Positions 1 through 64,000 of a stretch of DNA of 64,000 nt are shown here, in pieces. A program made the position numbers and the translations under genes. This DNA comes from Defluviitaleaceae bacterium (lineage in GTDB: Bacteria > Bacillota > Clostridia > Lachnospirales > WQUN01): NCBI GenBank assembly GCA_009781725.1, contig WQVF01000009.1, positions 1-64,000 on the forward strand, read 5' to 3'. The notes below the pieces were generated by a model, which did not search any database, was not told the origin of the DNA, and was given only the letters and a program-made list of their open reading frames with translations. How positions within the stretch are numbered: position 1 is the first letter of the stretch; each line of letters opens with the position of its first letter.

Positions 1-156
1 AAAAGTTGGATTGGTGGGTTTTGGAATCGTGTCCAACTATGCGCAAAAGTTGGATTGGTGGGTTTTGGAATCGTGTCCAACTATGCGCAAAAGTTGGATT
101 GGTGGGTTTTGGAATCGTGTCCAGCTATGCGCAAAAGTTGGATTGATGGGTTTTGG
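1..156. repeat. 44-bp tandem repeat, three full copies plus a 24-bp partial
   Basis: Units start at 1, 45, 89 and 133; the fourth matches only to about 156 and then diverges. Copies differ by single bases (AACT versus AGCT near the unit end, GGTGGG versus GATGGG). Each unit carries AGTTGGA near its start and TCCAACT near its end, so each can fold into its own stem-loop. The array begins at the window edge and may extend upstream. The repeat is open in frame with the following lipoprotein gene, but the real start of that gene lies after it. Confidence 0.9.
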
Positions 157-231
157 TGTGTGTTTCGTTGGGTTTTTATTGCTGGTGGGCGGCTTGCTTC
201 GCTGCCTTGGACATCGAAAGCGAGGATATTC

Positions 232-597
232 ATGAAGAAATTAATAGTTGCGTTAATTATTTTATCGTTACTTTTTATGTCAGGCTGTAGAAGCACCAAT
301 ATTGGTATACATACCTTCCGAGCAGAGGTGTTGGATTTTTATCCGGATTTCTATCTGTTACGTGATAAAGAAATGCTTTTCGTTTACAGCATAACCCCAG
401 TTGGTGCCCACACTAGTGGTGGCAGGTATTTTATTAGGCGGAATGATTCTGTCATTGTACTTGACGTGGATGGCGAGCCTATCTCATATGCAGACATCTC
501 ACTGGGAACCATAGTGGATATCAAGTATTACGCAATTGTTCTCGAATCAGACCCGGCAATTTTACCAAGTGCAATCACAATACAGGTTGTAGAATAG
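232..597 (+). CDS. small secreted lipoprotein, DUF3221-like
   Basis: The product has 121 residues. It starts with MKK, a hydrophobic stretch and a lipobox ending in SGC at about residue 20, so it should be processed by signal peptidase II and anchored to the outer face of the membrane. The rest is a small beta-rich domain. The pattern of a loaded mid-region followed by 'GTIVDIKYY...LESDPAILPSAI' resembles the DUF3221 (YobA-type) small lipoproteins; this is recognition by eye. The open frame extends upstream through the 44-bp repeat array, but the ATG at 232 with a nearby GAGG and a proper signal peptide is the credible start. Function unknown. Confidence 0.7.
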   Translation: MKKLIVALIILSLLFMSGCRSTNIGIHTFRAEVLDFYPDFYLLRDKEMLFVYSITPVGAHTSGGRYFIRRNDSVIVLDVDGEPISYADISLGTIVDIKYYAIVLESDPAILPSAITIQVVE

Positions 598-751
598 TAG
601 TGCATGACGAAAGTTAACCTTTGGGGATACTGTTATGTAATCTTGGAAAAATCAATTATACTCAACATATACATAGCAATCCGTCAGTGAGTCCTGTACA
701 ATCCCACAAAACACTCCATAATTACCTACTCACGAAAGGACTACAATACCC

Positions 752-1294
752 ATGACACACCTACTCAAGACAGAACGACTTATTCTACACCCATCCAATG
801 AAACCGATATCGGTTTTATGCAGGAACTTATTTCCCGCCCCGAGGCTTATTTTTACGACCCTCAAATGCAAGAAACCCCTGCCGATGTAACCAAAGATTG
901 TGAGTGGTTTATCGAAAAAGAAGGCTGCCTACCGGGCAAAGGCGGCATTCGTTGGATTATCAAGCTCGATGGCATAAACATCGGAGAGGTTCATGTCCGA
1001 TGTAATTGGGAACGGACTCTTGAATGGGAGTTTGGATATCACTTCTTAAAAGAATATTGGGGGAAAGGCTATGCAACCGAGGCTTTGCAGGCGATTATTC
1101 CCTATGCATTTACTCATTTTAAAATAAACCGCCTTGTGGCCTTTACCAACAGCAATAACAAGGAAAGCATTGCCCTACTAAAACGAGTCGGCATGGTAGA
1201 AGAAGCTCGGCTGCGGGATGTACGTATGTCGGACGGGGTTTATTGTGATGAGATGGTTTACTCCTTACTCAAACGGGAATTTGATTTGAGATAA
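752..1294 (+). CDS. GNAT family N-acetyltransferase (RimJ/RimL type)
   Basis: A 180-residue single-domain protein. The start 'LLKTERLILHP' is the usual N-terminal strand of RimJ/RimL-type acetyltransferases. The acetyl-CoA pyrophosphate-binding loop is seen as YWGKGYATEA at residues 102-111, and 'TNSNNKESIALLKRVGM' at about 132-148 is the typical acceptor-side strand and helix. Enzymes of this group acetylate N-terminal amines of ribosomal proteins or small amine substrates; the substrate here cannot be told. GAAAGGA lies about 12 bases before the ATG. It stands alone, followed by a hairpin repeat. Confidence 0.85.
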   Translation: MTHLLKTERLILHPSNETDIGFMQELISRPEAYFYDPQMQETPADVTKDCEWFIEKEGCLPGKGGIRWIIKLDGINIGEVHVRCNWERTLEWEFGYHFLKEYWGKGYATEALQAIIPYAFTHFKINRLVAFTNSNNKESIALLKRVGMVEEARLRDVRMSDGVYCDEMVYSLLKREFDLR

Positions 1295-1342
1295 AGGCCT
1301 CCAGCTCCTTACACCTGTCCCCTACTCTGGCAGGAAATAATA

Positions 1343-1406
1343 GACCTTTTCGGAAATCCACAAAACAACTTGACATCAGCTTGTTTTGTGGGTTTCTAAA
1401 GGGGGC
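1343..1406. repeat. dispersed ~70-nt hairpin, divergent copy C
   Basis: This is an imperfect inverted repeat: a left arm with GACCTTTT and ACAAAACAA, then a centre, then GCTTGTTTTG and a right arm. It shares the central motif (AACTTGA..., then GCTTGTTTTG) and the GACC/CTTTT outer end with two closer copies at 44515-44584 and 55159-55228. It lies between the acetyltransferase and the flavoprotein gene. A role as terminator or mobile remnant is possible. Confidence 0.6.
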
Positions 1407-1426
1407 AAATCAAGGATGGTGTTTCT

Positions 1427-2119
1427 ATGAAAATTACCGTTTTCCATGGTAGCCCACATAAGGGTAACACCTACAAGGCTACACGCATTTTCCTTGACGA
1501 GTTAGAAAAGACTGGTGATGTTTGCATTACAGACTTTTTCCTACCCGATGCTCTACCTGTGTTTTGCAGTGGTTGCACCCTTTGCTTCATAGGCAAAAAA
1601 TGTCCCCATTCACAATATGTAGACCCCATTGTTGATGCAATCCTCGCTGCGGATGCGTTGGTTTTTGCAACTCCCCACTATGGGGCCTGTTGTATGCCTG
1701 CCGCAATGAAAACCCTTTTCGATTACATTGATTTTCTGGTCCTCAATGTCGCCCCTCGGGAAGAAATGTTTGAGAAAAAGGCCTTTATTATTACCACCGG
1801 GGCTGGGTCCACTGCTGCAATAAAGCCAATTAGTAATTTTCTCAAACACTGCGGTGTAAATCGCGTCTATTCCCTGGGTTTAAGGATGTTTACAAATAAA
1901 TGGGACAAGATGCCCAAAGCAAAACAGACCAGGTACGAAAAATCACTGCAGCGAGCCGCTCAAAAATTCTACAGAGCAAAAAAAAGACGCCCGTATATTT
2001 ATACGGTCGTCTATTACACAATAGTCAAACACATAATTATGAAGCGATATATCGGGGCCGGCAACTTCCCCTATGATAATTGGAAAGAAAAAGGATACTT
2101 CGACAAGAGGCCGTTCTAA
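1427..2119 (+). CDS. flavodoxin-like NAD(P)H/FMN oxidoreductase with a four-cysteine motif
   Basis: A 230-residue protein with an N-terminal flavodoxin-type fold. The FMN phosphate loop is GSPHKGNTYK at residues 8-17, and 'ATPHYGACCMPAAMKTLFDY' at about 81-100 is the FMN isoalloxazine-side loop of the NADPH-dependent FMN reductase family. Cysteines at 47, 50, 53 and 59 are spaced C-x2-C-x2-C-x5-C, like the compact motif of archaeal iron-sulfur flavoproteins (Isf), so a 4Fe-4S cluster is possible. The C-terminal ~60 residues are basic. AAGGA stands 10 bases before the ATG. It overlaps tail-to-tail by 4 bases with the next, minus-strand gene. Electron donor and acceptor are unknown. Confidence 0.8.
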   Translation: MKITVFHGSPHKGNTYKATRIFLDELEKTGDVCITDFFLPDALPVFCSGCTLCFIGKKCPHSQYVDPIVDAILAADALVFATPHYGACCMPAAMKTLFDYIDFLVLNVAPREEMFEKKAFIITTGAGSTAAIKPISNFLKHCGVNRVYSLGLRMFTNKWDKMPKAKQTRYEKSLQRAAQKFYRAKKRRPYIYTVVYYTIVKHIIMKRYIGAGNFPYDNWKEKGYFDKRPF

Positions 2120-2457
2120 TCCAGATGCTGCCCGATATTCTGCAATTCTTCCAGCCTTGCCAAATCACTTAAATCTATATTCTTCCCTACTTCAGATGAC
2201 TTGATTTTGTCATAGTATTGGGTCTGCTTGAACGCGGTAACATCGGCGGTGGTTTTGCATTTTGACAGCGCAACAAACGCCTCCATGTGTTTTTTCGTAA
2301 ATCTAAGGATTAGTTTCGAAAATAGACCGCCGACACCTCTCATTTGTTTTAGCTCATCCAAATTACTGAGATTCTCAAGATGAGCTAGGTGCTTGATTTG
2401 GTCTTCGTTTTCGGGTTTTTCTAATTCCGTCAGTAATTGCCCAACTGTCGTACCCAT
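2116..2457 (-). CDS. hypothetical protein, mostly helical, 113 aa
   Basis: Not recognised. The protein is charged, without signal peptide or membrane segment, and is predicted to be helical from its Leu/Glu/Lys pattern. Its ATG overlaps by one base the TAA stop of the DUF975 gene upstream (TAATG), so the two are translationally coupled and probably co-transcribed. Its stop overlaps the stop of the convergent flavoprotein gene. It may be a cytosolic partner of the DUF975 protein; that is inference from coupling only. Confidence 0.7.
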   Translation of the reverse strand: MGTTVGQLLTELEKPENEDQIKHLAHLENLSNLDELKQMRGVGGLFSKLILRFTKKHMEAFVALSKCKTTADVTAFKQTQYYDKIKSSEVGKNIDLSDLARLEELQNIGQHLD

Positions 2458-3140
2458 TACGCTAACTCAGCCTCGCTAATATAACCGGTAGCAAGAGCAT
2501 TTTGCTTCAACTCTACATAATAACCGGCAAAGGATGTGGACATATAGGGGTTTACAAATACGATAGCCAAAATCCCAAAAGTAAAAGAGCTTAATAAAAA
2601 CCATCCGATAAAGCTCAGGCCCAAAACAAAGAGCTTCGCCTTATGCCCATCCGTCATACGCATAGAAAGTTTAAGAGCTTCTTTTGCGGTTACATTGGGG
2701 CAATCAGCAAGAATATACGGGGTCATGGAATATGAAATCCCTTTTATGATTCCCGGGATAAAAAGTAGCAGCGTCCATAGGAAAGTAAATAAAGCCATCC
2801 ATGCCATCCCGCCAACTTTGCGGAGATAGTTGACGGGGAAATTAGAGACCATATCCCCTACCCTTGTGGGCTCGCATCTATAAATTTTAGTGAAAATCCC
2901 ATTAACATTTACGGTTAAGGGAGATAGGATAAAGATAGCTAATGCTATTATTATCAGATAATATAAATTCATCGAGGCAAGTGATTGATTACTAATAAAT
3001 GCAATCAAAAAAGGTGTTGCAAGCATAACTACAATTATGCTGATTAAAGCAAATAAAAGAAGCGTACCAATACTTGTGCCCCATTGAGCTTTCATTGCCG
3101 ATTTTGCTGTTGCCTTAATTTCCTGCCTTGATTGAATCAT
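2457..3140 (-). CDS. DUF975 family integral membrane protein
   Basis: A 227-residue protein when started at the ATG at 3140, which is preceded by AGAAGGAGGGATTAAG; a longer frame upstream lacks such a site. The N-terminus (SRQEIKATAKSAMKAQWG) is the typical DUF975 opening, followed by about five hydrophobic segments, among them 'GTLLLFALISIIVVML', 'LYYLIIIALAIFIL' and 'WMALFTFLWTLLLFIPGI'. The family is common in Bacillota and functionally uncharacterised. It forms a two-gene unit with the following 113-aa protein. Confidence 0.85.
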   Translation of the reverse strand: MIQSRQEIKATAKSAMKAQWGTSIGTLLLFALISIIVVMLATPFLIAFISNQSLASMNLYYLIIIALAIFILSPLTVNVNGIFTKIYRCEPTRVGDMVSNFPVNYLRKVGGMAWMALFTFLWTLLLFIPGIIKGISYSMTPYILADCPNVTAKEALKLSMRMTDGHKAKLFVLGLSFIGWFLLSSFTFGILAIVFVNPYMSTSFAGYYVELKQNALATGYISEAELA

Positions 3141-3159
3141 CTTAATCCCTCCTTCTAAA

Positions 3160-3237
3160 TGGGGCACTGCCCCATACCCCGCCGCTACGCGGGGGATACC
3201 CCCGCTCCGCTTCCTACGGGGCCGCGCTTTGCGCGGC
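3160..3237. repeat. cluster of three GC-rich short palindromes
   Basis: Within 80 bases there are three perfect inverted repeats: TGGGGC-act-GCCCCA at 3160-3174, GCGGGGG-ata-CCCCCGC at 3189-3205 and GCCGCGC-ttt-GCGCGGC at 3221-3237. The GC content is far above the surroundings. The cluster sits between the miaA stop and the DUF975 start (both minus strand) and could act as terminator or as an mRNA-stabilising element. No T tract follows on either strand. Confidence 0.7.
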
Positions 3238-3309
3238 TACAATACATGGAAAGTATATTTTCCCTACAACGTAATTATACATTATATTACATAGGATTGT
3301 CCAAAGATG

Positions 3310-4221
3310 TTAATAATACATTTTTATTTCCCGGGCAATGTCTCCTGGTGATTTCCCATTAACCCTAATTACCACTGCATCCGGATTTTGATTCCTAAAC
3401 CATGTCATTTGTCGCTTGGCATAATGGCGGGTGTTTTGCTGTATTGATTCAATGGCTTGAGCACGGGCAATATTGCCTTGTAAGTATTGGATTGTTTCCT
3501 TATATCCAATCCCCTGCATTGACACCATTCCAGGGTTGCAGCCTTGGGATAAAAGCCCGGCAACCTCCTTTTCCAGCCCTGCATCAAACATAGCCTCAAC
3601 TCGCTGGTTTATACGTTCATACAAAATAGACCTTTCCATGCTCAAGACACAGACAACAGCTTGGTATACATCCGATTGCTTTTTTTGGGTTTCGTTGTAC
3701 AGGGAAAACAACTCCCCTGTCTCCCGATTATAGCTCAATGCCCGTATAACTCGTTTTACATTATTGGGATGAATGGCTTCGGCTGCTACTGGGTCTACCT
3801 GCTGTAACATGCTGTGCAGATGAGCAGAGCCTTCAGCCGCGGCGAGGTTTTCATAGATTTCCGAATATGGGTCGGTATCTTTTGCAAAGTCTATATCCCT
3901 CAGCACCCCATTAATATAAAAGCCTGTGCCGCCGCATAATATCGGGTATCCCCTACTCTGCACATCTGAAATGGCAGCTCGAGCCTGCTGCTGATAAAGC
4001 GCAGCGGAATATGCCACATCCGGTGCAACAACATCAATCATATGATGTGGAATACCCTCCCGCTCTGCCATACTCGGCTTTGCGGTACCAATATCCATGC
4101 CTTTATATACCTGCATTGAGTCGGCAGATACTACTTCCCCACCGATCTCCTTTGCCAGAGCAATGGCAACGGCTGTTTTTCCGCTGGCCGTGGGCCCCGC
4201 GATTACATATATTTTCTCCAT
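3310..4221 (-). CDS. miaA: tRNA dimethylallyltransferase MiaA
   Basis: The enzyme transfers a dimethylallyl group to N6 of A37 in tRNAs reading UNN codons. The 303-residue length fits the family. Visible signatures are the P-loop GPTASGKTAVA at residues 8-18, 'SADSMQVYKGMDIGTAKP' at about 33-50 (the DSMQVY substrate motif), 'PHHMIDV' and 'GGTGFYINGVL' (tRNA/DMAPP-binding), and the C-terminal 'RHYAKRQMTWFR'. The ATG at 4221 is the only sensible start although its Shine-Dalgarno is weak. It lies alone, without the usual mutL or hfq neighbours. Confidence 0.97.
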   Translation of the reverse strand: MEKIYVIAGPTASGKTAVAIALAKEIGGEVVSADSMQVYKGMDIGTAKPSMAEREGIPHHMIDVVAPDVAYSAALYQQQARAAISDVQSRGYPILCGGTGFYINGVLRDIDFAKDTDPYSEIYENLAAAEGSAHLHSMLQQVDPVAAEAIHPNNVKRVIRALSYNRETGELFSLYNETQKKQSDVYQAVVCVLSMERSILYERINQRVEAMFDAGLEKEVAGLLSQGCNPGMVSMQGIGYKETIQYLQGNIARAQAIESIQQNTRHYAKRQMTWFRNQNPDAVVIRVNGKSPGDIAREIKMYY

Positions 4222-4279
4222 ACTATCGAATGGGGCGGCTTATGCACCCCACGCACTCCCTTCTTCCCTTTGACTATGG

Positions 4280-4429
4280 TGGGGCTGTCACGTTAAGAAT
4301 GCCGTAATTTCAAGGCTCGTCATCCCGGATTTAATCCGGGATCCCACTATCATTGTCGAAAGACTAAGGGGATCCCGGGGCAAGCCCGGGATGACGGGCT
4401 TTTTATTACTTCTTAACGTGACAGCCCCA
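4280..4429. mobile_element. MITE-like element with 20-bp perfect terminal inverted repeats
   Basis: The ends read TGGGGCTGTCACGTTAAGAA and its exact complement at 4410-4429. The 150-bp element has no open frame of note. Inside it is a second inverted repeat (CGTCATCCCGG at about 4318 against CCGGGATGACG at about 4396) that is similar to the palindrome at 45007-45077. Long perfect terminal repeats on a short non-coding body suggest a non-autonomous transposable element mobilised in trans; no transposase is in the window. Target-site duplication is not clear. Confidence 0.7.
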
Positions 4430-4458
4430 AATCATACAATTTGACATATCTATACCTT

Positions 4459-4554
4459 TATAGTAATTTCAATCCAAAGTGCCGGGCTGAAATTACTATA
4501 TTTTCAGAAAGTGTTTCAAATGAGAGTGACAAAAATCGCCACTCTCATTTGAAA
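4459..4554. repeat. pair of adjacent palindromes with TATAGT/ACTATA ends
   Basis: The first palindrome is TATAGTAATTTCA (4459-4471) against TGAAATTACTATA (4488-4500), 13-bp perfect arms. The second is TTTCAAATGAGAGTG (4514-4528) against CACTCTCATTTGAAA (4540-4554), 15-bp perfect arms, followed by TCACTATA. Together with the MITE-like element this fills the 416-bp gap between miaA and the transporter gene. Related ends recur at 14718-14791 and 47038-47184. Confidence 0.8.
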
Positions 4555-4578
4555 TCACTATAGTATGCCCGTAAAATA

Positions 4579-4638
4579 GAGGATTGCGCAACCGAAAGGT
4601 CGTTCGCCTCAACACAATTGAATAGGAGGAATGTGACA
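4579..4638 (+). promoter_or_regulatory. possible structured 5' leader of the queuosine-precursor transporter
   Basis: GAGG (4579-4582) can pair with CCTC (4607-4610), enclosing an inner CAACC-gaaa-GGTCG stem. An A-rich segment then leads to AGGAGG just before the ATG. Genes of this transporter family are often under preQ1 riboswitches, so a ligand-binding leader is conceivable, but I cannot match it to a known preQ1 class. Confidence 0.2.
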
Positions 4639-5298
4639 ATGGATAACCGAAACCTAGAAAACGGCAAACCGAAACCATTGTTAGTGTACCTAGTCGCGAT
4701 TTACGCGGCAAGCTTGTTGATTGCCAATATTTTGGCAAGCCATATGTTGGTAGTTTGGCGATGGAGTGCCAGTGCCGGGATTTTGACATTTCCCATAACA
4801 TATATCTTGGCGTCTGTGATTGCCGAAGTATATGGGTACAAAATGGCGCGGCGGGCTGCATGGCTGAGTTTGGGCCTCAACGCGCTTATGGCGGGGCTTA
4901 TACAGTTAAGCATTATGCTGCCCCAGCCGGTTTGGTATGACGGGATTTACTTTGTAACTGCCGTAGGTAGTACCTGGCGGATTGTTCTGGCAAGCTTGAC
5001 CGCCTTTACTATAGGCAAGTTTGTTAACGATAGAATTTTCGCCCATCTTAAGAGTAAGCATACGGATATTACAGGATTTAAGTTCCGGGCAATGGCATCG
5101 TCGATAATAGGCCATATCATTGATTCAAGCATTTTTACATTGATTGCCTTTGTTATAAACCTGCCCTGGAGCACAATCGGGGAAATGATTCTGGTAAGTG
5201 TAATCTTAAAATGGGGCTATGAATGGCTGGCATTACCCATCACGGTTAAACTAACAAAAAAAGTACGTAAATATGAGAGCATGGAAAATACAAAATAA
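4639..5298 (+). CDS. queuosine precursor transporter (YhhQ/DUF165 family)
   Basis: A 219-residue membrane protein with about six hydrophobic segments. Family signatures are 'ASLLIANILASHML' near the N-terminus, 'TFPITYILASVIAEVYGY' at about 50-67, and 'IIGHIIDSSIFTLIAF' in the second half. The family imports 7-cyano- or 7-aminomethyl-7-deazaguanine for tRNA queuosine synthesis. The ATG at 4639 stands 9 bases after AGGAGG; an in-frame TTG at 4618 lies before that site and is not used. No other queuosine gene is in the window, consistent with precursor scavenging. Confidence 0.88.
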   Translation: MDNRNLENGKPKPLLVYLVAIYAASLLIANILASHMLVVWRWSASAGILTFPITYILASVIAEVYGYKMARRAAWLSLGLNALMAGLIQLSIMLPQPVWYDGIYFVTAVGSTWRIVLASLTAFTIGKFVNDRIFAHLKSKHTDITGFKFRAMASSIIGHIIDSSIFTLIAFVINLPWSTIGEMILVSVILKWGYEWLALPITVKLTKKVRKYESMENTK

Positions 5299-5312
5299 GC
5301 AAACCTTGCATT

Positions 5313-5376
5313 GTCATTGCGAGCAAAGCGAAGCAATCTAGGGAGCTCTGGGTTGCTTCGCTTTGCTCGCAATGAC
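5313..5376. repeat. GTCATTGCGAGC-type dispersed palindrome
   Basis: Perfect 24-bp arms (5313-5336 and 5353-5376) start with GTCATTGCGAGC and surround a 16-bp centre. The same type occurs at 12811-12890. Such 'CATTGCGAG' palindromes are widespread intergenic repeats in many bacterial phyla. Here the repeat is open in frame with radA and would give a false N-terminal extension. Confidence 0.9.
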
Positions 5377-5400
5377 GAGTTTAGGATATTGAGGTGCTGT

Positions 5401-6786
5401 ATGTCGAAGACTAAAACCCTATATGTATGCAATGCCTGCGGTCACGAGCAGTCAAAGTGGCTGGGCATCTGTCCATCCTGCCGTAATTACAGCACCTTAG
5501 AGGAAAAAGTAATACGGCCGGAAGGACCAAAACCACCTCGTATGAGCGCAATAATACCTGATGATTCCACCCCATCTCCGATTCTTTTAAGAGATGTTCC
5601 CGCAGATGATACATTCGGAGGTGCCGGACGCAAACCTACAAAAATCCCAGAGCTTGACCGAGTTCTGGGAGGTGGGCTTGTACCCGGTAGCCTTCTTTTG
5701 CTTGGGGGAGACCCGGGAATCGGTAAATCCACGCTCCTTTTGCAAATATGCCGCCATATGGCCAGCGAAGAATTTTCCATCCTGTACGTAACCGGAGAAG
5801 AAAGTGCCAGCCAAATCAAAATGCGCGCCGACAGGTTGGGAGTTAATGTCCCTGGCTGTTATTTACTTGCAGAAACAGATATGAGCAATATCCAAGCCGC
5901 CGTGGAAGAAATACAGCCCTCTCTGCTGCTAATCGACTCAATTCAAACCATGCGCCTTAGTGAGCTATCATCCCTCCCCGGCAGTGTTACCCAAGTCCGT
6001 GAATGTACCGCCTTTTTTACATACCTTGCTAAGCAGCAGTCTACGGCAGTCCTGCTTGTAGGCCACGTAACAAAAGAAGGCTCACTTGCCGGGCCTAGAG
6101 TCCTTGAGCATATGGTGGATACTGTGCTCTATTTCGAAGGTGATGGCAAAGACGCCCACCGCATGATACGAGGGGTAAAAAACCGCTTTGGTTCCACACA
6201 GGAAATCGGTGTATTCGAAATGGGTGAAACGGGACTCACAGGAATTGCCGACCCTTCCGCTTATATGCTGGCAGGGCGGCCTATAGATGTCCCCGGCTCT
6301 GTAGTAACATGCAGCATGGAGGGTTCCCGGCCTCTTCTTATGGAAGTCCAGGGCCTGGTAAGCTACACCAACTTCGGTACCCCACGCCGTACCGCCAACG
6401 GCATGGATTACAACAGAATGGTAATGCTTATAGCCGTGCTAGAAAAACGGGGCGGCTTCAAAATGCAGACATATGATTCCTATGTAAATATTGCTGGGGG
6501 CTTACGAGTAGACGAACCTGCAGCGGATGCGGGAGTAATTGCAGCCCTAGCCTCCTGCCACAAGAACAAAGCCGTAGATCCATATACCATGGTAATGGGC
6601 GAAGTAGGCCTTGCCGGGGAACTGAGGGCAATTTCCCAAGCAGAACGCAGGGTAGCCGAAGCGGCCCGCCAAGGTTTCAAATCCTGTATACTGCCCCAAG
6701 CCAATAAAACCAAGCTCCGTGTGCCAGAAGGGATACGAGTAATGGGCGCAGCCCATATCGGAGAGCTATTGGGAGTTTTGCTATAA
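5401..6786 (+). CDS. radA: DNA repair protein RadA (Sms)
   Basis: A RecA-like ATPase and branch-migration helicase in recombinational repair. The 461-residue product has an N-terminal zinc finger (C10, C13, C24, C27), Walker A GDPGIGKST at 103-111, the RadA-specific KNRFG at 260-264 and a C-terminal Lon-like domain ('GGLRVDEPAADAGVIAALAS'). The ATG at 5401 is placed after GAGGTG; the 30 codons upstream come from the palindromic repeat and are not part of the protein. A promoter or terminator in the repeat is not evident. Confidence 0.97.
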   Translation: MSKTKTLYVCNACGHEQSKWLGICPSCRNYSTLEEKVIRPEGPKPPRMSAIIPDDSTPSPILLRDVPADDTFGGAGRKPTKIPELDRVLGGGLVPGSLLLLGGDPGIGKSTLLLQICRHMASEEFSILYVTGEESASQIKMRADRLGVNVPGCYLLAETDMSNIQAAVEEIQPSLLLIDSIQTMRLSELSSLPGSVTQVRECTAFFTYLAKQQSTAVLLVGHVTKEGSLAGPRVLEHMVDTVLYFEGDGKDAHRMIRGVKNRFGSTQEIGVFEMGETGLTGIADPSAYMLAGRPIDVPGSVVTCSMEGSRPLLMEVQGLVSYTNFGTPRRTANGMDYNRMVMLIAVLEKRGGFKMQTYDSYVNIAGGLRVDEPAADAGVIAALASCHKNKAVDPYTMVMGEVGLAGELRAISQAERRVAEAARQGFKSCILPQANKTKLRVPEGIRVMGAAHIGELLGVLL

Positions 6787-6885
6787 AGCAAAAACCGACT
6801 TTTTTAAAAAGCGCGCGCAACTCAAAGCCATCCATGGCAAAGATGTCCTAAATAGCTCTGTAATACGAATCTTTTGTAATAACTA

Positions 6886-6914
6886 TTGCAAGACAGATAC
6901 CCTTTATGTACAAT
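6886..6914 (+). promoter_or_regulatory. sigma-A-type promoter for pfk-lspA-rluD
   Basis: TTGCAA at 6886-6891 and TACAAT at 6909-6914 are separated by exactly 17 bases, about 40 bases before the pfk start. This fits a housekeeping promoter for the three overlapping genes that follow. Confidence 0.65.
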
Positions 6915-6953
6915 GGCGAAAGCGAATAATTTTAGAGAGGGTTTTGTAAACTT

Positions 6954-8066
6954 ATGAAGAAAAAGAAAATTGCAATACTAACCGGCGGCGGCGACGCACC
7001 TGGCCTTAACGCGGTAATCTACTCTGTAGTACGTGCCTGTCACAATATGATGGACTGTGAAATTATCGGCTACAAGTTTGGATACCGCGGCCTTTACAAC
7101 AATGATTTTATGCCCCTGACTTTGGAGACTACATCAGGGATACTCCATAAAGGCGGCACAATGCTATACAATTCCAACAAAGATAATTTATTCGACTACA
7201 CCGTGGTAGAAAACGGTGTATCCGTTAAAAAAGATGTATCTCATGTAGGCGTTGACAATATGAAAAAAGAAGGCGTAGACGTCCTTGTGGTGCTTGGGGG
7301 TGACGGTACCCTCACAAGCGCAAGGGATTTCTCCCGTATGGGTGTAAACGTAATCGGTGTGCCCAAGACCATTGACAATGACTTAGGCGCAACGGAAATC
7401 ACCTTCGGATTCGACACTGCCGTCAACATCGTAACGGAAAACCTCGGCCGTCTGCATACCACAGCGGAAAGCCACCACCGTGTAATAGTAGTGGAAGTTA
7501 TGGGCCGTTCTGCAGGCTGGATAGCCCTGCACTCAGGAATAGCCGGTTCTGCCGATGTTATACTTATCCCGGAAATTCCATATAGCATGGAAAAAGTCGC
7601 AGAGAAAATTAATGAACGAAACGCCAGAGGCAAGAGGTTCTCTATTGTTGTTGTAACAGAGGGTGCCAAAGAAAAAGGCGGCTCTGCCATTGTTTCAAAA
7701 GTTGTAGATGACTCTCCAGACCCCAACCGCTTCGGCGGTGTTGCCGAGTATATCGCTAACCGCTTAGAAAAACTGGTAGATAACGAAGTCCGCCATTGCG
7801 TTCTGGGCCATATCCAACGTGGCGGCGAAACCTCTGCTGCAGACAGGCTCCTTTCAGCCAGATATGGCACCCGCGCAGCAGAACTCATAAAAGAAGGTAA
7901 GTTCGGCAATATGGTCGCACTTATAAGCGGAAATATGGCCCAAGTGCCCCTGGATGAAGTAATCGGTGATGCAAAAATATCCACTAGCGGTGACAAACTT
8001 GTTGACCCGAAGGGTGAACTGGTCAGAGTTGCAAAATCCTTGGGGATTTCTTTCGCAGATGCATAA
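6954..8066 (+). CDS. pfkA: 6-phosphofructokinase
   Basis: Phosphorylates fructose 6-phosphate in glycolysis. The 370-residue protein carries GGGDAPGLNA at 11-20, GGDGT at 115-119, PKTIDND at 137-143 and 'EVMGRSAGWIALHSG' at about 180. Gly in GGDGT is the ATP-type residue, while Lys in PKTIDND is typical of PPi-type and mixed group III enzymes. I therefore predict ATP as the phosphoryl donor, as in actinobacterial group III enzymes, but PPi cannot be excluded. At 370 aa it is longer than the ~320-aa allosteric PfkA. It is preceded by a good promoter, and its end overlaps lspA by 8 bases. Confidence 0.92.
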   Translation: MKKKKIAILTGGGDAPGLNAVIYSVVRACHNMMDCEIIGYKFGYRGLYNNDFMPLTLETTSGILHKGGTMLYNSNKDNLFDYTVVENGVSVKKDVSHVGVDNMKKEGVDVLVVLGGDGTLTSARDFSRMGVNVIGVPKTIDNDLGATEITFGFDTAVNIVTENLGRLHTTAESHHRVIVVEVMGRSAGWIALHSGIAGSADVILIPEIPYSMEKVAEKINERNARGKRFSIVVVTEGAKEKGGSAIVSKVVDDSPDPNRFGGVAEYIANRLEKLVDNEVRHCVLGHIQRGGETSAADRLLSARYGTRAAELIKEGKFGNMVALISGNMAQVPLDEVIGDAKISTSGDKLVDPKGELVRVAKSLGISFADA

Positions 8067-8580
8067 CAAACGCTCAATAAGCTTCATAATATATGGCATT
8101 GACGCCGCGGTGTTAATAGCCTTGGATCAGCTGGTAAAGTTCTGGGCCATTGCAAATTTGCAAGGCCAGCCGGAACGCCCGTTGATTCAGGGCTTTCTTC
8201 ATTTAACTTATTTGGAAAACACCGGTGCCGCCTTCGGTTTGCTTGCAGGGTTTAGTGGTGCGTCTTTGCTGTTTACCATTGTGAAGCTAGTGATTTTAGC
8301 TCTTGCAATTACTTATTTTATTAAACTACCGATGGAACCTAAGTTTATTATGCTGCGCATCCCGTTACTTCTTGTAGTATCAGGAGGTATCGGCAATCTT
8401 ATTGACCGGATACGTCTCGGCCATGTGGTGGATATGTTTGTCTTCCGATTTATTGATTTCCCAGTATTCAATGTGGCTGACATATATGTCACCGTGGGAG
8501 TAATTATGTTTGGAATTATGGCGTTATTTGTTGTCAAGGATGCGCCGCTATTTGGGACAACGTCCAAGGACAAGGCATGA
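8059..8580 (+). CDS. lspA: lipoprotein signal peptidase LspA
   Basis: The membrane aspartyl protease that cleaves prolipoproteins before the lipidated Cys. The 173-residue protein has four hydrophobic segments and the family motifs DQLVKFW (23-29), NTGAAFG (54-60), GGIGNLIDR (109-117) and FNVADIYV (137-144). D116 and D141 are the catalytic pair. The ATG at 8059 overlaps the end of pfk by 8 bases, and the stop overlaps rluD as ATGA, so the three genes are coupled. A longer open frame from 7966 lies inside pfk and is rejected. Confidence 0.96.
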   Translation: MHNKRSISFIIYGIDAAVLIALDQLVKFWAIANLQGQPERPLIQGFLHLTYLENTGAAFGLLAGFSGASLLFTIVKLVILALAITYFIKLPMEPKFIMLRIPLLLVVSGGIGNLIDRIRLGHVVDMFVFRFIDFPVFNVADIYVTVGVIMFGIMALFVVKDAPLFGTTSKDKA

Positions 8581-9500
8581 CCCGGCTCATAGTGGCCGAT
8601 GCCTATAATGATGCGAGGATAGATGTATTTTTATCAGAAAATATAGATGGTTTGAGCCGCAACACAGCTCAGCGCATAATATCGGAAGGCCATGTCACCA
8701 TCAATAATCGCGGGATAACAAAGAATACACGGCTTAAAACAGGGGATGAAGTGGTATGCATCACCCCCTCCCCTACTCCGTCTGAGGCAGAAGCCGAGGC
8801 CATCCCGCTGGATATTGTATATGAAGATGCTGACATTATTGTGATTAACAAACCTCAGAGGATGGTTGTCCATCCGGCAGCGGGTCATCATAGTGGTACT
8901 TTGGTAAACGCATTACTGCACCACTGCGGCGATTCCCTTTCTGGGATAGGGGGAGCCCAGCGGCCCGGGATTGTTCATCGTTTGGATAAAGACACATCAG
9001 GGTTGATAGTCGTAGCAAAAAATGACGCTGCCCACAGCAGTCTAACCAATCAACTGGCAAATCGGGAAATCGGTCGTATATATCAGGCAATATGTCTGGG
9101 AAACATAAAAAAAGACAGTCAGGATGTGAATGTACCAATAGGCCGCCATCCCCAGGACCGTAAAAAAATGGCCCCAATCACTCACGAAAAACGCAAAAGC
9201 CGTGAAGCACTGACACATATATCCGTGCTGGAAAGAATGCCCCGCTTCACATTGATTGAAGCCAAGCTGCACACAGGCCGCACTCACCAAATCCGTGTGC
9301 ATCTGTCATATATGGGGCATCCTGTCCTGGGAGACCTCCTTTACGGACTCAAAAAGCCGCCACTTGGTTTGACCAGTCAAGTGCTTCACGCAAAAAAGCT
9401 AAGCCTGCGTCATCCTTCTACCAATGAACTTATGGATTTTGAAATTCCCTTGCCGGATTATTTTCTTCAAGCACTGGAAAAGGTACGGCGAGTGACATAA
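8577..9500 (+). CDS. rluD: RluA/RluD family 23S rRNA pseudouridine synthase
   Basis: A 307-residue enzyme with an N-terminal S4 RNA-binding domain (about 13-65, 'RIDVFLSENIDGLSRNTAQRI' type) and the catalytic domain with HRLDKDTSG at 134-142, where D137 is the nucleophile. 'HTGRTHQIRVHL' at about 227-238 is the second family signature. It converts uridines of helix 69 or similar sites in 23S rRNA to pseudouridine. lspA-rluD is a conserved pair in Bacillota. Confidence 0.93.
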   Translation: MTRLIVADAYNDARIDVFLSENIDGLSRNTAQRIISEGHVTINNRGITKNTRLKTGDEVVCITPSPTPSEAEAEAIPLDIVYEDADIIVINKPQRMVVHPAAGHHSGTLVNALLHHCGDSLSGIGGAQRPGIVHRLDKDTSGLIVVAKNDAAHSSLTNQLANREIGRIYQAICLGNIKKDSQDVNVPIGRHPQDRKKMAPITHEKRKSREALTHISVLERMPRFTLIEAKLHTGRTHQIRVHLSYMGHPVLGDLLYGLKKPPLGLTSQVLHAKKLSLRHPSTNELMDFEIPLPDYFLQALEKVRRVT

Positions 9501-9519
9501 TTAAAGGGGAGAGTGAACC

Positions 9520-9975
9520 ATGGACAAGAACATCCTAGGCACCAATGTATGTGTGCAAGTTGCAATGGTAGTGCACGATATTGAGAAAACATCTCAGGAT
9601 TTTGCGGATTTTTTTGGGGTGGAAAAACCACAGTGGATTATCACCGGCCCTCCGGAAGAGGCCCAAACCGAATATCGAGGTAAACCTTCCAATGCTCGGG
9701 CAAAATTAGCGTTCTTTCCCCTTGGCGGGAATCTTTCTTTAGAGCTAATCGAGCCGGACATGGAGCCATCAACATGGCGCGAGGGCTTAGACAAAAATGG
9801 CGAAGGCATTCATCATATTGCATTCACCATAAAAGGAATGGGCGATAAAATCGCAAAGCTTGAGCAAAACGGCATGAAACTAATCCAAAAGGGTGAGTAT
9901 ACCGGCGGCCGTTATGCATATATCGATGCGGAAAGCACCCTTAAGACAGTGCTCGAATTACTGGAAAACGATTAA
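9520..9975 (+). CDS. VOC (glyoxalase-fold) protein, methylmalonyl-CoA epimerase-like
   Basis: A 151-residue protein of two beta-alpha-beta-beta-beta modules. 'VAMVVHDIEKTSQDFADFFG' opens the first, 'SLELIEP' supplies a metal-ligand Glu, 'GEGIHHIAFTI' at about 94-104 opens the second with a metal-ligand His, and 'VLELLE' closes it. This is the layout of methylmalonyl-CoA epimerase and related lyases/dioxygenases. It is longer than the ~135-aa epimerase, and no mutase or carboxylase genes are nearby, so the reaction is open. AAAGGGGAG precedes the ATG; a terminator follows. Confidence 0.75.
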   Translation: MDKNILGTNVCVQVAMVVHDIEKTSQDFADFFGVEKPQWIITGPPEEAQTEYRGKPSNARAKLAFFPLGGNLSLELIEPDMEPSTWREGLDKNGEGIHHIAFTIKGMGDKIAKLEQNGMKLIQKGEYTGGRYAYIDAESTLKTVLELLEND

Positions 9976-9983
9976 CATCAATA

Positions 9984-10027
9984 AAGGGTAGATACGATAA
10001 GAGCTTATCGTGTTTACCCTATTTTTA
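9984..10027 (+). terminator. rho-independent terminator after the VOC gene
   Basis: AGGGTAGATACGATAAG pairs with CTTATCGTGTTTACCCT around a 2-3-base loop and is followed by ATTTTTAT. It ends the VOC transcript just before the tldD ribosome binding site. Confidence 0.8.
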
Positions 10028-10046
10028 TACCCAAAGGGGGAACAAT

Positions 10047-11486
10047 ATGACACTCAAAGACAAGTTAGCTCAAGCCATGGCCACAGCCAAGAGCTTGGGA
10101 GCGGATTACGCCGATATCCGTCTCAAGGATATCCAAATGGAATCCATCAGTATGGAAAACGGCAGCGTATCCGCTGTAGTAAACAATCGCAGCCAGGGCT
10201 ATGGCATACGATTGTATGTAGACGGCTCTATGGGCTTTGCCGCATCCGCAGATATGGATGCCCTGGATGAAACCGTCCGGGAGGCCTATGCTATCGCTAA
10301 CGCCAGCCTGACATTACAGGCGCAAAAAATCAAGTTATCACCAAAAGAACCGGCAACAGGTACCTATTCTACACCAGTAAAAAGCGACCCCTTCACCGTA
10401 CCCTTGGCAGAGAAACTGGCTTTGCTAGAGGCTTGCTACAAGGAAATAAAGGCTGTCCCTGGTGTGGGACATAACTCTGTGGCTCTGGACTTCCGCAAAG
10501 ACGATGTAATCTATGCGGATACTGACTCCAGTTACATCGAGCAGAATTTCTGCCAATGCACATGTTATATCCAGACTTCGGCTACATCAGACTCAGATAA
10601 GCAAAATCGCAGCTATATGAATGTAATTAGAGGGGGTTTTGAGACTGTTCTCGAAGAAAAAATGCCGGAAATCTCCGCTCGCCTTGCTAAGGAAGTCGTA
10701 GAACTTATTAATGCCCCGGACTGCCCCAGCGGGGAGTTTGACTTGGTGATTAACCCCAACCAGCTTTTCTTGCAAATCCATGAAAGCGTAGGCCACCCAA
10801 CGGAGCTTGACCGGGTACTTGGCAGTGAGGCCGCTTTTGCTGGGCGTAGCTTCCTTGAGCCTGGAGACCTTAACAAGGATTTAATCTATGGTTCCGAGCA
10901 CGTAACCATAGTTGCGGACGCGACATGCGATAAGGGGCTTGGCACCTTTGCCTATGACGATGAGGGAGTACCGGCTCAGAATATTACCCTTATAGACAAG
11001 GGCAAATTCGTTGCTTTCCAAACCTCTAGAGACAATGCACCTATCATAGGTCAACCTTCCAGCGGTGCGGGTCTATCCGATGGATGGCGCAATCTGCCTA
11101 TCGTGCGTATGACCAATATTAATCTATTGCCAGGCTCAGGCACACCAGATGACCTTATCGCAGGAATCAAATACGGTTTTCTATTGGACCAAAATAAGAG
11201 CTGGAGCATAGACGACCTACGGGTTAATTTCCAGTTTGCTTGTCAGGTAGCCTATGAAATCAAGGATGGCAAACTAACGGGCAAATTCTTCAAAAACCCC
11301 ATCTATGCAGGCAAAACAACGGAGTTTTGGGGTAGCTGCGATGGTGTTGCCGGGCCAGAGTATTGGCAGCTTGTGGGCGTACCCAACTGCGGCAAAGGCC
11401 AACCTATGCAAGTAATGCGCGTGTCTCATGGCTCCTCCCCCGCCAGGTTTAGAAAAGTGAAAGTAGGTGTATCCGATGTTAAATAA
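10047..11486 (+). CDS. tldD: TldD family zinc metalloprotease
   Basis: The catalytic half of the TldD/TldE heterodimer, which trims unfolded peptides and in some bacteria matures or degrades RiPPs and antitoxins. The 479-residue length matches E. coli TldD (481). The active-site HExxxH is HESVGH at 245-250, followed by the conserved PTELDR. AAAGGGGGAA stands 5 bases before the ATG. tldE begins inside its 3' end, so the two subunits are coupled. No RiPP precursor is recognisable next to it. Confidence 0.95.
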   Translation: MTLKDKLAQAMATAKSLGADYADIRLKDIQMESISMENGSVSAVVNNRSQGYGIRLYVDGSMGFAASADMDALDETVREAYAIANASLTLQAQKIKLSPKEPATGTYSTPVKSDPFTVPLAEKLALLEACYKEIKAVPGVGHNSVALDFRKDDVIYADTDSSYIEQNFCQCTCYIQTSATSDSDKQNRSYMNVIRGGFETVLEEKMPEISARLAKEVVELINAPDCPSGEFDLVINPNQLFLQIHESVGHPTELDRVLGSEAAFAGRSFLEPGDLNKDLIYGSEHVTIVADATCDKGLGTFAYDDEGVPAQNITLIDKGKFVAFQTSRDNAPIIGQPSSGAGLSDGWRNLPIVRMTNINLLPGSGTPDDLIAGIKYGFLLDQNKSWSIDDLRVNFQFACQVAYEIKDGKLTGKFFKNPIYAGKTTEFWGSCDGVAGPEYWQLVGVPNCGKGQPMQVMRVSHGSSPARFRKVKVGVSDVK

Positions 11487-12795
11487 ACAAGCCGCTCAAG
11501 GCATAATCGAGAAGTTGACCTCTTATGTAAATGTGTATGCCACAGTCAATATCTCATATGGCAGCAATGGTACCACCCGCTTTGCCAATTCTGAAATCAC
11601 GCAAAATACTACCATTAACGACACTAGTGTGAGCCTTACGGTATACGAGGGCAAAAAAGAAGCCACATGCACCACCAATGTCTTGACAGAGGCCGGATTA
11701 AAGCAATTGGCAAAGGATGCCCAAGCGATGCTTCAAGTAGTACCGGAAGGTGAGTTCGAGGCTTTCCCAATGTCAAAGGAGCCCGTTAATGAAAGACCGT
11801 ACTCAGGAGAACTTGCCTCCGCTTTTGACACAACAGCTCGCGCCGCATATATAAAAGAAGGGGTTTCACATGTAAAAGACGGCTTTACCGCTGCTGGTGC
11901 GTTGGTACTGACCCAAAACGCCATTTCCGTAGGGGATAGCCTTGGGGCCTTCCGTTATGCAGCATACGACCAAGTGGCCTTTAACACAGTAGTCACCCAC
12001 CAAGACGGCACAGCCGGAGCCGGAGAATGCTGTTCTTATACCGATGCCCCTGATATCGTAGCAGAGTTTAAGAAAGCCCAGGCGACAGCTACCGCCGCAA
12101 TGGGAGCTGTAAGCCCTGAGCTTGGAGCACATACCGTGGTACTTTCTTCAACAGCCTTTGCGGACCTTGTAGGGCTTATGGGTTACACAATGGGTGCTTA
12201 CGCAGTAGATGACGGTACAAGCTTTGCCGTCGGCAAGATGGGGCAACAGGTTCTTGGTAAAAATTTTACGCTAACTGACGATGTAAACTGCCCATGCTCC
12301 CGACCTGTGTTCTTCGATTATGAAGGTACTCCCCGCCGCACGACTACGTTGATAAATGAAGGTGTGGTAGCTTCGTATCTTTATGATAATAAGTTTGCCG
12401 CAAAACATAAAGCCGAAAATACCGGCCATGCTGTCACAAACAAGGGCCGGGGCGGGTACCCTGCCAACCTGCAAGTTACGGGAGGCACTCAGTCCTTGGA
12501 AGAAATTATCGCATCTACCAAGAAGGGTATTTTCATCAACGAATTCCATTACACAAACTTTGTAAATCCTCGGACTTTACAGATTACCGGTCTTACGAGA
12601 AACGGTACCTTCATGATAGAGGATGGCAAGCTGACAACTCCGATAGCCACAGTGCGCTTTACAGAAAGCCTCCTGGACGCATTCAATAATATCACTGCTA
12701 TCACGAAAGAGCGTACAAAGACTAGCGGATGGATGGGGATTTCCCTGATGCCTGGGGCTAGGATTGAGAACTTCCATTTTACGAGTAAGCCATAG
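11476..12795 (+). CDS. tldE: TldE/PmbA family protein
   Basis: The non-catalytic partner of TldD, 439 residues from the ATG at 11476. It overlaps tldD by 11 bases; an in-frame GTG at 11467 is an alternative. It lacks an HExxxH motif, as expected for TldE/PmbA, and keeps the family's C-terminal region ('FINEFHYTNFVNPRTLQITGL' with NPRT-containing loop, then 'MGISLMPGARIENFHF'). It is needed to form the closed peptide chamber. Followed by a CATTGCGAG repeat and a terminator. Confidence 0.93.
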   Translation: MLNKQAAQGIIEKLTSYVNVYATVNISYGSNGTTRFANSEITQNTTINDTSVSLTVYEGKKEATCTTNVLTEAGLKQLAKDAQAMLQVVPEGEFEAFPMSKEPVNERPYSGELASAFDTTARAAYIKEGVSHVKDGFTAAGALVLTQNAISVGDSLGAFRYAAYDQVAFNTVVTHQDGTAGAGECCSYTDAPDIVAEFKKAQATATAAMGAVSPELGAHTVVLSSTAFADLVGLMGYTMGAYAVDDGTSFAVGKMGQQVLGKNFTLTDDVNCPCSRPVFFDYEGTPRRTTTLINEGVVASYLYDNKFAAKHKAENTGHAVTNKGRGGYPANLQVTGGTQSLEEIIASTKKGIFINEFHYTNFVNPRTLQITGLTRNGTFMIEDGKLTTPIATVRFTESLLDAFNNITAITKERTKTSGWMGISLMPGARIENFHFTSKP

Positions 12796-12810
12796 TGACT
12801 TAGTTTGACT

Positions 12811-12890
12811 CGTCATTGCGAGCGTTGCAAAGCAATCCAGAAACCGTGCAAACACGGGATTGCTTCGTCGCTTCGCTCCTCGCAATGACA
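12811..12890. repeat. GTCATTGCGAG-type dispersed palindrome, second copy
   Basis: GTCATTGCGAG (12812-12822) pairs with CTCGCAATGAC (12879-12889), and inner AGCAATCC pairs with GGATTGCT. It belongs to the family of the copy at 5313-5376 but has a longer, less perfect core. Confidence 0.85.
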
Positions 12891-12913
12891 TGCATGATAT
12901 TTTAAATAAGATG

Positions 12914-12947
12914 AACCGCTGGATATACAATATCCGGCGGTTTTTTG
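12914..12947 (+). terminator. rho-independent terminator of tldDE
   Basis: AACCGCTGGATA pairs with TATCCGGCGGTT and is followed by six T. It lies between the repeat and the MazG-like gene. Confidence 0.85.
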
Positions 12948-13014
12948 TTATATTATGGTGTATAATGGGAAACAGAGGCAAGGCAATAATTCAAACAATA
13001 ACGGGGGTAATATC

Positions 13015-13317
13015 TTGGTCGACTTAAAACAAATCCAAAAACGAATTTATGAAAACAAGCTAAACAAAGGCTTTAATGTAACCGACATCTACATGGAATT
13101 CTGCTATACACATGGTGAGCTGACAGAAGCCTGCGAAGCATATACGCAAAAGAAAGATGACTTAGGCGAAGAACTGGCAGACGTCGCAATCTACCTATTA
13201 GGCCTTGCGGAGATACTGGGTATTGACTTAGAAGCCGAAATAATGAGCAAAATGGATAAAAACGAAAAACGGCAGTTTATACGAGAAAACGGCATCCTTA
13301 AAAAGGTTGGTGGTTAG
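13015..13317 (+). CDS. MazG-like NTP pyrophosphohydrolase family protein
   Basis: About 100 residues of an all-alpha MazG-type domain: 'GELTEACEAY' supplies the first metal-binding Glu pair and 'DLGEELADVAIYLLGLAE' the ELAD pair. Such enzymes hydrolyse non-canonical or excess NTPs to NMP and pyrophosphate. The TTG at 13015 behind GGGGG fits the expected domain start; the ATG at 12955 lies in the low-complexity sequence right after the terminator and adds 20 Asn/Gly-rich residues, so it is less likely. It is followed 1 base later by the HD gene. Confidence 0.75.
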   Translation: MVDLKQIQKRIYENKLNKGFNVTDIYMEFCYTHGELTEACEAYTQKKDDLGEELADVAIYLLGLAEILGIDLEAEIMSKMDKNEKRQFIRENGILKKVGG

Positions 13318-13318
13318 C

Positions 13319-13951
13319 ATGGCGACTGTTTTATATCCTACAAAAGATGAAGCAAACATGATTTTACAATGGGCATCAGTGCAAAACCCAGGCCCCTGGA
13401 TTAACCATTGCAAACATGTAGCCAAGGTCGCTGAAACGATTGCGCATACCTGCGGTCTTGATACAGAGCGTGCATATGTATCAGGATTACTTCACGATAT
13501 AGGCTACTATGCTTATCGTGACGGCAAGGGAGAAACTTGCCATATCTATTCGGGCTATGAGATAATGGCAAAAAAAGGCTATCCTTTAATATCACGGATA
13601 TGCCTGACCCATTCCTTTGCATATCAGGACTTTAACGCATACGGCGGGTCTGATATGACCTGCTCCGAAGACGAAAAAATATTTATTTCCGAATTTATAG
13701 CATCAACGGCTTATGATGATTATGACAGGCTCATTCAGCTTTGCGATTGCTTAGCATCAGCCCAAGGCATATGTATAATGGAAAAAAGGATGCTTAACGT
13801 GGTTATGCGACATGGATTTAATGATTTTACGCTGAAAAGATGGGAATCCCAGCTTGCGCTAAAAAAATATTTTGATGATATATGCGGAAACATCTACAAG
13901 CTGTTTTATGATGAACTATTGATAGATATTTTTGAAAGGAGATTGCTATGA
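13319..13951 (+). CDS. HD domain phosphohydrolase
   Basis: A 210-residue protein with the HD metal site: H33 in 'CKHVAKVAETIA', the pair H59-D60 in 'SGLLHDIGYY' and a later Asp in the C-terminal helices. This is the minimal HD fold used by nucleotide and phosphate-ester hydrolases. It starts one base after the MazG-like stop (an in-frame TTG at 13307 overlapping that gene is an alternative) and overlaps the next gene as ATGA. Clustering with a MazG-type NTPase suggests nucleotide clean-up, which is inference. Confidence 0.8.
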   Translation: MATVLYPTKDEANMILQWASVQNPGPWINHCKHVAKVAETIAHTCGLDTERAYVSGLLHDIGYYAYRDGKGETCHIYSGYEIMAKKGYPLISRICLTHSFAYQDFNAYGGSDMTCSEDEKIFISEFIASTAYDDYDRLIQLCDCLASAQGICIMEKRMLNVVMRHGFNDFTLKRWESQLALKKYFDDICGNIYKLFYDELLIDIFERRLL

Positions 13952-14691
13952 AGCACATTAGATACAAACTCAAGGGCAATGACTTTAACGGTGCGCATCA
14001 TCGTTGGGTGCAGCCACCCCAGGTTTCCTATTTTGTCACCACCATAGACAAACATGGCAATACCAACGTGACTCCTACCACCATGGGTACATGTATCGGC
14101 CAAAATTATTTTTCTTTCACATTTTCCAATAGAAATATTAAGGACTGGGATTTGGATATCCACCCATACCAAGAAGGCATCAAGCAGGGATATGCCAATC
14201 TACGAGATAACCCTGAATGTGTAATAAGCTATTACGGTCATGCCAAAGTCATCCACACCCACAAGCTAGGTGATATGTGGACTCATTATATATGCGAAGT
14301 CATTGCAATCACAGTACATGAAGAGTTGGTAGACAAAAATGAAAACGGCCCATTGCCAGGGTATGGAATAATGCTAGCCGACCCACTTTTTGAAGTATAT
14401 ATCGGCAGAGGCACTACCCCAGAAACTGAGAGCTGGCGATTAGAATACGCCAGACTCAACATGGATACCCTTGAGCGCTGCCCAGAGTACATAGGCTGTA
14501 AAGACCATTGGACTGGTACCTTTAGTCAGTGGATACATGAAGAAGCAGATAGAGGAAAATTAACAAGCAGCGAGGTTAAAAGGGCACTGGAATTAGAAGC
14601 TCTATGGGCAAAAAATCCCCATCCTATAAAAAACGCTGCTGTAAAATCAGAACTGACCCAGCTATTAATAAAAGCAGTTAAGGAGATATGA
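13948..14691 (+). CDS. flavin reductase-like FMN-binding protein
   Basis: A 247-residue protein whose first ~170 residues resemble the flavin reductase domain (DIM6/NTAB family): 'PPQVSYFVTTIDKHGNTNVTP' type opening, 'SFTFSNRNIKDWDL', 'NLRDNPECVISYYG' and 'HYICEVIAI'. Such proteins bind FMN and reduce flavin, metals or quinones. The C-terminal ~70 residues are helical and charged. Last gene of the MazG-HD-flavin operon, coupled by an ATGA overlap. Substrate unknown. Confidence 0.75.
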   Translation: MKHIRYKLKGNDFNGAHHRWVQPPQVSYFVTTIDKHGNTNVTPTTMGTCIGQNYFSFTFSNRNIKDWDLDIHPYQEGIKQGYANLRDNPECVISYYGHAKVIHTHKLGDMWTHYICEVIAITVHEELVDKNENGPLPGYGIMLADPLFEVYIGRGTTPETESWRLEYARLNMDTLERCPEYIGCKDHWTGTFSQWIHEEADRGKLTSSEVKRALELEALWAKNPHPIKNAAVKSELTQLLIKAVKEI

Positions 14692-14717
14692 TAAAGGCAG
14701 AGTTGTTCCACAATAGT

Positions 14718-14791
14718 TATAGTCGTTCTACTTGAAAATGAGCTCGCTCATTTTCAAGTAGAATTACTATATAGCAAATTAATTCGCTATA
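14718..14791. repeat. two abutting palindromes of the TATAGT and TATAGC types
   Basis: The first (14718-14771) has ~25-nt arms from TATAGT..TTCTACTTGAAAATGAG to CTCATTTTCAAGTAGAA..ACTATA. Sharing its last bases is a second palindrome, TATAGCAAATT/AATTCGCTATA (14770-14791). The latter type recurs at 40057-40079 and as the ends of 47069-47184. Confidence 0.8.
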
Positions 14792-14815
14792 TGCTTTTCT
14801 TCCGGTCGCATAACA

Positions 14816-14845
14816 ATAAAAACGGCACATTTCCCAAATGTGCCG
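14816..14845 (-). terminator. terminator of the small membrane protein gene (minus strand)
   Basis: CGGCACATTT and AAATGTGCCG (14823-14832, 14836-14845) form a perfect 10-bp stem with a 3-base loop. Read on the minus strand it is followed by TTTTTATTGTT, so it terminates the gene at 14917-15162. On the plus strand the tail is only CAGTTTTC. Confidence 0.75.
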
Positions 14846-14916
14846 CAGTTTTCAGCCATTTCCCAATTTTGTTTTTTTTGGTAAAGGTTTTTTTCTTCCG
14901 GTCATATGTAATACTT

Positions 14917-15162
14917 CTACGATAAAATACCCACCAACCCTACAGCCATAAAATACAATAGAGCACACACCGCCATTGCTGCAATGGCGATTACTAGACG
15001 TCCAACAGATACCTTGCGGCGGTCGCGCTTTACCCGGGCCTTGGCCTTGGTTTTCGCGGTTGCCGTATTTTTATGCTCCATTAAATCAAAATCATCTTCC
15101 TCGAAGGTCGGCATATCAGGCAGTTGATTTCGCAAATCCATTAGTTGGTTTCCTTGGTCCAT
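14917..15162 (-). CDS. small single-span membrane protein
   Basis: An 81-residue protein, not recognised. The N-terminal half is acidic and hydrophilic ('DMPTFEEDDFDLME'), the middle is strongly basic ('KTKAKARVKRDRRK'), and the last ~28 residues are one hydrophobic segment ('LVIAIAAMAVCALLYFMAVGL'). It is therefore tail-anchored with the N-terminus in the cytosol. The ATG at 15162 is 9 bases after GGAG; a GTG at 15177 would add five residues. It is divergent from the M23 peptidase gene and could be linked to the cell envelope or division, which is only position-based. Confidence 0.7.
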   Translation of the reverse strand: MDQGNQLMDLRNQLPDMPTFEEDDFDLMEHKNTATAKTKAKARVKRDRRKVSVGRLVIAIAAMAVCALLYFMAVGLVGILS

Positions 15163-15352
15163 ATTATCACACTCCACGGGTAGGGCTAGCTACCCTCCGA
15201 AACTAAGAGCTCCTCGAATGTGGGCTGCTACTACGCCCACATTCAACCCTTCTTATATTATAGAAAACTACACTACTAAGCCTTTATCGTCAAGGGCAGT
15301 TGTAAGTATTTAATAGTTTCGTAATATTTTTTCATATATTTTTAACTTTTAC

Positions 15353-15381
15353 TTGAAATAACCTTTTTCTTGTGATAGACT
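15353..15381 (+). promoter_or_regulatory. sigma-A-type promoter of the M23 peptidase gene
   Basis: TTGAAA at 15353-15358 and TAGACT at 15376-15381 are 17 bases apart, 68 bases before the ATG. The divergent region of 286 bp also holds a GAATGTGGGC/GCCCACATTC hairpin at about 15215-15244, in the leader of the minus-strand gene. Confidence 0.55.
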
Positions 15382-15448
15382 CTGTTACAGAACCGTTACA
15401 GAAGTTTGTGAGTGCCTATAAAATTAATAGAGGATGTGAATCCCCCCT

Positions 15449-16654
15449 ATGTTTCGTAGACATAACACACGACCCCAAGTAAAAAAAGTTAGCGCACTGG
15501 TAGATAAAAGATCTCATAAGCAACGTAAATACATTTCTTTGATGCTTGTGCCCTCATACAGTACGGGTAGGACCCGCAGCTTACGGATACCAAGGGTAGT
15601 GTTTTATTGTATTATTTTCACCATTTTTGCGGTGACTGCTGTGACCACCGGGTTTTATCTACGTGGCGAGCGTTTTGCCGAGCAATACCGCTATACACGA
15701 GACAACTTGTACGATACGATAGAAGAATTCGAAGATTTCCAAGCCGAAACAGCAGATGAACATGCTCGCCTTGTAGAAGAAAGCATGTATATTTACGAAC
15801 AACTGACTGAAGAACAGCGTATGGCCCGGATAGAACAAAACTTGCTAAGACAACAACAGCAAAGTGCTCTTAACGACCTACAAGACCAAATAAACGATTT
15901 GGAACAAATGATAATTGAGTTTGACGAAGAACGACAATCAATTATAGAGGGTTTGAGCACTAGGGTCATTATTCCCGCTGTTTCTACCCTTTTTGATTTA
16001 TTAATAGATTCCCAAGCTGCTCTTTTGTATTATTCTAGGCTATGGGATATGGTACCTACGATAGTTGAATATGAGCATACTGAAGTAGCCCTTATGGCTT
16101 TTTCTGTAAACGCTACCGATGATACTGAAGCTATGCCTCTTACGGAAGCAGACTTAACCGAAAGGCTAAACCAGTTGGTATTTGAACTGGAACTTCAGGT
16201 TTTACTTTTAGAAGATTTACAATCCTACCGGCAGCAGATGGACCCCCATCTTAGAAACTTCCCTACCCTATGGCCCGTTTCTGCCCAGGTTTCATCTCAT
16301 TTTGGATGGCGTCGTAACCCGATGGGAGGACGCGGCGGTGAGTTCCACTCAGGTATTGATATACGAGCACCAAGAAATACTCCCATCAGAGCAGCGGGGG
16401 GCGGTACCGTTTCCTTCGCCGGTTGGCGTGGCGGGTATGGTTTAGTCGTTATGATTAACCACGGAAGTGGGGTAACAACCCTCTATGCCCACAACTCAGT
16501 AAACTTAGTCAGTGTAGGCCAACGTATAGAGCGGGGGGAAATAATCGCCCGGGTAGGTACAACAGGACGTACAACAGGCCCTCATGTACACTTTGAAGTA
16601 CACATCAACGGGACGGCCACTGACCCTTGGCCCTTTATGATGGAACACTATTAA
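15449..16654 (+). CDS. membrane-anchored M23 (LytM-type) peptidoglycan endopeptidase
   Basis: A 401-residue protein with a basic cytosolic N-terminus, one membrane span at about 52-72, a long Glu/Gln-rich coiled coil at about 85-175, a linker, and a C-terminal M23 domain. Zinc ligands H300, D304 and H381 and catalytic H348/H379 are present (FHSGID, LYAH, HVHFEV). It should cut peptide cross-links in the cell wall from the outer face of the membrane. The coiled coil suggests regulation by partners, as for EnvC/MepM. Followed by a bactofilin gene, a common pairing in cell-shape control. Confidence 0.93.
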   Translation: MFRRHNTRPQVKKVSALVDKRSHKQRKYISLMLVPSYSTGRTRSLRIPRVVFYCIIFTIFAVTAVTTGFYLRGERFAEQYRYTRDNLYDTIEEFEDFQAETADEHARLVEESMYIYEQLTEEQRMARIEQNLLRQQQQSALNDLQDQINDLEQMIIEFDEERQSIIEGLSTRVIIPAVSTLFDLLIDSQAALLYYSRLWDMVPTIVEYEHTEVALMAFSVNATDDTEAMPLTEADLTERLNQLVFELELQVLLLEDLQSYRQQMDPHLRNFPTLWPVSAQVSSHFGWRRNPMGGRGGEFHSGIDIRAPRNTPIRAAGGGTVSFAGWRGGYGLVVMINHGSGVTTLYAHNSVNLVSVGQRIERGEIIARVGTTGRTTGPHVHFEVHINGTATDPWPFMMEHY

Positions 16655-16674
16655 AATTAAGTATACAATAAACA

Positions 16675-16704
16675 ATCGTGGGAGGGATTCACCCCTCCCA
16701 CGAT
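16675..16704. terminator. perfect 12-bp hairpin between M23 peptidase and bactofilin
   Basis: ATCGTGGGAGGG and CCCTCCCACGAT form a perfect stem with a 6-base loop. No T tract follows, so it is either a weak terminator, a processing site or a stability element that sets the ratio of the two genes. Confidence 0.5.
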
Positions 16705-16739
16705 GTACTTAAAATGATGTACAAAGAAAGGTGATAAAA

Positions 16740-17141
16740 GTGTCTCGTAAAAATCGCACCCGTGTAGTTGATCGTTTTGATATGCCAACCGGCACCGTTA
16801 TTGGCGCAGGGTTTACTATTCATGCTGCCCGTTTAAGCGGCGCAGACAACGGTTCTATGCGTGTAGACGGCAATGTAATCGGAAATATTGATATCAATGG
16901 GGTACTCAACTTAAGTGATAGTGGATTTATAGATGGTGATGTAATGGCCGATTCGGCTAGGATTGCTGGAAGGGTGCTAGGCAATATCCAATGTAAAACC
17001 GCTCTGCATCTTACTGGCAACGCAGAAGTCATGGGGGATGTACTTACAGGTACTCTGATAATAGACGATGGCGTTGTATTTCACGGTCTTTGCCAGACCA
17101 TAAATACCCCTATGGTGCCGACCTTGACATATTCTCAATAA
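16740..17141 (+). CDS. bactofilin (polymer-forming cytoskeletal protein)
   Basis: 133 residues with the central bactofilin beta-helix repeat, seen as recurring G-N/D-hydrophobic steps: 'MRVDGNVIGNIDINGVL', 'GFIDGDVMADSARIAGRVLGNI', 'NAEVMGDVLTGTLIID'. Short disordered tails flank it. Bactofilins form non-polar filaments that scaffold cell-wall enzymes, and pairing with an M23 peptidase is known from other bacteria. The GTG at 16740 with AAAGGTGAT upstream is preferred over the GTG at 16731, which is inside that Shine-Dalgarno. Confidence 0.9.
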   Translation: MSRKNRTRVVDRFDMPTGTVIGAGFTIHAARLSGADNGSMRVDGNVIGNIDINGVLNLSDSGFIDGDVMADSARIAGRVLGNIQCKTALHLTGNAEVMGDVLTGTLIIDDGVVFHGLCQTINTPMVPTLTYSQ

Positions 17142-17217
17142 CGATATCAAATGTATGGTAATTCCTCTTGAAGAACATGCAGCTTGTTTTCAATGGGAAT
17201 CACTATATATAAGTTTA

Positions 17218-17264
17218 CAAAAAAAGCGCGGAATAGGTATTTTAAAGAATACCGGTTTCGCGCT
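17218..17264 (-). terminator. terminator of the minus-strand sugar ABC operon
   Basis: On the minus strand, AAGCGCGAAACCGGTATTC pairs with GAATACCTATTCCGCGCTT with an AAA-rich loop and is followed by seven T. It lies about 64 bases after the stop of the last permease gene. Confidence 0.8.
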
Positions 17265-17288
17265 TCTTGCTTATCTCAGTCATTCCTA

Positions 17289-17318
17289 CATAAAAACGAG
17301 CGAGCTCGTTTTTATGTG
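17289..17318. repeat. 30-bp perfect palindrome
   Basis: ACATAAAAACGAG and CTCGTTTTTATGT, 13-bp arms around CGAG, directly behind the permease stop. It could be a second hairpin of the operon end. Confidence 0.65.
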
Positions 17319-17327
17319 CTATTGCTA

Positions 17328-18245
17328 TTATCCAACAATTCCGCTACGCTCCATACCTTCCACAAAATGACGCTGCAAAAACATGTAAATCGTCAAAATA
17401 GGGATTATCGCAAGGACAATGCCCGCAAATACCACCAATTGGATGGCGCTATGGTCACGGACACTTTCCATAATAGAAAACTGTGTGCCCACCGTTGTCA
17501 GCATAACAGCCATCAGTCGATTATTAGTAACTAACAAAGAGGTGTAAAAGGTATCATTGTAATGCCAAACAAAGGCAAATAAAAACACAGTTATTATCGC
17601 CGACATAGCATTGGGGACCATCACCGTTGCGTATGTGCGAAAAGTGCTTGCGCCATCAATAAATGCAGCTTCTTCAATCTCCTTAGGCAAGCCTTTGAAA
17701 AATTGGCGAAAGATATAAATGTACAGGCCGGATCTTAACCCAACCCCGGTTATGGTAAGTAAGGCAATGGATAGATATGAGTCTATTAGATTGGCCTCAA
17801 GCCCAAAGATGCCAAAGAACCTGAATTGCATAAACAAAGGAACCATGTAAGTCTGAACGGGTACAACAATTGTTATTATCATCAGTCCAAAGAGCAGATT
17901 AGATCCGGGAAACTTAAACCTGGCAAAACCATAGCCCACCATTGATGTTATAAGCACATGAATAGCCGCCATACCTATCGAGAACCCCATAGTGGCGGCC
18001 AACGTACTTACATAGTCCATATGCTGCCAAGCATATCGCAAGTTATCAAGGGTAAAATTCTGTGGTATCAAAAAAATAAGGGGATTGAACACATCCTGTA
18101 AATCTTTTACAGAGTTGGATATTATCCCAAAAATGGGGCTCAATATAACATAACACACCCCTATTAATATAAAGGCCATGCATATGTTTAATAAAAAGCC
18201 CTTACTCCGTTTTAGCCATTTTTGGATTGTATTGTTTTGAATCAT
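17328..18245 (-). CDS. carbohydrate ABC transporter permease (MalG type)
   Basis: A 305-residue inner-membrane permease with six hydrophobic segments. The cytoplasmic EAA loop that contacts the ATPase is 'EIEEAAFIDGASTFRTYATV' at about 188-207. The N-terminus, with one span followed by a long outer loop, is MalG-like. GGGGGAA precedes the ATG. It pairs with the MalF-type permease directly upstream. The substrate is probably an oligosaccharide, judged only from the family and the neighbours. Confidence 0.92.
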   Translation of the reverse strand: MIQNNTIQKWLKRSKGFLLNICMAFILIGVCYVILSPIFGIISNSVKDLQDVFNPLIFLIPQNFTLDNLRYAWQHMDYVSTLAATMGFSIGMAAIHVLITSMVGYGFARFKFPGSNLLFGLMIITIVVPVQTYMVPLFMQFRFFGIFGLEANLIDSYLSIALLTITGVGLRSGLYIYIFRQFFKGLPKEIEEAAFIDGASTFRTYATVMVPNAMSAIITVFLFAFVWHYNDTFYTSLLVTNNRLMAVMLTTVGTQFSIMESVRDHSAIQLVVFAGIVLAIIPILTIYMFLQRHFVEGMERSGIVG

Positions 18246-18358
18246 GTGTTCCCCCTATCCGCCCATTACGGGCACTTTCCGTCACAATCAACCATGAAAA
18301 GCGGAATCGCGGCTTCGGCCGCTCAAAATGGGTTTTGGGTTGCGTGCGCTTTCTAAAT

Positions 18359-19285
18359 TTAATCCCCCACCTGATAAAATACCTTTTTAGAAATAAGCCA
18401 ACCAACCAACAATAGTGCTAAGCAAGCAATAACAGAGCTTATTAGAGACATGGCAGCGGAAAGTCCGAAGTTTTGGTGGATAAAGGCTGTGTTAAAAGCC
18501 GTTTCTACAACAGAGCTCTCGGCAAAGGTATCCACTATTGTATATATAACATTGGTCAATATAAGTGGGCTCACAAGGGGGAAGGTAATTTTCCAAAAAG
18601 TCTCGTAAGCGGTTGCGCCTTCAATTTGGGCAACTTCATACATAGAAGTCGGAATGGCTTGAAGGGCGGCAAGGAAAATTAATATCTGCACCCCTGTAGC
18701 CCGTATAATTTCGTAAAGTCTGGCCAAGGCATCCAAGATATAGCCGATAAAAATAACGGGCACACCAAAATCCACAAGCATAAAGGCAATAGCCCCCGGA
18801 TGAAAGCCTGCCTGCTGACCCGCTATCTCTGGTGGGATACTAGACGCGCCACCCATCATCATGCGCATTACTGCATCCAAAGAGCCATCTATTGCAGAAG
18901 TGGCCATTATAACCGGTAGAAAAAATATCGCCCTTACCACTCCTCGCCCCATAAACTTACGATTCAAGCACACAGCGATAAATAAACTAAAGAAAATAAT
19001 TAGGGGGACATTTACAAGCATATCCGTAAGGGATGTCACCAGCTCGCGATTAAAAGACCCATGCTCCAACAGGGCAAAGCGCAAATTGCTGAAACCCTGC
19101 GGCGTCAGGGTAAATCCGATTCCCCCCAAGTTAAAATCAACGGTATTAAAGCTATAAATCACCGCTTGCACTATATTGAATAAGAAGAACACCGTTACAC
19201 CAACCAGCCAAGGTAATATAAATAGAAAACCAGCTAATACCTCCCGATTTCGCAAGGTTAGCCGCCTGCGTTTTGACTTAGGCAT
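18359..19285 (-). CDS. carbohydrate ABC transporter permease (MalF/LplB type)
   Basis: 308 residues from the ATG at 19285, which follows GGAGGAGTGAGC. The N-terminus is basic ('KSKRRRLTLRNREVLAG'), followed by a first span 'FLFILPWLVGVTVFFLFNIV'. The EAA motif reads 'YEVAQIEGATAYETFWKITF' at about 230-249. Its ATG overlaps the DUF5696 stop by one base (TAATG), so the permease is translationally tied to that protein. Confidence 0.92.
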   Translation of the reverse strand: MPKSKRRRLTLRNREVLAGFLFILPWLVGVTVFFLFNIVQAVIYSFNTVDFNLGGIGFTLTPQGFSNLRFALLEHGSFNRELVTSLTDMLVNVPLIIFFSLFIAVCLNRKFMGRGVVRAIFFLPVIMATSAIDGSLDAVMRMMMGGASSIPPEIAGQQAGFHPGAIAFMLVDFGVPVIFIGYILDALARLYEIIRATGVQILIFLAALQAIPTSMYEVAQIEGATAYETFWKITFPLVSPLILTNVIYTIVDTFAESSVVETAFNTAFIHQNFGLSAAMSLISSVIACLALLLVGWLISKKVFYQVGD

Positions 19286-21909
19286 TAGCTCACTCCTCCT
19301 GTTACAACATAAAACCACATGGGCTCAACATATAGACCATCATACTCAAAGGCTGTACGTGTATTATTTACATAAATCCGGGTACCGTCGCTAAACTTTG
19401 TAACCGTAACCTGCCCCGGATTTTCCAAATCAAGCCTTCTGTCCAAGAGGATTGTAAAATCAACTATCCGCTCAGCGCGAAGGTATCTATAAACATCGTT
19501 GAACATCCGGTAATGCTCTGACGCTGTTTCAAGCCAGTTTGCATAGTAGGTAGAATGCAAACGCTCATGAGGCGAAAACGCAAGTGCTCTTGTAGGCTGT
19601 GCGGTAAGGGCAAAAATAGGAGACGCTCCTGTGGCCATAGAATTAAGCAATGCACGACGTTCATCAACATTAGCACGTAGGTTGACCGGGGTTCCGGCAT
19701 ATTCAATAAAACCATGCACCACCATCTGGTAGAAGGGTACGCTGTAATCGATTATATAAAACATATCACCTTCTATCGGCACTCCCACAAGATGGGAGGC
19801 AACTCCAAAGGCATAATCATTGCCGCCGCTTACAATCATATTTGGGAAAGCATCATGCAATCGCATCATCTGCTCGGTAACGATTAACCGGGAATGCTCC
19901 CGGTCTACGGCGTTGCGCCGGTACATGCTTTCGGAAAGCACATCACCCATATCTGTAAGCGCTAAATTATCCAAACCGATACTCTGCTCATATGCTGGGA
20001 TAAAACTATCTATATGAAATGGCAGTGCCACAGGACTCACCAACAGATACCAGTCATTGCGATATTGGATAAAGCGCGTACTTAACATATCCCGAGACAC
20101 TCGTGTCATAAATCCTATAAATCCGGCAGGGTCACGCGCAGCCTCAAAAGTACGGTTCATGTTACGGGAATGATAATTTGTAAACATGAAGTTAGCCGCC
20201 GGGAACAACCCGCCTCCGTTTTCAGCAAGCCGGCTATTTAAATCCAGCATTTCCTGAGCATTGCCTACCCCTCTTATTGAGTTTACCCTTTTGGCAACAT
20301 CATGGTTGATACCCCTGTTGAACCAGCCGTGGAGCTGCATCTGTATGGTGTTTACACCTTCGGCCTTAAACAGATCCACAATCCGATTAGCTTCTGTCAA
20401 GGTTGTCATAACCTCTGTTGACATATAGGGCGTACCAAGAATTCTACGCTCTATATCTACCGCGCCAATGATATCCAAGTAGAAAGACCTATCGCCTGGG
20501 CCTTCCAGAGGGGTGAGCTTGCCCCGATTCACCAAAAACTGCTGATACGCCCCAGCCATACCTCCAAGCCCAGCGTCATCCCCTGCAAGAAAGTGAAACA
20601 TAACTGTGATGTCGCCGGTGTAAGTCTCCGGCTGCACGATGGTCATTTCTGAGCTTTGTCCGTCAACTATTGCCATATCCAAACCCATAGAGGTTCTTAA
20701 GTTAAAGCTAAACCACGCATTGTTGAATGAATTGGTACGTCCCGCAACATCAGCATTGACGACTGCTAAGGCAGAACCACTGTAAACATGGGCAAGCATG
20801 GCCGCCCCTTCTCGTGCAATGCCTAAAATCGGCAAACGCACGGGCTGTACTACCTGGGGCCTTATGTCACTCATAAGTGGGTCAAGACCATACACAGACC
20901 CTATAAAAGGCTCTTCCCCGCTTTTTCTGTTGTTAAAACTAATAATGCCGCCAGAGCCACTTGGTACAAGTATGAAACCCTCTTCATCAGAATTGCCCGC
21001 ACCAAAAAACCGCATAAGCTCGAATCGTTCCAGAAGGTCGTTTTCTCCTACAACAATTTCTTCTATTGCTATATTGACTATTAACACATCTTCATCCAAC
21101 ACAAACTCCATAGGAACCATAAAGAACTCTAGACTCGTATCAATATAGATGCCAAAGGCGGCATTATCATACTCCAGCTCTTCCAATGTATAATCTATGG
21201 ATTCAAATATCTCCAGCATTCGCTCGATATTTATAATTGAATCACGAATACCTGGAAGCATAAACATGAAATCCGGATAATCACGTGATACAAACCACCA
21301 GCGGCTTAAAAAGCTAAGATCCTCCGGGTCTTCAATCTGGCCTCTAACCCGCGCCTCAAAGCGTTCGATTTCAATAAAAGGCGGTATTGCATTTATGCCC
21401 AAGGATGCGTCACCGATTTCATGGATAATTCTTATTCCGCCAGGGATTGAATAAACCCTGGCCTGCTCACTTGCGACAGAGTCCGCGTATGTCCAACGAG
21501 TAACACGCCTACGCATATGGTCATAATACCTGAACCCCAAATGGGATATCATCATATTGCGCTCAAAGGCATTTGCTATGGGGTCATCGTCCGCACCTGT
21601 TGGTCGGGAATGCCAGACATAACCATTGCGAAAATCATGTACCGCAATAGCCATAGTTTGCTGGTCAAGGTACAGCGCATGGGTAGAACTCATGGCGGCA
21701 ACAACCATCCCCGGCACAGAAGCATCACCAAGAGGAATAAACTCACTGCTTTCACCAAAGTCCGCGGCATGGGTAAGATGACTGAAATCATAGGGTGTAA
21801 ACCAATTTATATACAACATAAAAGCAAGAATCCCTAGAGATACCACGACAACAAAAATAAATCTGTTTCGCCATTTCTTTTTTGTAGCCGGTTTTAAGGA
21901 AAATCTCAT
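19285..21909 (-). CDS. DUF5696 domain-containing membrane-anchored protein
   Basis: An 874-residue protein with a basic N-terminus and one signal anchor ('FIFVVVVSLGILAFMLYINW' at about 17-36); the rest is extracytoplasmic. The first ~430 residues are beta-rich ('FEARVRGQIEDPEDLSF', 'PVRLPILGIAREGAAMLAHV'). The second half looks like a TIM-barrel glycoside-hydrolase-like domain ('INTIQMQLHGWFNRGINHD' type region), which is DUF5696 as I recall it. No characterised member is known to me. It starts at 21909 after AGGTGG; a second ATG upstream overlaps that site. Coupling to sugar permeases suggests that it binds or trims the oligosaccharide at the cell surface before uptake (inference). Confidence 0.8.
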   Translation of the reverse strand: MRFSLKPATKKKWRNRFIFVVVVSLGILAFMLYINWFTPYDFSHLTHAADFGESSEFIPLGDASVPGMVVAAMSSTHALYLDQQTMAIAVHDFRNGYVWHSRPTGADDDPIANAFERNMMISHLGFRYYDHMRRRVTRWTYADSVASEQARVYSIPGGIRIIHEIGDASLGINAIPPFIEIERFEARVRGQIEDPEDLSFLSRWWFVSRDYPDFMFMLPGIRDSIINIERMLEIFESIDYTLEELEYDNAAFGIYIDTSLEFFMVPMEFVLDEDVLIVNIAIEEIVVGENDLLERFELMRFFGAGNSDEEGFILVPSGSGGIISFNNRKSGEEPFIGSVYGLDPLMSDIRPQVVQPVRLPILGIAREGAAMLAHVYSGSALAVVNADVAGRTNSFNNAWFSFNLRTSMGLDMAIVDGQSSEMTIVQPETYTGDITVMFHFLAGDDAGLGGMAGAYQQFLVNRGKLTPLEGPGDRSFYLDIIGAVDIERRILGTPYMSTEVMTTLTEANRIVDLFKAEGVNTIQMQLHGWFNRGINHDVAKRVNSIRGVGNAQEMLDLNSRLAENGGGLFPAANFMFTNYHSRNMNRTFEAARDPAGFIGFMTRVSRDMLSTRFIQYRNDWYLLVSPVALPFHIDSFIPAYEQSIGLDNLALTDMGDVLSESMYRRNAVDREHSRLIVTEQMMRLHDAFPNMIVSGGNDYAFGVASHLVGVPIEGDMFYIIDYSVPFYQMVVHGFIEYAGTPVNLRANVDERRALLNSMATGASPIFALTAQPTRALAFSPHERLHSTYYANWLETASEHYRMFNDVYRYLRAERIVDFTILLDRRLDLENPGQVTVTKFSDGTRIYVNNTRTAFEYDGLYVEPMWFYVVTGGVS

Positions 21910-21984
21910 ATGCACACCACCTATAAGCATGAAAGCCTTTCGAGTGGGGGTGGCTTAGTCGCCCCCACTCACGCCTTCTTTGGT

Positions 21985-22620
21985 TTAAACCCTAAACACA
22001 ATTTCCGTATACAAGCTTCTAATAAAAAGCACCAGCTGCTGCCATAGTGTCAACAGCAATGTAATCAAGAAAACAATAATCAGCAGTGCCACAAAAGTAA
22101 GCAATACTGTCGTTATAGCCTTTGCAGCAGAATAATTGTGTACCGTTACAAGTCCGGAAAAAATAAGAAAAGCAAACCAAAATACAGCAACACTAATAAC
22201 CATAAAATAAAAAGCACCTTCATCAACGGTCAGTACATTGCTCAATATCGTCATAGGAATAAAAGTCAGAACAATCGGTGTCATGGCATAACATACTGCC
22301 ATAACAATATCTATAAACCGCCCCTCCCCATCTGTTAGGGAAGTCACAGCCCAATTACTTACACAAAAGAGAATCAAAGCACCGGTAAGAGTAGCAAATT
22401 CGACTAGGCTATTGATGGTACGCGGATTCCTCTGATTAACCACAATAGATGAATACTGATTCATAAATGAAACCGAGATACATACCATTAGAAAGTTGAA
22501 AACCGCCACTCTAAGAAGACCGCGCTTTTCATACTTCATCTCATAAAACCCGCTAAAGGGTCGTACCATGATACGCAAAGGTAAAGCATAAAACGATAAT
22601 ACCCTCTTCACCATAGTCAT
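21985..22620 (-). CDS. YIP1 family membrane protein
   Basis: A 211-residue protein with five hydrophobic segments, for example 'GALILFCVSNWAVTSL' and 'VCYAMTPIVLTFIPMTIL'. 'DGEGRFIDIVMAVCYAMTP' is the typical Yip1-domain motif of bacterial members. Function is unknown; in Clostridia and Paenibacilli such genes recur next to NHL and DUF5696 genes. The ATG overlaps the stop of the NHL gene (ATGA). Confidence 0.85.
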   Translation of the reverse strand: MTMVKRVLSFYALPLRIMVRPFSGFYEMKYEKRGLLRVAVFNFLMVCISVSFMNQYSSIVVNQRNPRTINSLVEFATLTGALILFCVSNWAVTSLTDGEGRFIDIVMAVCYAMTPIVLTFIPMTILSNVLTVDEGAFYFMVISVAVFWFAFLIFSGLVTVHNYSAAKAITTVLLTFVALLIIVFLITLLLTLWQQLVLFIRSLYTEIVFRV

Positions 22621-24071
22621 GACACAGCACCACCCTTTTTAAAGCGTTTAAATATTCGAAAACCTACAATAGCCACAGCACCGGCCAGCCCAACTGTTAA
22701 AACATAGGGTAAAACCTCACTTAGGATTTCTGTCCGGAATCGGCGCAAAGCTACTGAGTAATAACGTACATCCATGCCACGCTGCAAGTATTCCATGGCC
22801 AATCTATTTTCCCCTGCTGCAAGATGGGCGCGCCCTATACCCACATGGGCCAAGGTAAAATGCTCATCAATCTCCAAAAGCCTTGTCCATTTTTCCACTG
22901 CACCGGCTCCGTCACCGTCATAGGCCAGAGCAATCGCGCTGTTTATGAGGTTGCCATACTCCGTAGGCTCAAAATAAATTATATGTCCGCGACGGTCATC
23001 CAAAATTAGCAGTGAGTCACCGACGGCTTCTATTGCCACAGGGTTGCGGCTCATACCCAATATATTTCCGATTCCGGCAAAGGCATATAAGAGATTGCCC
23101 TCAGAGTCATAGGTATAAACCCGCCCACGTATGGAATCCAAAACAGAAAACATCCCATGGGACCGAGCGGCCACATCCACAAACATTGAACGACCAGAAA
23201 GAGGTCCCGTGATCCTATAACGCTGGCTCCCTGTTACCTGTACATTGGTATTCAAGTTAAGCAGCACGTTTTCCCCTCTTGGGTTAAGACGCTGAACCAT
23301 ATTATCGCCCCAAGGAGCTCTGTTTGTAGCAAAGATAAAACCATATGGGTCAATATCCATCCCCGCAAACTCTGTAGGTATAAACATGGCCTGCCTTGCC
23401 CGTTGCTCCTGAGTTGACAGGAAACGCCATAACATATCAATCGGGTTAAAGAACACCCGGATTGTGCCATAATAGCCCATGAAATCTCCGTCACTGTTAA
23501 AGGTCATCATACCTTCGACTACGTGCAGTGCGCTGACAAAAACCCGGCCCCCTCGGTCAACAAGTACCTTAAGGGGACGAAAATCTACAGCTTCATCCAA
23601 ATCACCAAACTCCGGTGGACCAATCTCTCGTACAAAATTACCTTCTTGGTCCAATGTGATAATACGCCTGCTTTCTGTATCGGCTATATGAATAAGCATA
23701 TCTTCAGATACAAAAATACCGTTAGGACTGTTAAAAGAATCGGGTTGACCATCCCGTAAAAAGCTATCAATTACCCATACTAGCTCAATATTCCTATCAA
23801 ACTTTACAATACGATTATTGCCTGTATCCGCAACATAAATATTGCCATATAAGTCAGAGCTGATATCTTGTGGGGTAGTAAAATCCCCGATACCAAAATC
23901 CCTACCCCCTACGGATAAAACAGGAACATAAGCCGCTGGGGTTGGCACATAATCCCCCCAAAAATTGTAAGTAAACCCTTCAAACGGAGCATCTGCCATA
24001 ACCGGTACGAAACCGGCAACAATAATCGCCAAGGTCAGCATAGTAGCCACAATGCGTCTATACATACGCAC
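22617..24071 (-). CDS. secreted NHL-repeat protein with TPR and C-terminal membrane anchor
   Basis: 484 residues: a signal peptide (about 1-27, ending 'PVMADA'), a six-bladed NHL beta-propeller ('YGNIYVADTGNNRIVKF' at about 74-90, 'MLIHIADTESRRII'), a TPR-like pair of helices ('AVEKWTRLLEIDEHFTLAHVG' region at about 390-430), and a final span 'VLPYVLTVGLAGAVAIVGF' followed by a basic tail. It should sit outside the membrane as a protein- or sugar-binding platform. It is coupled to the YIP1 gene by an ATGA overlap. Confidence 0.85.
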   Translation of the reverse strand: MRMYRRIVATMLTLAIIVAGFVPVMADAPFEGFTYNFWGDYVPTPAAYVPVLSVGGRDFGIGDFTTPQDISSDLYGNIYVADTGNNRIVKFDRNIELVWVIDSFLRDGQPDSFNSPNGIFVSEDMLIHIADTESRRIITLDQEGNFVREIGPPEFGDLDEAVDFRPLKVLVDRGGRVFVSALHVVEGMMTFNSDGDFMGYYGTIRVFFNPIDMLWRFLSTQEQRARQAMFIPTEFAGMDIDPYGFIFATNRAPWGDNMVQRLNPRGENVLLNLNTNVQVTGSQRYRITGPLSGRSMFVDVAARSHGMFSVLDSIRGRVYTYDSEGNLLYAFAGIGNILGMSRNPVAIEAVGDSLLILDDRRGHIIYFEPTEYGNLINSAIALAYDGDGAGAVEKWTRLLEIDEHFTLAHVGIGRAHLAAGENRLAMEYLQRGMDVRYYSVALRRFRTEILSEVLPYVLTVGLAGAVAIVGFRIFKRFKKGGAVS

Positions 24072-24074
24072 CCC

Positions 24075-24974
24075 CTAATCCTTCATCCCCGATGTTGTCA
24101 TGGTTTCAATAATGCGACTTTGAGAAAAAATAAAAAACCCTATAGGCACACTCATCATAACAAGCATAACAGCGGCCCCTGCTCCTGCCCGAGCAATACC
24201 GCCGCCTACTATTTGAGACATGGCAAAGTTAAGAGGCTTAAGCTGCTCATCCCGTAAAAAAACACCGCCGGTAGTAGTCCAAAGAGCTTGAAACATCAAT
24301 ATTACCAAGGTCAACCAAGCAGGCTTTACATTTGGCATAACAATGCTACGGTAAATCGTAAACTCACTGGCTCCATCCAATCTTGCGGATTCAATCAAGG
24401 AATCTGGTATCTGCTCCATAAATTGCTTCATAAGATATAAACCAAGTGACGCAGAAAAAGCAGGCAATATAATCGCCCAATAAGTGTTATTAAGCCCCAG
24501 CCAGGTAATAATCATATAATTGGGAATAGACGTGACCACCACAGAAAACATAAGTGACAGCACAACAATAGAAAATAAAATATTCTTACCCGGGAAGTTA
24601 TTCTTTGCCAGTGGATACGCCGCCGCCGAAGCAAGAAATAAATGCCCCACGGTACCCATGCCCGTTATAAATATTGTGTTAAACACATACCTGGAAAAAG
24701 GCACCCAAGATCCCTGCATAAGGATAATCAAATCAGTAAAATTACCTCGGGTTGGGTTACGCACAAAAAAGCGCGGAGGAAACAAGAAGAGCTCATCCAG
24801 GGGCTTAAAAGCATTGTTAATTGTAAGCACCAAAGGCATAGCCATAAACGCGCCCACAAGAGCCAGAAATATGAATAACATAACGGTTCCCGCGAGGCTG
24901 CGGTTTACACGTTTTGTTTTCTTACTCCTGATATAACTCTTGACCCCGCCAAGACGCATCACACCGCCCCCCAT
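24075..24974 (-). CDS. carbohydrate ABC transporter permease (MalG type), second pair
   Basis: A 299-residue permease with the EAA motif 'LIESARLDGASEFTIYRSIV' at about 188-207 and six spans. It follows directly (1-base overlap) on the broken MalF-type gene. It differs clearly from the MalG-type protein at 17328-18245, so the operon encodes two different permease pairs, not a duplication. The start at 24974 follows GGTGGGGACGTA. Confidence 0.9.
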   Translation of the reverse strand: MGGGVMRLGGVKSYIRSKKTKRVNRSLAGTVMLFIFLALVGAFMAMPLVLTINNAFKPLDELFLFPPRFFVRNPTRGNFTDLIILMQGSWVPFSRYVFNTIFITGMGTVGHLFLASAAAYPLAKNNFPGKNILFSIVVLSLMFSVVVTSIPNYMIITWLGLNNTYWAIILPAFSASLGLYLMKQFMEQIPDSLIESARLDGASEFTIYRSIVMPNVKPAWLTLVILMFQALWTTTGGVFLRDEQLKPLNFAMSQIVGGGIARAGAGAAVMLVMMSVPIGFFIFSQSRIIETMTTSGMKD

Positions 24975-25879
24975 TACGTCCCCACCTTTCTTAGCAATGC
25001 CTGCACTGCCTTATTTGTGCCAACCATCATTAAGAACAAAATTGTAGCAATAGCACTGGCATAGCCCATTTCGAACCGTATGTGACCAAAGTCAATTAGA
25101 TGGGTTGTAATAGTATCACCGGCATAGTTAACCGTGGGTAACCCTGCTAAATTTATAGCAATATCCGCCACAGCAAAAGAAGTGGTAATCTGGATAACCG
25201 CGCCAAACATTAGCTGTGGCTACATAGAAGGCAGAGTTACATACCATAGCTCCTGCCAGCGATTCTTGATACCGTCAACAGCTGAAGCCTCATACAAGGA
25301 TTTATCCACAGTTTGAAGTCCCGCAATAAAAGCAAGGAAACCCGTACCCAAGCTCATCCACAGCTGAACAAGCAAAAGAATCGGTAATATAAACCGCTCA
25401 TCCCTAAAATACAAAAGAGGCTCTGGGATAAGACCAAGACGAAGGAGGAACCCGTTCACCATACCAAGTCTGTCACCGGAAAATATAAACGCCCATATAA
25501 AAAACACATTACCTGAGATAGAAGGCGCGTAAAATATAAGTGTCATAAATGCCCGTAGTTTGGGTGAAAGCTCGTTAATAATCCATGCAAAAACAAAGCA
25601 CATAATATAGCTAAGGGGCCCGGTAACCACCGCAAAAATCAAAGTATTGCGTAAAGCAAAAATAAACACCTCATCTTCCATAAACAGGCGAAGATAGTTT
25701 GTCCAACCTACAAATTGCGGGGTATTAAGCATATCAAAGGTCGTAAAGCTAAGAACAACAGCGGCACCAACCGGAAGCACCGTAAATGTAAAGAACAGTA
25801 AAAAATACGGCCCGATAAGCATGTAGCTCTGCCAATTCCGTTTCATTAATCCCCATCTGGTATCTTTGGCGTCCTGCAT
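24974..25879 (-). pseudogene. carbohydrate ABC transporter permease (MalF type) interrupted by an in-frame TAG
   Basis: The frame from the ATG at 25879 runs 219 codons to a TAG at 25222-25220 and continues without shift to a TGA at 24976-24974, 300 sense codons in all. The TAG sits inside the EAA loop: 'LWYVTLPSM-stop-PQLMFGAV'. Relatives have Lys or Arg here, so one change AAG to TAG explains it. The second part could restart at an ATG at 25210, nine bases after the stop. TAG ends other genes of the window, so it is not generally recoded. Either a nonsense mutation, a sequence error, suppression or a split gene. Confidence 0.85.
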
Positions 25880-28810
25880 TTATCGCACATCCAATCCAAA
25901 CTCAATCCACTTTGCTCTGAGCTCATTATTTATAAACCGGACAGCATCTATAAGTGCTTCACGCGGTCCAACAGTCCGCTGGACAGCTGCCGTGTAAAAA
26001 GCATTCCTTATTTGCCTGGCTGTATAATACCCACCTGGGACCTGTGGGATGCCTTGGACATAAGCAAACTGCGCCATTAAGTTTTCATAATCTCGTACAG
26101 GCCAAGGCATTTGTGAAAACGCCTCTATGTTGGCCGTAGGATGCCTCGCGGCAGCCCCCATAAGTGACTCCATGCCACGTCCGTATTGCACCTGAGTTTC
26201 TGCAGAAGTCCACCATTTCATAAACTCCCATGACGCTTGCGGGTCTTCTACCTGAGACATCATTACAACGGATGAACCCCCACCTGCGACGGCTCTGTTT
26301 ATACTGCCGTCCGTCTGGATAGTGCCCGGTACCGGCCTAAAACCCCAAAGTCCCCTAATCTCCGGCGCAAACACCTGCAACATATTGTAATTGGTGTAAT
26401 CCGCAATAGCCATGGGCATATCCCCTGCCCTAAACCGATTGGCAAAGTCATAAATCAAAGGCAAGCGGTAATCGGTAAAATACCGGGTAAAATCACGAAA
26501 TGCCGAAAGAGAAATATCGGTATCCAAAGCCGAAAGAGAACCGTCTTCATTATAAAACGCCCCACCGTTTTGGAATAAGAACATTGCAAATGTAATATCA
26601 ATAATAAACGTGGCTGCGGTGGTACCTACCAGTCCTATTTCCAAAGGCAAGCCAAATTCCATATGATGCTGGGCAAGTACCGACATAGCTGCTCTAACTT
26701 CGTCCCAGGTTTCCGGCGGTTCCAGCCCTATTTCATACAAAACATCACGGCGGTAAAATAACATATTAAAAGTAAGGGTTTCAGGAAGCGCAAAAGCCCG
26801 CCCATCAAAAGTCAGCGGAGTCATTGCCGCTTCAGAGAAACGCGCCGCTACCTCGTCAAAATCCGGAAACACGGTTAAGTCCGTAAGCGCACCGCGCATA
26901 CCAAAATTCATGGGCAAATCCGCGCCTATCATCATGGCAACACAGGGCCCCTCCCCTGACAATGTTGCCGGAAGCAATGTGCTCATATCCACGAGCTTTA
27001 GGGTTACGTTTATATTATTTTCACGGGTAAAAGTTTCATCCATTAAAGCCCGTATTACATTGGCTTGGTCCCGTCCTGTGCCAAGCCATACGGTTGTATG
27101 CCCGACATCGTCTCCTTCCAACGTATCGCCAATTGTATTGAAGTCAATAAAGAATGAGAAGAATAGTGACCGAATCTCGAACCAAAGTCTAGCAAAAAAA
27201 CCGTTATTAATCCTTGGGGTTGGAGCATCTGCTGCCAAAATATATATTTCACCGATAGCCAGTCTCTGCCCACGTACCTGCATAAGCCATGTACCAAGAG
27301 AACCGATATTTATCCTAAAATCATGTATACGACGGGGTGCTGCCTCAATGTCAGAATATATAAGAGTCAAAAGCGCAGACATATTGTTTATGATTGCGTT
27401 GCGCTCACCGCGGCCCTCAGACATATCTGTAAGCTCCTGAAAAATCCTATCCAATCGCTCCCGCTCTGCATGCAGCTCATACCGCAGATTGGGAAGACGC
27501 TCTGCCATCCTATAATCCCGGAAAAAATCCGGCTCAAGCCCTGTAATCATTACTATTTGACGATACAAACTATTAAGGTTACGAATCACCTCTTGTATTT
27601 CCCTGTAATATAGGGCGTAATCCCCCAAAACTGCCTGCATTCGTATAGTATTAGTACCGGCTTCAAGCCAAAAGAGATACGGCTCATCTTCACCCCCCAA
27701 GGTATCTACTCGCCAGCCTGTCCTAAAGTTAAAGGAATAGGCTTCCATTTCAGAAAAAGGGACCTCGCCATTGATGGTTATACGGCGAAAGGTACTGGTA
27801 CCTCGTGTATAATGCTGCCGTACATTCATGGCTATTTTATACAATCCGGACTCTGGCACTTCAAAATCCCACTCTATCCATGAGCCGGGCTCCGCCCAGG
27901 TTTGGCCGCCGATATGATTAATCCTTATTTCCCTTGGGCTATTGGGGGTAACCCCGGGGCCGGAGTTGTCTGACTGGGGTGCCAGCATCGGGGAAGAACG
28001 GCGGTTAGCATCCTGTCCGTCTATGCGTATTTCCTCAATGGATGGCCTATTAAGCCCCGCAAATCCAGCAGAAACCTCAGAGTAACTAAAGATTACAGGG
28101 GCTTGATGCACCCGCAAATAGCTTATTATCATAGGCTCCCGCAACGAATAAAAGCCAATTGTATTGCGCCCTGGTTGTAAATAAAACAAGAGGGGTTCGT
28201 TGTATGTACCCATGGCATCCATAACCAATTCCTCACGCCATGTGTGGTATTCTACTTGTACAGGGCGCAAGTCGTTACCTCTACTATCTTGCCTAATATA
28301 GGGCAATTGGTTAACCCATGTACGTGTAAACTCCACATGATTTGCTTCTAAAAAAGGCTGCTCTCCATTAATAAAAACAGCCCGCTGTATGTCTGAGCTT
28401 CGACCTTCGTATGCATAATAAAACACCGATATATTATAAAGGCCCCCCTGGGTTACATATACATCCCATTCTATAAGGCCTGATTCATCAGTCCATATAG
28501 ATGTGCCCGCAACACCAGCCCAATCTTCTAAATAATGAATGCTCATTCCTTCAACCAGAGCGTATTGGGTAGCATAAATAATATATTCCGCATCTGGCCT
28601 GGGCTGCGTGATATTGTCATATATAAAATGTGTAAAGTGATAACGGGTGCCAAAACTATTAAGTATTTCATGGTATCTTTCCATGGTAGTGAATATAGCG
28701 TCATCTGCATCACCGGTTATTGCCTGTACAGGAATAGATATTGACCCAAAAATCACAAGAACCGCCATAAAAAGTAGTAATCTCCGCTTAAGACTTGGCA
28801 TTTTACGCAT
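25880..28810 (-). CDS. giant extracellular solute-binding fusion protein with N-terminal beta-sandwich modules
   Basis: 976 residues. After a signal peptide (about 1-30, ending 'IPVQA'; no lipobox Cys) come two carbohydrate-binding-like modules with the same plan: residues ~85-245 ('SGLIEWDVYVTQGGLYNISVFYYA') and ~300-400 ('GSWIEWDFEVPESGLYKIAM'). A helical linker (~410-500) follows. The C-terminal ~420 residues are a cluster-B solute-binding domain ('HTTVWLGTGRDQANVIRALM', 'ETWDEVRAAMSVLAQHH', 'EDPQASWEFMKWW'). Typical sugar-binding proteins have ~430 residues and no such front. It probably captures polymeric glycans for the permeases downstream. Confidence 0.85.
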   Translation of the reverse strand: MRKMPSLKRRLLLFMAVLVIFGSISIPVQAITGDADDAIFTTMERYHEILNSFGTRYHFTHFIYDNITQPRPDAEYIIYATQYALVEGMSIHYLEDWAGVAGTSIWTDESGLIEWDVYVTQGGLYNISVFYYAYEGRSSDIQRAVFINGEQPFLEANHVEFTRTWVNQLPYIRQDSRGNDLRPVQVEYHTWREELVMDAMGTYNEPLLFYLQPGRNTIGFYSLREPMIISYLRVHQAPVIFSYSEVSAGFAGLNRPSIEEIRIDGQDANRRSSPMLAPQSDNSGPGVTPNSPREIRINHIGGQTWAEPGSWIEWDFEVPESGLYKIAMNVRQHYTRGTSTFRRITINGEVPFSEMEAYSFNFRTGWRVDTLGGEDEPYLFWLEAGTNTIRMQAVLGDYALYYREIQEVIRNLNSLYRQIVMITGLEPDFFRDYRMAERLPNLRYELHAERERLDRIFQELTDMSEGRGERNAIINNMSALLTLIYSDIEAAPRRIHDFRINIGSLGTWLMQVRGQRLAIGEIYILAADAPTPRINNGFFARLWFEIRSLFFSFFIDFNTIGDTLEGDDVGHTTVWLGTGRDQANVIRALMDETFTRENNINVTLKLVDMSTLLPATLSGEGPCVAMMIGADLPMNFGMRGALTDLTVFPDFDEVAARFSEAAMTPLTFDGRAFALPETLTFNMLFYRRDVLYEIGLEPPETWDEVRAAMSVLAQHHMEFGLPLEIGLVGTTAATFIIDITFAMFLFQNGGAFYNEDGSLSALDTDISLSAFRDFTRYFTDYRLPLIYDFANRFRAGDMPMAIADYTNYNMLQVFAPEIRGLWGFRPVPGTIQTDGSINRAVAGGGSSVVMMSQVEDPQASWEFMKWWTSAETQVQYGRGMESLMGAAARHPTANIEAFSQMPWPVRDYENLMAQFAYVQGIPQVPGGYYTARQIRNAFYTAAVQRTVGPREALIDAVRFINNELRAKWIEFGLDVR

Positions 28811-28866
28811 AATCTATCGGTCCCTTCCTTGCATATCATTTCTGTACATTGATAACTTGCAGCGAA

Positions 28867-28890
28867 GGGGCTGTCCGATAAAGACAGCCC
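28867..28890 (-). terminator. hairpin between the two solute-binding protein genes
   Basis: GGGCTGTC and GACAGCCC (8-bp stem, 7-base loop) on the minus strand, not followed by a T run. More likely a stabilising or attenuating element than a full terminator, allowing high output of the upstream lipoprotein. Confidence 0.45.
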
Positions 28891-28909
28891 ACTCGCAAAC
28901 ATCTATTTG

Positions 28910-30394
28910 CTATCTAAACGCGGCAAAAGTATCATCAATTACCGACTGGGCGTGCAATCTATTCTCTTCGATTATTTGTGCAATCGTAGCACCGCCCGTG
29001 TGGAAGCTGTATGCAAATGTACTTGCCATCCAACCAAGTTGCCAACCGTCATCGGCTACAACACTTAAGCCTAAGTCCATCCTACGCCGTGGTATAAACT
29101 CCAGCATCCTCTGGACACATGCCTCTGTTCGGAAGGCGGCTCTGGCGTACTCTGTTGGTTGACCATAGGCATATGCAAGATTATCGCCATGCCATGCATT
29201 CATAAGTTCAAATAAATGATAAACCATTTCCGGATCTTCTGTACCTCGTGCCACGCCTACGCCATGTGGAAATGCTTCCAAAAACTGATATCCACGTGGA
29301 TTATTGGGACCTTGAGGGAACGGAACCGCCGTGTAATCAAATGGCAAATTAGCACCTTCGGTCCATAATGCCCAAGTAGCAGCTGTAAAGAAAGCGGACC
29401 TGCCACCGGTAAAGGACCAGAAGTTTGTAAACCAATCCCCGAATGTACCTTCACCATGATACTCCCACAAGCCTTCTGAGAAGATGGTTTCGGCCGTTTC
29501 AAGAGCCGCAATTGTATTAGGATGCCCTAATCCATAGCTAAAATCATCAGGCATAACCAAATATCCGGCATTGGCGGCAATAAAGTGCAGTATAATATCG
29601 GAGGGTGGGCCTGCTATACCAAACATATCGTTAATGCCATCACCTGTTGTATCTCTTGTTGCCAGCCTTGCAATTTCTAAGAACCTGTCGAAGGTCCATT
29701 CTCCGCGCTCATATAATTCCACTGGGTTATCCGCACCAATGTAATTAATAATATCTAAGTTTACACCCATGAATGTTGGACCAAAATTTGGCTCTCTTCT
29801 GTGTACCGTCCAGATTTTGTCGTCAAATTCCGCCATTGGCATAACCCTGGTACGAGCGTTGAAAATATCCGCATCGGGGGACGCAATATCGTTGATAGCG
29901 TAAATCAAATCACCATTTATTGCCGCGAAATTATTAATGCCTTCCAACATGAAGAAATCCCCTGCCGGAGCTCCCGCTAATACGCTAGTGGTTATAACGG
30001 ACAGCATCTCATCCCATGGCACTACTAAACGGCTGAAAGTTACATTATATGCATCACGCATATATTGCAAATGATCCCACATCATCCGCTCATAGAAATA
30101 ACTGCGCGTACCAACTCCCGGGTCTGGCTCTGGGTCATCGGTGGCTACACCGTGCATCGCGAAAGAAGCCACGAAAACAATGTCACGGCCACCCATGTCG
30201 ATAACCTGTGTGGGTGTATCATCTGTTTCCTCCGGCCCGTCATCTTGCGTGTCATCCTGAATCTCGGCCGGTGTTTCATCACGGGTTTCGTCTTGATCCT
30301 GGGTGACATCACTGTCGTTATTATCTCTGCCACAGGCAACGACAAGTGCCATGGCTAATACCAAGGCAAGGATGCATAAAATACGCTTGTACAT
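28910..30394 (-). CDS. extracellular solute-binding lipoprotein (sugar ABC transporter)
   Basis: 494 residues. The lipobox LVVAC ends at Cys21; a Glu/Asp/Thr-rich linker of ~45 residues follows, then a family 1 solute-binding domain ('FDDKIWTVHRREPNFGPTFMG', 'TFDRFLEIARLATRDTTGDG' with a calcium-like DTTGDGIND loop, and 'GTEDPEMVYHLFELMNAW'). It delivers a sugar to one of the two permease pairs. It is the first transport gene, 13 bases after the amidohydrolase. Confidence 0.92.
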   Translation of the reverse strand: MYKRILCILALVLAMALVVACGRDNNDSDVTQDQDETRDETPAEIQDDTQDDGPEETDDTPTQVIDMGGRDIVFVASFAMHGVATDDPEPDPGVGTRSYFYERMMWDHLQYMRDAYNVTFSRLVVPWDEMLSVITTSVLAGAPAGDFFMLEGINNFAAINGDLIYAINDIASPDADIFNARTRVMPMAEFDDKIWTVHRREPNFGPTFMGVNLDIINYIGADNPVELYERGEWTFDRFLEIARLATRDTTGDGINDMFGIAGPPSDIILHFIAANAGYLVMPDDFSYGLGHPNTIAALETAETIFSEGLWEYHGEGTFGDWFTNFWSFTGGRSAFFTAATWALWTEGANLPFDYTAVPFPQGPNNPRGYQFLEAFPHGVGVARGTEDPEMVYHLFELMNAWHGDNLAYAYGQPTEYARAAFRTEACVQRMLEFIPRRRMDLGLSVVADDGWQLGWMASTFAYSFHTGGATIAQIIEENRLHAQSVIDDTFAAFR

Positions 30395-30407
30395 TTTTTT
30401 CCTCCTT

Positions 30408-31460
30408 TTATTTTAACTTCATTAGTTGCATGGCATTTCCCGAATAAATCTTTTTTAGCACATCATCGGGAAGGCCAATGCCATATATATTCCAACGCCC
30501 CAGGCCATAACCCCAATCGTCCGGCCCATAGCGGAAATATTCGTCAAATGTTTCTAGGAAACGGAAATAGTAAGGGTAAACCGCGTCTGGTTCGGAGCCG
30601 GTGTAGTCGGTTCCAAACAATATCCTGTCTTGGTACTTTATGAAAAACTCTCTAGCGGTATAAGGCTGGCGACCCAACTCACTAATCCTTGCCGATGGGT
30701 CAATGTACATATTCTTGTGCTTATCCAATTGGCTACCAACAAAGCCTAAATCCTCAGAACAAGAACCTACATGAGGTATAATGAATGTTGTGTCTGGATT
30801 ATTAGCAAGAAGTGCGTCCTGTTGCTCCATCAATTGCTCAAATGTATACAATTCATCCCGGCAAAATGACCACTCCGGTTGCTCTATCAGACACTCATAC
30901 CATTCATTTTTCTCATCAACAGGCGTAAAAAAACATTTAGGGTCTGCCACATGGATTAGCACGAGCAATCCGTACCTTGCTGCACCTTCCCATATTGGCT
31001 TAAGTCTAGCGTCATCTACAGGCACATATTTTCCGCTAGAATCTTTTAAACCAAGGCCAAGATTTTTCCAAAACTTAAGGCCTCGTACCCCGATGCGTTT
31101 GTAATGTTTGAAAGTTTCATCTACATAGTAAGCAAAATCCACATCTTCCAAACGCCCAATATCCACCGAGCCAAAGGTATAAATAAAATCTTCATAACCT
31201 TTAAGCCTACCCACTGCCTCGTCGAGAGCCTTTCCCCACATCAACTTCAAGTTGACTACACCAAATATATTTCGCTCCCTTAGTTCTTGTACCATGGTGC
31301 TCGTGCTTGATACATCGTCCCAAAGGTTAGATTTCTCGTATAATGGACCGATATGGGTGTGGAAATCAAATACCGGAAATTTAGGCTTCGGGACATGGGT
31401 AATCGGCACAGTAAGCATTGAAATAGGATTGTAGTCCTTGAGCAATAGACCATCTTTCAT
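30408..31460 (-). CDS. amidohydrolase family protein (TIM-barrel metal hydrolase)
   Basis: 350 residues. The metal-binding HxH is 'FDFHTHIG' at about 30-37, further His appear in 'LVLIHVADP' and 'TFIIPHVGS', and the late Asp in 'RILFGTDYTGSEP' at about 285. This is the amidohydrolase_2 (COG2159) layout, which includes decarboxylases, lactonases and uronate-type hydrolases. As the first gene of a sugar transport operon it may act on a sugar acid or lactone (inference). AAAGGGTGG precedes the ATG. Confidence 0.82.
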   Translation of the reverse strand: MKDGLLLKDYNPISMLTVPITHVPKPKFPVFDFHTHIGPLYEKSNLWDDVSSTSTMVQELRERNIFGVVNLKLMWGKALDEAVGRLKGYEDFIYTFGSVDIGRLEDVDFAYYVDETFKHYKRIGVRGLKFWKNLGLGLKDSSGKYVPVDDARLKPIWEGAARYGLLVLIHVADPKCFFTPVDEKNEWYECLIEQPEWSFCRDELYTFEQLMEQQDALLANNPDTTFIIPHVGSCSEDLGFVGSQLDKHKNMYIDPSARISELGRQPYTAREFFIKYQDRILFGTDYTGSEPDAVYPYYFRFLETFDEYFRYGPDDWGYGLGRWNIYGIGLPDDVLKKIYSGNAMQLMKLK

Positions 31461-31493
31461 ATAACCACCCTTTCATATGAACTTAAATATACA

Positions 31494-31540
31494 AAAAAGC
31501 GCAGTAAGCGGGGTCATAATGACCACGCCAACTGCGCTTT
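31494..31540 (-). terminator. terminator of the GH4-galM operon
   Basis: On the minus strand AGCGCAGT pairs with ACTGCGCT, with inner GTGGTCAT/ATGACCCC pairing, and is followed by TTTTTTG. It separates the catabolic operon from the transporter operon. Confidence 0.8.
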
Positions 31541-31609
31541 ATACGCTCGTCGTTCATGGGACGTTTTCCTTTATATTCGACTAAACGTAAGACCGCATAG
31601 CCGGTGTTG

Positions 31610-32635
31610 CTAAAACTTATAAATTGAGCGGTATCTGTAAACTTCTCTACCTTTTAATACAGGTGATGGAAAATGGGGGTGATTTAACCCATTGGGATAC
31701 ATTTGAGGCTCAAGGCAAAGGGCACCACGATAAACATGTGTAGACCCGGCCTTTCCTTCCGCCCCTTTAAGGTAATTGCCGCTATACATTTGCAAGCCAG
31801 GTTGGTTGGTGTAAAGCCGCATATGGCGCATTCTGTCAGAGCTCATTAACTCACAACACAGACGAACCTCCCCCGGGTTAGATATTACCCAATTATGGTC
31901 ATAGCCGCTGCAATATTTCAACTCCGTATGAGGTTCGGCGATTCTTTCCCCGATTGTGCGAAATTCCCTAAAATCGAAGGGGGTATCTGCCACAGGTAGT
32001 ATCTCACCGGTTGGCAAGCCTTGATTGTCTACTACCGTATATTCGTCGGCATAAATTTTAAGACTATGGCTTAATATATCGCCGCAACCTGGTCCGTCCA
32101 GATTAAAATAGGCGTGATTTGTCATGCTTAGTATCGTATCGACTTTACAGCATCCGTTAAAATCTATGCTCAGACTATTGTCATCTGCAATGATGTAAGT
32201 AACGGTTATCTCTAAGTCCCCAGGAAAATTAGCTTCACCATCCCTGCTTATACGGGAAAAGGTTACTGTATTTTCATTATGTTGCGCGATATCAAATATC
32301 TGATTGTGAAAACCCTCGGGACCTCCATGCATTGTGTGATTATGGTCGTTGATTACAAGGTCGTACTGCCTATCATTGAGAACAAAACTGCCATTTGCAA
32401 TCTGCCCGGCGTGTCGACCTATTGTAGCACCCATATACGTATCGGTATTTTCATATCCAGTAACATTGTCAAAGCCGAGTACCACATCTGCTAGCTTGCC
32501 GTTTTTATCAGGGGCCAGTAAGGATACTAGCGTCGCACCATAACTTGATATATCTGCACACATCCCATTCTTATTGACTATTGTAGCCAATTGCACAGGC
32601 TTTTTGTCCTTGGTGTTTCCAAAGTCAGCTATCAT
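31610..32635 (-). CDS. galM: aldose 1-epimerase (mutarotase)
   Basis: Interconverts alpha and beta anomers of free aldoses. The 341-residue protein has 'TMGGPEGF'-type substrate loop (seen as MHGGPEGFHNQIFD at about 102-115), the catalytic His in 'TNHAYFNLDG' at about 171-180, and the catalytic Glu in 'CLEPQMYPNGLNH' near residue 307. Last gene of the four-gene operon, with its ATG overlapping the kinase stop (ATGA). Confidence 0.93.
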   Translation of the reverse strand: MIADFGNTKDKKPVQLATIVNKNGMCADISSYGATLVSLLAPDKNGKLADVVLGFDNVTGYENTDTYMGATIGRHAGQIANGSFVLNDRQYDLVINDHNHTMHGGPEGFHNQIFDIAQHNENTVTFSRISRDGEANFPGDLEITVTYIIADDNSLSIDFNGCCKVDTILSMTNHAYFNLDGPGCGDILSHSLKIYADEYTVVDNQGLPTGEILPVADTPFDFREFRTIGERIAEPHTELKYCSGYDHNWVISNPGEVRLCCELMSSDRMRHMRLYTNQPGLQMYSGNYLKGAEGKAGSTHVYRGALCLEPQMYPNGLNHPHFPSPVLKGREVYRYRSIYKF

Positions 32636-33669
32636 GACAAAAAACCTGCCCCTCTAGTAAAATTATGCCTTGTGACACGTTCTAAAACACTGCTTTGGGA
32701 TACTTTCTTTGCTATTGTATCTACAGTTTCGACTGCCATTCCCGCACATATCGCGCCTAGCTCAGCGGCACTTTGTAATGGAGTTTCCCCAAATCGATTG
32801 TCACTACATCCTTTTTGGAGAGGCATGTTCATTGCCAAACCGGAAATCAAACCGCCTAAGAAGGCATCCCCCGCACCTGTTGTATTGATTGCGTCTACAG
32901 TCATAGTTGGGACAAATTCTACATGTCCTTTGTAGGAAGTAAAAGCACCGTCTTTTCCACAGGTGACAATCAGCATAATATCGGGATTGCACTTTCGTAA
33001 ATACTCATATAGGCCACTAATCAGCTTTTTGCTGTCAGAAGATTCCTCAGGGGCAAGTGCATGAGCTTCTCCTAAATTAAGTGCTAACAGGTCACAACAA
33101 TGCCATATATCCGCTTTCTTAAAGTCATCTGCTTCTGATTCCAAAATAGATAAGCAGCAGAAAGCACCTTTTTCCTTACCAGACTTAAGCATCTGTATGC
33201 GGCTTTCAAACTGCACTTCTGGCAACGCAGCAACTATTGTACCGGCATCTATACCGATGGCATCCATTGAGTCAATGGTATACTTTGGAGTTACTTCATC
33301 GCAGGCACTATTGGATGCAGTAAAATTACATGTCTCTTTATCCGGGTATTGCAAGCAAATGCTTATCATAGTAGGTAAAGATTCATGAGTTTTTACCCAG
33401 GAAACATCCATTCCCACCTTACGCATTTCATCTAAAAGAGCTGCGCCGTGGGCATCATTGCCAACATATCCAACGGGATATACCTTGACATCAGGGCATA
33501 GTAATGCGGCTATATAATGAAAAACAATATGCTGTTTACAATAATCCTTTGCATCACTTAGCTCCACCAATCTTGACTCGCTTCTGCCAAGGCTAGCGTT
33601 ATTGCTTGTAAGAAACAGCATCCCCGCGCCTATTCCGCCTATTCCTACCGCTTTGTTAAACCGGCTCAT
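32632..33669 (-). CDS. PfkB family carbohydrate kinase
   Basis: A 345-residue ribokinase-fold enzyme. The C-terminal PfkB signature with the catalytic Asp is 'NTTGAGDAFLGG' at about 268-279; N-terminal 'VGYVGNDAHGAALLDEMRK' is also typical. It phosphorylates a sugar released by the neighbouring glycosidase, and the NagB-like enzyme would use the product. Sugar identity unknown. Overlaps both neighbours by 4 bases. Confidence 0.87.
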   Translation of the reverse strand: MSRFNKAVGIGGIGAGMLFLTSNNASLGRSESRLVELSDAKDYCKQHIVFHYIAALLCPDVKVYPVGYVGNDAHGAALLDEMRKVGMDVSWVKTHESLPTMISICLQYPDKETCNFTASNSACDEVTPKYTIDSMDAIGIDAGTIVAALPEVQFESRIQMLKSGKEKGAFCCLSILESEADDFKKADIWHCCDLLALNLGEAHALAPEESSDSKKLISGLYEYLRKCNPDIMLIVTCGKDGAFTSYKGHVEFVPTMTVDAINTTGAGDAFLGGLISGLAMNMPLQKGCSDNRFGETPLQSAAELGAICAGMAVETVDTIAKKVSQSSVLERVTRHNFTRGAGFLS

Positions 33670-34553
33670 GCATTAACTCCCCTAAAACGCCAATCAGGGT
33701 TTTCTGCAATGGGATGGGTTGCGGTGTCTCTTGTTACGGTTATCAGGGCATCGGGATGCTCTTGCAATAAGGTCATTGGATATTCAGCTGTAAGGTCGGA
33801 AAATAGCGCAACCCGTAAAGCGGTTTGCTTCCATGCTCCTGTACCGGAGTTTACCCTTATTTTTTTTGCTTTTAGGCATTCCTTAACACCCAACGTTACA
33901 CTCATAGGCGCGACAAATTGCCATGCCGCACCAAAGACTCTATTACCGATTGCCATGAGGGTGTCGGTATTATTGTCTTGAATACGCACAGTAGAATTTC
34001 TCATCTCGTCAAGAGTAATTGGGCTAAATGGATTGCGGCGGGCTTGGTTATACGCCAAGTGCCCATCCTGGCCCCAGCCGCCTAAGGTGTAGTCCAACTC
34101 AATTTTCGATATGCGTTCGGCTACCTCAAGATAATTATCCGGCCTTAGATAAACGCGGTTTGTTTCTTGTACAGCCAGTTCAGGCTTGATAGGGGCGTAA
34201 AAATATTTGTCCATAAATGTACGGAAATTATTGGGGTCAGCTTCTGGAAGTAAACGGCCTTCCCAATCAAGATTTTCATCCATATGGAATACAACTACGT
34301 TTTTAAGAGAAATGCTACGCTCATTGATAATACGGGCAAAGGGTGCATACCATTCCTTGGGGCCACAGGGGACAATGGTGTAATACGGTCTTCCATTTGC
34401 TTTTTCTATGTCCTCCGCAAAATCTGAGGCCATTACCTCCCCTAAGGTTTTTGCATCTTCTACGATACGTAGCGGCACTTTCCTATTTGGGTGGCTCATT
34501 AGTTGATCCCATGGGATGCTACACCATTCATAAAGGCTTTTTCTGTCTATCAT
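33666..34553 (-). CDS. NagB/glucosamine-6-phosphate isomerase family protein
   Basis: 295 residues. The key motif 'LGGWGQDGHLAYNQ' at about 157-170 corresponds to the NagB 'GIGxDGHIAFNE' loop with the catalytic Asp and His; 'VVFHMDENLDW' matches the 'nmDEY' strand. It is longer than NagB (~240-260), with extra N-terminal residues. A role as ketose/aldose isomerase or deaminase acting on a phosphorylated sugar fits, but amino-sugar specificity is not proved. GAGGAGG ahead of the ATG lies in the GH4 3' end. Confidence 0.82.
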   Translation of the reverse strand: MIDRKSLYEWCSIPWDQLMSHPNRKVPLRIVEDAKTLGEVMASDFAEDIEKANGRPYYTIVPCGPKEWYAPFARIINERSISLKNVVVFHMDENLDWEGRLLPEADPNNFRTFMDKYFYAPIKPELAVQETNRVYLRPDNYLEVAERISKIELDYTLGGWGQDGHLAYNQARRNPFSPITLDEMRNSTVRIQDNNTDTLMAIGNRVFGAAWQFVAPMSVTLGVKECLKAKKIRVNSGTGAWKQTALRVALFSDLTAEYPMTLLQEHPDALITVTRDTATHPIAENPDWRFRGVNA

Positions 34554-34556
34554 ATC

Positions 34557-36023
34557 TTATTCCTCCTCCATATTTTGTCTAAAGGCACGTCGCTCTGCAA
34601 CGGTACGTTCTTGTAAACGTGCGGCACCTTTATAATCCTTGGGGGGTATAAGCTTATTTTGTGATGCAGCTTTATCCCAGTCTTTTTTTATTGCTTCAAT
34701 TTGCTTCTTGTACTGAGGCAACCACTGGACTTGAGCGATTAACATTTCATCTACCATCTGCCATACTTCCGGCGGATTACATACAGCACCTGTCAAAGGG
34801 TCTAACAATGCAGCTTGCTTAAGGAGCATAACATCCCCAGTGACGGCAGCCTTAACAGCCATCCGCTGAACGCTCACACTTTGATTGCATATAGCCGCAC
34901 AACCCAGAGGCAAATCTCCTACCTTTGGAATGGATATGCCATTTCCGTCAACATAGCAGGGCACCTCAACGATACAGTCATCAGGCAAATTGGTAATACA
35001 ACCATTATTGACTATATTAAAATGCCCGCGATACTGCCGCCTTGTTTCCAAGGCCTCGATTATATAAGATGCATGCTCTCCTTCCCGGTTGGAGCCATCG
35101 TACTTATGAGGAGGCTCTGACAACAGGCGGGGGAAATCAGTTTCGAACCAATTACGCTCTTCACGACATTCCCTTAGATAGCCACCGGTTTCACCATTTA
35201 TCCAGTCAGATAAATCAATCCACTTAAGGATTTCATCTCCGCGTTTACGATACCATGCCAGGTATTCAGATAAATGCCCGTTGGACTCTGTTGAGTAATA
35301 GCCGAATCGGCGTAACATATCTATGCGTACTTTTTCAGTTTCGGAATAATAGTCATCTTCTTCAAAAGCAGAAAGAAGTTTGTCGCAAAGGTCAATTCCA
35401 TCTTTTTTTATTGAAATATACCAAGTCTGGTGATTAAGACCAGCGCAAATAAAATCTAACTCATTGTGGTCATAATCCAAGACTTCTGCAATTTGCTCTT
35501 CACCGTGCATTTCGCCATGACAAAGCCCTAAAGTACGAACACCGCCATAATGATTACAGGCCCAGGTTACCATTGCATTGGGGTTGGAATAATTTAAATG
35601 CAATACATCCAGTGCACAAACCTCTTTCATGTCTTTGCAAAAGTCCAGCATTGCTGCAACTGTCCTTTGGCCATACATGATGCCACCTATACAAAGGGTG
35701 TCCCCTACACATTGGTCGACCCCATACTTCAGAGGTATCTCAATATCCCCTACAAAGGCTTCCAATCCACCTACGCGCACTGCATTGATTACATAGTTTG
35801 CGTCTTTAAACGCTTCACGGCGGTTGGTTGTGGATTGAATCTTGGTTTTAATGCCATTTGCCTCTAAATCACGCTGGCATAGCTGAGTTACCATTTCCAG
35901 ATTTTGTTGGTTAATATCCGTAAAAGATATCTGGGCTCTGCGTAATTCCGGCACAGACATAATGTCTGTAAGTAGTTGGCGCGTAAATCCAAGGCTTCCT
36001 GCGCCAATAAAGCAGACTTTCAT
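34557..36023 (-). CDS. glycoside hydrolase family 4 (NAD+ and metal dependent)
   Basis: 488 residues. The N-terminal Rossmann motif is 'FIGAGSLGFT' at 5-14; 'NYSNPNAMVTW' at about 145-155 and the metal-site motif C-H-G-E ('GLCHGEMHG' at about 168-176) follow, then 'GLNHQTWYISI'. GH4 enzymes cleave by an NAD+-dependent redox-elimination. The CHG form, rather than CHS (alpha-galactosidase) or CN-I/V-P (6-phospho-beta-glucosidase), points as far as I recall to alpha-glucuronidase-like members. AAGGAGGAC precedes the ATG. First gene of the operon. Confidence 0.92.
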   Translation of the reverse strand: MKVCFIGAGSLGFTRQLLTDIMSVPELRRAQISFTDINQQNLEMVTQLCQRDLEANGIKTKIQSTTNRREAFKDANYVINAVRVGGLEAFVGDIEIPLKYGVDQCVGDTLCIGGIMYGQRTVAAMLDFCKDMKEVCALDVLHLNYSNPNAMVTWACNHYGGVRTLGLCHGEMHGEEQIAEVLDYDHNELDFICAGLNHQTWYISIKKDGIDLCDKLLSAFEEDDYYSETEKVRIDMLRRFGYYSTESNGHLSEYLAWYRKRGDEILKWIDLSDWINGETGGYLRECREERNWFETDFPRLLSEPPHKYDGSNREGEHASYIIEALETRRQYRGHFNIVNNGCITNLPDDCIVEVPCYVDGNGISIPKVGDLPLGCAAICNQSVSVQRMAVKAAVTGDVMLLKQAALLDPLTGAVCNPPEVWQMVDEMLIAQVQWLPQYKKQIEAIKKDWDKAASQNKLIPPKDYKGAARLQERTVAERRAFRQNMEEE

Positions 36024-36063
36024 AAGAATGTCCTCCTTTTGCCCCTGGCGCCAGTAAACGAAC

Positions 36064-36078
36064 CCACGTAATACGTGG
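36064..36078. promoter_or_regulatory. palindromic operator candidate upstream of the GH4 operon
   Basis: CCACGTA-A-TACGTGG is a perfect 7-bp inverted repeat with one central base, 41-55 bases before the GH4 start. A second, looser repeat AAGCTA...TAGCTT is at 36098-36119. Their position fits a repressor site for a catabolic operon; no regulator gene is adjacent. Confidence 0.4.
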
Positions 36079-36251
36079 AACTATCATTATTCGTTTGAAG
36101 CTAATTCATCCGCTAGCTTTAATTGGTGGGCTATATAAATACTATTAGGTTTTGAGGGCTGTTTTTGGTCAACCCTACAGGATGATATCACAGTAAAATC
36201 ATCGATGCAATAGATTATACAGATGAAAATACTTGTTACTGACTGTAGGTG

Positions 36252-37472
36252 TTAATATTGCTCCATAATATATAATAACCGCTTTGGAAACAATGCCGTC
36301 AGTTGATCTAACCCGCTTTTTATAATTGTGTCCTTTCTATACATAGCCTCTGTAGGTGTTATGTATCCGGTCACGAGTTGCGCAAGGGTTTCTATGCTCG
36401 TTTCTAAATCGGGGGCGCTCAAATCGGAGTCATTCAGCTTGAGAGCATTGCATGCTATTTGCCCTTTTTCCCATCCAAGTCGGTACATACCAGAATTTTC
36501 TTGAAGAAACTTGTCAATTACTTTAATCGTTAGACTGCCATCACTATGTGGCTGCGACGCAAGTAAAGATAACGAACCACAAACATCTACAAGCCGTGCC
36601 ATACCTGAAGCTTCACAATGCCATGTAATCTCACCTGGTTCGGGAAACAGGGCATGGATATCTATGTCATTGGGTGCGTTCCATCTGACAGTTGTAAATT
36701 CTGCTCCTAGCTTATAAAAGTAACCTAAAATACTCTGCAGTCCTGATGGGTTTTTCCAGCATAGCTCCTTGATTATAAGCCTGTGGTTTTCGTTACCATC
36801 AGGCTCAGGTTCGTAGAGAATATATGCATCTGCGTTTCCTGCTTCATCATAATTCAAGAATGTAAATTCTAAATTCTTATATGGGTCTCTATTTAACAAC
36901 TCTTTCCACGCATTTTTATTGCGTACCACCGAGAAATTGCGAGTTTGGCTAAATGAATTGTAAATATCAATAAATGGTGAGATATCATCCCCTTTTTCGA
37001 AGGGCTCTAAGCGGTTTGGGTAATCAAAATGCCTAAATTGCCCTATCGGTATGTTTATGACATTATGTGAGTAACATGTTTCATAACCAAATTTCCGGTA
37101 ATACGAAAATGAAAAAGGATACAAAAAGGATAATATTTGCTTGTCATCGGATGTCATTGAAGGAAGAGCTTTTTTCATAATTTGGTAAACAGTGCCCAGG
37201 CCTCGTGACTCCGGACGTGTAACCACGCCTCCAACCACACCGGTTTCTACAGTCTGGCCGTTTAGTTGCATTGTAACGGGTGTCACTAACACGGCAGAGC
37301 ACATTTTACCTAAATTGTCAAAAGCCGCCCACACTATTTGTTCATCATCAGCATGCTTTTCCGGTTCCTTTAGCATTTTGCGAATATTTTTGCGCTCCAT
37401 GTCAAAGAACACTGTGTGACAAATTGCATCGTACTGGATGTTTTCCAGGGGCGTGATTCTACGTATTTCCAT
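36252..37472 (-). CDS. Eis-like GNAT N-acetyltransferase with SCP2-type C-terminal domain
   Basis: 406 residues. The N-terminal GNAT part has 'VETGVVGGVVTRPESRGLGTVYQIMKK' split as VGGVVT and the acetyl-CoA loop ESRGLGTVY at about 88-96. A second GNAT-like domain follows and the last ~100 residues resemble a sterol-carrier fold ('DGSLTIKVIDKFL', 'QIACNALKL'), with a C-terminal Tyr, which is the Eis layout. Eis-type enzymes acetylate aminoglycosides or protein/peptide amines. GGAGG precedes the ATG. It is divergent from the MFS gene. Confidence 0.85.
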   Translation of the reverse strand: MEIRRITPLENIQYDAICHTVFFDMERKNIRKMLKEPEKHADDEQIVWAAFDNLGKMCSAVLVTPVTMQLNGQTVETGVVGGVVTRPESRGLGTVYQIMKKALPSMTSDDKQILSFLYPFSFSYYRKFGYETCYSHNVINIPIGQFRHFDYPNRLEPFEKGDDISPFIDIYNSFSQTRNFSVVRNKNAWKELLNRDPYKNLEFTFLNYDEAGNADAYILYEPEPDGNENHRLIIKELCWKNPSGLQSILGYFYKLGAEFTTVRWNAPNDIDIHALFPEPGEITWHCEASGMARLVDVCGSLSLLASQPHSDGSLTIKVIDKFLQENSGMYRLGWEKGQIACNALKLNDSDLSAPDLETSIETLAQLVTGYITPTEAMYRKDTIIKSGLDQLTALFPKRLLYIMEQY

Positions 37473-37590
37473 TAATATTCCTCCAGATATATTCTTTATA
37501 ACAAGCTATCCGTCATTATATCACAGGTTTACAGCCCTCTCCATTGGGGCTATTATTATGACAACAAATGCCATTATGGAGGGCCGTATT

Positions 37591-38859
37591 ATGAAAAACC
37601 TACTTTCTTCAAACCGTAATTTCCGCTCCTTGCTTATGTACTCGACATTTTCTGGGATTGGCAGCGGGATGTTTAGCATTTTTATGATGTGGGTGGTACA
37701 TGCCCTATACCAAAATCCCATGTACACAGGGATTGCCGGGTTCATGTTTGGGTTGCCCTTCGTGGTGAGCTTTATTGTTGGGCCTTTTGTTGATAGATGG
37801 AACAAGGCAGTGATATTGAGGATTGCTTGCTTTGTAAAGCTTGGTGTTACCGGGATGATTCTCACAACCCATATACTTTCCATGCATAGTCCATGGGTGT
37901 TTTTCCTTGGGATTCTTGCCTTCTGCTCCGCTACCTTGTTTAGCGGCCCCGCCTATACTGCCGTGCTCCCTCGGGTTGTAAACAGTGAAGATTTGGTCAA
38001 GGCTAATGTTCTTATGAACATGACCGGGATACTCGGTGGGCTAGGTATCGGCGTGGTACTTTATATGATAATGGCAGGAGGCGGAGATTTTGCTGTTGTG
38101 TATTGGGTCAATGCAGTGGTTTTAGCATTGGGTTTATTGTTCGCATTTTTGATTGCAAGTGAGGAGTCCAGTAAGAAGCGCGAGAAAGCCGCCCTAAAGT
38201 CATACCTTGGGGAGCTTAAGGAGGGATTTTTGTTTGTTAAAAAGGGAGTAATGCTGCCTCTCATTATTGCCCTCATTTTCATGAACTTCTTTGCGGATGT
38301 TGCATATGTAAACCTGCCTATGTTTGCTGAGGTGCATCTAGGTACCGCTTCTGGATATATTTTGCTTTCGGCTTTTGCACTGATGGGAGGGTTAATTGGC
38401 TCATATATAGCAAGGTCTGTCGAAGAAAAATATGAGGTATGGAAAATCATGGTAGGAGCCTTTGTTTTTGCAGGTGTTGCCCGTATTCTTTTTGTAAATG
38501 TGCTTCCCGTGAATCGCTCATACGGGATTATTATGTTTCTTATTTATGTAGGAATTGGAAGCACGATTGGCATTTTTTATCAATCACTTATACAGAAACT
38601 GCCGCCAAAGGATTTAATCAGCAGGGTGGATACGATTATAACAAGCCTGTGCTCTGTTGCCGCAGCTGTTGGGGCTTTGGTGGGCGGGCTTCTTGGGACG
38701 ATTCTGACTACAGTGGACATGGTGTTTATGATTCAAGGTGGGTCTTATATTATAATCGGTCTATGCTTGTGTTTGCCTAAAATTGTGAGGGCTATGCCTA
38801 AGATTGGGGAAATAGGTAAAGAACATGATGTGGCTCCAGATGATGAACTAGGCCTATAG
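37591..38859 (+). CDS. MFS transporter
   Basis: 422 residues with about 12 hydrophobic segments. The start is the ATG at 37591 behind GGAGGG, matching the typical short N-terminus ('NLLSSNRNFRSLLMYSTFSGIGSG' region); the longer open frame from 37438 is not used. 'GPFVDRWNKAVILRIA' after the second span is the loop 2-3 motif of drug-efflux type MFS proteins (MFS_3). Substrate unknown. Ends tail-to-tail with the next gene, sharing CTATAG. Confidence 0.9.
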   Translation: MKNLLSSNRNFRSLLMYSTFSGIGSGMFSIFMMWVVHALYQNPMYTGIAGFMFGLPFVVSFIVGPFVDRWNKAVILRIACFVKLGVTGMILTTHILSMHSPWVFFLGILAFCSATLFSGPAYTAVLPRVVNSEDLVKANVLMNMTGILGGLGIGVVLYMIMAGGGDFAVVYWVNAVVLALGLLFAFLIASEESSKKREKAALKSYLGELKEGFLFVKKGVMLPLIIALIFMNFFADVAYVNLPMFAEVHLGTASGYILLSAFALMGGLIGSYIARSVEEKYEVWKIMVGAFVFAGVARILFVNVLPVNRSYGIIMFLIYVGIGSTIGIFYQSLIQKLPPKDLISRVDTIITSLCSVAAAVGALVGGLLGTILTTVDMVFMIQGGSYIIIGLCLCLPKIVRAMPKIGEIGKEHDVAPDDELGL

Positions 38860-40014
38860 GTCCCTATCCTCTACATCCTGCACCATCCCAAACTTCCTTT
38901 GTTCGTAATATGCCACAACATAATCTAAGATATCTTTTAGTACCGCGACAATTGGGATAACCACCATCATACCCAAAATACCGCCTATTGCGCCTCCTAC
39001 GCTTATGCTAATGATTACCAACAGTGGACTCATAGAAAACGCATCACTCATGAGCTTTGGCTGGATTATATTGACCTCGATTTGCTGAATAAGCAACAAC
39101 AGCCCCAATGCCAAAAGCCCCATGGTTATCCCTTGGGTAAAACTGACCACTAGCACAGATACGATTACCGCTACAATAGAGCCAAAATACGGTATGTAAT
39201 TGGCTATCCACAGTAGAATTCCAAGAACCAAAGCGTATGGCGAACCCATTAGCAGTAGCGCAATAGATGACATTACTCCAAGGATTACTCCCCCGATGGT
39301 TTGGGTATGGATGTATCGCCGCAAGTTTTTATTAAGTCCACCAAAAATCTCTGCCACCAATTCCCGGAACTTAACCGTGGTAAATACCCTAAGCAGCTTA
39401 TTGAAATAAGCTTTACTCCGTTCTTTTTCAATCATAATGTAAATTGATGCAATAAAGGCAATAGCAGCCCGGAATACAGCAGTAGCCGCACCCATAATTG
39501 CAGTTATCGGTGCCATTAAGGTGTCGATACTTAAATTATCAAAAAGGCTACCAACGATATTAAACGCATCTTCGGAGCTGATTTGCCAATCGAACAAGTC
39601 CATATCATTGAAATTGTTAATAAATTGCACAACGCCTTCCCAATACACAGGAACCATGTCAATAAAGAAGGCGACACTACTTATAATGGCTGGTATAACT
39701 AGGTTAAGTGCTAAGAAAACCATAAAAAGAAAAACCAGCATTACAATAACAAGACTTATTATCTTTCGACCTTTGACGAGAAAACCATTATCTGTCTTTG
39801 CAAGCATTCTTTGAATAGCACTACAAGGAATATTAATTACATAAGCCAACATAAAGCCATAAAAAAACGGCGATATAACCCCCCATACCCATCTGAAGAA
39901 ATTAAGGAAAGACCGCATCTCACCGGAGATTCTATACGCGGCGATAATCAGCAAGGCCAGTATGAAATAGGGCATAAGGGATTTAAGCTTTGCCATCATG
40001 GGTGATTGGTGCAT
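38854..40014 (-). CDS. AI-2E family transporter (PerM-like)
   Basis: A 386-residue membrane protein with about eight hydrophobic segments. The family core is 'IGGVILGVMSSIALLLMGSPYALVLG' in the second half and 'IANYIPYFGSIVAVIVSVLV' at about 268-287, with the conserved YIPYFG motif. Members export AI-2, sodium/protons or unknown substrates. GGGAGG stands 5 bases before the ATG. Confidence 0.92.
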   Translation of the reverse strand: MHQSPMMAKLKSLMPYFILALLIIAAYRISGEMRSFLNFFRWVWGVISPFFYGFMLAYVINIPCSAIQRMLAKTDNGFLVKGRKIISLVIVMLVFLFMVFLALNLVIPAIISSVAFFIDMVPVYWEGVVQFINNFNDMDLFDWQISSEDAFNIVGSLFDNLSIDTLMAPITAIMGAATAVFRAAIAFIASIYIMIEKERSKAYFNKLLRVFTTVKFRELVAEIFGGLNKNLRRYIHTQTIGGVILGVMSSIALLLMGSPYALVLGILLWIANYIPYFGSIVAVIVSVLVVSFTQGITMGLLALGLLLLIQQIEVNIIQPKLMSDAFSMSPLLVIISISVGGAIGGILGMMVVIPIVAVLKDILDYVVAYYEQRKFGMVQDVEDRDL

Positions 40015-40056
40015 GTGGACCTCCCGATATTAGTTTTAACATCCCACATAATAACA

Positions 40057-40079
40057 TATAGCGAATTAAACTCGCTATA
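40057..40079. repeat. TATAGCGA palindrome
   Basis: TATAGCGA (40057-40064) and TCGCTATA (40072-40079) around AATTAAA. The same ends are found at 14770-14791 and 47069-47184. Confidence 0.7.
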
Positions 40080-40101
40080 AGAATGCCATGGTAGCGGCAA
40101 C

Positions 40102-40130
40102 AAAAAAGAGGCTACTATGAGCAACCTCTT
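40102..40130 (-). terminator. terminator of the zinc-ribbon membrane protein gene
   Basis: Minus strand: AAGAGGTTGCT pairs with AGTAGCCTCTT around CAT, followed by TTTTG (A run 40102-40107 on the plus strand). Confidence 0.75.
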
Positions 40131-40157
40131 TGATAATAAGTATGTTGAATATAAAAC

Positions 40158-40715
40158 CTACAGCTTTACTAAGTGGATATCCTTATACTCCATAAAAGCA
40201 GCGGCAGTTACAACCAGCCAGAGGATAAAGAATAGAACCAAGCCAAAACCAGTGAACCCGCTAACGCTAACCAGATTAGACAGAGCCAAGTATGCACCAA
40301 AGCCAGATACAACAAGAATGATGAGCTTAGGATTTGGCAATCTTACTAATCCTAAGGCCGAAACCAAGGAAGCACCGGCAACAACCAAGAGCGGTAATAG
40401 TAAATCAAGGAAACTCGAAAATCCGGGGCCGCCTCCTGCATCGTTGTTGAACACTAAGCTAAAGCCGCCTACAGTTATATTATTGCCACCCCAACCAGCT
40501 ATTGAGATGAAGGGCATAAACATGCAAATCAGCAGTAGCAGACATCCTCCCAAAACAACCAATTGGTTTACAGTAAACTTAGAGGTAACGGTCTTTACAA
40601 AATCCGTGCCACCTCCGCCTTGTACAGGTGCATGAGTAGTCGGAACATACCCGCAGGCACATGCCAGATGCACTTCATCTGGGTGCCTCTGCGTACCACA
40701 TCCAGGACAGAACAT
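40158..40715 (-). CDS. membrane protein with N-terminal zinc ribbon
   Basis: 185 residues. The N-terminal 'MFCPGCG' and 'LACACGY' (C3, C6, C19, C21) form a zinc-ribbon-like knuckle, then a Gly-rich linker, then four hydrophobic segments ('LVVLGGCLLLLICMFMPFI', 'FLDLLLPLLVVAGASLVSAL', 'LIILVVSGFGAYLALSNLV', 'FGLVLFFILWLVVTAAAF'). This is a common but uncharacterised architecture in Bacillota. It is a single gene with its own terminator. Confidence 0.75.
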   Translation of the reverse strand: MFCPGCGTQRHPDEVHLACACGYVPTTHAPVQGGGGTDFVKTVTSKFTVNQLVVLGGCLLLLICMFMPFISIAGWGGNNITVGGFSLVFNNDAGGGPGFSSFLDLLLPLLVVAGASLVSALGLVRLPNPKLIILVVSGFGAYLALSNLVSVSGFTGFGLVLFFILWLVVTAAAFMEYKDIHLVKL

Positions 40716-40890
40716 ATATTATTTCCCCTTTCTGAATAATTTTGCAGATTATAGCATTATTTAAGGGGTATCACAATAGTATGCTACGCAACCTCACAAC
40801 TGTATTACTGTACTAGTAAAGTAACCATAATTATATTGTGGAAGCGTAGTTGTAAACCGGCTTAGAATAAGGGGTTGAGTAATCGTAAAT

Positions 40891-40926
40891 AAAAAAACCC
40901 GTATGACGTCATACGAATTTTTTTCA
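40891..40926 (-). terminator. bidirectional terminator after trxA
   Basis: CGTATGAC/GTCATACG, an uninterrupted 16-bp palindrome at 40900-40915, is flanked by seven A upstream and a T7 tract downstream, so it can act on both strands. It lies 85 bases after the thioredoxin stop. The 295-bp gap between the zinc-ribbon gene and trxA holds nothing else that I can name. Confidence 0.75.
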
Positions 40927-41010
40927 TATGCTAGGAAATTGCTTTGCAATTTCTGCTGGCATGGTCGGAAACAAAAGCGGCGGAGCCGTTTTGTTCTCGC
41001 TGCTACCCTG

Positions 41011-41334
41011 CTACATATATGATGCAAGCATTTCAAGAATGGCTTTTTTCGGTTTATATCCCAGGATATGAGCTACAGGAACACCATTTTTCATAAGCAA
41101 CAATAGCGGTATGCTTTGTACACCAAATTTTTCTGCCAACTCTGGGGCATCTGTTACGTTTACTTTCCCTACCTTGACTGCATCCTGCTCTTTTGAGATT
41201 TCATCAATAATGGGGCCAATCATTTTGCATGGACCGCACCACTCTGCCCAGAAATCCAGCAGTATGGGTTTGTTTGATTGCATTACCTCTTCTTCAAAAT
41301 TTTCGTTGGTTATGTTTATTACAGACATAATCAT
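41011..41334 (-). CDS. trxA: thioredoxin
   Basis: A 107-residue disulfide reductase with the active site WAEWCGPCK at about 29-37 and the cis-proline loop 'VQSIPLLLL' at about 73-81 (family usually IPT). 'PILLDFWAEWCGPC' and 'DAPELAEKFGVQSIP' are standard thioredoxin. The cytosolic reductant for ribonucleotide reductase and other enzymes. Monocistronic, no thioredoxin reductase beside it. Confidence 0.95.
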   Translation of the reverse strand: MIMSVINITNENFEEEVMQSNKPILLDFWAEWCGPCKMIGPIIDEISKEQDAVKVGKVNVTDAPELAEKFGVQSIPLLLLMKNGVPVAHILGYKPKKAILEMLASYM

Positions 41335-41408
41335 CCTCCTTTGCTGTTTTATTCAATGTATCACAATTCTCATATTTTATGCAGTATATCCCTGACAATA
41401 TTTTTTGC

Positions 41409-41437
41409 TTGCAGTCTTTAAGTTCACTGGCTATAAT
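41409..41437 (+). promoter_or_regulatory. strong sigma-A-type promoter of the candidate 6S RNA
   Basis: TTGCAG at 41409-41414 and a perfect TATAAT at 41432-41437 with a 17-base spacer. The expected start is about 41443-41445, right before the CCAAAGAGCC segment. Confidence 0.75.
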
Positions 41438-41442
41438 AATCC

Positions 41443-41590
41443 AAAGAGCCTGGGATGCTCGATAACCTATTATTTTGAACCTACAGACGCAAAACGGGAG
41501 TCCAAGACTCTTGGTCTACGCCGTGCCGCGAAATTGGCGGAAGGCGGTCGCCTGGATGCGGACACCCACCTAGCCATTGGCTAGGTGTCA
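41443..41590 (+). ncRNA. ssrS: candidate 6S RNA (SsrS)
   Basis: A ~150-nt non-coding stretch driven by a near-consensus promoter. It contains GATGCTCG, then CCTATTATTTTGAACC, which I recall as typical of 6S RNAs from Clostridia, then paired G/C-rich segments, and ends in a hairpin ACCTAGCC-att-GGCTAGGT (41568-41586). 6S RNA mimics an open promoter and sequesters the housekeeping RNA polymerase in stationary phase. No T tract follows the last hairpin, so the exact 3' end is uncertain, and the RNA may be cut from a longer transcript reaching the sigma factor gene. A covariance-model search was not possible. Confidence 0.6.
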
Positions 41591-41671
41591 AAATATGGGA
41601 CCGACATTCTGGGTTTATTTTTGCCCATACTACAGACATATGTTTTTTTGATATACGAAAGGGATTTACCC

Positions 41672-42223
41672 ATGCGAGAAACGGATGCTAATTTACTGGC
41701 AGCCGCAAAGCAAGAAAGGTCCGAGGGTAATAGTGATGCCTTCGAGCAAATTCTTTTGCGGTACGAAAAGCTAATACTCCATATAGCACGCAGGTATCTA
41801 AATAATCCGGAAGACGCCTTAGACGCCAGCCAGGATGCCATAATTCGTATATACAGAGGCTTGCCCAATGTAATAATCCCAGAGGATGGCAGCCTTAAAG
41901 CTTGGATATGTACTGTAACAGCCAATACCTGCCTTGATATAGTCAGAAAACGTCGCATTGTAGCTGATGAGCTAACAGATGATGTAATCTCCGCCTCCCC
42001 TACCCTGCCCTCGGCAGAGGAAAGTGCTATAGCCAACGAAAGGGCAAGGGAGATACTTAATGCAATAACAAAACTACCTGATGACCACCGTATGGTGCTT
42101 ATATTAAGAGATATGCAGGGGCTAAGCTATGAGGAGCTTGCCGAGGCTTTGGATTTAACTTTGGGTACGGTGAAGTCCAGGTTAAGCCGGGCCCGGTCGG
42201 CTTTGAAGAAGATGTTGACATAG
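41672..42223 (+). CDS. ECF-type RNA polymerase sigma factor (sigma-70 family)
   Basis: 183 residues. Region 2 is 'FEQILLRYEKLILHIARRYL' with 'DASQDAIIRIYRGL' at about 52-65; region 4 is 'LPDDHRMVLILRDMQGLSYEELAEAL' as a helix-turn-helix ending 'LGTVKSRLSRARSALKK'. AAAGGGA precedes the ATG at 41672; the frame upstream is the ncRNA. No anti-sigma factor or zinc-binding partner gene follows; the next gene is on the other strand. It directs transcription of an unknown stress or envelope regulon. Confidence 0.92.
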   Translation: MRETDANLLAAAKQERSEGNSDAFEQILLRYEKLILHIARRYLNNPEDALDASQDAIIRIYRGLPNVIIPEDGSLKAWICTVTANTCLDIVRKRRIVADELTDDVISASPTLPSAEESAIANERAREILNAITKLPDDHRMVLILRDMQGLSYEELAEALDLTLGTVKSRLSRARSALKKMLT

Positions 42224-42246
42224 CTAAAGAGAGCCTTATTAGAATA

Positions 42247-44487
42247 TTACCCCGGTGGGCTTTCATCATGAAGCCGATTGACTGCGGTTATTGCATAGTA
42301 ATAATCCCCTACCCCCTCTGGGTCGGGGATTTTCCATGTGTAGTAGGTTTGCCCAGGGAGCGCGGGCACAATAGCTACAATATTTGCAGGATTGTTTATA
42401 TTAATCTTCTCGTGGGCAGAGCGATAGATTACAAAGTATCTGGGCATAACAAGTTGGCATATGCTGGTTTCTGTGTTCTCCCAGGAAATGAAATGGTCTT
42501 CAATTACCACATTCCCTGGGCGGGAAGGCGCAGTTCCTCCCAAATGGGGCATGGATGGTACAAGAGCGGGATATCTCCACATGCTGCCTCGTAGATTTTC
42601 CATTGTGGTTCTCATACCATGCCCCCTGCCAGGGCGCATATGATTTTGTGCGAAAAACATCGAACCACTAATATTAGGATGCCCAAGATTGTAAGCCTCT
42701 TGACGCAGCAAAGTACGCATACCCTCATACTCATATCCCGGTGAGTTACGCCATTTGGCAGGGACATTGACCGTGTCATGGCGGTAGAGGTTATCCATCC
42801 GATACAAGCCAATACCTATAAACAACTGGGCATTTGTGTACTCTCCCTGGCTGTTGCGCAAATGGCCATCCGGGCCGAAGTCATGAAATAATCTGGCCCA
42901 CCATTCGGCAATTACCCCATATGGTGCGGTATTATGGGCCCAGTCCCAGTAAATTTGTGGGGTAAGATAGTCAATAAGGTTCTCTATCACCCATCTTCGG
43001 GTATCCGCAAAAGATGTATGGTAATTGGACCATGTAGTTGTGGATGCGGAGCCTGTGCCGGCATTGTAGCCACCGCCATCCAGTCCGGTATTGCCTTCTT
43101 GGGCCGACTTCCAGACACCTCCCGGGCTTATGCCAAACTTCACCCACGGTGCCGCTTCACGTATGGCTGCTCCTACGTCTCGTATCATCATTTCGGTGTT
43201 CTCTCTGCGCCAATCTGCCCGGCCTTGAGGTGTATCCGGAAAAGCAATTCCTGATATCCAGTTATGCTCCGGGCTGTTATACCGGACAAAGCTGTCTGCA
43301 ATAGGAAATCCTTCTGGATAGAAATAATCATCAAAATGCACAGCGTCAATATCGTAGTTATTCACTACCTCTAAAACCCGACTGACAATCCAATCCCTAA
43401 CCCCAGGGGCAGCTGGGTCCACAACATAGCGGTTTTCACCAATTTTTACATAATCACCAAAAAGATAAAATGCCGTATCAGGAATTTGCGACCATTCCTG
43501 CCTTATTTGTGCAAGACTGGTGACATACTCCCCTGTGGAAGACAAAACAATCCCGCGATAATTTCCAACAGTGTGAGTAATACGATATGGATTGAACCAC
43601 GCATGAACCTCAATATTCCTGGCACGGGCTAGTTTTATGACATATTCCAGGGGATCAAATTCTATGCCCTGGGAATCAAGCAAGACTCCAGTAAAATTGG
43701 TTTCCCCAGTAAGCCACGCCGACCATGGCGAAATATTTGAATTGAAAAAAGCATCCCCTGTGGGACTTATTTGAAATACCACTGCGTTGAACCCTAAATA
43801 GGCGATTTCATCAAAACGCTGGCGTAGTTCGTGTTTTTGCATATCCACATGCTCAGGGGTTGTTCCCCGAGCATCCGCAGATGGCCAATCAATATTCAAA
43901 ACAGTTGCAATCCAAGCTGCTCGTAAGTGACGCTTTTGTGGTATATCTTCGCCATAAGCAATTGTTGCCAAGAAAGGGCGGTATCTATCACCAGGGTCAA
44001 TCATAGCATTGCGGAAATTTTCTATGGAATGCCGCAAAGTGGTGATATGCTCTAGTGCCTCGACATCAGTTATGTTGGCTCCGGCCTCTGCCATCAAGCC
44101 CTGAACTTCTCTAATCGCAGCATAAAAAATCATTATATCTATGTGTACATGTCTACCTAGTCGGATATTACCGCCTTCCTCCTGGGCCCAATTGAACCTG
44201 CTCCAGGCGTAATCTATTAAAGCCGCCAGTTGCTCAGCATAGGTTAATTCTACTGGGGCATATTCAGGCAAAAACCGCCAAACCGTCGTTGCTTCAGGCA
44301 CCTCGGTTTCGCTGCTTAGGTGTGGGGCAGGTTCAGCCAGGGTGGGTTCATATTCGTTGTGAGAACTATCTTCGTCTAATGTAATGTGGGTATAAGGCGG
44401 TTCAGTTTCCTGATTGTTAATTACAACGAATACGGCAATCCCTATCGCAACCACCAGAATCGCCAAAATAATAAAATATTTTTTCAA
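42247..44487 (-). CDS. family 10 glycosylhydrolase-like protein (GHL10, DUF187), membrane-anchored
   Basis: 746 residues. A signal anchor at about 4-24, an acidic/Pro-rich linker, a small helical region (~85-165), then the GHL10 TIM barrel from 'RAAWIATVLNIDWPS' at about 186-200 through 'GFNAVVFQISPTGDAFF', 'VHAWFNPYR', 'YDIDAVHFDDYFYP' and 'GISPGGVW'. A fibronectin-like C-terminal segment ends it. The family likely cleaves glycans, possibly in the cell wall. The TTG start at 44487 is 6 bases after AAGGAGAA. Confidence 0.9.
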   Translation of the reverse strand: MKKYFIILAILVVAIGIAVFVVINNQETEPPYTHITLDEDSSHNEYEPTLAEPAPHLSSETEVPEATTVWRFLPEYAPVELTYAEQLAALIDYAWSRFNWAQEEGGNIRLGRHVHIDIMIFYAAIREVQGLMAEAGANITDVEALEHITTLRHSIENFRNAMIDPGDRYRPFLATIAYGEDIPQKRHLRAAWIATVLNIDWPSADARGTTPEHVDMQKHELRQRFDEIAYLGFNAVVFQISPTGDAFFNSNISPWSAWLTGETNFTGVLLDSQGIEFDPLEYVIKLARARNIEVHAWFNPYRITHTVGNYRGIVLSSTGEYVTSLAQIRQEWSQIPDTAFYLFGDYVKIGENRYVVDPAAPGVRDWIVSRVLEVVNNYDIDAVHFDDYFYPEGFPIADSFVRYNSPEHNWISGIAFPDTPQGRADWRRENTEMMIRDVGAAIREAAPWVKFGISPGGVWKSAQEGNTGLDGGGYNAGTGSASTTTWSNYHTSFADTRRWVIENLIDYLTPQIYWDWAHNTAPYGVIAEWWARLFHDFGPDGHLRNSQGEYTNAQLFIGIGLYRMDNLYRHDTVNVPAKWRNSPGYEYEGMRTLLRQEAYNLGHPNISGSMFFAQNHMRPGRGHGMRTTMENLRGSMWRYPALVPSMPHLGGTAPSRPGNVVIEDHFISWENTETSICQLVMPRYFVIYRSAHEKININNPANIVAIVPALPGQTYYTWKIPDPEGVGDYYYAITAVNRLHDESPPG

Positions 44488-44514
44488 GGGGATTCTCCTT
44501 TAGATTCATGTATT

Positions 44515-44584
44515 GGACCACTTTTGGAATAGGGAAAACAAGCTTGAAGTTCAGCTTGTTTTGTCCTATTTCAAAAGTGGTCTA
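44515..44584. repeat. dispersed 70-nt hairpin, copy A
   Basis: GGACCACTTTTG..AATAGG..AAAACAAGC pairs with GCTTGTTTTG.CCTATTTCAAAAGTGGTC around a short loop. It is nearly identical in length and sequence to copy B at 55159-55228; a divergent copy C is at 1343-1406. It lies in the divergent region between the GHL10 and CotD-like genes. Confidence 0.85.
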
Positions 44585-44674
44585 TTGCGTAATTATACCA
44601 CTTTCAGCAAGAACCATAATCCATGTCCCGCATAATATGTAAGCAAGTACCAAAATTGCGAAGGAGATATGAAC

Positions 44675-44980
44675 ATGAATTGCACTTGCAACGAAGGCTG
44701 CAACAGATGTGGCCACGAACCTGTTATTAGAGAGGTATTTAATTGCCCCGGCTCACAGCGGATTATCAAGCATGAGCATGTAATAAGACATCAACATGAC
44801 ATCATACATGAGTTTGATGTCATCCATGAGCATGAGTTCAACACTCATGATGTCGTAAGGGAACGCGAAGTGGTAAAGCATAATGATTGCAGAACACATG
44901 AGCCGAATTATTGTAGTGATGATTGTAGGCCACAACCAAGCAGACCAGTAAGACCACGTTTTTGGAGTGCCCGCCGCTAG
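44675..44980 (+). CDS. His-rich CotD-like spore coat protein
   Basis: 101 residues, without signal or membrane segment. The N-terminus is Cys-rich ('CTCNEGCNRCG'), the middle is a repetitive His/Glu/Asp/Ile stretch of HEH, HQH, HEF and HEHEF type (about 30-70), and the C-terminus is Arg/Pro-rich. This composition matches the CotD family of inner spore coat proteins. AAGGAG lies 8 bases before the ATG at 44675; the ATG at 44669 is too close to it. If right, the organism or its ancestor sporulates. Metal binding is an alternative role. Confidence 0.65.
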   Translation: MNCTCNEGCNRCGHEPVIREVFNCPGSQRIIKHEHVIRHQHDIIHEFDVIHEHEFNTHDVVREREVVKHNDCRTHEPNYCSDDCRPQPSRPVRPRFWSARR

Positions 44981-45006
44981 TAAGATAGTTAGAAAACATT
45001 AGCTTT

Positions 45007-45077
45007 GTCATCCCGGGCTTGACATGGAATCCCCGACCTTAAATCGAAAGATTAGGGGAATCCCGCGTCAAGCCCGG
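45007..45077. repeat. CCGGGCTTGAC palindrome, related to the core of the 4280 element
   Basis: CCGGGCTTGAC (45013-45023) pairs with GTCAAGCCCGG (45067-45077); an inner GGAATCCCC/GGGGAATCC pair follows. The sequence TCGAAAGATTAGGGGAATCCCG resembles the inside of the MITE-like element at 4318-4396, but here the outer 20-bp ends are absent. Confidence 0.75.
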
Positions 45078-45083
45078 TAGATT

Positions 45084-45962
45084 TTATTTTAGAGACAATC
45101 CAAAATACGCAGCAATCATATCAGCCGTTTTCTCAACCGTCGATTTATCATCCCAAATGATTTGCTTCACTCCATATTGTGTCGTCTCGCGGGGAGTTGC
45201 ACGTTTTCCTTTTCCCCACACCATATTTGCTTTGCGGACAAGTTTATCTTTTTCCTCTTCGGAAATATCGCGAAGATGGATTTCATTTTCGTACCGTTCA
45301 CAAAAATCATCACTAGCTTTGTAATTGGAAACAACGACCCCATAGGTTACAAATGGGATTATACTGTCAATATCAATAACATTTTCATAAATTATTTTTT
45401 CATGATTCCCAGTAAGCTGAATCAAATCCATAATAGCCATTGGCGTAAAATCATGTGCAATTTCACGTTCCCACATGGCAGCATCCTCAGGGTCTTGGGC
45501 GAAATAACCCGGTACATTGCGACATAATCCTGGTTGAAATTGTGGGTCGGCATCCTGTGCATACCGCCACCGATTGTCACATGTGTGGTATACGAAAAAA
45601 CCATATCTGCGACCAAGCTCATCCGCCACAGCCGCTCCGTCTCCAAATATAAAGTAAACATTTTGAAATTTTTTCTTCAAGACATTATCAGGTATCAGCA
45701 ATCTTGATACAGCTTTTTTCTCAAGTTTTTCGGCCACCTCAAACAACCGATGCACAGGAGAAGGGTTACCGGAATAGCCCACATTCATAAGCTGTGATTC
45801 AATTTCCTTGGCTTTGTCATAAAGCAACCTCACATCAGAATTCTTGGTAAAATCGGCTTTTTTAATTAGACGAATGAAGGATAATATAATTTCTTTCATC
45901 TCATGCAAAAGCGCGACTTCTTCGTCACTATCGACAACCTTGTTGCCCAATACCTCCAACAC
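45084..45962 (-). CDS. nucleotide-kinase-like protein with degenerate P-loop, probably frameshifted at its 5' end
   Basis: 292 residues from a GTG at 45962 that has no good ribosome site. 'NVYFIFGDGAAVADELGRRYGF' (about 101-122) stands where AAA/ATPase-kinase relatives carry a GxxxxGK[ST] loop; the Lys and Ser/Thr are missing. 'DFTPMAIMDLIQL' and 'DIDSIIPFV' further on also fit that family. An ideal AAGGAGG-7 nt-ATG stands at 46003, in another frame; one extra T in the GGTTTAAC run near 45995 would join them (MSGFNKINTAG...). The gene is thus likely decayed, or the sequence has a single-base error. Confidence 0.6.
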   Translation of the reverse strand: MLEVLGNKVVDSDEEVALLHEMKEIILSFIRLIKKADFTKNSDVRLLYDKAKEIESQLMNVGYSGNPSPVHRLFEVAEKLEKKAVSRLLIPDNVLKKKFQNVYFIFGDGAAVADELGRRYGFFVYHTCDNRWRYAQDADPQFQPGLCRNVPGYFAQDPEDAAMWEREIAHDFTPMAIMDLIQLTGNHEKIIYENVIDIDSIIPFVTYGVVVSNYKASDDFCERYENEIHLRDISEEEKDKLVRKANMVWGKGKRATPRETTQYGVKQIIWDDKSTVEKTADMIAAYFGLSLK

Positions 45963-46112
45963 GACTTCTGACCCTGCTGTATTTATTTTGTTAAACCACT
46001 CATTGTGTTACCTCCTTGTTTTTTTGCAAGCATAACGGCTTCCCCAACGGCAGAGTCAAGGATGACTTTTCTGGTATACTGTTGAAGAGATTCTAGAAAG
46101 GACTACATACAC

Positions 46113-47060
46113 ATGGCCCGAAAAAAAAGACTGATTACCACCATTTCCTGCCTAGGGGTGCTTGTGTTGGTCATCCTTGTATTGATTCCCACATTAGTAT
46201 TATCCATGTTCCTGGGAGAAAGAATTGACCAGCCCCAGCATAATTCAATAGAGTTCGGGATAGCATCTGAGGAAATTAATCTCACTACTATTGATGGCTT
46301 AAACCTAGCCGCATGGAGGACATATACTGATAAGGCCATCCCTTATGGGACTGTCATCATCATCTCCGGTTTACAATGGCCATCAGTTACCGCTTTTTTC
46401 GGTTACGCCAATATGCTCGCAGAGCACGGCTGGGACGCTTTATTAATCGAAAAACGAGCAAGGAGCTTAAGCGAAGGGGAAAGCATCGGTTTTGGTACAA
46501 CTGAATGGTTGGATGTCAAAGCCGGAGTTAATTTCCTTGATGCAGATAACCGCTCCGGAGACTTACCCATTATAGCCCTTGGCACCTCTGCCGGCGGTGC
46601 CACGGTCATAATAGCCGGGGGAGAAATCCCCAGGATAGATGGCATAATCGCTATTTCCGCATATTCCAATTTTGTTGACCTTTATGTAGATAGCTTACCG
46701 ATGTTTAGGGTACCTAGGTTTGTAGGCACTATGTCAATTCCCTTTATGTATCTTAATATGGGGCTGCGATTGGGGTTTGATAGGATTCGCTACACGCCGA
46801 TAAACGGCATTGCCAGATTGGGACACCGTCCTATGCTACTCATGCACTCAACAGAAGATTGGCAAGTACCATTTTCCCATTTTGAGAACCTGTATCAAAC
46901 CGCACAGGAAAGCAACATAAACATAACCACCTTCGTGCGGGAAGGAGATTGGCATTTCGTTTGCTATGATCAATATATCGGCAACCCTGCTCGGGATGTT
47001 GAGTTTACACAGGCAATAATTGGGTTTCTCGACCAGTTTCAATCCCGCATTTTGGATTGA
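46113..47060 (+). CDS. membrane-anchored alpha/beta hydrolase
   Basis: 315 residues. A signal anchor at about 7-30 ('ITTISCLGVLVLVILVLIPTLVL'), then an alpha/beta-hydrolase fold with the nucleophile elbow G-T-S-A-G-G at about 151-156, an Asp-containing loop ('HSTEDWQVPF', near 261-270) and the catalytic His in 'EGDWHFVCYDQ' near 291. It is a serine hydrolase of the DUF/peptidase S9-like group acting outside the membrane; substrate unknown. Its last codons (FQSRILD) lie in a repeat, see 47038-47184. Confidence 0.87.
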   Translation: MARKKRLITTISCLGVLVLVILVLIPTLVLSMFLGERIDQPQHNSIEFGIASEEINLTTIDGLNLAAWRTYTDKAIPYGTVIIISGLQWPSVTAFFGYANMLAEHGWDALLIEKRARSLSEGESIGFGTTEWLDVKAGVNFLDADNRSGDLPIIALGTSAGGATVIIAGGEIPRIDGIIAISAYSNFVDLYVDSLPMFRVPRFVGTMSIPFMYLNMGLRLGFDRIRYTPINGIARLGHRPMLLMHSTEDWQVPFSHFENLYQTAQESNINITTFVREGDWHFVCYDQYIGNPARDVEFTQAIIGFLDQFQSRILD

Positions 47061-47184
47061 AATTACTATATAGCGAACGACTTTCGAAATCGTGATTGCG
47101 CGTCGGGCAAAATCGGCCAAAAACGCCAAGCTCGCGTTTTTGGAAGTCCTCATTCAATCACGTTTCTCAAGGTCGTTCGCTATA
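47038..47184. repeat. composite palindromic repeat overlapping the hydrolase 3' end
   Basis: TTTCAATCC/GGATTGAAA (from 47038) leads into ATTACTATATAGCGAAC, matching the ends at 4459-4500 and 14770. Then a large palindrome opens with TATAGCGAACGAC (47069-47081) and closes with GTCGTTCGCTATA (47172-47184). Inside are CGTGATTG/CAATCACG and CCAAAAACGC/GCGTTTTTGG pairs. It fills the space between two convergent genes. Confidence 0.8.
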
Positions 47185-47187
47185 GCT

Positions 47188-47928
47188 TTACTTGCTATGT
47201 TTTTTTAAGAAATTCTCATATTCATTAATGACCTTATCCGTATCGCCAAAGGCCATTTGCTTACCCTTATGCAGCCATAATACTTTGTTACACAATTCTC
47301 TGGTTTGGTTTATTGCATGGGAGACAAAAATAGTAGTTGCCCCATTCGCAATAATTTCTTTCATGCGTGCCTCGCTTTTTGCTTTGAATGCACCGTCTCC
47401 CACACTAAGCACTTCATCCAAAATCAATATTTCAGGCCGGACCAAGCATGCAATTGAAAACGCTAAACGCGTCTTCATCCCGGAAGAAAGCTGCTTAAAT
47501 GGTCTGTCCTCGAACTCTTCCAGCTCAGCAAAGCTTATTATCTCGGGATATGTCTCATTCATAAACCCCCGGGTATACCCCATCAACGCACCACGCAAAA
47601 ACGTATTTTCCCTCACTGTCATTTCACCATCAAAGCCTGCACCTAGTTCCAATAAAGCGGCAACTGCCCCGTTAACCTCCATGCGCCCCTTAGTTGGTGT
47701 CATTATTCCAGCTATAGCTTTCAATAGTGTTGATTTGCCGGCACCATTATTACCCACAATCCCCAGAAAATCTCCGCTTTCAAGCTCAAATGATATGTCA
47801 TTTACAGCCCAAAATTCCTTTACATTGTATTGTTTTTTTACTTTTTGGATAACGAAATCTTTAATCCCTAGATTCCTGAAATCCCCGACAATATATCTTA
47901 TGCCTATGTTCTCTAATTTTATCGTCAT
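47188..47928 (-). CDS. polysaccharide ABC transporter ATP-binding protein (Wzt/KpsT/TagH type)
   Basis: 246 residues from the ATG at 47928. The first ~35 residues ('GIRYIVGDFRNLGIKDFVIQ') are the amphipathic N-terminal extension of polysaccharide exporters. Walker A is GNNGAGKST at about 68-76, the signature 'QLSSGMKTRLAFS' at about 147-159 and Walker B 'EILILDEVLSVGD' near 171-183. It lacks the C-terminal carbohydrate-binding domain of O-antigen Wzt, so export should not depend on a terminal-sugar check. Partner of the permease directly upstream. Confidence 0.93.
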   Translation of the reverse strand: MTIKLENIGIRYIVGDFRNLGIKDFVIQKVKKQYNVKEFWAVNDISFELESGDFLGIVGNNGAGKSTLLKAIAGIMTPTKGRMEVNGAVAALLELGAGFDGEMTVRENTFLRGALMGYTRGFMNETYPEIISFAELEEFEDRPFKQLSSGMKTRLAFSIACLVRPEILILDEVLSVGDGAFKAKSEARMKEIIANGATTIFVSHAINQTRELCNKVLWLHKGKQMAFGDTDKVINEYENFLKKHSK

Positions 47929-47938
47929 CTCTTCACAC

Positions 47939-48718
47939 TCACATATAGTATATAAACCGAGAATTGAACTTTTTATAAAAAAGCGCACCAACCAACAGTG
48001 CTACCACCGCACTTATCGCGCAGGCCAAGTGAATATGCCATGCTGGAATGACCCCATGTATCACAACAAGCCGAAAGTAATGAATATGTGTAAAAATAGG
48101 GTTTACAAGGAATAAGCGTTGTGTTCGTAACGAAAACGTATCGACACTATAAAAAATAGCCGAGAGCCACATAACAAGTAAGGTAAAAATTCCGTAAAGA
48201 TACTTAATATCCTTAAAAAATACAAACAGTGCGGAAAGGACTAATCCTACGCCAATATTAAATAATGTTATCGTAACGATGGGATATATAAGCAAAATAA
48301 ATCGTGGATGGAAGGGTACACCGTCAATAGCAGCAAAAATAAAGAATATTATCAGCATCAAAGCAAAATTAATAAGGGAAGCCACGTTTTCCGAAAGTAG
48401 AAACAGATACTTTGGTACCTTTACCTTAGTCATGATACCGCTGTTAGACATAAGAGACGCCATACCCTGGTTGGTGGACTCGGAAAAAAACGAATATATC
48501 TTAAGCCCAGCAAATACATACACAATAAAATGCGGTATATCTCGACCGAAAAAGTGCGAAAAAACCAATACCATTACAAAAAGATGCAATAATGGTCCAA
48601 GCATACTCCATCCCATACCTAAGATAGTACGCTTGTATCGCTTTTTAAAATCTCGTTTTACCAGTTCTTCAAAGACAAAGTTATACTTTTTCCAACGGGT
48701 GGACAGAAATGAAATCAA
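47939..48718 (-). CDS. polysaccharide ABC-2 transporter permease (Wzm/KpsM/TagG type)
   Basis: 259 residues with six hydrophobic segments and an N-terminal amphipathic part ('ELVKRDFKKRYKRTILGMGWSML'), where 'RDFKxRYxxTxLGxxW' is the family signature. It forms the channel for a lipid-linked glycan moving outward. Its ATG overlaps the kdsC stop by 4 bases, tying the exporter to Kdo synthesis. Confidence 0.93.
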   Translation of the reverse strand: MISFLSTRWKKYNFVFEELVKRDFKKRYKRTILGMGWSMLGPLLHLFVMVLVFSHFFGRDIPHFIVYVFAGLKIYSFFSESTNQGMASLMSNSGIMTKVKVPKYLFLLSENVASLINFALMLIIFFIFAAIDGVPFHPRFILLIYPIVTITLFNIGVGLVLSALFVFFKDIKYLYGIFTLLVMWLSAIFYSVDTFSLRTQRLFLVNPIFTHIHYFRLVVIHGVIPAWHIHLACAISAVVALLVGALFYKKFNSRFIYYM

Positions 48719-49227
48719 TTTAGCCCCTCCCCTGCCACAAAGAGCTTGACAAACTGCTCATACTGATTTTGCATACGAAGTAAGTGCTCACAAATATCCC
48801 TTGCAGCACCATAGCCACCCTTTTCCATCGAAACATAATCGCAGTAATTCCGAATAAAATCTGGCGCATCGGCAGGGCAAGCACTAAATCCACATAGCTG
48901 CATTGCTGCGTAATCGTTGATGTCGTCACCTATATATGCAATGCGATTGCCGCATAGGGAGTTTTGCTTCATATAATTGCCAAGGGTCTCCGCTTTGTCC
49001 GAAATACCCTGTAGCACACAACTGATTTTTAGCTCTTTGGCTCTCAGCTGTGTTAGTTCCGATTTTCGCCCTGTTAAAAAAACTGTTGTGTACTCAAGGC
49101 TGGGAAGCACTCCAATAATTTGACCATCCCTTACATGAAAACGCTTGGTCTCTACCCCGTCGCTTGAGATAATTATCCCACCATCAGTAAGGGTCCCGTC
49201 AACATCAAAAATAATGTGGTCAATCAT
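48715..49227 (-). CDS. kdsC: 3-deoxy-D-manno-octulosonate 8-phosphate phosphatase (KdsC)
   Basis: A 170-residue C0-type HAD phosphatase that removes phosphate from Kdo 8-phosphate. The HAD motifs are FDVDGTLTDG at about 7-16, 'VFLTGRKSE' (motif II), 'GISDKAETL' (Lys, motif III) and 'IAYIGDDINDYAAM' (motif IV). The C-terminal 'GGYGAARDICEHLL' is the KdsC-specific tail. The ATG at 49227 after AGGGGG is preferred over the TTG one codon earlier. Confidence 0.92.
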   Translation of the reverse strand: MIDHIIFDVDGTLTDGGIIISSDGVETKRFHVRDGQIIGVLPSLEYTTVFLTGRKSELTQLRAKELKISCVLQGISDKAETLGNYMKQNSLCGNRIAYIGDDINDYAAMQLCGFSACPADAPDFIRNYCDYVSMEKGGYGAARDICEHLLRMQNQYEQFVKLFVAGEGLN

Positions 49228-49237
49228 CAAGTACCCC

Positions 49238-50209
49238 CTAAAGAATAATTCCGCTACGAATAATATCGTGATTGCTGACTATCCCTTCAGGCCTACCCAT
49301 ACTATCAATAACCGGAAGCACAGATACCGCACGCTTACCCTGTTGCATAATCTTTAATGCTTCTATTGCCAGCATATCTTTATGGGTGGATATTGGGTCT
49401 GTGGTCATTAATTCATCTACCATACCTGCATATATATCAATATTTTTCTCCAAAGCACGCCGCAAATCACCGTCTGTGATTATACCTGTCATTACGCCCT
49501 CTGAGTCCAACACAAGGGTCGCTCCAAGGCCTTTAGCCGATATTTCTATTATCCCATTTTTTACTGTGGTTCCCTTCGAAATCATAGGGATGTTTGACCC
49601 AAAACGCATAACATCAGATACACGTGTCAAGAGCCTGCTCCCCAGTGCCCCTTCTGGATGTCTGAGTGCATAATCTTCTTTCCTAAAGCCTCTCATCATT
49701 GACACAACCACAGCCAGAGCATCACCAATTACCAGCTCGGCTGTTGTGCTACTGGTAGGTGCCAAGTCAAGATTACAGGCTTCTTGCAGTCTGGGCATAC
49801 ACAGTACGATATCTGAATACAGGGCCAAATCTGATTCTGGGTTTGATGTGATTGCTATTATTTTTAACCCAATAAGCTTTAAGGTTGGGAATAATTTCAG
49901 GATTTCCTTTGAGTTTCCGCTATTACTTATGATTATGATAACATCGTCTTTATTCAGACTTCCTAAATCCCCGTGGAGTGCTTCTCCAGGGTGTAAATAA
50001 AAAGAAGCTATCCCCAAGCTTGAAAAAGTTGCAGCTATTTTGCGGGCTATGTGCCCAGGCTTTCCGACACCACATATAACTGTTTTTCCCTTACAGTTGT
50101 GTATTTCATTAACGATATCCACAATATTATTGTCAAGAGCATCCTTTACTTTAATAAGCTGAGCAATTTCTATGTCAAATATATTTATACATTCGGACAA
50201 TAGGTTCAT
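49238..50209 (-). CDS. kdsD: D-arabinose 5-phosphate isomerase (KdsD/KpsF)
   Basis: 323 residues: an SIS sugar-isomerase domain (about 30-180, with 'SNSGNSKEI' phosphate loop and 'LAPTSSTTAELVIGDALAV') and a C-terminal CBS pair (about 200-323, 'GIITDGDLRRALE'). It converts ribulose 5-phosphate to arabinose 5-phosphate, the first committed step of Kdo synthesis. AAGGAGGAA precedes the ATG. The length matches the E. coli enzymes (KdsD 328, KpsF 327). Confidence 0.93.
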   Translation of the reverse strand: MNLLSECINIFDIEIAQLIKVKDALDNNIVDIVNEIHNCKGKTVICGVGKPGHIARKIAATFSSLGIASFYLHPGEALHGDLGSLNKDDVIIIISNSGNSKEILKLFPTLKLIGLKIIAITSNPESDLALYSDIVLCMPRLQEACNLDLAPTSSTTAELVIGDALAVVVSMMRGFRKEDYALRHPEGALGSRLLTRVSDVMRFGSNIPMISKGTTVKNGIIEISAKGLGATLVLDSEGVMTGIITDGDLRRALEKNIDIYAGMVDELMTTDPISTHKDMLAIEALKIMQQGKRAVSVLPVIDSMGRPEGIVSNHDIIRSGIIL

Positions 50210-50243
50210 TTTTTCCTCCTTACGCCTTTAGGCATCATCAAAA

Positions 50244-51041
50244 TCATATTTTCGTATTAACCACGACTCTATGAATCTTTATAAGTTCTTCAAGCAAGGG
50301 CTTAACGTCTGATAGTGGAACCATGTTAGGCCCGTCAGACAAAGCTTTTTCCGGTTCAGGATGAACTTCTAAGAACAATCCGTCTATACCAACCGCTATC
50401 GCTGCTCTTGATAGATATCGTACATATTCTCGATTCCCACCGGATGAAGTGCCCAATCCCCCAGGCTTTTGCACACTATGGGTTGCATCAAACACTACAG
50501 GACACCCAAACTTACGCATTTCATAGAGCCCGGTCATATCAACCACTAATGTATTGTAGCCAAAGCTTGTACCCCTCTCACATAACATAAGTTGCTTATT
50601 GCCTACACTTTTGAATTTCTCTACTACGTTTTTCATATCAAAGGGAGAGCAGAATTGTGGCTTTTTTACATTTACAGGCAATCCTGTCCTTGCAGCGGCT
50701 AATATCAAATCTGTTTGGCGGGCAAGGAATGCCGGAATCTGCAAAATATCCACTACTTTGGCAACGATATCAGCCTGCTCAGGGGAGTGGATGTCTGTTA
50801 TAACCCGCAAATTCAGCTCTTTTCTTATATCCCCAAGAATCTCTAAGCCTTCTTCCATACCGTGCCCTCGAAAGGAAGATAGGGATGAGCGGTTTGCCTT
50901 ATCAAAGGATGCTTTGAAAATGTAGGGGATGTCTAGTTCCCCGGTAATTTCTTTCATGGTTTTGGCAATGAGGAATGCGTTTTCTCTGGATTCAATTACA
51001 CATGGTCCGGAGATTAGAAAAAAGTTCTTATTATTAGTCAT
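50244..51041 (-). CDS. kdsA: 3-deoxy-8-phosphooctulonate synthase (KdsA)
   Basis: 265 residues from the ATG at 51041, inside the 3' end of kdsB; a GTG at 51053 is an alternative. It condenses arabinose 5-phosphate with PEP to Kdo 8-phosphate. '[10 protein letters not shown]' at about 9-18 carries the Cys of the metal-dependent class (E. coli KdsA has Asn). '[11 protein letters not shown]', '[13 protein letters not shown]' and '[11 protein letters not shown]' are the family's substrate loops. Confidence 0.95.
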
Positions 51042-51771
51042 TAGGTTCACCAAGTCCTTTCATATGTTGTTCAACCAGCGATATATGCTCCGGAAGATCA
51101 ACTCCAATACTTTCATACTGGGTTTCAATAACACGAATATCGTACCCATTTTCGATGGCGCGCAACTGCTCCAGCTCTTCGGCTACCTCTAGCAGAGAGC
51201 GAGGCATTTGAACAAATTTTGCGAGAAAATCTTTTTTGTAAGCATACACGCCGATATGTTTGTAATATACTACATCGGGAGTTTTGTCCCGGTTATAGGG
51301 GATTGTGCTTCTGGAGAAATATATAGCGTTTTGATTTTTGTCTGTAATGACCTTTGCGATGTTGGGGTTGTTTATTTCATTCTCGGTATGAAGCTGTTTT
51401 TTAAGGGTTGCGATATATACATCAGGGTCATTAAATGCGCTAATCAGATCCATAACAATTTCCTTGCGCATCATTGGCTCGTCACCTTGGATATTGAGCA
51501 CAATGTCAAAGTCCAAATCCTTACATGCTTCATAGACCCGCTCGGAGCCGCAAGAGCACTCCCCAGTCATGATGGCATTACCGCCAAACTCATTCACAAC
51601 TTTAAATATTCTTTCATCATCTGTGGCAACATATGTCCGGCTTACTTCCGGGATTTGAGACATGGCTTTACATACCCAATAAATCATGGGCCTGCCCAAA
51701 ATCGAGGCAAGCGGTTTTCCGGGAAAGCGGCTGGATTCATATCTTGCAGGGATGCAGCAAATTATTTTCAT
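51034..51771 (-). CDS. kdsB: CMP-Kdo synthetase (KdsB/KpsU)
   Basis: A 245-residue nucleotidyltransferase that activates Kdo to CMP-Kdo. '[15 protein letters not shown]' at about 6-20 is the CTP-binding loop, 'NIQGDEPMM' at about 93-101 binds Mg-CTP, and '[12 protein letters not shown]' and '[12 protein letters not shown]' are typical KdsB. The ATG overlaps the upstream stop as ATGA. Confidence 0.95.
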
Positions 51772-54700
51772 ATTATCGCTCCAGAATTATTATCACATAT
51801 TGCATTCTCTAATAAGCTTATAGCATCTTTAAGCCCCTGTCCGCTTGGTAGTGGCCGTTCCGTCAGGTTGTCGAAGAGATAATACTTATTTAGCTGAGCA
51901 ACATGTTTTACAAATGCCTTCTGTTGTAAATCTGTATATCCCTGAGACAATGCCTCTTTAATTGTAGGTTCTATTGCATCCATAGAGAAAGCCTCATATG
52001 CACAGCCTTTTCCTTTTAGTTGATTGTATCCCAGGGTAAGCGTAGGCTTGCCTCGTATAAGTGCGGTGTAGGTAACACTTGTTGTTACGCCTATCACTAA
52101 ATCCGCAGCATCAATGACAGCATTAATATCCCCTTCTTCTAAGAAAATTACATTTGAGGGGATGCGTTTTGGCTCTGACCGCCATCTATATATTATCGGA
52201 TGAGGTTTATATATAAGATTCCATCCGTTTCGTTTTGCTATTGCTGCAATGGGGGCTATGGCGTCATAAGATGTGCCAAACATCGGAGTATGCAGCTCCT
52301 GAGATTGCTTGTCGTGTGGATAATTGCCACCTTCAAACCCCTCTCCTGCTAGGAATATAGTCTTTTTACTAGTGTCTAAATTTTTGAGGACACTAGTCAT
52401 AGCTTCGCTTTGGCTCTGAACATATCGGTTGGCACCTGTCTTGCGCCAATCATTAATAAGCTTCTTGGCATATTCTAACTCAGCATCATTTACTGGGAGT
52501 GCCATAAAACGGTCTGATTCACGAGCTACCCAGCTTGCGCCAAATTGCCCACCTGTTTCAAGAAATAATGTACCAGGTAAAACCCCTGTTTCCATATATG
52601 CGACAGGGATATCCTGTCTCATTGCTATCACATTTGCTATGCGGCATTGTGGGGTAAATGAGTTCCACATTACGATTAGTTTAGGCTTCACTGTCGCAAT
52701 AGCTTCTTCATAGAAGCGGGAAATCTCATGGGCTAATAAAACCAGACAACCACGCCCGACTTTGGGAAAGCATTGTTTTACCAGCTTTGCAGTATCGTCA
52801 AGCACTTTATCGTTGCGTACACGGCTTGCGATACTACTTTCTATTTTCATTTTGACATCTGTAGGTACATATCCCCATGTAAATGAGTGAGGTACCGCTA
52901 CAACAGGGAATGACAGCTTCCGTTGCAATTCCAAGCTTCGTGTGTTGAAATATATCCATGTATACTCATTCATTGAGGTGGCCATGTTGTCTAAAAGCTT
53001 GTGAGCAGCATTATTCATGTCACCCACAACCATAATAATATTCTCACGTTTGAATAGCGGCTGCGTCTGCACTACTTCAATAGCTACATCAACCTGTGCA
53101 GGTATATCATCATGAGCATTTGGCCTGCGTGTTATAAACCGATAAAATCTACGAGCCGGGGTCAAAACACGCAATCTCTCTGCCATTTGATAACCCCATA
53201 CTCGCAAGCGGTCCGACTTGTTTGAAATTGAACGAGAAGTACTGGGCATTCTTGAAAAATGCTTGTCGTACCACTCTTGGTATAAATCCCTGTTTTCTTT
53301 CATGAAATCGGAATCTATTAGGTTAAACTGAGTAATTAATTCAGCATCAAGCTTATATGGCTTTGCCAAACTATCAATGATGATATCAAATAGACTTACA
53401 CGATCAAACTCTAAATATCTTACGTATTTCCCAAACAGCCTGTTATATAGTTGCGTAAAGTCTAATATTGATTTTTGAACTTGGCTGAGTGTCTCACTTT
53501 CAATGTATGCCTCGGTGTTTTGCCTTACATAGCCAATCTCATTGCTTATTTTTTTTAACCCAAGCACTGTTGATGCAGGCTCCCTAACAATATCCTCAAT
53601 GAATCGTGAAAATATAAATGCACCCTTTGGCAATCTATTCATTGTGTGCATTCCATAAGGCACATAAGCTTTGACAATAGAATTTTCAAGCTCAACTAAG
53701 CCCATCGAAACCCTTGGGTCTGCGCACATGCTATAACCCACAGTTGTTAACCTATAATACTTATCCAAAAAACGATTGACTCCAAAACGGCTCCCGCAAT
53801 CAAAAACCCCGACTTTTTTTGACGAATCCAAATGATTGTGCACATATTCGTCACAGAGATTAATCATAGCTATTGCATTTTTCTTAAAATAAGGTTCAAT
53901 TTCATGTAAAAAATGCGCAAACTGATGTAACGCCCCAATAGGTGCATCCTCGCCGACATATCCCCAACGCATAAAAAGGTGTAATATTTCGTCAAAATCA
54001 TCCTTATCTTGCACAAGTACCCATTGCCTTATAAAATCGCCAACTGTCATCTCTGTGCTATAAAAAAAGGATTTCAACATATCAAAAAGCCCGTTTGTGT
54101 CTTTGGCATAATGACCTCTGCGCACAGCACGGGATAAATACATTGCTGTTGATTCAACTTGAGGAAGATGAGAACCCAGAATTTCATATATTTTTTGCGG
54201 CAAATAGCCATCTCTATAGACAAAGACAAATTGCTCGATTTCGTCTTTCTTTGCTTCTCCCATCATCCATGTCACAAAGGAAATAATAAACGGTGCCAAT
54301 GTATATCCGAGAAGCTCTGCTTCTCCATTGTATCGCGAGCCTCTGATAAACTCTCTATAAGGGTCATCAAATATATAATTAGCTAACATCCCATGAAAAA
54401 AAATATTATCGGAACCAGGATAATTTTGAATCAAATATCCTTTGAGATGCCTACATCTATTATATCGATCTATGGTTGAAGGGATTTGGATTGCCTTCAT
54501 GCCTGCACGGATAGCATTTTTGTAGTCAGAACGGTGGTTATCGCCTATATGCAAAATCTCACTTGGAGATATGCCCTGTTTACGATAATCATTTATTATG
54601 CAATTAAACAGATTGCCGCTTTTTTTTGTTAGTCTAGTTTCACTAGAAAGATAAATTTTTGTGTGTTTATCATATCCGTTCTTAATTAATAGCTTACTTA

Positions 54701-55139
54701 TAAAATCAATGGATAGGTACATATCCGAGGCGATTATTACTTCTTTCCCTGCTTTTATTGCTTCATCATATAAGCATTTAACAGATTGCCGCGGATATAG
54801 CAAATCATACTCAATATCCATCTCCAGCTGAGCCAGCCGTGTTTCCTCTTCTTTGGTGCAATTGAAAATGCGGCCATAGCTTTCATATATTGAACCTAAC
54901 TCGCGGTCTTCTGCCAAATAATCCAAATAGCGAATAGAATCAGCAGCTGCTATCCTTCGCTTATCTAGGAAAAATGGTACTTGTGCTACTTTGCCTACTA
55001 GCTGCCATATATCATCAGGGTTTATAACCGGACGCACCAGTAAGGTATCGAAGATATCGAAACTTACGATTTTTATTTCTTGTGATTTAATCTGAGTCAA
55101 ATGCTCTTTCATTTGTGGGGTTAGATTTTCAACTAGCAT
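51768..55139 (-). CDS. three-domain fusion: HAD-like, RDG domain, and KpsC/KpsS-like capsule (Kdo) transferase
   Basis: 1123 residues. Residues ~20-230 are a HAD-like domain (SFDIFDTLL at 26-34, 'IIASDMYLS', 'LHIGDNHRSD'). Residues ~265-640 are a COG5610-type region with 'FVFVYRDGYLPQKI' and 'MYLSRAVRRGHY', shared with the protein at 56532-57902. Residues ~690-1120 resemble the Capsule_synth family: 'YKPHP' and 'GVTTSVTYTALIRGKP'. That family includes the beta-Kdo transferases KpsC/KpsS. Direct coupling to kdsB (ATGA) suggests that this domain uses CMP-Kdo. No signal or membrane segment is seen. Confidence 0.8.
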   Translation of the reverse strand: MLVENLTPQMKEHLTQIKSQEIKIVSFDIFDTLLVRPVINPDDIWQLVGKVAQVPFFLDKRRIAAADSIRYLDYLAEDRELGSIYESYGRIFNCTKEEETRLAQLEMDIEYDLLYPRQSVKCLYDEAIKAGKEVIIASDMYLSIDFISKLLIKNGYDKHTKIYLSSETRLTKKSGNLFNCIINDYRKQGISPSEILHIGDNHRSDYKNAIRAGMKAIQIPSTIDRYNRCRHLKGYLIQNYPGSDNIFFHGMLANYIFDDPYREFIRGSRYNGEAELLGYTLAPFIISFVTWMMGEAKKDEIEQFVFVYRDGYLPQKIYEILGSHLPQVESTAMYLSRAVRRGHYAKDTNGLFDMLKSFFYSTEMTVGDFIRQWVLVQDKDDFDEILHLFMRWGYVGEDAPIGALHQFAHFLHEIEPYFKKNAIAMINLCDEYVHNHLDSSKKVGVFDCGSRFGVNRFLDKYYRLTTVGYSMCADPRVSMGLVELENSIVKAYVPYGMHTMNRLPKGAFIFSRFIEDIVREPASTVLGLKKISNEIGYVRQNTEAYIESETLSQVQKSILDFTQLYNRLFGKYVRYLEFDRVSLFDIIIDSLAKPYKLDAELITQFNLIDSDFMKENRDLYQEWYDKHFSRMPSTSRSISNKSDRLRVWGYQMAERLRVLTPARRFYRFITRRPNAHDDIPAQVDVAIEVVQTQPLFKRENIIMVVGDMNNAAHKLLDNMATSMNEYTWIYFNTRSLELQRKLSFPVVAVPHSFTWGYVPTDVKMKIESSIASRVRNDKVLDDTAKLVKQCFPKVGRGCLVLLAHEISRFYEEAIATVKPKLIVMWNSFTPQCRIANVIAMRQDIPVAYMETGVLPGTLFLETGGQFGASWVARESDRFMALPVNDAELEYAKKLINDWRKTGANRYVQSQSEAMTSVLKNLDTSKKTIFLAGEGFEGGNYPHDKQSQELHTPMFGTSYDAIAPIAAIAKRNGWNLIYKPHPIIYRWRSEPKRIPSNVIFLEEGDINAVIDAADLVIGVTTSVTYTALIRGKPTLTLGYNQLKGKGCAYEAFSMDAIEPTIKEALSQGYTDLQQKAFVKHVAQLNKYYLFDNLTERPLPSGQGLKDAISLLENAICDNNSGAII

Positions 55140-55158
55140 TGATATTCCTCAATTCATT

Positions 55159-55228
55159 GGACCTCTTTTGAGATAGGGAAAACAAGCTTGAAGTGCCGCT
55201 TGTTTTGCCCTATTTCAGAAGGGGTCTA
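55159..55228. repeat. dispersed 70-nt hairpin, copy B
   Basis: GGACCTCTTTTG..ATAGGG.AAAACAAGC pairs with GCTTGTTTTGCCCTATTTC.GAAGGGGTC. It starts one base after the FkbM stop and ends 19 bases before the next start, so it lies inside the glycan operon. It is very close to copy A at 44515-44584. Confidence 0.85.
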
Positions 55229-56539
55229 TTAGTATACTTCTGCAATTAGCTCTGTATCCGTTATTATCGATCCGTTAAGTGCCTTGTGAATCTTGAATTT
55301 ATAGCCCAAATCCCAGCTTTCGATAATAGGTTTTATGTTATAAAAATCATTCGCATTATGATACAGGCTGATAATCAATGTTGGTTTTTGGCTCATAATG
55401 GTTTTTTTTGCACCTTCAAGAACTCTTTGCTCTGCACCTTCTACATCTATTTTAATAAGACCAACCTGTATGTTCCCCTCTTTTACAAAATCGTCTATCA
55501 CCATTATTTCAACAGCTTCTGTAGATTCATCTGGGATGGTGACTTCTTTACTTCCTAGTCCCCTACCAACAAAACTAAAGCTCCCATGGCCTTTTTCTGC
55601 TCCTAGTGCAGCATTGTACACTACTACATTTGGCAAATTATTGAGACTTATGGTTTTTTCTAACAGCATAAAACTTGAACTCATAGGCTCGAAACAATAA
55701 ATTGTTTCGTCGGTCCATTTTCGAAATATCTGCAAAGAATCCCCGATATATGCACCGGCATCAATTATAGATTTGTCAGCAATGCAGTCCAAATTACGGA
55801 TATAGTCCATGCACATTTTATCCAGGAACATTGCCGGCAAAAAAACATTAGCCGGTAAAATAAACTCGCCCATGGAATAGCATGTGTCTGATACTCTGTA
55901 AATATTATTACCCAGTAATTCACGTTGCATTTTTAATCCATGCTGCTCGGCTTCAGTAAATAAGTCAATCTCACCCTCGTCTTGATTTATCAATTCTAGT
56001 CTCGTATGAATTTGGGTGACCACACGGCGGCTTTCTGCGTCCAAACCCGACACCAACTTGAGATATATTTCCTCGAAATCATGACGCTTTCTATATTCCA
56101 AAAAACCATCCAAAACCTCATGGTCGAAAGAAGTCTTGATATTTTTGTAGAATATCCGCGATTGGGTATTACGTTTGACTTGCGTTTTTATATGTTTTAG
56201 TTCGGTTATGATATTCGATAAAGCTTTTTTGCTCTCGTTTACATGTGACTCATATTGCAGGTTATATTCTTGTATGTTTTTATTAAACTCATCTATTTTC
56301 ATTTCCGTTTTAAGTTCACTATTATGGAACAATTTTGCTATTTCACATCTATCCTCTATCAGCTTACCTACTAGATGTGTATGTTTGCTCGCCGTCTCTT
56401 CATCCAATTGCCTCAATCTATTCAATATTTCTAAATAGAGCGCATCCAGCTCATCCAACCTCTGATTGAGCTTATGCACGGAAAAATGAAATGCTTTCGC
56501 GGAAGGAGGGAATATGCGACTAAGTATTTTTTTAACCAC
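55229..56539 (-). CDS. FkbM family methyltransferase with N-terminal coiled coil
   Basis: 436 residues. The first ~125 are charged and heptad-like ('KLNQRLDELDALYLEILNRL'), a probable coiled coil. The C-terminal ~200 form a SAM-dependent FkbM domain: 'SIIDAGAYIGDSLQIF' (motif I, about 250-265), 'IYCFEPMSSSF' (motif II), 'IQVGLIKIDVEGAEQRVLEGA' as its hallmark KIDVEGAE. It should O-methylate a sugar of the glycan. GTG start at 56539, overlapping the upstream gene by 8 bases. Confidence 0.88.
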   Translation of the reverse strand: MVKKILSRIFPPSAKAFHFSVHKLNQRLDELDALYLEILNRLRQLDEETASKHTHLVGKLIEDRCEIAKLFHNSELKTEMKIDEFNKNIQEYNLQYESHVNESKKALSNIITELKHIKTQVKRNTQSRIFYKNIKTSFDHEVLDGFLEYRKRHDFEEIYLKLVSGLDAESRRVVTQIHTRLELINQDEGEIDLFTEAEQHGLKMQRELLGNNIYRVSDTCYSMGEFILPANVFLPAMFLDKMCMDYIRNLDCIADKSIIDAGAYIGDSLQIFRKWTDETIYCFEPMSSSFMLLEKTISLNNLPNVVVYNAALGAEKGHGSFSFVGRGLGSKEVTIPDESTEAVEIMVIDDFVKEGNIQVGLIKIDVEGAEQRVLEGAKKTIMSQKPTLIISLYHNANDFYNIKPIIESWDLGYKFKIHKALNGSIITDTELIAEVY

Positions 56540-57902
56540 GTGACGTCATCCTCACTTTCAACCAATAAGTAGCAAGCAACATTTTTACATCAAATTTTTT
56601 TACGAATGATACTTTTGATAATGCAATTGCTCCAGGTATCCAAAATATCGGTTGGGCTTCATCTACACTGCTTTGAGAAAACTTGGTTTTAATTCGATTA
56701 GAAAATGTGTAATGCCTTAGCTCCTGCGGTGTCAGTGTCCTTGCTAGAGTACCTATATCACCCTCCAAAACCCCGCGGGAAAATGGTATAGCACCATATA
56801 CTTTTGCTTCGTTTTTACTGGGATTTTGCATAAACGCTCGTAATAGTTTCTGCACCATCTTTATGCTATCATTTTTGTTGGGCCATGGGTTATGCTCGGC
56901 AAACCCTTTGGCATATTTTTCACAAAGCATAATTTGTGTTTGTGCATCCCATATATCACAATAAGATGCAATATTATTATCTAAAACAGGCATCATCCAT
57001 TGGGATTCATTTTCATTATCGTAGCCCAAGACCTTGCCATGTCCAGCAGCACACAGACACTCGAACAAATCTATGCAAAAATTTCTGAAGCGGGAGAATC
57101 CGGTATTATGGGAAAAATAAAAGCATTTATATATGCCAGTATCACGGGGGGGCGATTTAATCATTCCAAAATAGTAGCCGTTTATCTTAGCAGAACTGTG
57201 CCTGGTAAAATGTTGATATAATTTGCCAAAGCTGCCTTGAATGGATCCTGCCCAACCGCTATCTACAATGGCGAAGTTCTTAGGGTGGGATGGCACCTCT
57301 TGCGCAAAATAACGCCTCGCCGCTTCGAGGGCCATATTCGCTGAATTTAGTGCAAGTTCATTAAACCGCTGATTCCCACTCAATACCACTTTTAAGGATT
57401 TCAGTTGGTCTTTTGATAATTTATCACTTAAATTTATGCATATTTCCTTTGAAATACATGCGGCCTGCTCAGGACTCAAGCCCGCAGCCACAAGGACTGC
57501 TTGTAGTGTTGTATTGCCGGCGTCAGGGTCACACAACTTATCCAGTGCATAACCTTTATCTACCCCATACATCGGTAACCTAAGAGAAAATCTGCTTGCA
57601 TAAAAATATTTACATGTAATATCAATGCCCCAAGCTTCACAAAGGATTTTGGCAATCTTGTACATAACAAATCCGTCACGGGCTACGAATAACAATGTAT
57701 CTATACCTCGAGCGTTGGCATCTTGCAAGACCCATATAATATAGGAAACTAAAACAGGTGCCGTCACCCGGGCCGTTACTGATAAAAATGTTTCATCAAT
57801 GCTTCCTTTCATTGCACTGACTATTTCATTGGAGGGTTTAATAAAGTCCCAATCGGAAAATCCCTCTAGTATCCGCTGGTAGTATTTATCTTTGGTCTCC
57901 AT
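56532..57902 (-). CDS. RDG-domain protein of polysaccharide loci (COG5610-like, no HAD domain)
   Basis: 456 residues without signal peptide. 'LLFVARDGFVMYKIAKIL' at about 70-87 and 'YFYASRFSLRLP' near 100 match the middle domain of the 1123-residue neighbour ('FVFVYRDGYLPQKI', 'MYLSRAVRRGHY'). 'FAIVDSGWAGSIQGSFGKLY' likewise matches 'VGVFDCGSRFGVNRFLDKYY'. No function is known to me; such proteins occur in surface-glycan clusters. It overlaps its upstream gene by 37 bases. Confidence 0.7.
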   Translation of the reverse strand: METKDKYYQRILEGFSDWDFIKPSNEIVSAMKGSIDETFLSVTARVTAPVLVSYIIWVLQDANARGIDTLLFVARDGFVMYKIAKILCEAWGIDITCKYFYASRFSLRLPMYGVDKGYALDKLCDPDAGNTTLQAVLVAAGLSPEQAACISKEICINLSDKLSKDQLKSLKVVLSGNQRFNELALNSANMALEAARRYFAQEVPSHPKNFAIVDSGWAGSIQGSFGKLYQHFTRHSSAKINGYYFGMIKSPPRDTGIYKCFYFSHNTGFSRFRNFCIDLFECLCAAGHGKVLGYDNENESQWMMPVLDNNIASYCDIWDAQTQIMLCEKYAKGFAEHNPWPNKNDSIKMVQKLLRAFMQNPSKNEAKVYGAIPFSRGVLEGDIGTLARTLTPQELRHYTFSNRIKTKFSQSSVDEAQPIFWIPGAIALSKVSFVKKFDVKMLLATYWLKVRMTSRG

Positions 57903-58885
57903 GGAAATCTCCTGACCCCAACCAAAATCCTTCGCATCTGCCGCAGTATAAGCATCCCTACAGATAGCACATACAACAACAGTGGATTATTGCATTTACT
58001 AGTAATTCGATGTAGCCTTACATCCGAGTGATTATATTTTGGGAGCACCGCTCTATAACTATTGTAAATCTCATTTCTTTCTGTTTGTTTAAACAGACAA
58101 TATTCATATATAAATAAAAAGGATTGCCATACAAGCTGGGTACAGACTACCGGCCTGTCTTTATATTGTTTTACGAGATTTGCTACACTGTTATTAAGGT
58201 CAATTAACCGCTTGGGATTCCGGCTCCTCATAATCGACAACGGTCGACTGTGATAATACGCATAAAATGGTTCCTTCAAAAATGAAATTGGCCCTGCGGC
58301 TTCAAGTACTGTCAAGGTCCAGGGTACATCCTCGCTGAGTATCCCATCTATAAAAAATAAATTATTCTGAGTAATAAAGCTACGGCGTGTAATATATCTC
58401 CATGCATTCCATGACGGTTGACTGGGGTTGCCTAGGATATACTCGGTGCGTTTTTTTGCGTCCTCAGGAGGATTATATTCATATGGCCTTGCCGGTGTAA
58501 AACCCCTTTTGAAATCCCATAATAGGAATCGTCCGTAAATCACATCCGGCGAATCTATTTCAAGGAGGGATAATATATTTCTGATAGCACCGGGCAGGAG
58601 GAAATCATCTCCATCCAGAAAGAGCAAATACTCCCCAGTAGCAGCTCTGATGCCAGCGTTGCGAGCAGCACTTAACCCTTTGTTCTCCTGTATAATTTTG
58701 ATAACTTCTATGTCTGGTAAGTGGGAGATACACACATCCAATGAATCGTCAATGCTGCCGTCATCTATTACTATGACTTCTATATCCTTAGTCCATTGAG
58801 ACGCTATGCTTTTCGCGGTACGGTCAACATAATCTCTCACATTGTACAGGGGGATGATGATACTTAGTCTCTTATTCACACCCAT
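57866..58885 (-). CDS. family 2 glycosyltransferase
   Basis: 339 residues, GT-A fold. 'LSIIIPLYNVRDYVDRTAKS' opens it, 'EVIVIDDGSIDDSLDV' carries the nucleotide-binding Asp, 'GLSAARNAGI' follows, and 'YLLFLDGDDFLLPGAI' holds the DxD metal site at about 91-93. The C-terminal ~100 residues form helices that may contact the membrane. It adds one sugar to the lipid-linked glycan; donor unknown. AAGAGGGG precedes the ATG. Confidence 0.92.
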   Translation of the reverse strand: MGVNKRLSIIIPLYNVRDYVDRTAKSIASQWTKDIEVIVIDDGSIDDSLDVCISHLPDIEVIKIIQENKGLSAARNAGIRAATGEYLLFLDGDDFLLPGAIRNILSLLEIDSPDVIYGRFLLWDFKRGFTPARPYEYNPPEDAKKRTEYILGNPSQPSWNAWRYITRRSFITQNNLFFIDGILSEDVPWTLTVLEAAGPISFLKEPFYAYYHSRPLSIMRSRNPKRLIDLNNSVANLVKQYKDRPVVCTQLVWQSFLFIYEYCLFKQTERNEIYNSYRAVLPKYNHSDVRLHRITSKCNNPLLLYVLSVGMLILRQMRRILVGVRRFPWRPKINTTSGY

Positions 58886-59640
58886 CCCCTCTTAATCTTT
58901 AGTCGCTTTGAGACACTATGGATTGCATATAGGAATGTTAGCACTAAAGAAGTAATCCGGTTAAAGCCTACTGCACAATATGTGTTGAAAATCATCTTTG
59001 CGGATTTTACTCTGTTACCGGACCAGGAACTACTTGATTGGCGGTAAATCAGTAGTGGTTCGTCCAAGCCATGGGCTTGCCCGGCTTTTTTAACAATTTG
59101 CAGCCACACCGCATAATCTTCATGCATATCGCCCTTTGGAAAATCAATCATTTTTTCCCGTCGTATTATCACAGATGAACAGGACATAATATTTTTCCTT
59201 AATAACTGACGATAGTTTAACATAGGCTTCGCTTGCAAGATATAATTGGATTTTTCTCCAGCTTCGTTAATATAGGCGGTAGATGTATATGAAATTATTG
59301 CGTTTTCGGTCTCGGCGAAACATAGTTGCTTTTTGAGCTTATCCTCTGTCCATAGGTCGTCGCTGTCCAGGAAAGCTATCCACTCCCCTTTAGCTTTTTT
59401 GATACCGGTATTACGAGCGGCTGCTATGCCTTTATTATGCTCGAAGGTAATCCCTTGTATCCGCTTATCTCTTTCTACAGCATCTAATATCAGTTGTGGT
59501 GTCGAGTCCTTTGAGCCATCGTCAATGATAATCAACTCCCAGTCCATATAGGTCTGAGCTATCACTGATTCTATGCTTGCGGCTATGGTTTTTTCTGCGT
59601 TGAAGGCGGGCATTACTATACTTACCACAAAATCACTCAC
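58876..59640 (-). CDS. family 2 glycosyltransferase
   Basis: 254 residues with the same plan: 'VSIVMPAFNAEKTIAASIES', 'ELIIIDDGSKDSTPQLI', 'GIAAARNTGIKKAKGEWIAF', DxD in 'FLDSDDLW' at about 92-99, and 'EDYAVWLQIVKKAG' with the ED catalytic motif. This is the form of many capsule and teichoic-acid-decorating transferases. GTG start at 59640 with a weak Shine-Dalgarno. It overlaps the next transferase by 10 bases. First gene after an internal terminator. Confidence 0.9.
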   Translation of the reverse strand: MSDFVVSIVMPAFNAEKTIAASIESVIAQTYMDWELIIIDDGSKDSTPQLILDAVERDKRIQGITFEHNKGIAAARNTGIKKAKGEWIAFLDSDDLWTEDKLKKQLCFAETENAIISYTSTAYINEAGEKSNYILQAKPMLNYRQLLRKNIMSCSSVIIRREKMIDFPKGDMHEDYAVWLQIVKKAGQAHGLDEPLLIYRQSSSSWSGNRVKSAKMIFNTYCAVGFNRITSLVLTFLYAIHSVSKRLKIKRGWV

Positions 59641-59721
59641 AATCCGCTAAAATCCAGCACTCAACCTAATGTACTCTACACCCTTATCCAAAAACTTCAA
59701 TAAGTTACACGAAAATTGAAT

Positions 59722-59748
59722 AAAAAAAAAATGTGCTTCACGCACATT
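59722..59748 (-). terminator. rho-independent terminator inside the glycan locus
   Basis: Minus strand: AATGTGC-gtgaa-GCACATT followed by nine T. It lies 47 bases after the epimerase stop and splits the locus into an initiation module (63049-59795) and the chain/export module (59640-47188). The following promoter must lie in the ~80 bases before 59640; I do not see a clear one. Confidence 0.8.
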
Positions 59749-59794
59749 GATGAACAACACAAACAAATGCAATCGTTTGTTCGCCCAGTCATGA

Positions 59795-60610
59795 TTATAG
59801 AGTTTTCTTTATGCTTTCCTCGAAACCTACGACATTATACATATCTTCGTTATCACTGTGGCTGTAATACAAGCTTCCAAACAGCTTCCAGACCTGAGGT
59901 ACAAACCTTATCAATAAACTAATTATGGGATTAAAGAATCGGGTTGTGCGGATTCTCTTTCCTTGATGCATTGCAATAGCCCTGACCAAGCCAGTGGTAT
60001 TCACATGTTCTTTGTTTTGCGGCATTTGCACGCCAGCTAAGTTATTTTCAATTACCTGTAATAAGAATGCGCATAAATTATCAATAAAAATCATACTGCG
60101 CTTGTTTTTTATGTCGGGGAAAATGGGTAACTTCCTGGTGAGGCTCACAAGTTTGCTAAAGTTGCCTGGACAACCTGGACCGTATACCATAGGGGGGCGG
60201 ACTATACATAAGTTTTCCATTATTCGGGTAAGTTCTTCTTCTGCTTGGAACTTGGACAGTGCGTAATAGTATTTGGTATCTGGGTTTGGTTTGGTGTCGT
60301 GAGTGATTTCCCCCTGAGTTATACCATAAACAGCCATGCTGCTGATATAGATAAACTGCTCTACTCCACCATCTCTAGCTCTTTTTGCCATATTTATTGC
60401 TAAATCATGGTTTACAGCAAAATGCAGGTCTTTATCTGCTTTTTTATGAGCGATGCCTGCTACAAGTAACACATTGTCGTAGTTTTCATATGAAGCGGTC
60501 TTCCATCCATCATAGGAGTCAACAATATCAACCTCTAGCCGGTCCTTTGCATAGGCCGCGAAGCTGTCACCTATATAACTATTTGCTCCTACTATCAGTA
60601 CGCGCTTCAT
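59795..60610 (-). CDS. NAD-dependent sugar epimerase/reductase (SDR)
   Basis: 271 residues from the ATG at 60610, which overlaps the stop of the sugar transferase (ATGA). The Rossmann motif is 'VLIVGANSYIGDSF' at about 4-17 (GxxxxIG), 'FIYISSMAVYG' holds the catalytic Ser, and 'YYALSK' the Tyr and Lys (about 140-145). It resembles WbpV-type reductases that act on the 4-keto product of PglF/WbpM-type dehydratases, giving UDP-QuiNAc or -FucNAc; the pairing is inference. Confidence 0.82.
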   Translation of the reverse strand: MKRVLIVGANSYIGDSFAAYAKDRLEVDIVDSYDGWKTASYENYDNVLLVAGIAHKKADKDLHFAVNHDLAINMAKRARDGGVEQFIYISSMAVYGITQGEITHDTKPNPDTKYYYALSKFQAEEELTRIMENLCIVRPPMVYGPGCPGNFSKLVSLTRKLPIFPDIKNKRSMIFIDNLCAFLLQVIENNLAGVQMPQNKEHVNTTGLVRAIAMHQGKRIRTTRFFNPIISLLIRFVPQVWKLFGSLYYSHSDNEDMYNVVGFEESIKKTL

Positions 60611-61179
60611 TTTGCCCCACGTCCCAGAAGTACAATCCCTACGGTACGAAAGAGAATGCAAATATCCAGCCATAGACTCATTGTCTTGGCATATTCCCCA
60701 TCATAGCTTGCCTTCATTTCAAGGGATAAATCATCCCGGCCTTTGACTTGGGCTAGCCCTGTCAGTCCTACGGGGATTTTATTGGCTCCGTATTTTTCTC
60801 GTTCGGCTATTAGGTCATCTTGGTTCCACAATGCGGGGCGGGGGCCGATTAAGGATAATTCACCCCTAATGATATTAATAATCTGCGGCAGTTCATCCAT
60901 GCTGGATTTCCGTAAAAAACGACCGATTGTGGTAATATACTGACCTGGACTTTTCATTAGGTGAGTTGGCACATCCCTTGGTGCATAGATATGCATACTA
61001 CGAAACTTATACATATAAAAGAGCCTGTGATTGCGGCCAATGCGCTGTTGCATAAAAAAAATCGGCCCTTTGGAACTGACTTTTATTAGCAATGCTAAAA
61101 CACCCATCACAGGCAACCATAATGGGCTTAACAGCAAAACAACTGCAATATCCAAGACTCGCTTTATTTTTAGATACAT
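60607..61179 (-). CDS. PglC-like undecaprenyl-phosphate sugar phosphotransferase
   Basis: 190 residues. A reentrant N-terminal membrane helix ('IKRVLDIAVVLLLSPLWLPVMG'), 'GPIFFMQQRIGRNHRLFYMYKFRSM' region (split as QQRIG and YKFRSM), 'SMDELPQIINIIRGELSLIGPRP' core with the catalytic DE pair near residue 83, and 'GLTGLAQVKGRD'. This is the short monotopic form, without the long polytopic N-terminus of WbaP/WcaJ. It loads the first sugar phosphate on undecaprenyl phosphate. ATG at 61179, two bases after the dehydratase stop. Confidence 0.92.
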   Translation of the reverse strand: MYLKIKRVLDIAVVLLLSPLWLPVMGVLALLIKVSSKGPIFFMQQRIGRNHRLFYMYKFRSMHIYAPRDVPTHLMKSPGQYITTIGRFLRKSSMDELPQIINIIRGELSLIGPRPALWNQDDLIAEREKYGANKIPVGLTGLAQVKGRDDLSLEMKASYDGEYAKTMSLWLDICILFRTVGIVLLGRGAK

Positions 61180-61180
61180 A

Positions 61181-63049
61181 TCAGCTTGGTTTATATTCAG
61201 GGATGTATGATTTAAGAAGCTCGATAGCATCCCCGTTATCCGGCAAACCTGCCTCAAGTGCCTCAAGTAATGAAGGGATCACCGCTGATGGCTCTGGCTT
61301 TACCACAAAAATTCTATCGTTTGATGTGGCGGTAAGACCTTCTTCGTCCAATAGTAATTCCTCATATAACTTCTCACCGGGGCGTAGGCCGGTATATTCG
61401 ATTTTAATATCAACATGGGGGGTTAGTCCTGCCATACGTATGAGGTTTTCGGCTAAATCATTGATTCTGACAGGCTTGCCCATATTAAGGATATACATCT
61501 CGCCGCCCTCTGCCATTGCACCTGTTTCCAGTACCAGCTTTGCCGCTTCAGATATGGTCATAAAATAGCGGATTATTTCCTTATGCATTACAGTAACGGG
61601 GCCCCCTGTTTCAATTTGACGTTTAAATGTAGGCACCACACTACCATTGGAATCAAGTACATTGCCAAAGCGCACACATACAAACTCTGTCAAACCATGC
61701 TGATTTAAGCCCAAGACTGCAAGCTCGGCCAATCGTTTCGATGCACCCATCACATTGGTGGGGTTGACGGCCTTATCCGTTGAAATCATAACAAATCGCT
61801 CAACTCCGTGCTTAATGGCGCATTTAGCAGTGCGGTAGGTTCCCAGCACATTATTATCAATTGCAAGACGTGGGCATTCTTCCATTAGTGGTACATGTTT
61901 GTACGCCGCGGCATGAAACACAACTTCGGGTTTAAACTCCTCGAAAACCTCATTCAGGCGGTTGGTGTCCTGTACCGAGCCAATTCGCACGGCCAGTCTA
62001 TACCGGCCAGCTTGACCAAAACTTGCTATTAGCTCTTCTCTAAGATTATGAGAATTGTTTTCGGAAATATCGAACACAACAATTTTTTCTACGTTCAACT
62101 TGAACAATTGTCTGCATATTTCACTTGCGATGGACCCTCCCCCGCCGGTTACAAGTACAGTCTTGCCCTTGAGCCATGGATTAATGCCCTGCTTATTTAG
62201 CTCTGCTTCTTGGCGGCCCAGCAAGTCGCCTATGTTTATATCCCTTAGATTATTTGTGGACATATCGTTAGACAACCCGGTAAGGAGCCGGACTTTGCAG
62301 CGTTTGAAAGGGGTAAGCATGACAATACGGCGCAGGTCCTCGTTTCCTATGGAGGGCACCGCAACTACGATTTCATTGATATCATATTGCTTTACCAATT
62401 GAGGAATTAAATCATCCCCACCCATGATGGCCTTACCATGTAAGCGGTACCCATGCTTGGTGCGGTCATTGTCCAGTACACCCAATACATTACGCGGCCT
62501 TGACCCTTGTTGACTAGGATGAAGCAAAAACGCCGATGCGCTATTTCCTGCACCAACTAACAATGTGCGGATAGGCTCCTCGGGCAGTATTCTTCTTTTC
62601 CTGGAAAAACGGCTTAGATACTGAAATATAATGCCGAAAATATTCTTGTATAACCTAAGCCCTAAGGACAGTGTGAGAGAAAAATAAAATGCCATCATCC
62701 CAAGGCCAGGGTTTACCCAAAATCCCAGCTGTAATTGCAAAGAAACATACATAGCAAAGGAGCTTAGCATCGCCGCCGTTGTAATACGGATAAAGGTACC
62801 AAAGCCCGGATGCTGCCAAAGACTTTTGTACACACCGCATATAGAATAGAAAAATATGCAGGCAAAAAATATAACCCATACATGACGATTGACTGTATGA
62901 ATAAGGGCATAATCCTCGACAAATAAATATGTGAACACAAAAACAGAGCCAAGCCAGCTAATCCAGCTAAACAGACAATCGAAAAGCAGTGTGCCAATCC
63001 AGGTATACAACCGTGATTTATATATAGCCGGGGATTTATTTTTCGTCAC
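61181..63049 (-). CDS. UDP-sugar 4,6-dehydratase, membrane-anchored (PglF/WbpM/CapD type)
   Basis: 622 residues. Four N-terminal spans (to ~135), a first Rossmann-like region ('TLLVGAGNSASAFLLHP' at about 163-179), then the catalytic SDR domain with 'TGGGGSIASEICRQLF' at about 300-315 and 'MISTDKAVNPTNVMGASKR' around 415-433, where Met replaces the usual Tyr of SDRs, as in PglF. It makes the UDP-4-keto-6-deoxy sugar from UDP-GlcNAc. GTG start 8 bases after AGGAGG. First gene of the locus; the 215-bp region before it is divergent and carries TATATTACA/TGTAATATA. Confidence 0.93.
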   Translation of the reverse strand: MTKNKSPAIYKSRLYTWIGTLLFDCLFSWISWLGSVFVFTYLFVEDYALIHTVNRHVWVIFFACIFFYSICGVYKSLWQHPGFGTFIRITTAAMLSSFAMYVSLQLQLGFWVNPGLGMMAFYFSLTLSLGLRLYKNIFGIIFQYLSRFSRKRRILPEEPIRTLLVGAGNSASAFLLHPSQQGSRPRNVLGVLDNDRTKHGYRLHGKAIMGGDDLIPQLVKQYDINEIVVAVPSIGNEDLRRIVMLTPFKRCKVRLLTGLSNDMSTNNLRDINIGDLLGRQEAELNKQGINPWLKGKTVLVTGGGGSIASEICRQLFKLNVEKIVVFDISENNSHNLREELIASFGQAGRYRLAVRIGSVQDTNRLNEVFEEFKPEVVFHAAAYKHVPLMEECPRLAIDNNVLGTYRTAKCAIKHGVERFVMISTDKAVNPTNVMGASKRLAELAVLGLNQHGLTEFVCVRFGNVLDSNGSVVPTFKRQIETGGPVTVMHKEIIRYFMTISEAAKLVLETGAMAEGGEMYILNMGKPVRINDLAENLIRMAGLTPHVDIKIEYTGLRPGEKLYEELLLDEEGLTATSNDRIFVVKPEPSAVIPSLLEALEAGLPDNGDAIELLKSYIPEYKPS

Positions 63050-63264
63050 AGGGGGTGCCTCCTAAGAATTGCCGAAATATGACGTAAATACTACTTTTAC
63101 ACGCATTACGGGAAATATCAATGGGTTATACGATGCGCGGAAAATGAAAAATATATTACACACCATGCATATGTAATATATGTATTTTTCGAACTTTCAT
63201 TCCGTTTCCCCTTATGAATCAATATGGTATGTTTAGATTAATCAAACAACAGTCGGAGGTAAGT

Positions 63265-63567
63265 ATGAGAATTGAAGAGCACCCCATATTGGACTTTAAC
63301 CGGGGCAAACCCATTACTTTTACCTTTGACGGGCAAACAGTCACATCCTATGAAAACGAAACTGTCGCTGTTGCACTCCACAGTGCCGGGATACGGATTC
63401 TCAGCCGTTCACAAAAACAAAGGCCTAGGGGTTTATATTGCGCCATCGGCAATTGTGCTTCCTGTATGATGGTAGTGGATGGAGAAGCCAATGTTAAGAC
63501 CTGTATCACCTTGGTGCAAGAAGGTATGGAAGTCAAGACCCAAATCGGAAAGGGGATTCTGGCATGA
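63265..63567 (+). CDS. small [2Fe-2S] subunit of an amine/opine-type dehydrogenase (HcnA-like)
   Basis: 100 residues. A ferredoxin-fold domain with cysteines in 'YCAIGNCASCMMVVDG' and '..VKTC' (C-x4-C-x2-C...C), as in the N-terminal subunit of hydrogen cyanide synthase, opine oxidase and the sarcosine oxidase alpha N-domain. The start at 63265 is 5 bases after GGAGG; the earlier in-frame ATGs lack a site. It is coupled to the FAD subunit by an ATGA overlap and passes electrons from it. Confidence 0.88.
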   Translation: MRIEEHPILDFNRGKPITFTFDGQTVTSYENETVAVALHSAGIRILSRSQKQRPRGLYCAIGNCASCMMVVDGEANVKTCITLVQEGMEVKTQIGKGILA

Positions 63568-64000
63568 TATACACGGATTTATTGGTTGTAGGTGCCGGCC
63601 CTGCCGGGCTTTCTGCGGCGGCGGCGGCGGGAACTCAAGGCCTTGATGTACTGGTTTTGGAGCGGAGTCACCAGCCTGGAGGGCAGCTTGTAAAGCAAAC
63701 CCATATGTTTTTTGGTTCCAAAGAGCAATATGCCGCATATCGTGGTTTTGAAATTGCAGATTTTTTGCTGGATATGATAAAAATGCCAAATGTAAAGCTG
63801 CAGCTTAATGCGACGGCACTTGCCGCCTATGATGACGGTATCTGGACTGCTCAAGTTGGTGAGAAATACATAAAGGTGAAGCCACGAGCAGTGGTCGTAG
63901 CCGCCGGAGCCAATGAAAGAAATATACTTTTCCCGGGAAATGATTTGCCAGGGGTTTATGGTGCCGGTGCTGTGCAAACATTGATGAACCAATACGGCGT
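63564..64000 (+). CDS. FAD-dependent oxidoreductase (HcnB/SoxA-like), cut by the window end
   Basis: The first ~145 residues are visible and there is no stop before 64000. 'DLLVVGAGPAGLSAAAAAG' is the dinucleotide-binding GxGxxG motif, 'LVLERSHQPGGQL' the ribose-binding Glu strand, and 'AVVVAAGANERNILFPGNDLPG' the second FAD motif with ATG-like AAGANER. Relatives are the FAD subunits of D-hydroxyproline, opine and sarcosine oxidases. The alternating Gly/Ala codons at 63610-63630 form a GGCGGCGGCGG run. The rest of the operon, probably a third subunit, is outside. Confidence 0.88.
   Translation, partial: MIYTDLLVVGAGPAGLSAAAAAGTQGLDVLVLERSHQPGGQLVKQTHMFFGSKEQYAAYRGFEIADFLLDMIKMPNVKLQLNATALAAYDDGIWTAQVGEKYIKVKPRAVVVAAGANERNILFPGNDLPGVYGAGAVQTLMNQYG

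Follow-up and report, generated by a model that had tools for sequence, protein, structure and literature searches.

Prokaryotic MITEs such as RUP, Correia and MITEAba12 are short, non-coding and mostly intergenic elements, which have terminal inverted repeats (TIRs) and target duplications and may fold in mRNA (review PMC10969869). All of these features are also present in the element described here. REP/REPIN sequences, which are associated with RAYT transposases, are short extragenic palindromes in many copies (PMC2817692, PMC3116915), and the present element is a multicopy short extragenic palindrome as well. No description of it was found in a literature search. The original prediction left its nature between a non-autonomous, REP- or MITE-like element and a structured RNA.

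Results

Three intergenic hairpins of ~70 nt had been predicted in the window (the whole 64,000-nt stretch of DNA analysed), and all three were confirmed. Copy A (44515..44583) and copy B (55159..55227, from sequence and covariance model) are both on the minus strand, which for copy A is the reference orientation of the family (AGACC...GGTCC). As predicted, they are alike in length (69 bp each), and they are 89% identical by blastn. The diverged third copy, placed originally at 1343-1406, was located at 1342..1407 by covariance model (E=1e-9). This copy C is a 66-bp variant with a GAAATCCAC core on the plus strand, opposite in orientation to copies A and B. The three copies fold far below their shuffles (z -5.1 to -10.9), and none of 200 dinucleotide-matched shuffles folded as well.

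Each copy is flanked in the sequence by an unstranded 3-bp target-site duplication, which is ATT for copy A (44512..44514 and 44584..44586) and copy B (55156..55158 and 55228..55230), and AAT for copy C (1339..1341 and 1408..1410). The boundaries of the element are best set by this duplication; the copies were real, but the predicted ends at 44584 and 55228 had each taken in 1 bp of it. The genomic contexts were as first described, with copy A between divergent ORFs (42247-44487 on the minus strand and 44669-44980 on the plus strand) and copy B inside an operon, between two co-oriented genes on the minus strand. The end motif RGACCTCTTCNGAAATA has seven matches in the window with up to 3 mismatches (0.73 expected), five of which are ends of copies A, B and C.

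The genome-wide covariance-model search proposed originally did find further copies. The model, built from 27 copies, gave 107 strand-wise hits in the 3.35-Mb genome, which collapse to 53 places (E<=4.4e-5). With copy A as query, blastn gave 46 hits in the same genome, palindromic doubles on both strands counted. Without the duplication, the element is mostly 68–69 bp long (63–72 bp across the 53 copies), has no coding capacity and is too short for a transposase. It consists almost wholly of terminal inverted repeat (AGACCTCTTCTGAAATAGGG...), with arms of ~30 bp that nearly join at the loop, and forms a palindrome that contains a loop and, at GGGC/CCC, an asymmetric bulge. The family consensus is AAT-AGACCTCTTCTGAAATAGGGCAAAACAAGCTGCACTTCAAGCTTGTTTTCCCTATTTCNGAAGAGGTCC-AAT, and at least two subfamilies can be told apart by their GAAATAGGG and GAAACCCAC cores. 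By a rough ORF-based call, most copies are intergenic, and the neighbouring genes of the 47 classifiable copies are in tandem for 25, divergent for 19 and convergent for 3. Such positions leave room for an effect on 5' regions, and the same distribution would arise if AT-rich promoter regions were favoured for insertion.

With the same covariance model, no complete copy of the hairpin was found in 37 other genomes of the bacterial family, which indicates that the interior is private to this lineage among the genomes compared. The weak hits in those genomes were set aside, being partly elements with the same outer ends and partly chance palindromes. The exact pattern GACCTCTTCNGAAATAGGG had five hits in 84,980 public species genomes (own species possibly not included), about the number expected by chance and none showing the element, and had no match in viral contigs.

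The flanking triplets, aligned by the element ends, are identical in 37 of the 53 copies. When the right-hand triplets were shuffled among copies, the mean was 12.5 and the maximum 25, so that the observed number was never reached in 20,000 trials. The identical triplets are AAT (16), ATT (14), AGT (3), TTT (2), ACT (1) and ATA (1). An ANT triplet stands on both sides of 38 of the 53 copies, and the two sides agree in 34 of these 38 (13.7 expected; none of 20,000 permutations gave as many). A repeat of 4 bp is present in just 13–14 copies, about a quarter, and therefore the duplication is 3 bp. The exact duplication is absent from 16 of the 53 copies, which is attributed to decay.

One copy (C34:5216-5290) is flanked by an rsmB-like gene and a prpC-like (PP2C-phosphatase-like) gene, both named from their sequence. 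Two genomes of the same genus have this gene pair with a shorter gap. In one of them (G032) the orthologous intergenic site reads CTAT-AAT-ATAG, in wider context ...AAAACACTACTAT-AAT-ATAGCAATTCC and CACTACTAT-AAT-ATAG. The own genome has CTAT-AAT-(element)-AAC-ATAG, or ...AAACACAACTAT-AAT-(element)-AAC-ATAGTCTC, with the left flank CACAACTAT; the right-hand duplication, AAC, has one mismatch. The single triplet without the element in G032 is the expected unoccupied site. This comparison covers one locus, where the genes are 66–75% identical to their orthologues.

The same ends were also found in other genomes of the bacterial family. The end motif matched about 200 ends in G028, 68 in G017, 44 in G032 and 14 in G033, and the reversed-pattern controls gave one match in G028 and none in the own genome (G000), G017, G032 and G033. 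The MITEs of these sister species have the same termini and other interiors, with lengths of 112 bp in G017, ~100 bp in G028 and G032 and ~89 bp in G033, and many copies are flanked by equal ANT triplets. Sister-species elements at L105 (G020), at L107 and its relatives (G032) and at L097-L103 (G028) are double hairpins whose two ends differ, one being AGAGTTCTTCTGAAAT and the other AGACYTCTTNCGAAAT. At L122:1501-1969 (G032), two sister-species MITE ends are spaced 469 bp apart and enclose a short gene start (ATGATGAGTAACTACGACGA); the locus may be a cargo-carrying element or a pair of fragments.

Neither DDE_Tnp_1 (PF01609) nor DDE_Tnp_4 (PF13359) was detected in the own genome, a 94%-complete draft of 109 contigs. 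The partner transposase is therefore lost, foreign or unassembled, and its identification relies wholly on other genomes. An autonomous partner in the same genome would help the assignment, but a MITE does not need one. Complete IS elements came from a protein search of 295 genomes in the order. One of these, on L147, is an 883-bp IS, ATT-AGACCTCTTGCGAAAT...ATTTCGCAAGAGGTCT-ATT, whose ends flank an IS5 transposase. The transposase is in two overlapping frames, which match HTH_Tnp_4 (2.6e-18) and DDE_Tnp_4 (3.3e-21), and its parts score 88.7 and 109.8 bits against transpos_IS5_4. Another complete element (L151) is 896 bp long and is flanked by AAT at either end. Of the 16 positions of the MITE end AGACCTCTTCTGAAAT, 14 agree with the L147 end and 2 differ. 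The likeness of MITE ends to IS ends is limited to about 16 bp, so the comparison stops short of deriving the MITE directly from a particular IS. In G001, ends of the form AAT-AGACCTTTTCGGAAAT continue to the edge of their contigs, and a transposase-like ORF (MRKYESVIKLNDIQFKRLTGV) starts at one of them. The damaged transposase of G001 (L136/L156) was rejected as the partner, its ends being related but not matching.

In both complete elements (L147:1063-1962 and L151:976-1890), the IS5 transposase is split over two overlapping frames at an A-run after an ...ERP motif. This arrangement suggests programmed frameshifting.

Other elements were seen in the window and the genome. A second MITE-like family of ~150 bp with ends GGGGCTGTCACGTTAAG is represented at 4280-4429 of the window and at L053:1176-1330, L033:1190-1342 and L017:1228-1375; the L033 copy is nested within an arm of a hairpin MITE. 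Solo arms (GGACCTCTTCCGAAATAGGGAAA) without a second arm occur at L051:1328, L052:905 and L053:1044, and all of them stop close to GGGAAA. They have no partner end within several kb and no shared interior, and the idea that they are ends of a long autonomous element was dropped on these grounds. They may have arisen by loss of one half of a palindrome. The window also contains an inverted repeat (GTCATTGCGAGCAAAGCGAAGCAATC) at 5313-5376, which is 93% complementary and resembles a sequence inside a repeat at L031, and a 6S RNA gene at 41444-41619 (Rfam RF00013, 53.7 bits).

Discussion

Dispersed copies, shared ends, the ANT duplication, one empty orthologous site, and ends and duplications of the same type on complete IS5 elements were all seen directly. 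The hairpins are very probably MITEs mobilised in trans by a DDE transposase of the IS5 family (HTH_Tnp_4 + DDE_Tnp_4 type, NCBIfam transpos_IS5_4). The non-autonomous, MITE-like side of the original prediction is thus borne out by the 53 dispersed copies, the TIRs, the 3-bp duplications and the empty site. We infer that the MITEs were moved by an IS5 transposase with double-strand cut-and-paste chemistry. The transposase would bind the 16-bp ends RGACCTCTTCNGAAAT, excise the element by double-strand cuts and place it into a short target of the form ANT (AAT, ATT, AGT or ACT), which would then be duplicated. The absent partner would be an IS5 element of ~0.9 kb with ends AGACCTCTTCNGAAAT. The MITE folds as a hairpin because two terminal inverted repeats are joined head to head across a loop of ~8 nt. 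Since no such transposase was found in the own assembly, the family is now either immobile or reliant on a transposase copy that the assembly lacks or that came in only for a time.

The compensating changes between the arms, noticed originally in copies A and B, hold up when the whole family is considered. Among 29 pairs in 48 copies, 1149 cells have the commonest pair, 58 have two-sided changes, 65 have one-sided changes and 110 are non-canonical; the shuffles gave a mean of 14.3 two-sided changes and a maximum of 31. Part of this excess comes from the common ancestry of subfamilies whose palindromic cores differ, and therefore compensating change alone is no evidence of RNA function here. 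Template-switch correction of quasi-palindromes is a possible further source. There is a small chance that the MITEs have taken on a second role across the genome, as mRNA 5' hairpins or as processing sites, in which case the two-sided excess would come from in situ selection on the palindrome or from its correction by template switching. This idea follows from their preference for positions immediately before gene starts.

A conserved structured RNA or cis-regulatory mRNA element, whose fold is kept by selection, is very unlikely as the explanation of the family itself. The strong fold of each copy tested, the two-sided changes above shuffles and the bias toward gene starts agree with it, but an inverted-repeat MITE folds anyway and the target duplications imply transposition. 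In addition, the neighbours of the copies are unrelated genes, one copy is missing from the orthologous site of a congener (G032), and the non-canonical and one-sided cells indicate decay of pairing. No Rfam family matched the hairpins at the gathering score, the sole match in the window being the 6S RNA. The MITE half of the original alternative stands, and the RNA half is unnecessary for the data. The hairpins can be explained without programmed regulation.

Single-strand Y1 systems are not known to make a target duplication, whereas 3-bp target duplications together with long TIRs are marks of a DDE transposase system. This bears on REP/REPIN-like elements moved by TnpA-REP (RAYT, Y1 HUH) through single-stranded hairpin intermediates, a reading that is hardly tenable here. 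Numerous, mostly intergenic copies of a short palindrome with an asymmetric bulge and a loop would suit it, but it is contradicted by the clear 3-bp duplications, and the same type of end bounds IS elements with DDE transposases. The linked TnpA-REP transposase that had been suggested was not found either, as no Y1_Tnp protein (PF01797) was detected in the own genome while control genomes were positive (5/14). Bidirectional intrinsic transcription terminators can be practically dismissed, in line with the original view that these are not simple terminators: the inner stem of copy A (AAAACAAGCTT/AGCTTGTTTT) scores as terminator-like, but copy B has no such hit, convergent genes surround just 3 of 47 classifiable copies and many copies lie upstream of starts, and terminators would not be expected to be alike in sequence along all 69 bp and to have duplications as well.

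With the family read as an IS5-type MITE, a mystery hairpin is resolved as a transposon relic, for which exact boundaries, a target rule and the type of transposase can be given. The same 16-bp ends surround unrelated interiors in different species of the bacterial family, with up to about 200 matched ends per genome, and thus each lineage has apparently constructed a MITE of its own from a common set of ends. The family offers a tractable case of how a MITE originates and persists without a resident transposase. In annotation, such hairpins should not be labelled as terminators or ncRNAs.

Compared with REP/REPIN sequences, the present element differs in having target duplications and DDE-type ends, in a genome where no Y1 transposase was found. 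Its terminal AGACCTCTTNNGAAAT and ANT duplication are those of an IS5-family IS (HTH_Tnp_4/DDE_Tnp_4, NCBIfam NF033581 transpos_IS5_4), as seen on L147, but the MITE has no open reading frame, is 66–70 bp long instead of ~0.9 kb, and has an inner sequence that occurs in none of the IS examined. The ISL2 group of IS5 makes a 3-bp ANT duplication (ISfinder). ISL2 and IS1031 are the candidate subgroups for the MITE ends, and the ANT duplication is ISL2-like. Unlike prokaryotic MITEs in general, the present element is practically one uninterrupted 69-bp palindrome, and we consider 69 bp small for a MITE. The hairpin family is a small, almost perfectly palindromic MITE of the IS5 type and a new member of an ordinary transposon class.
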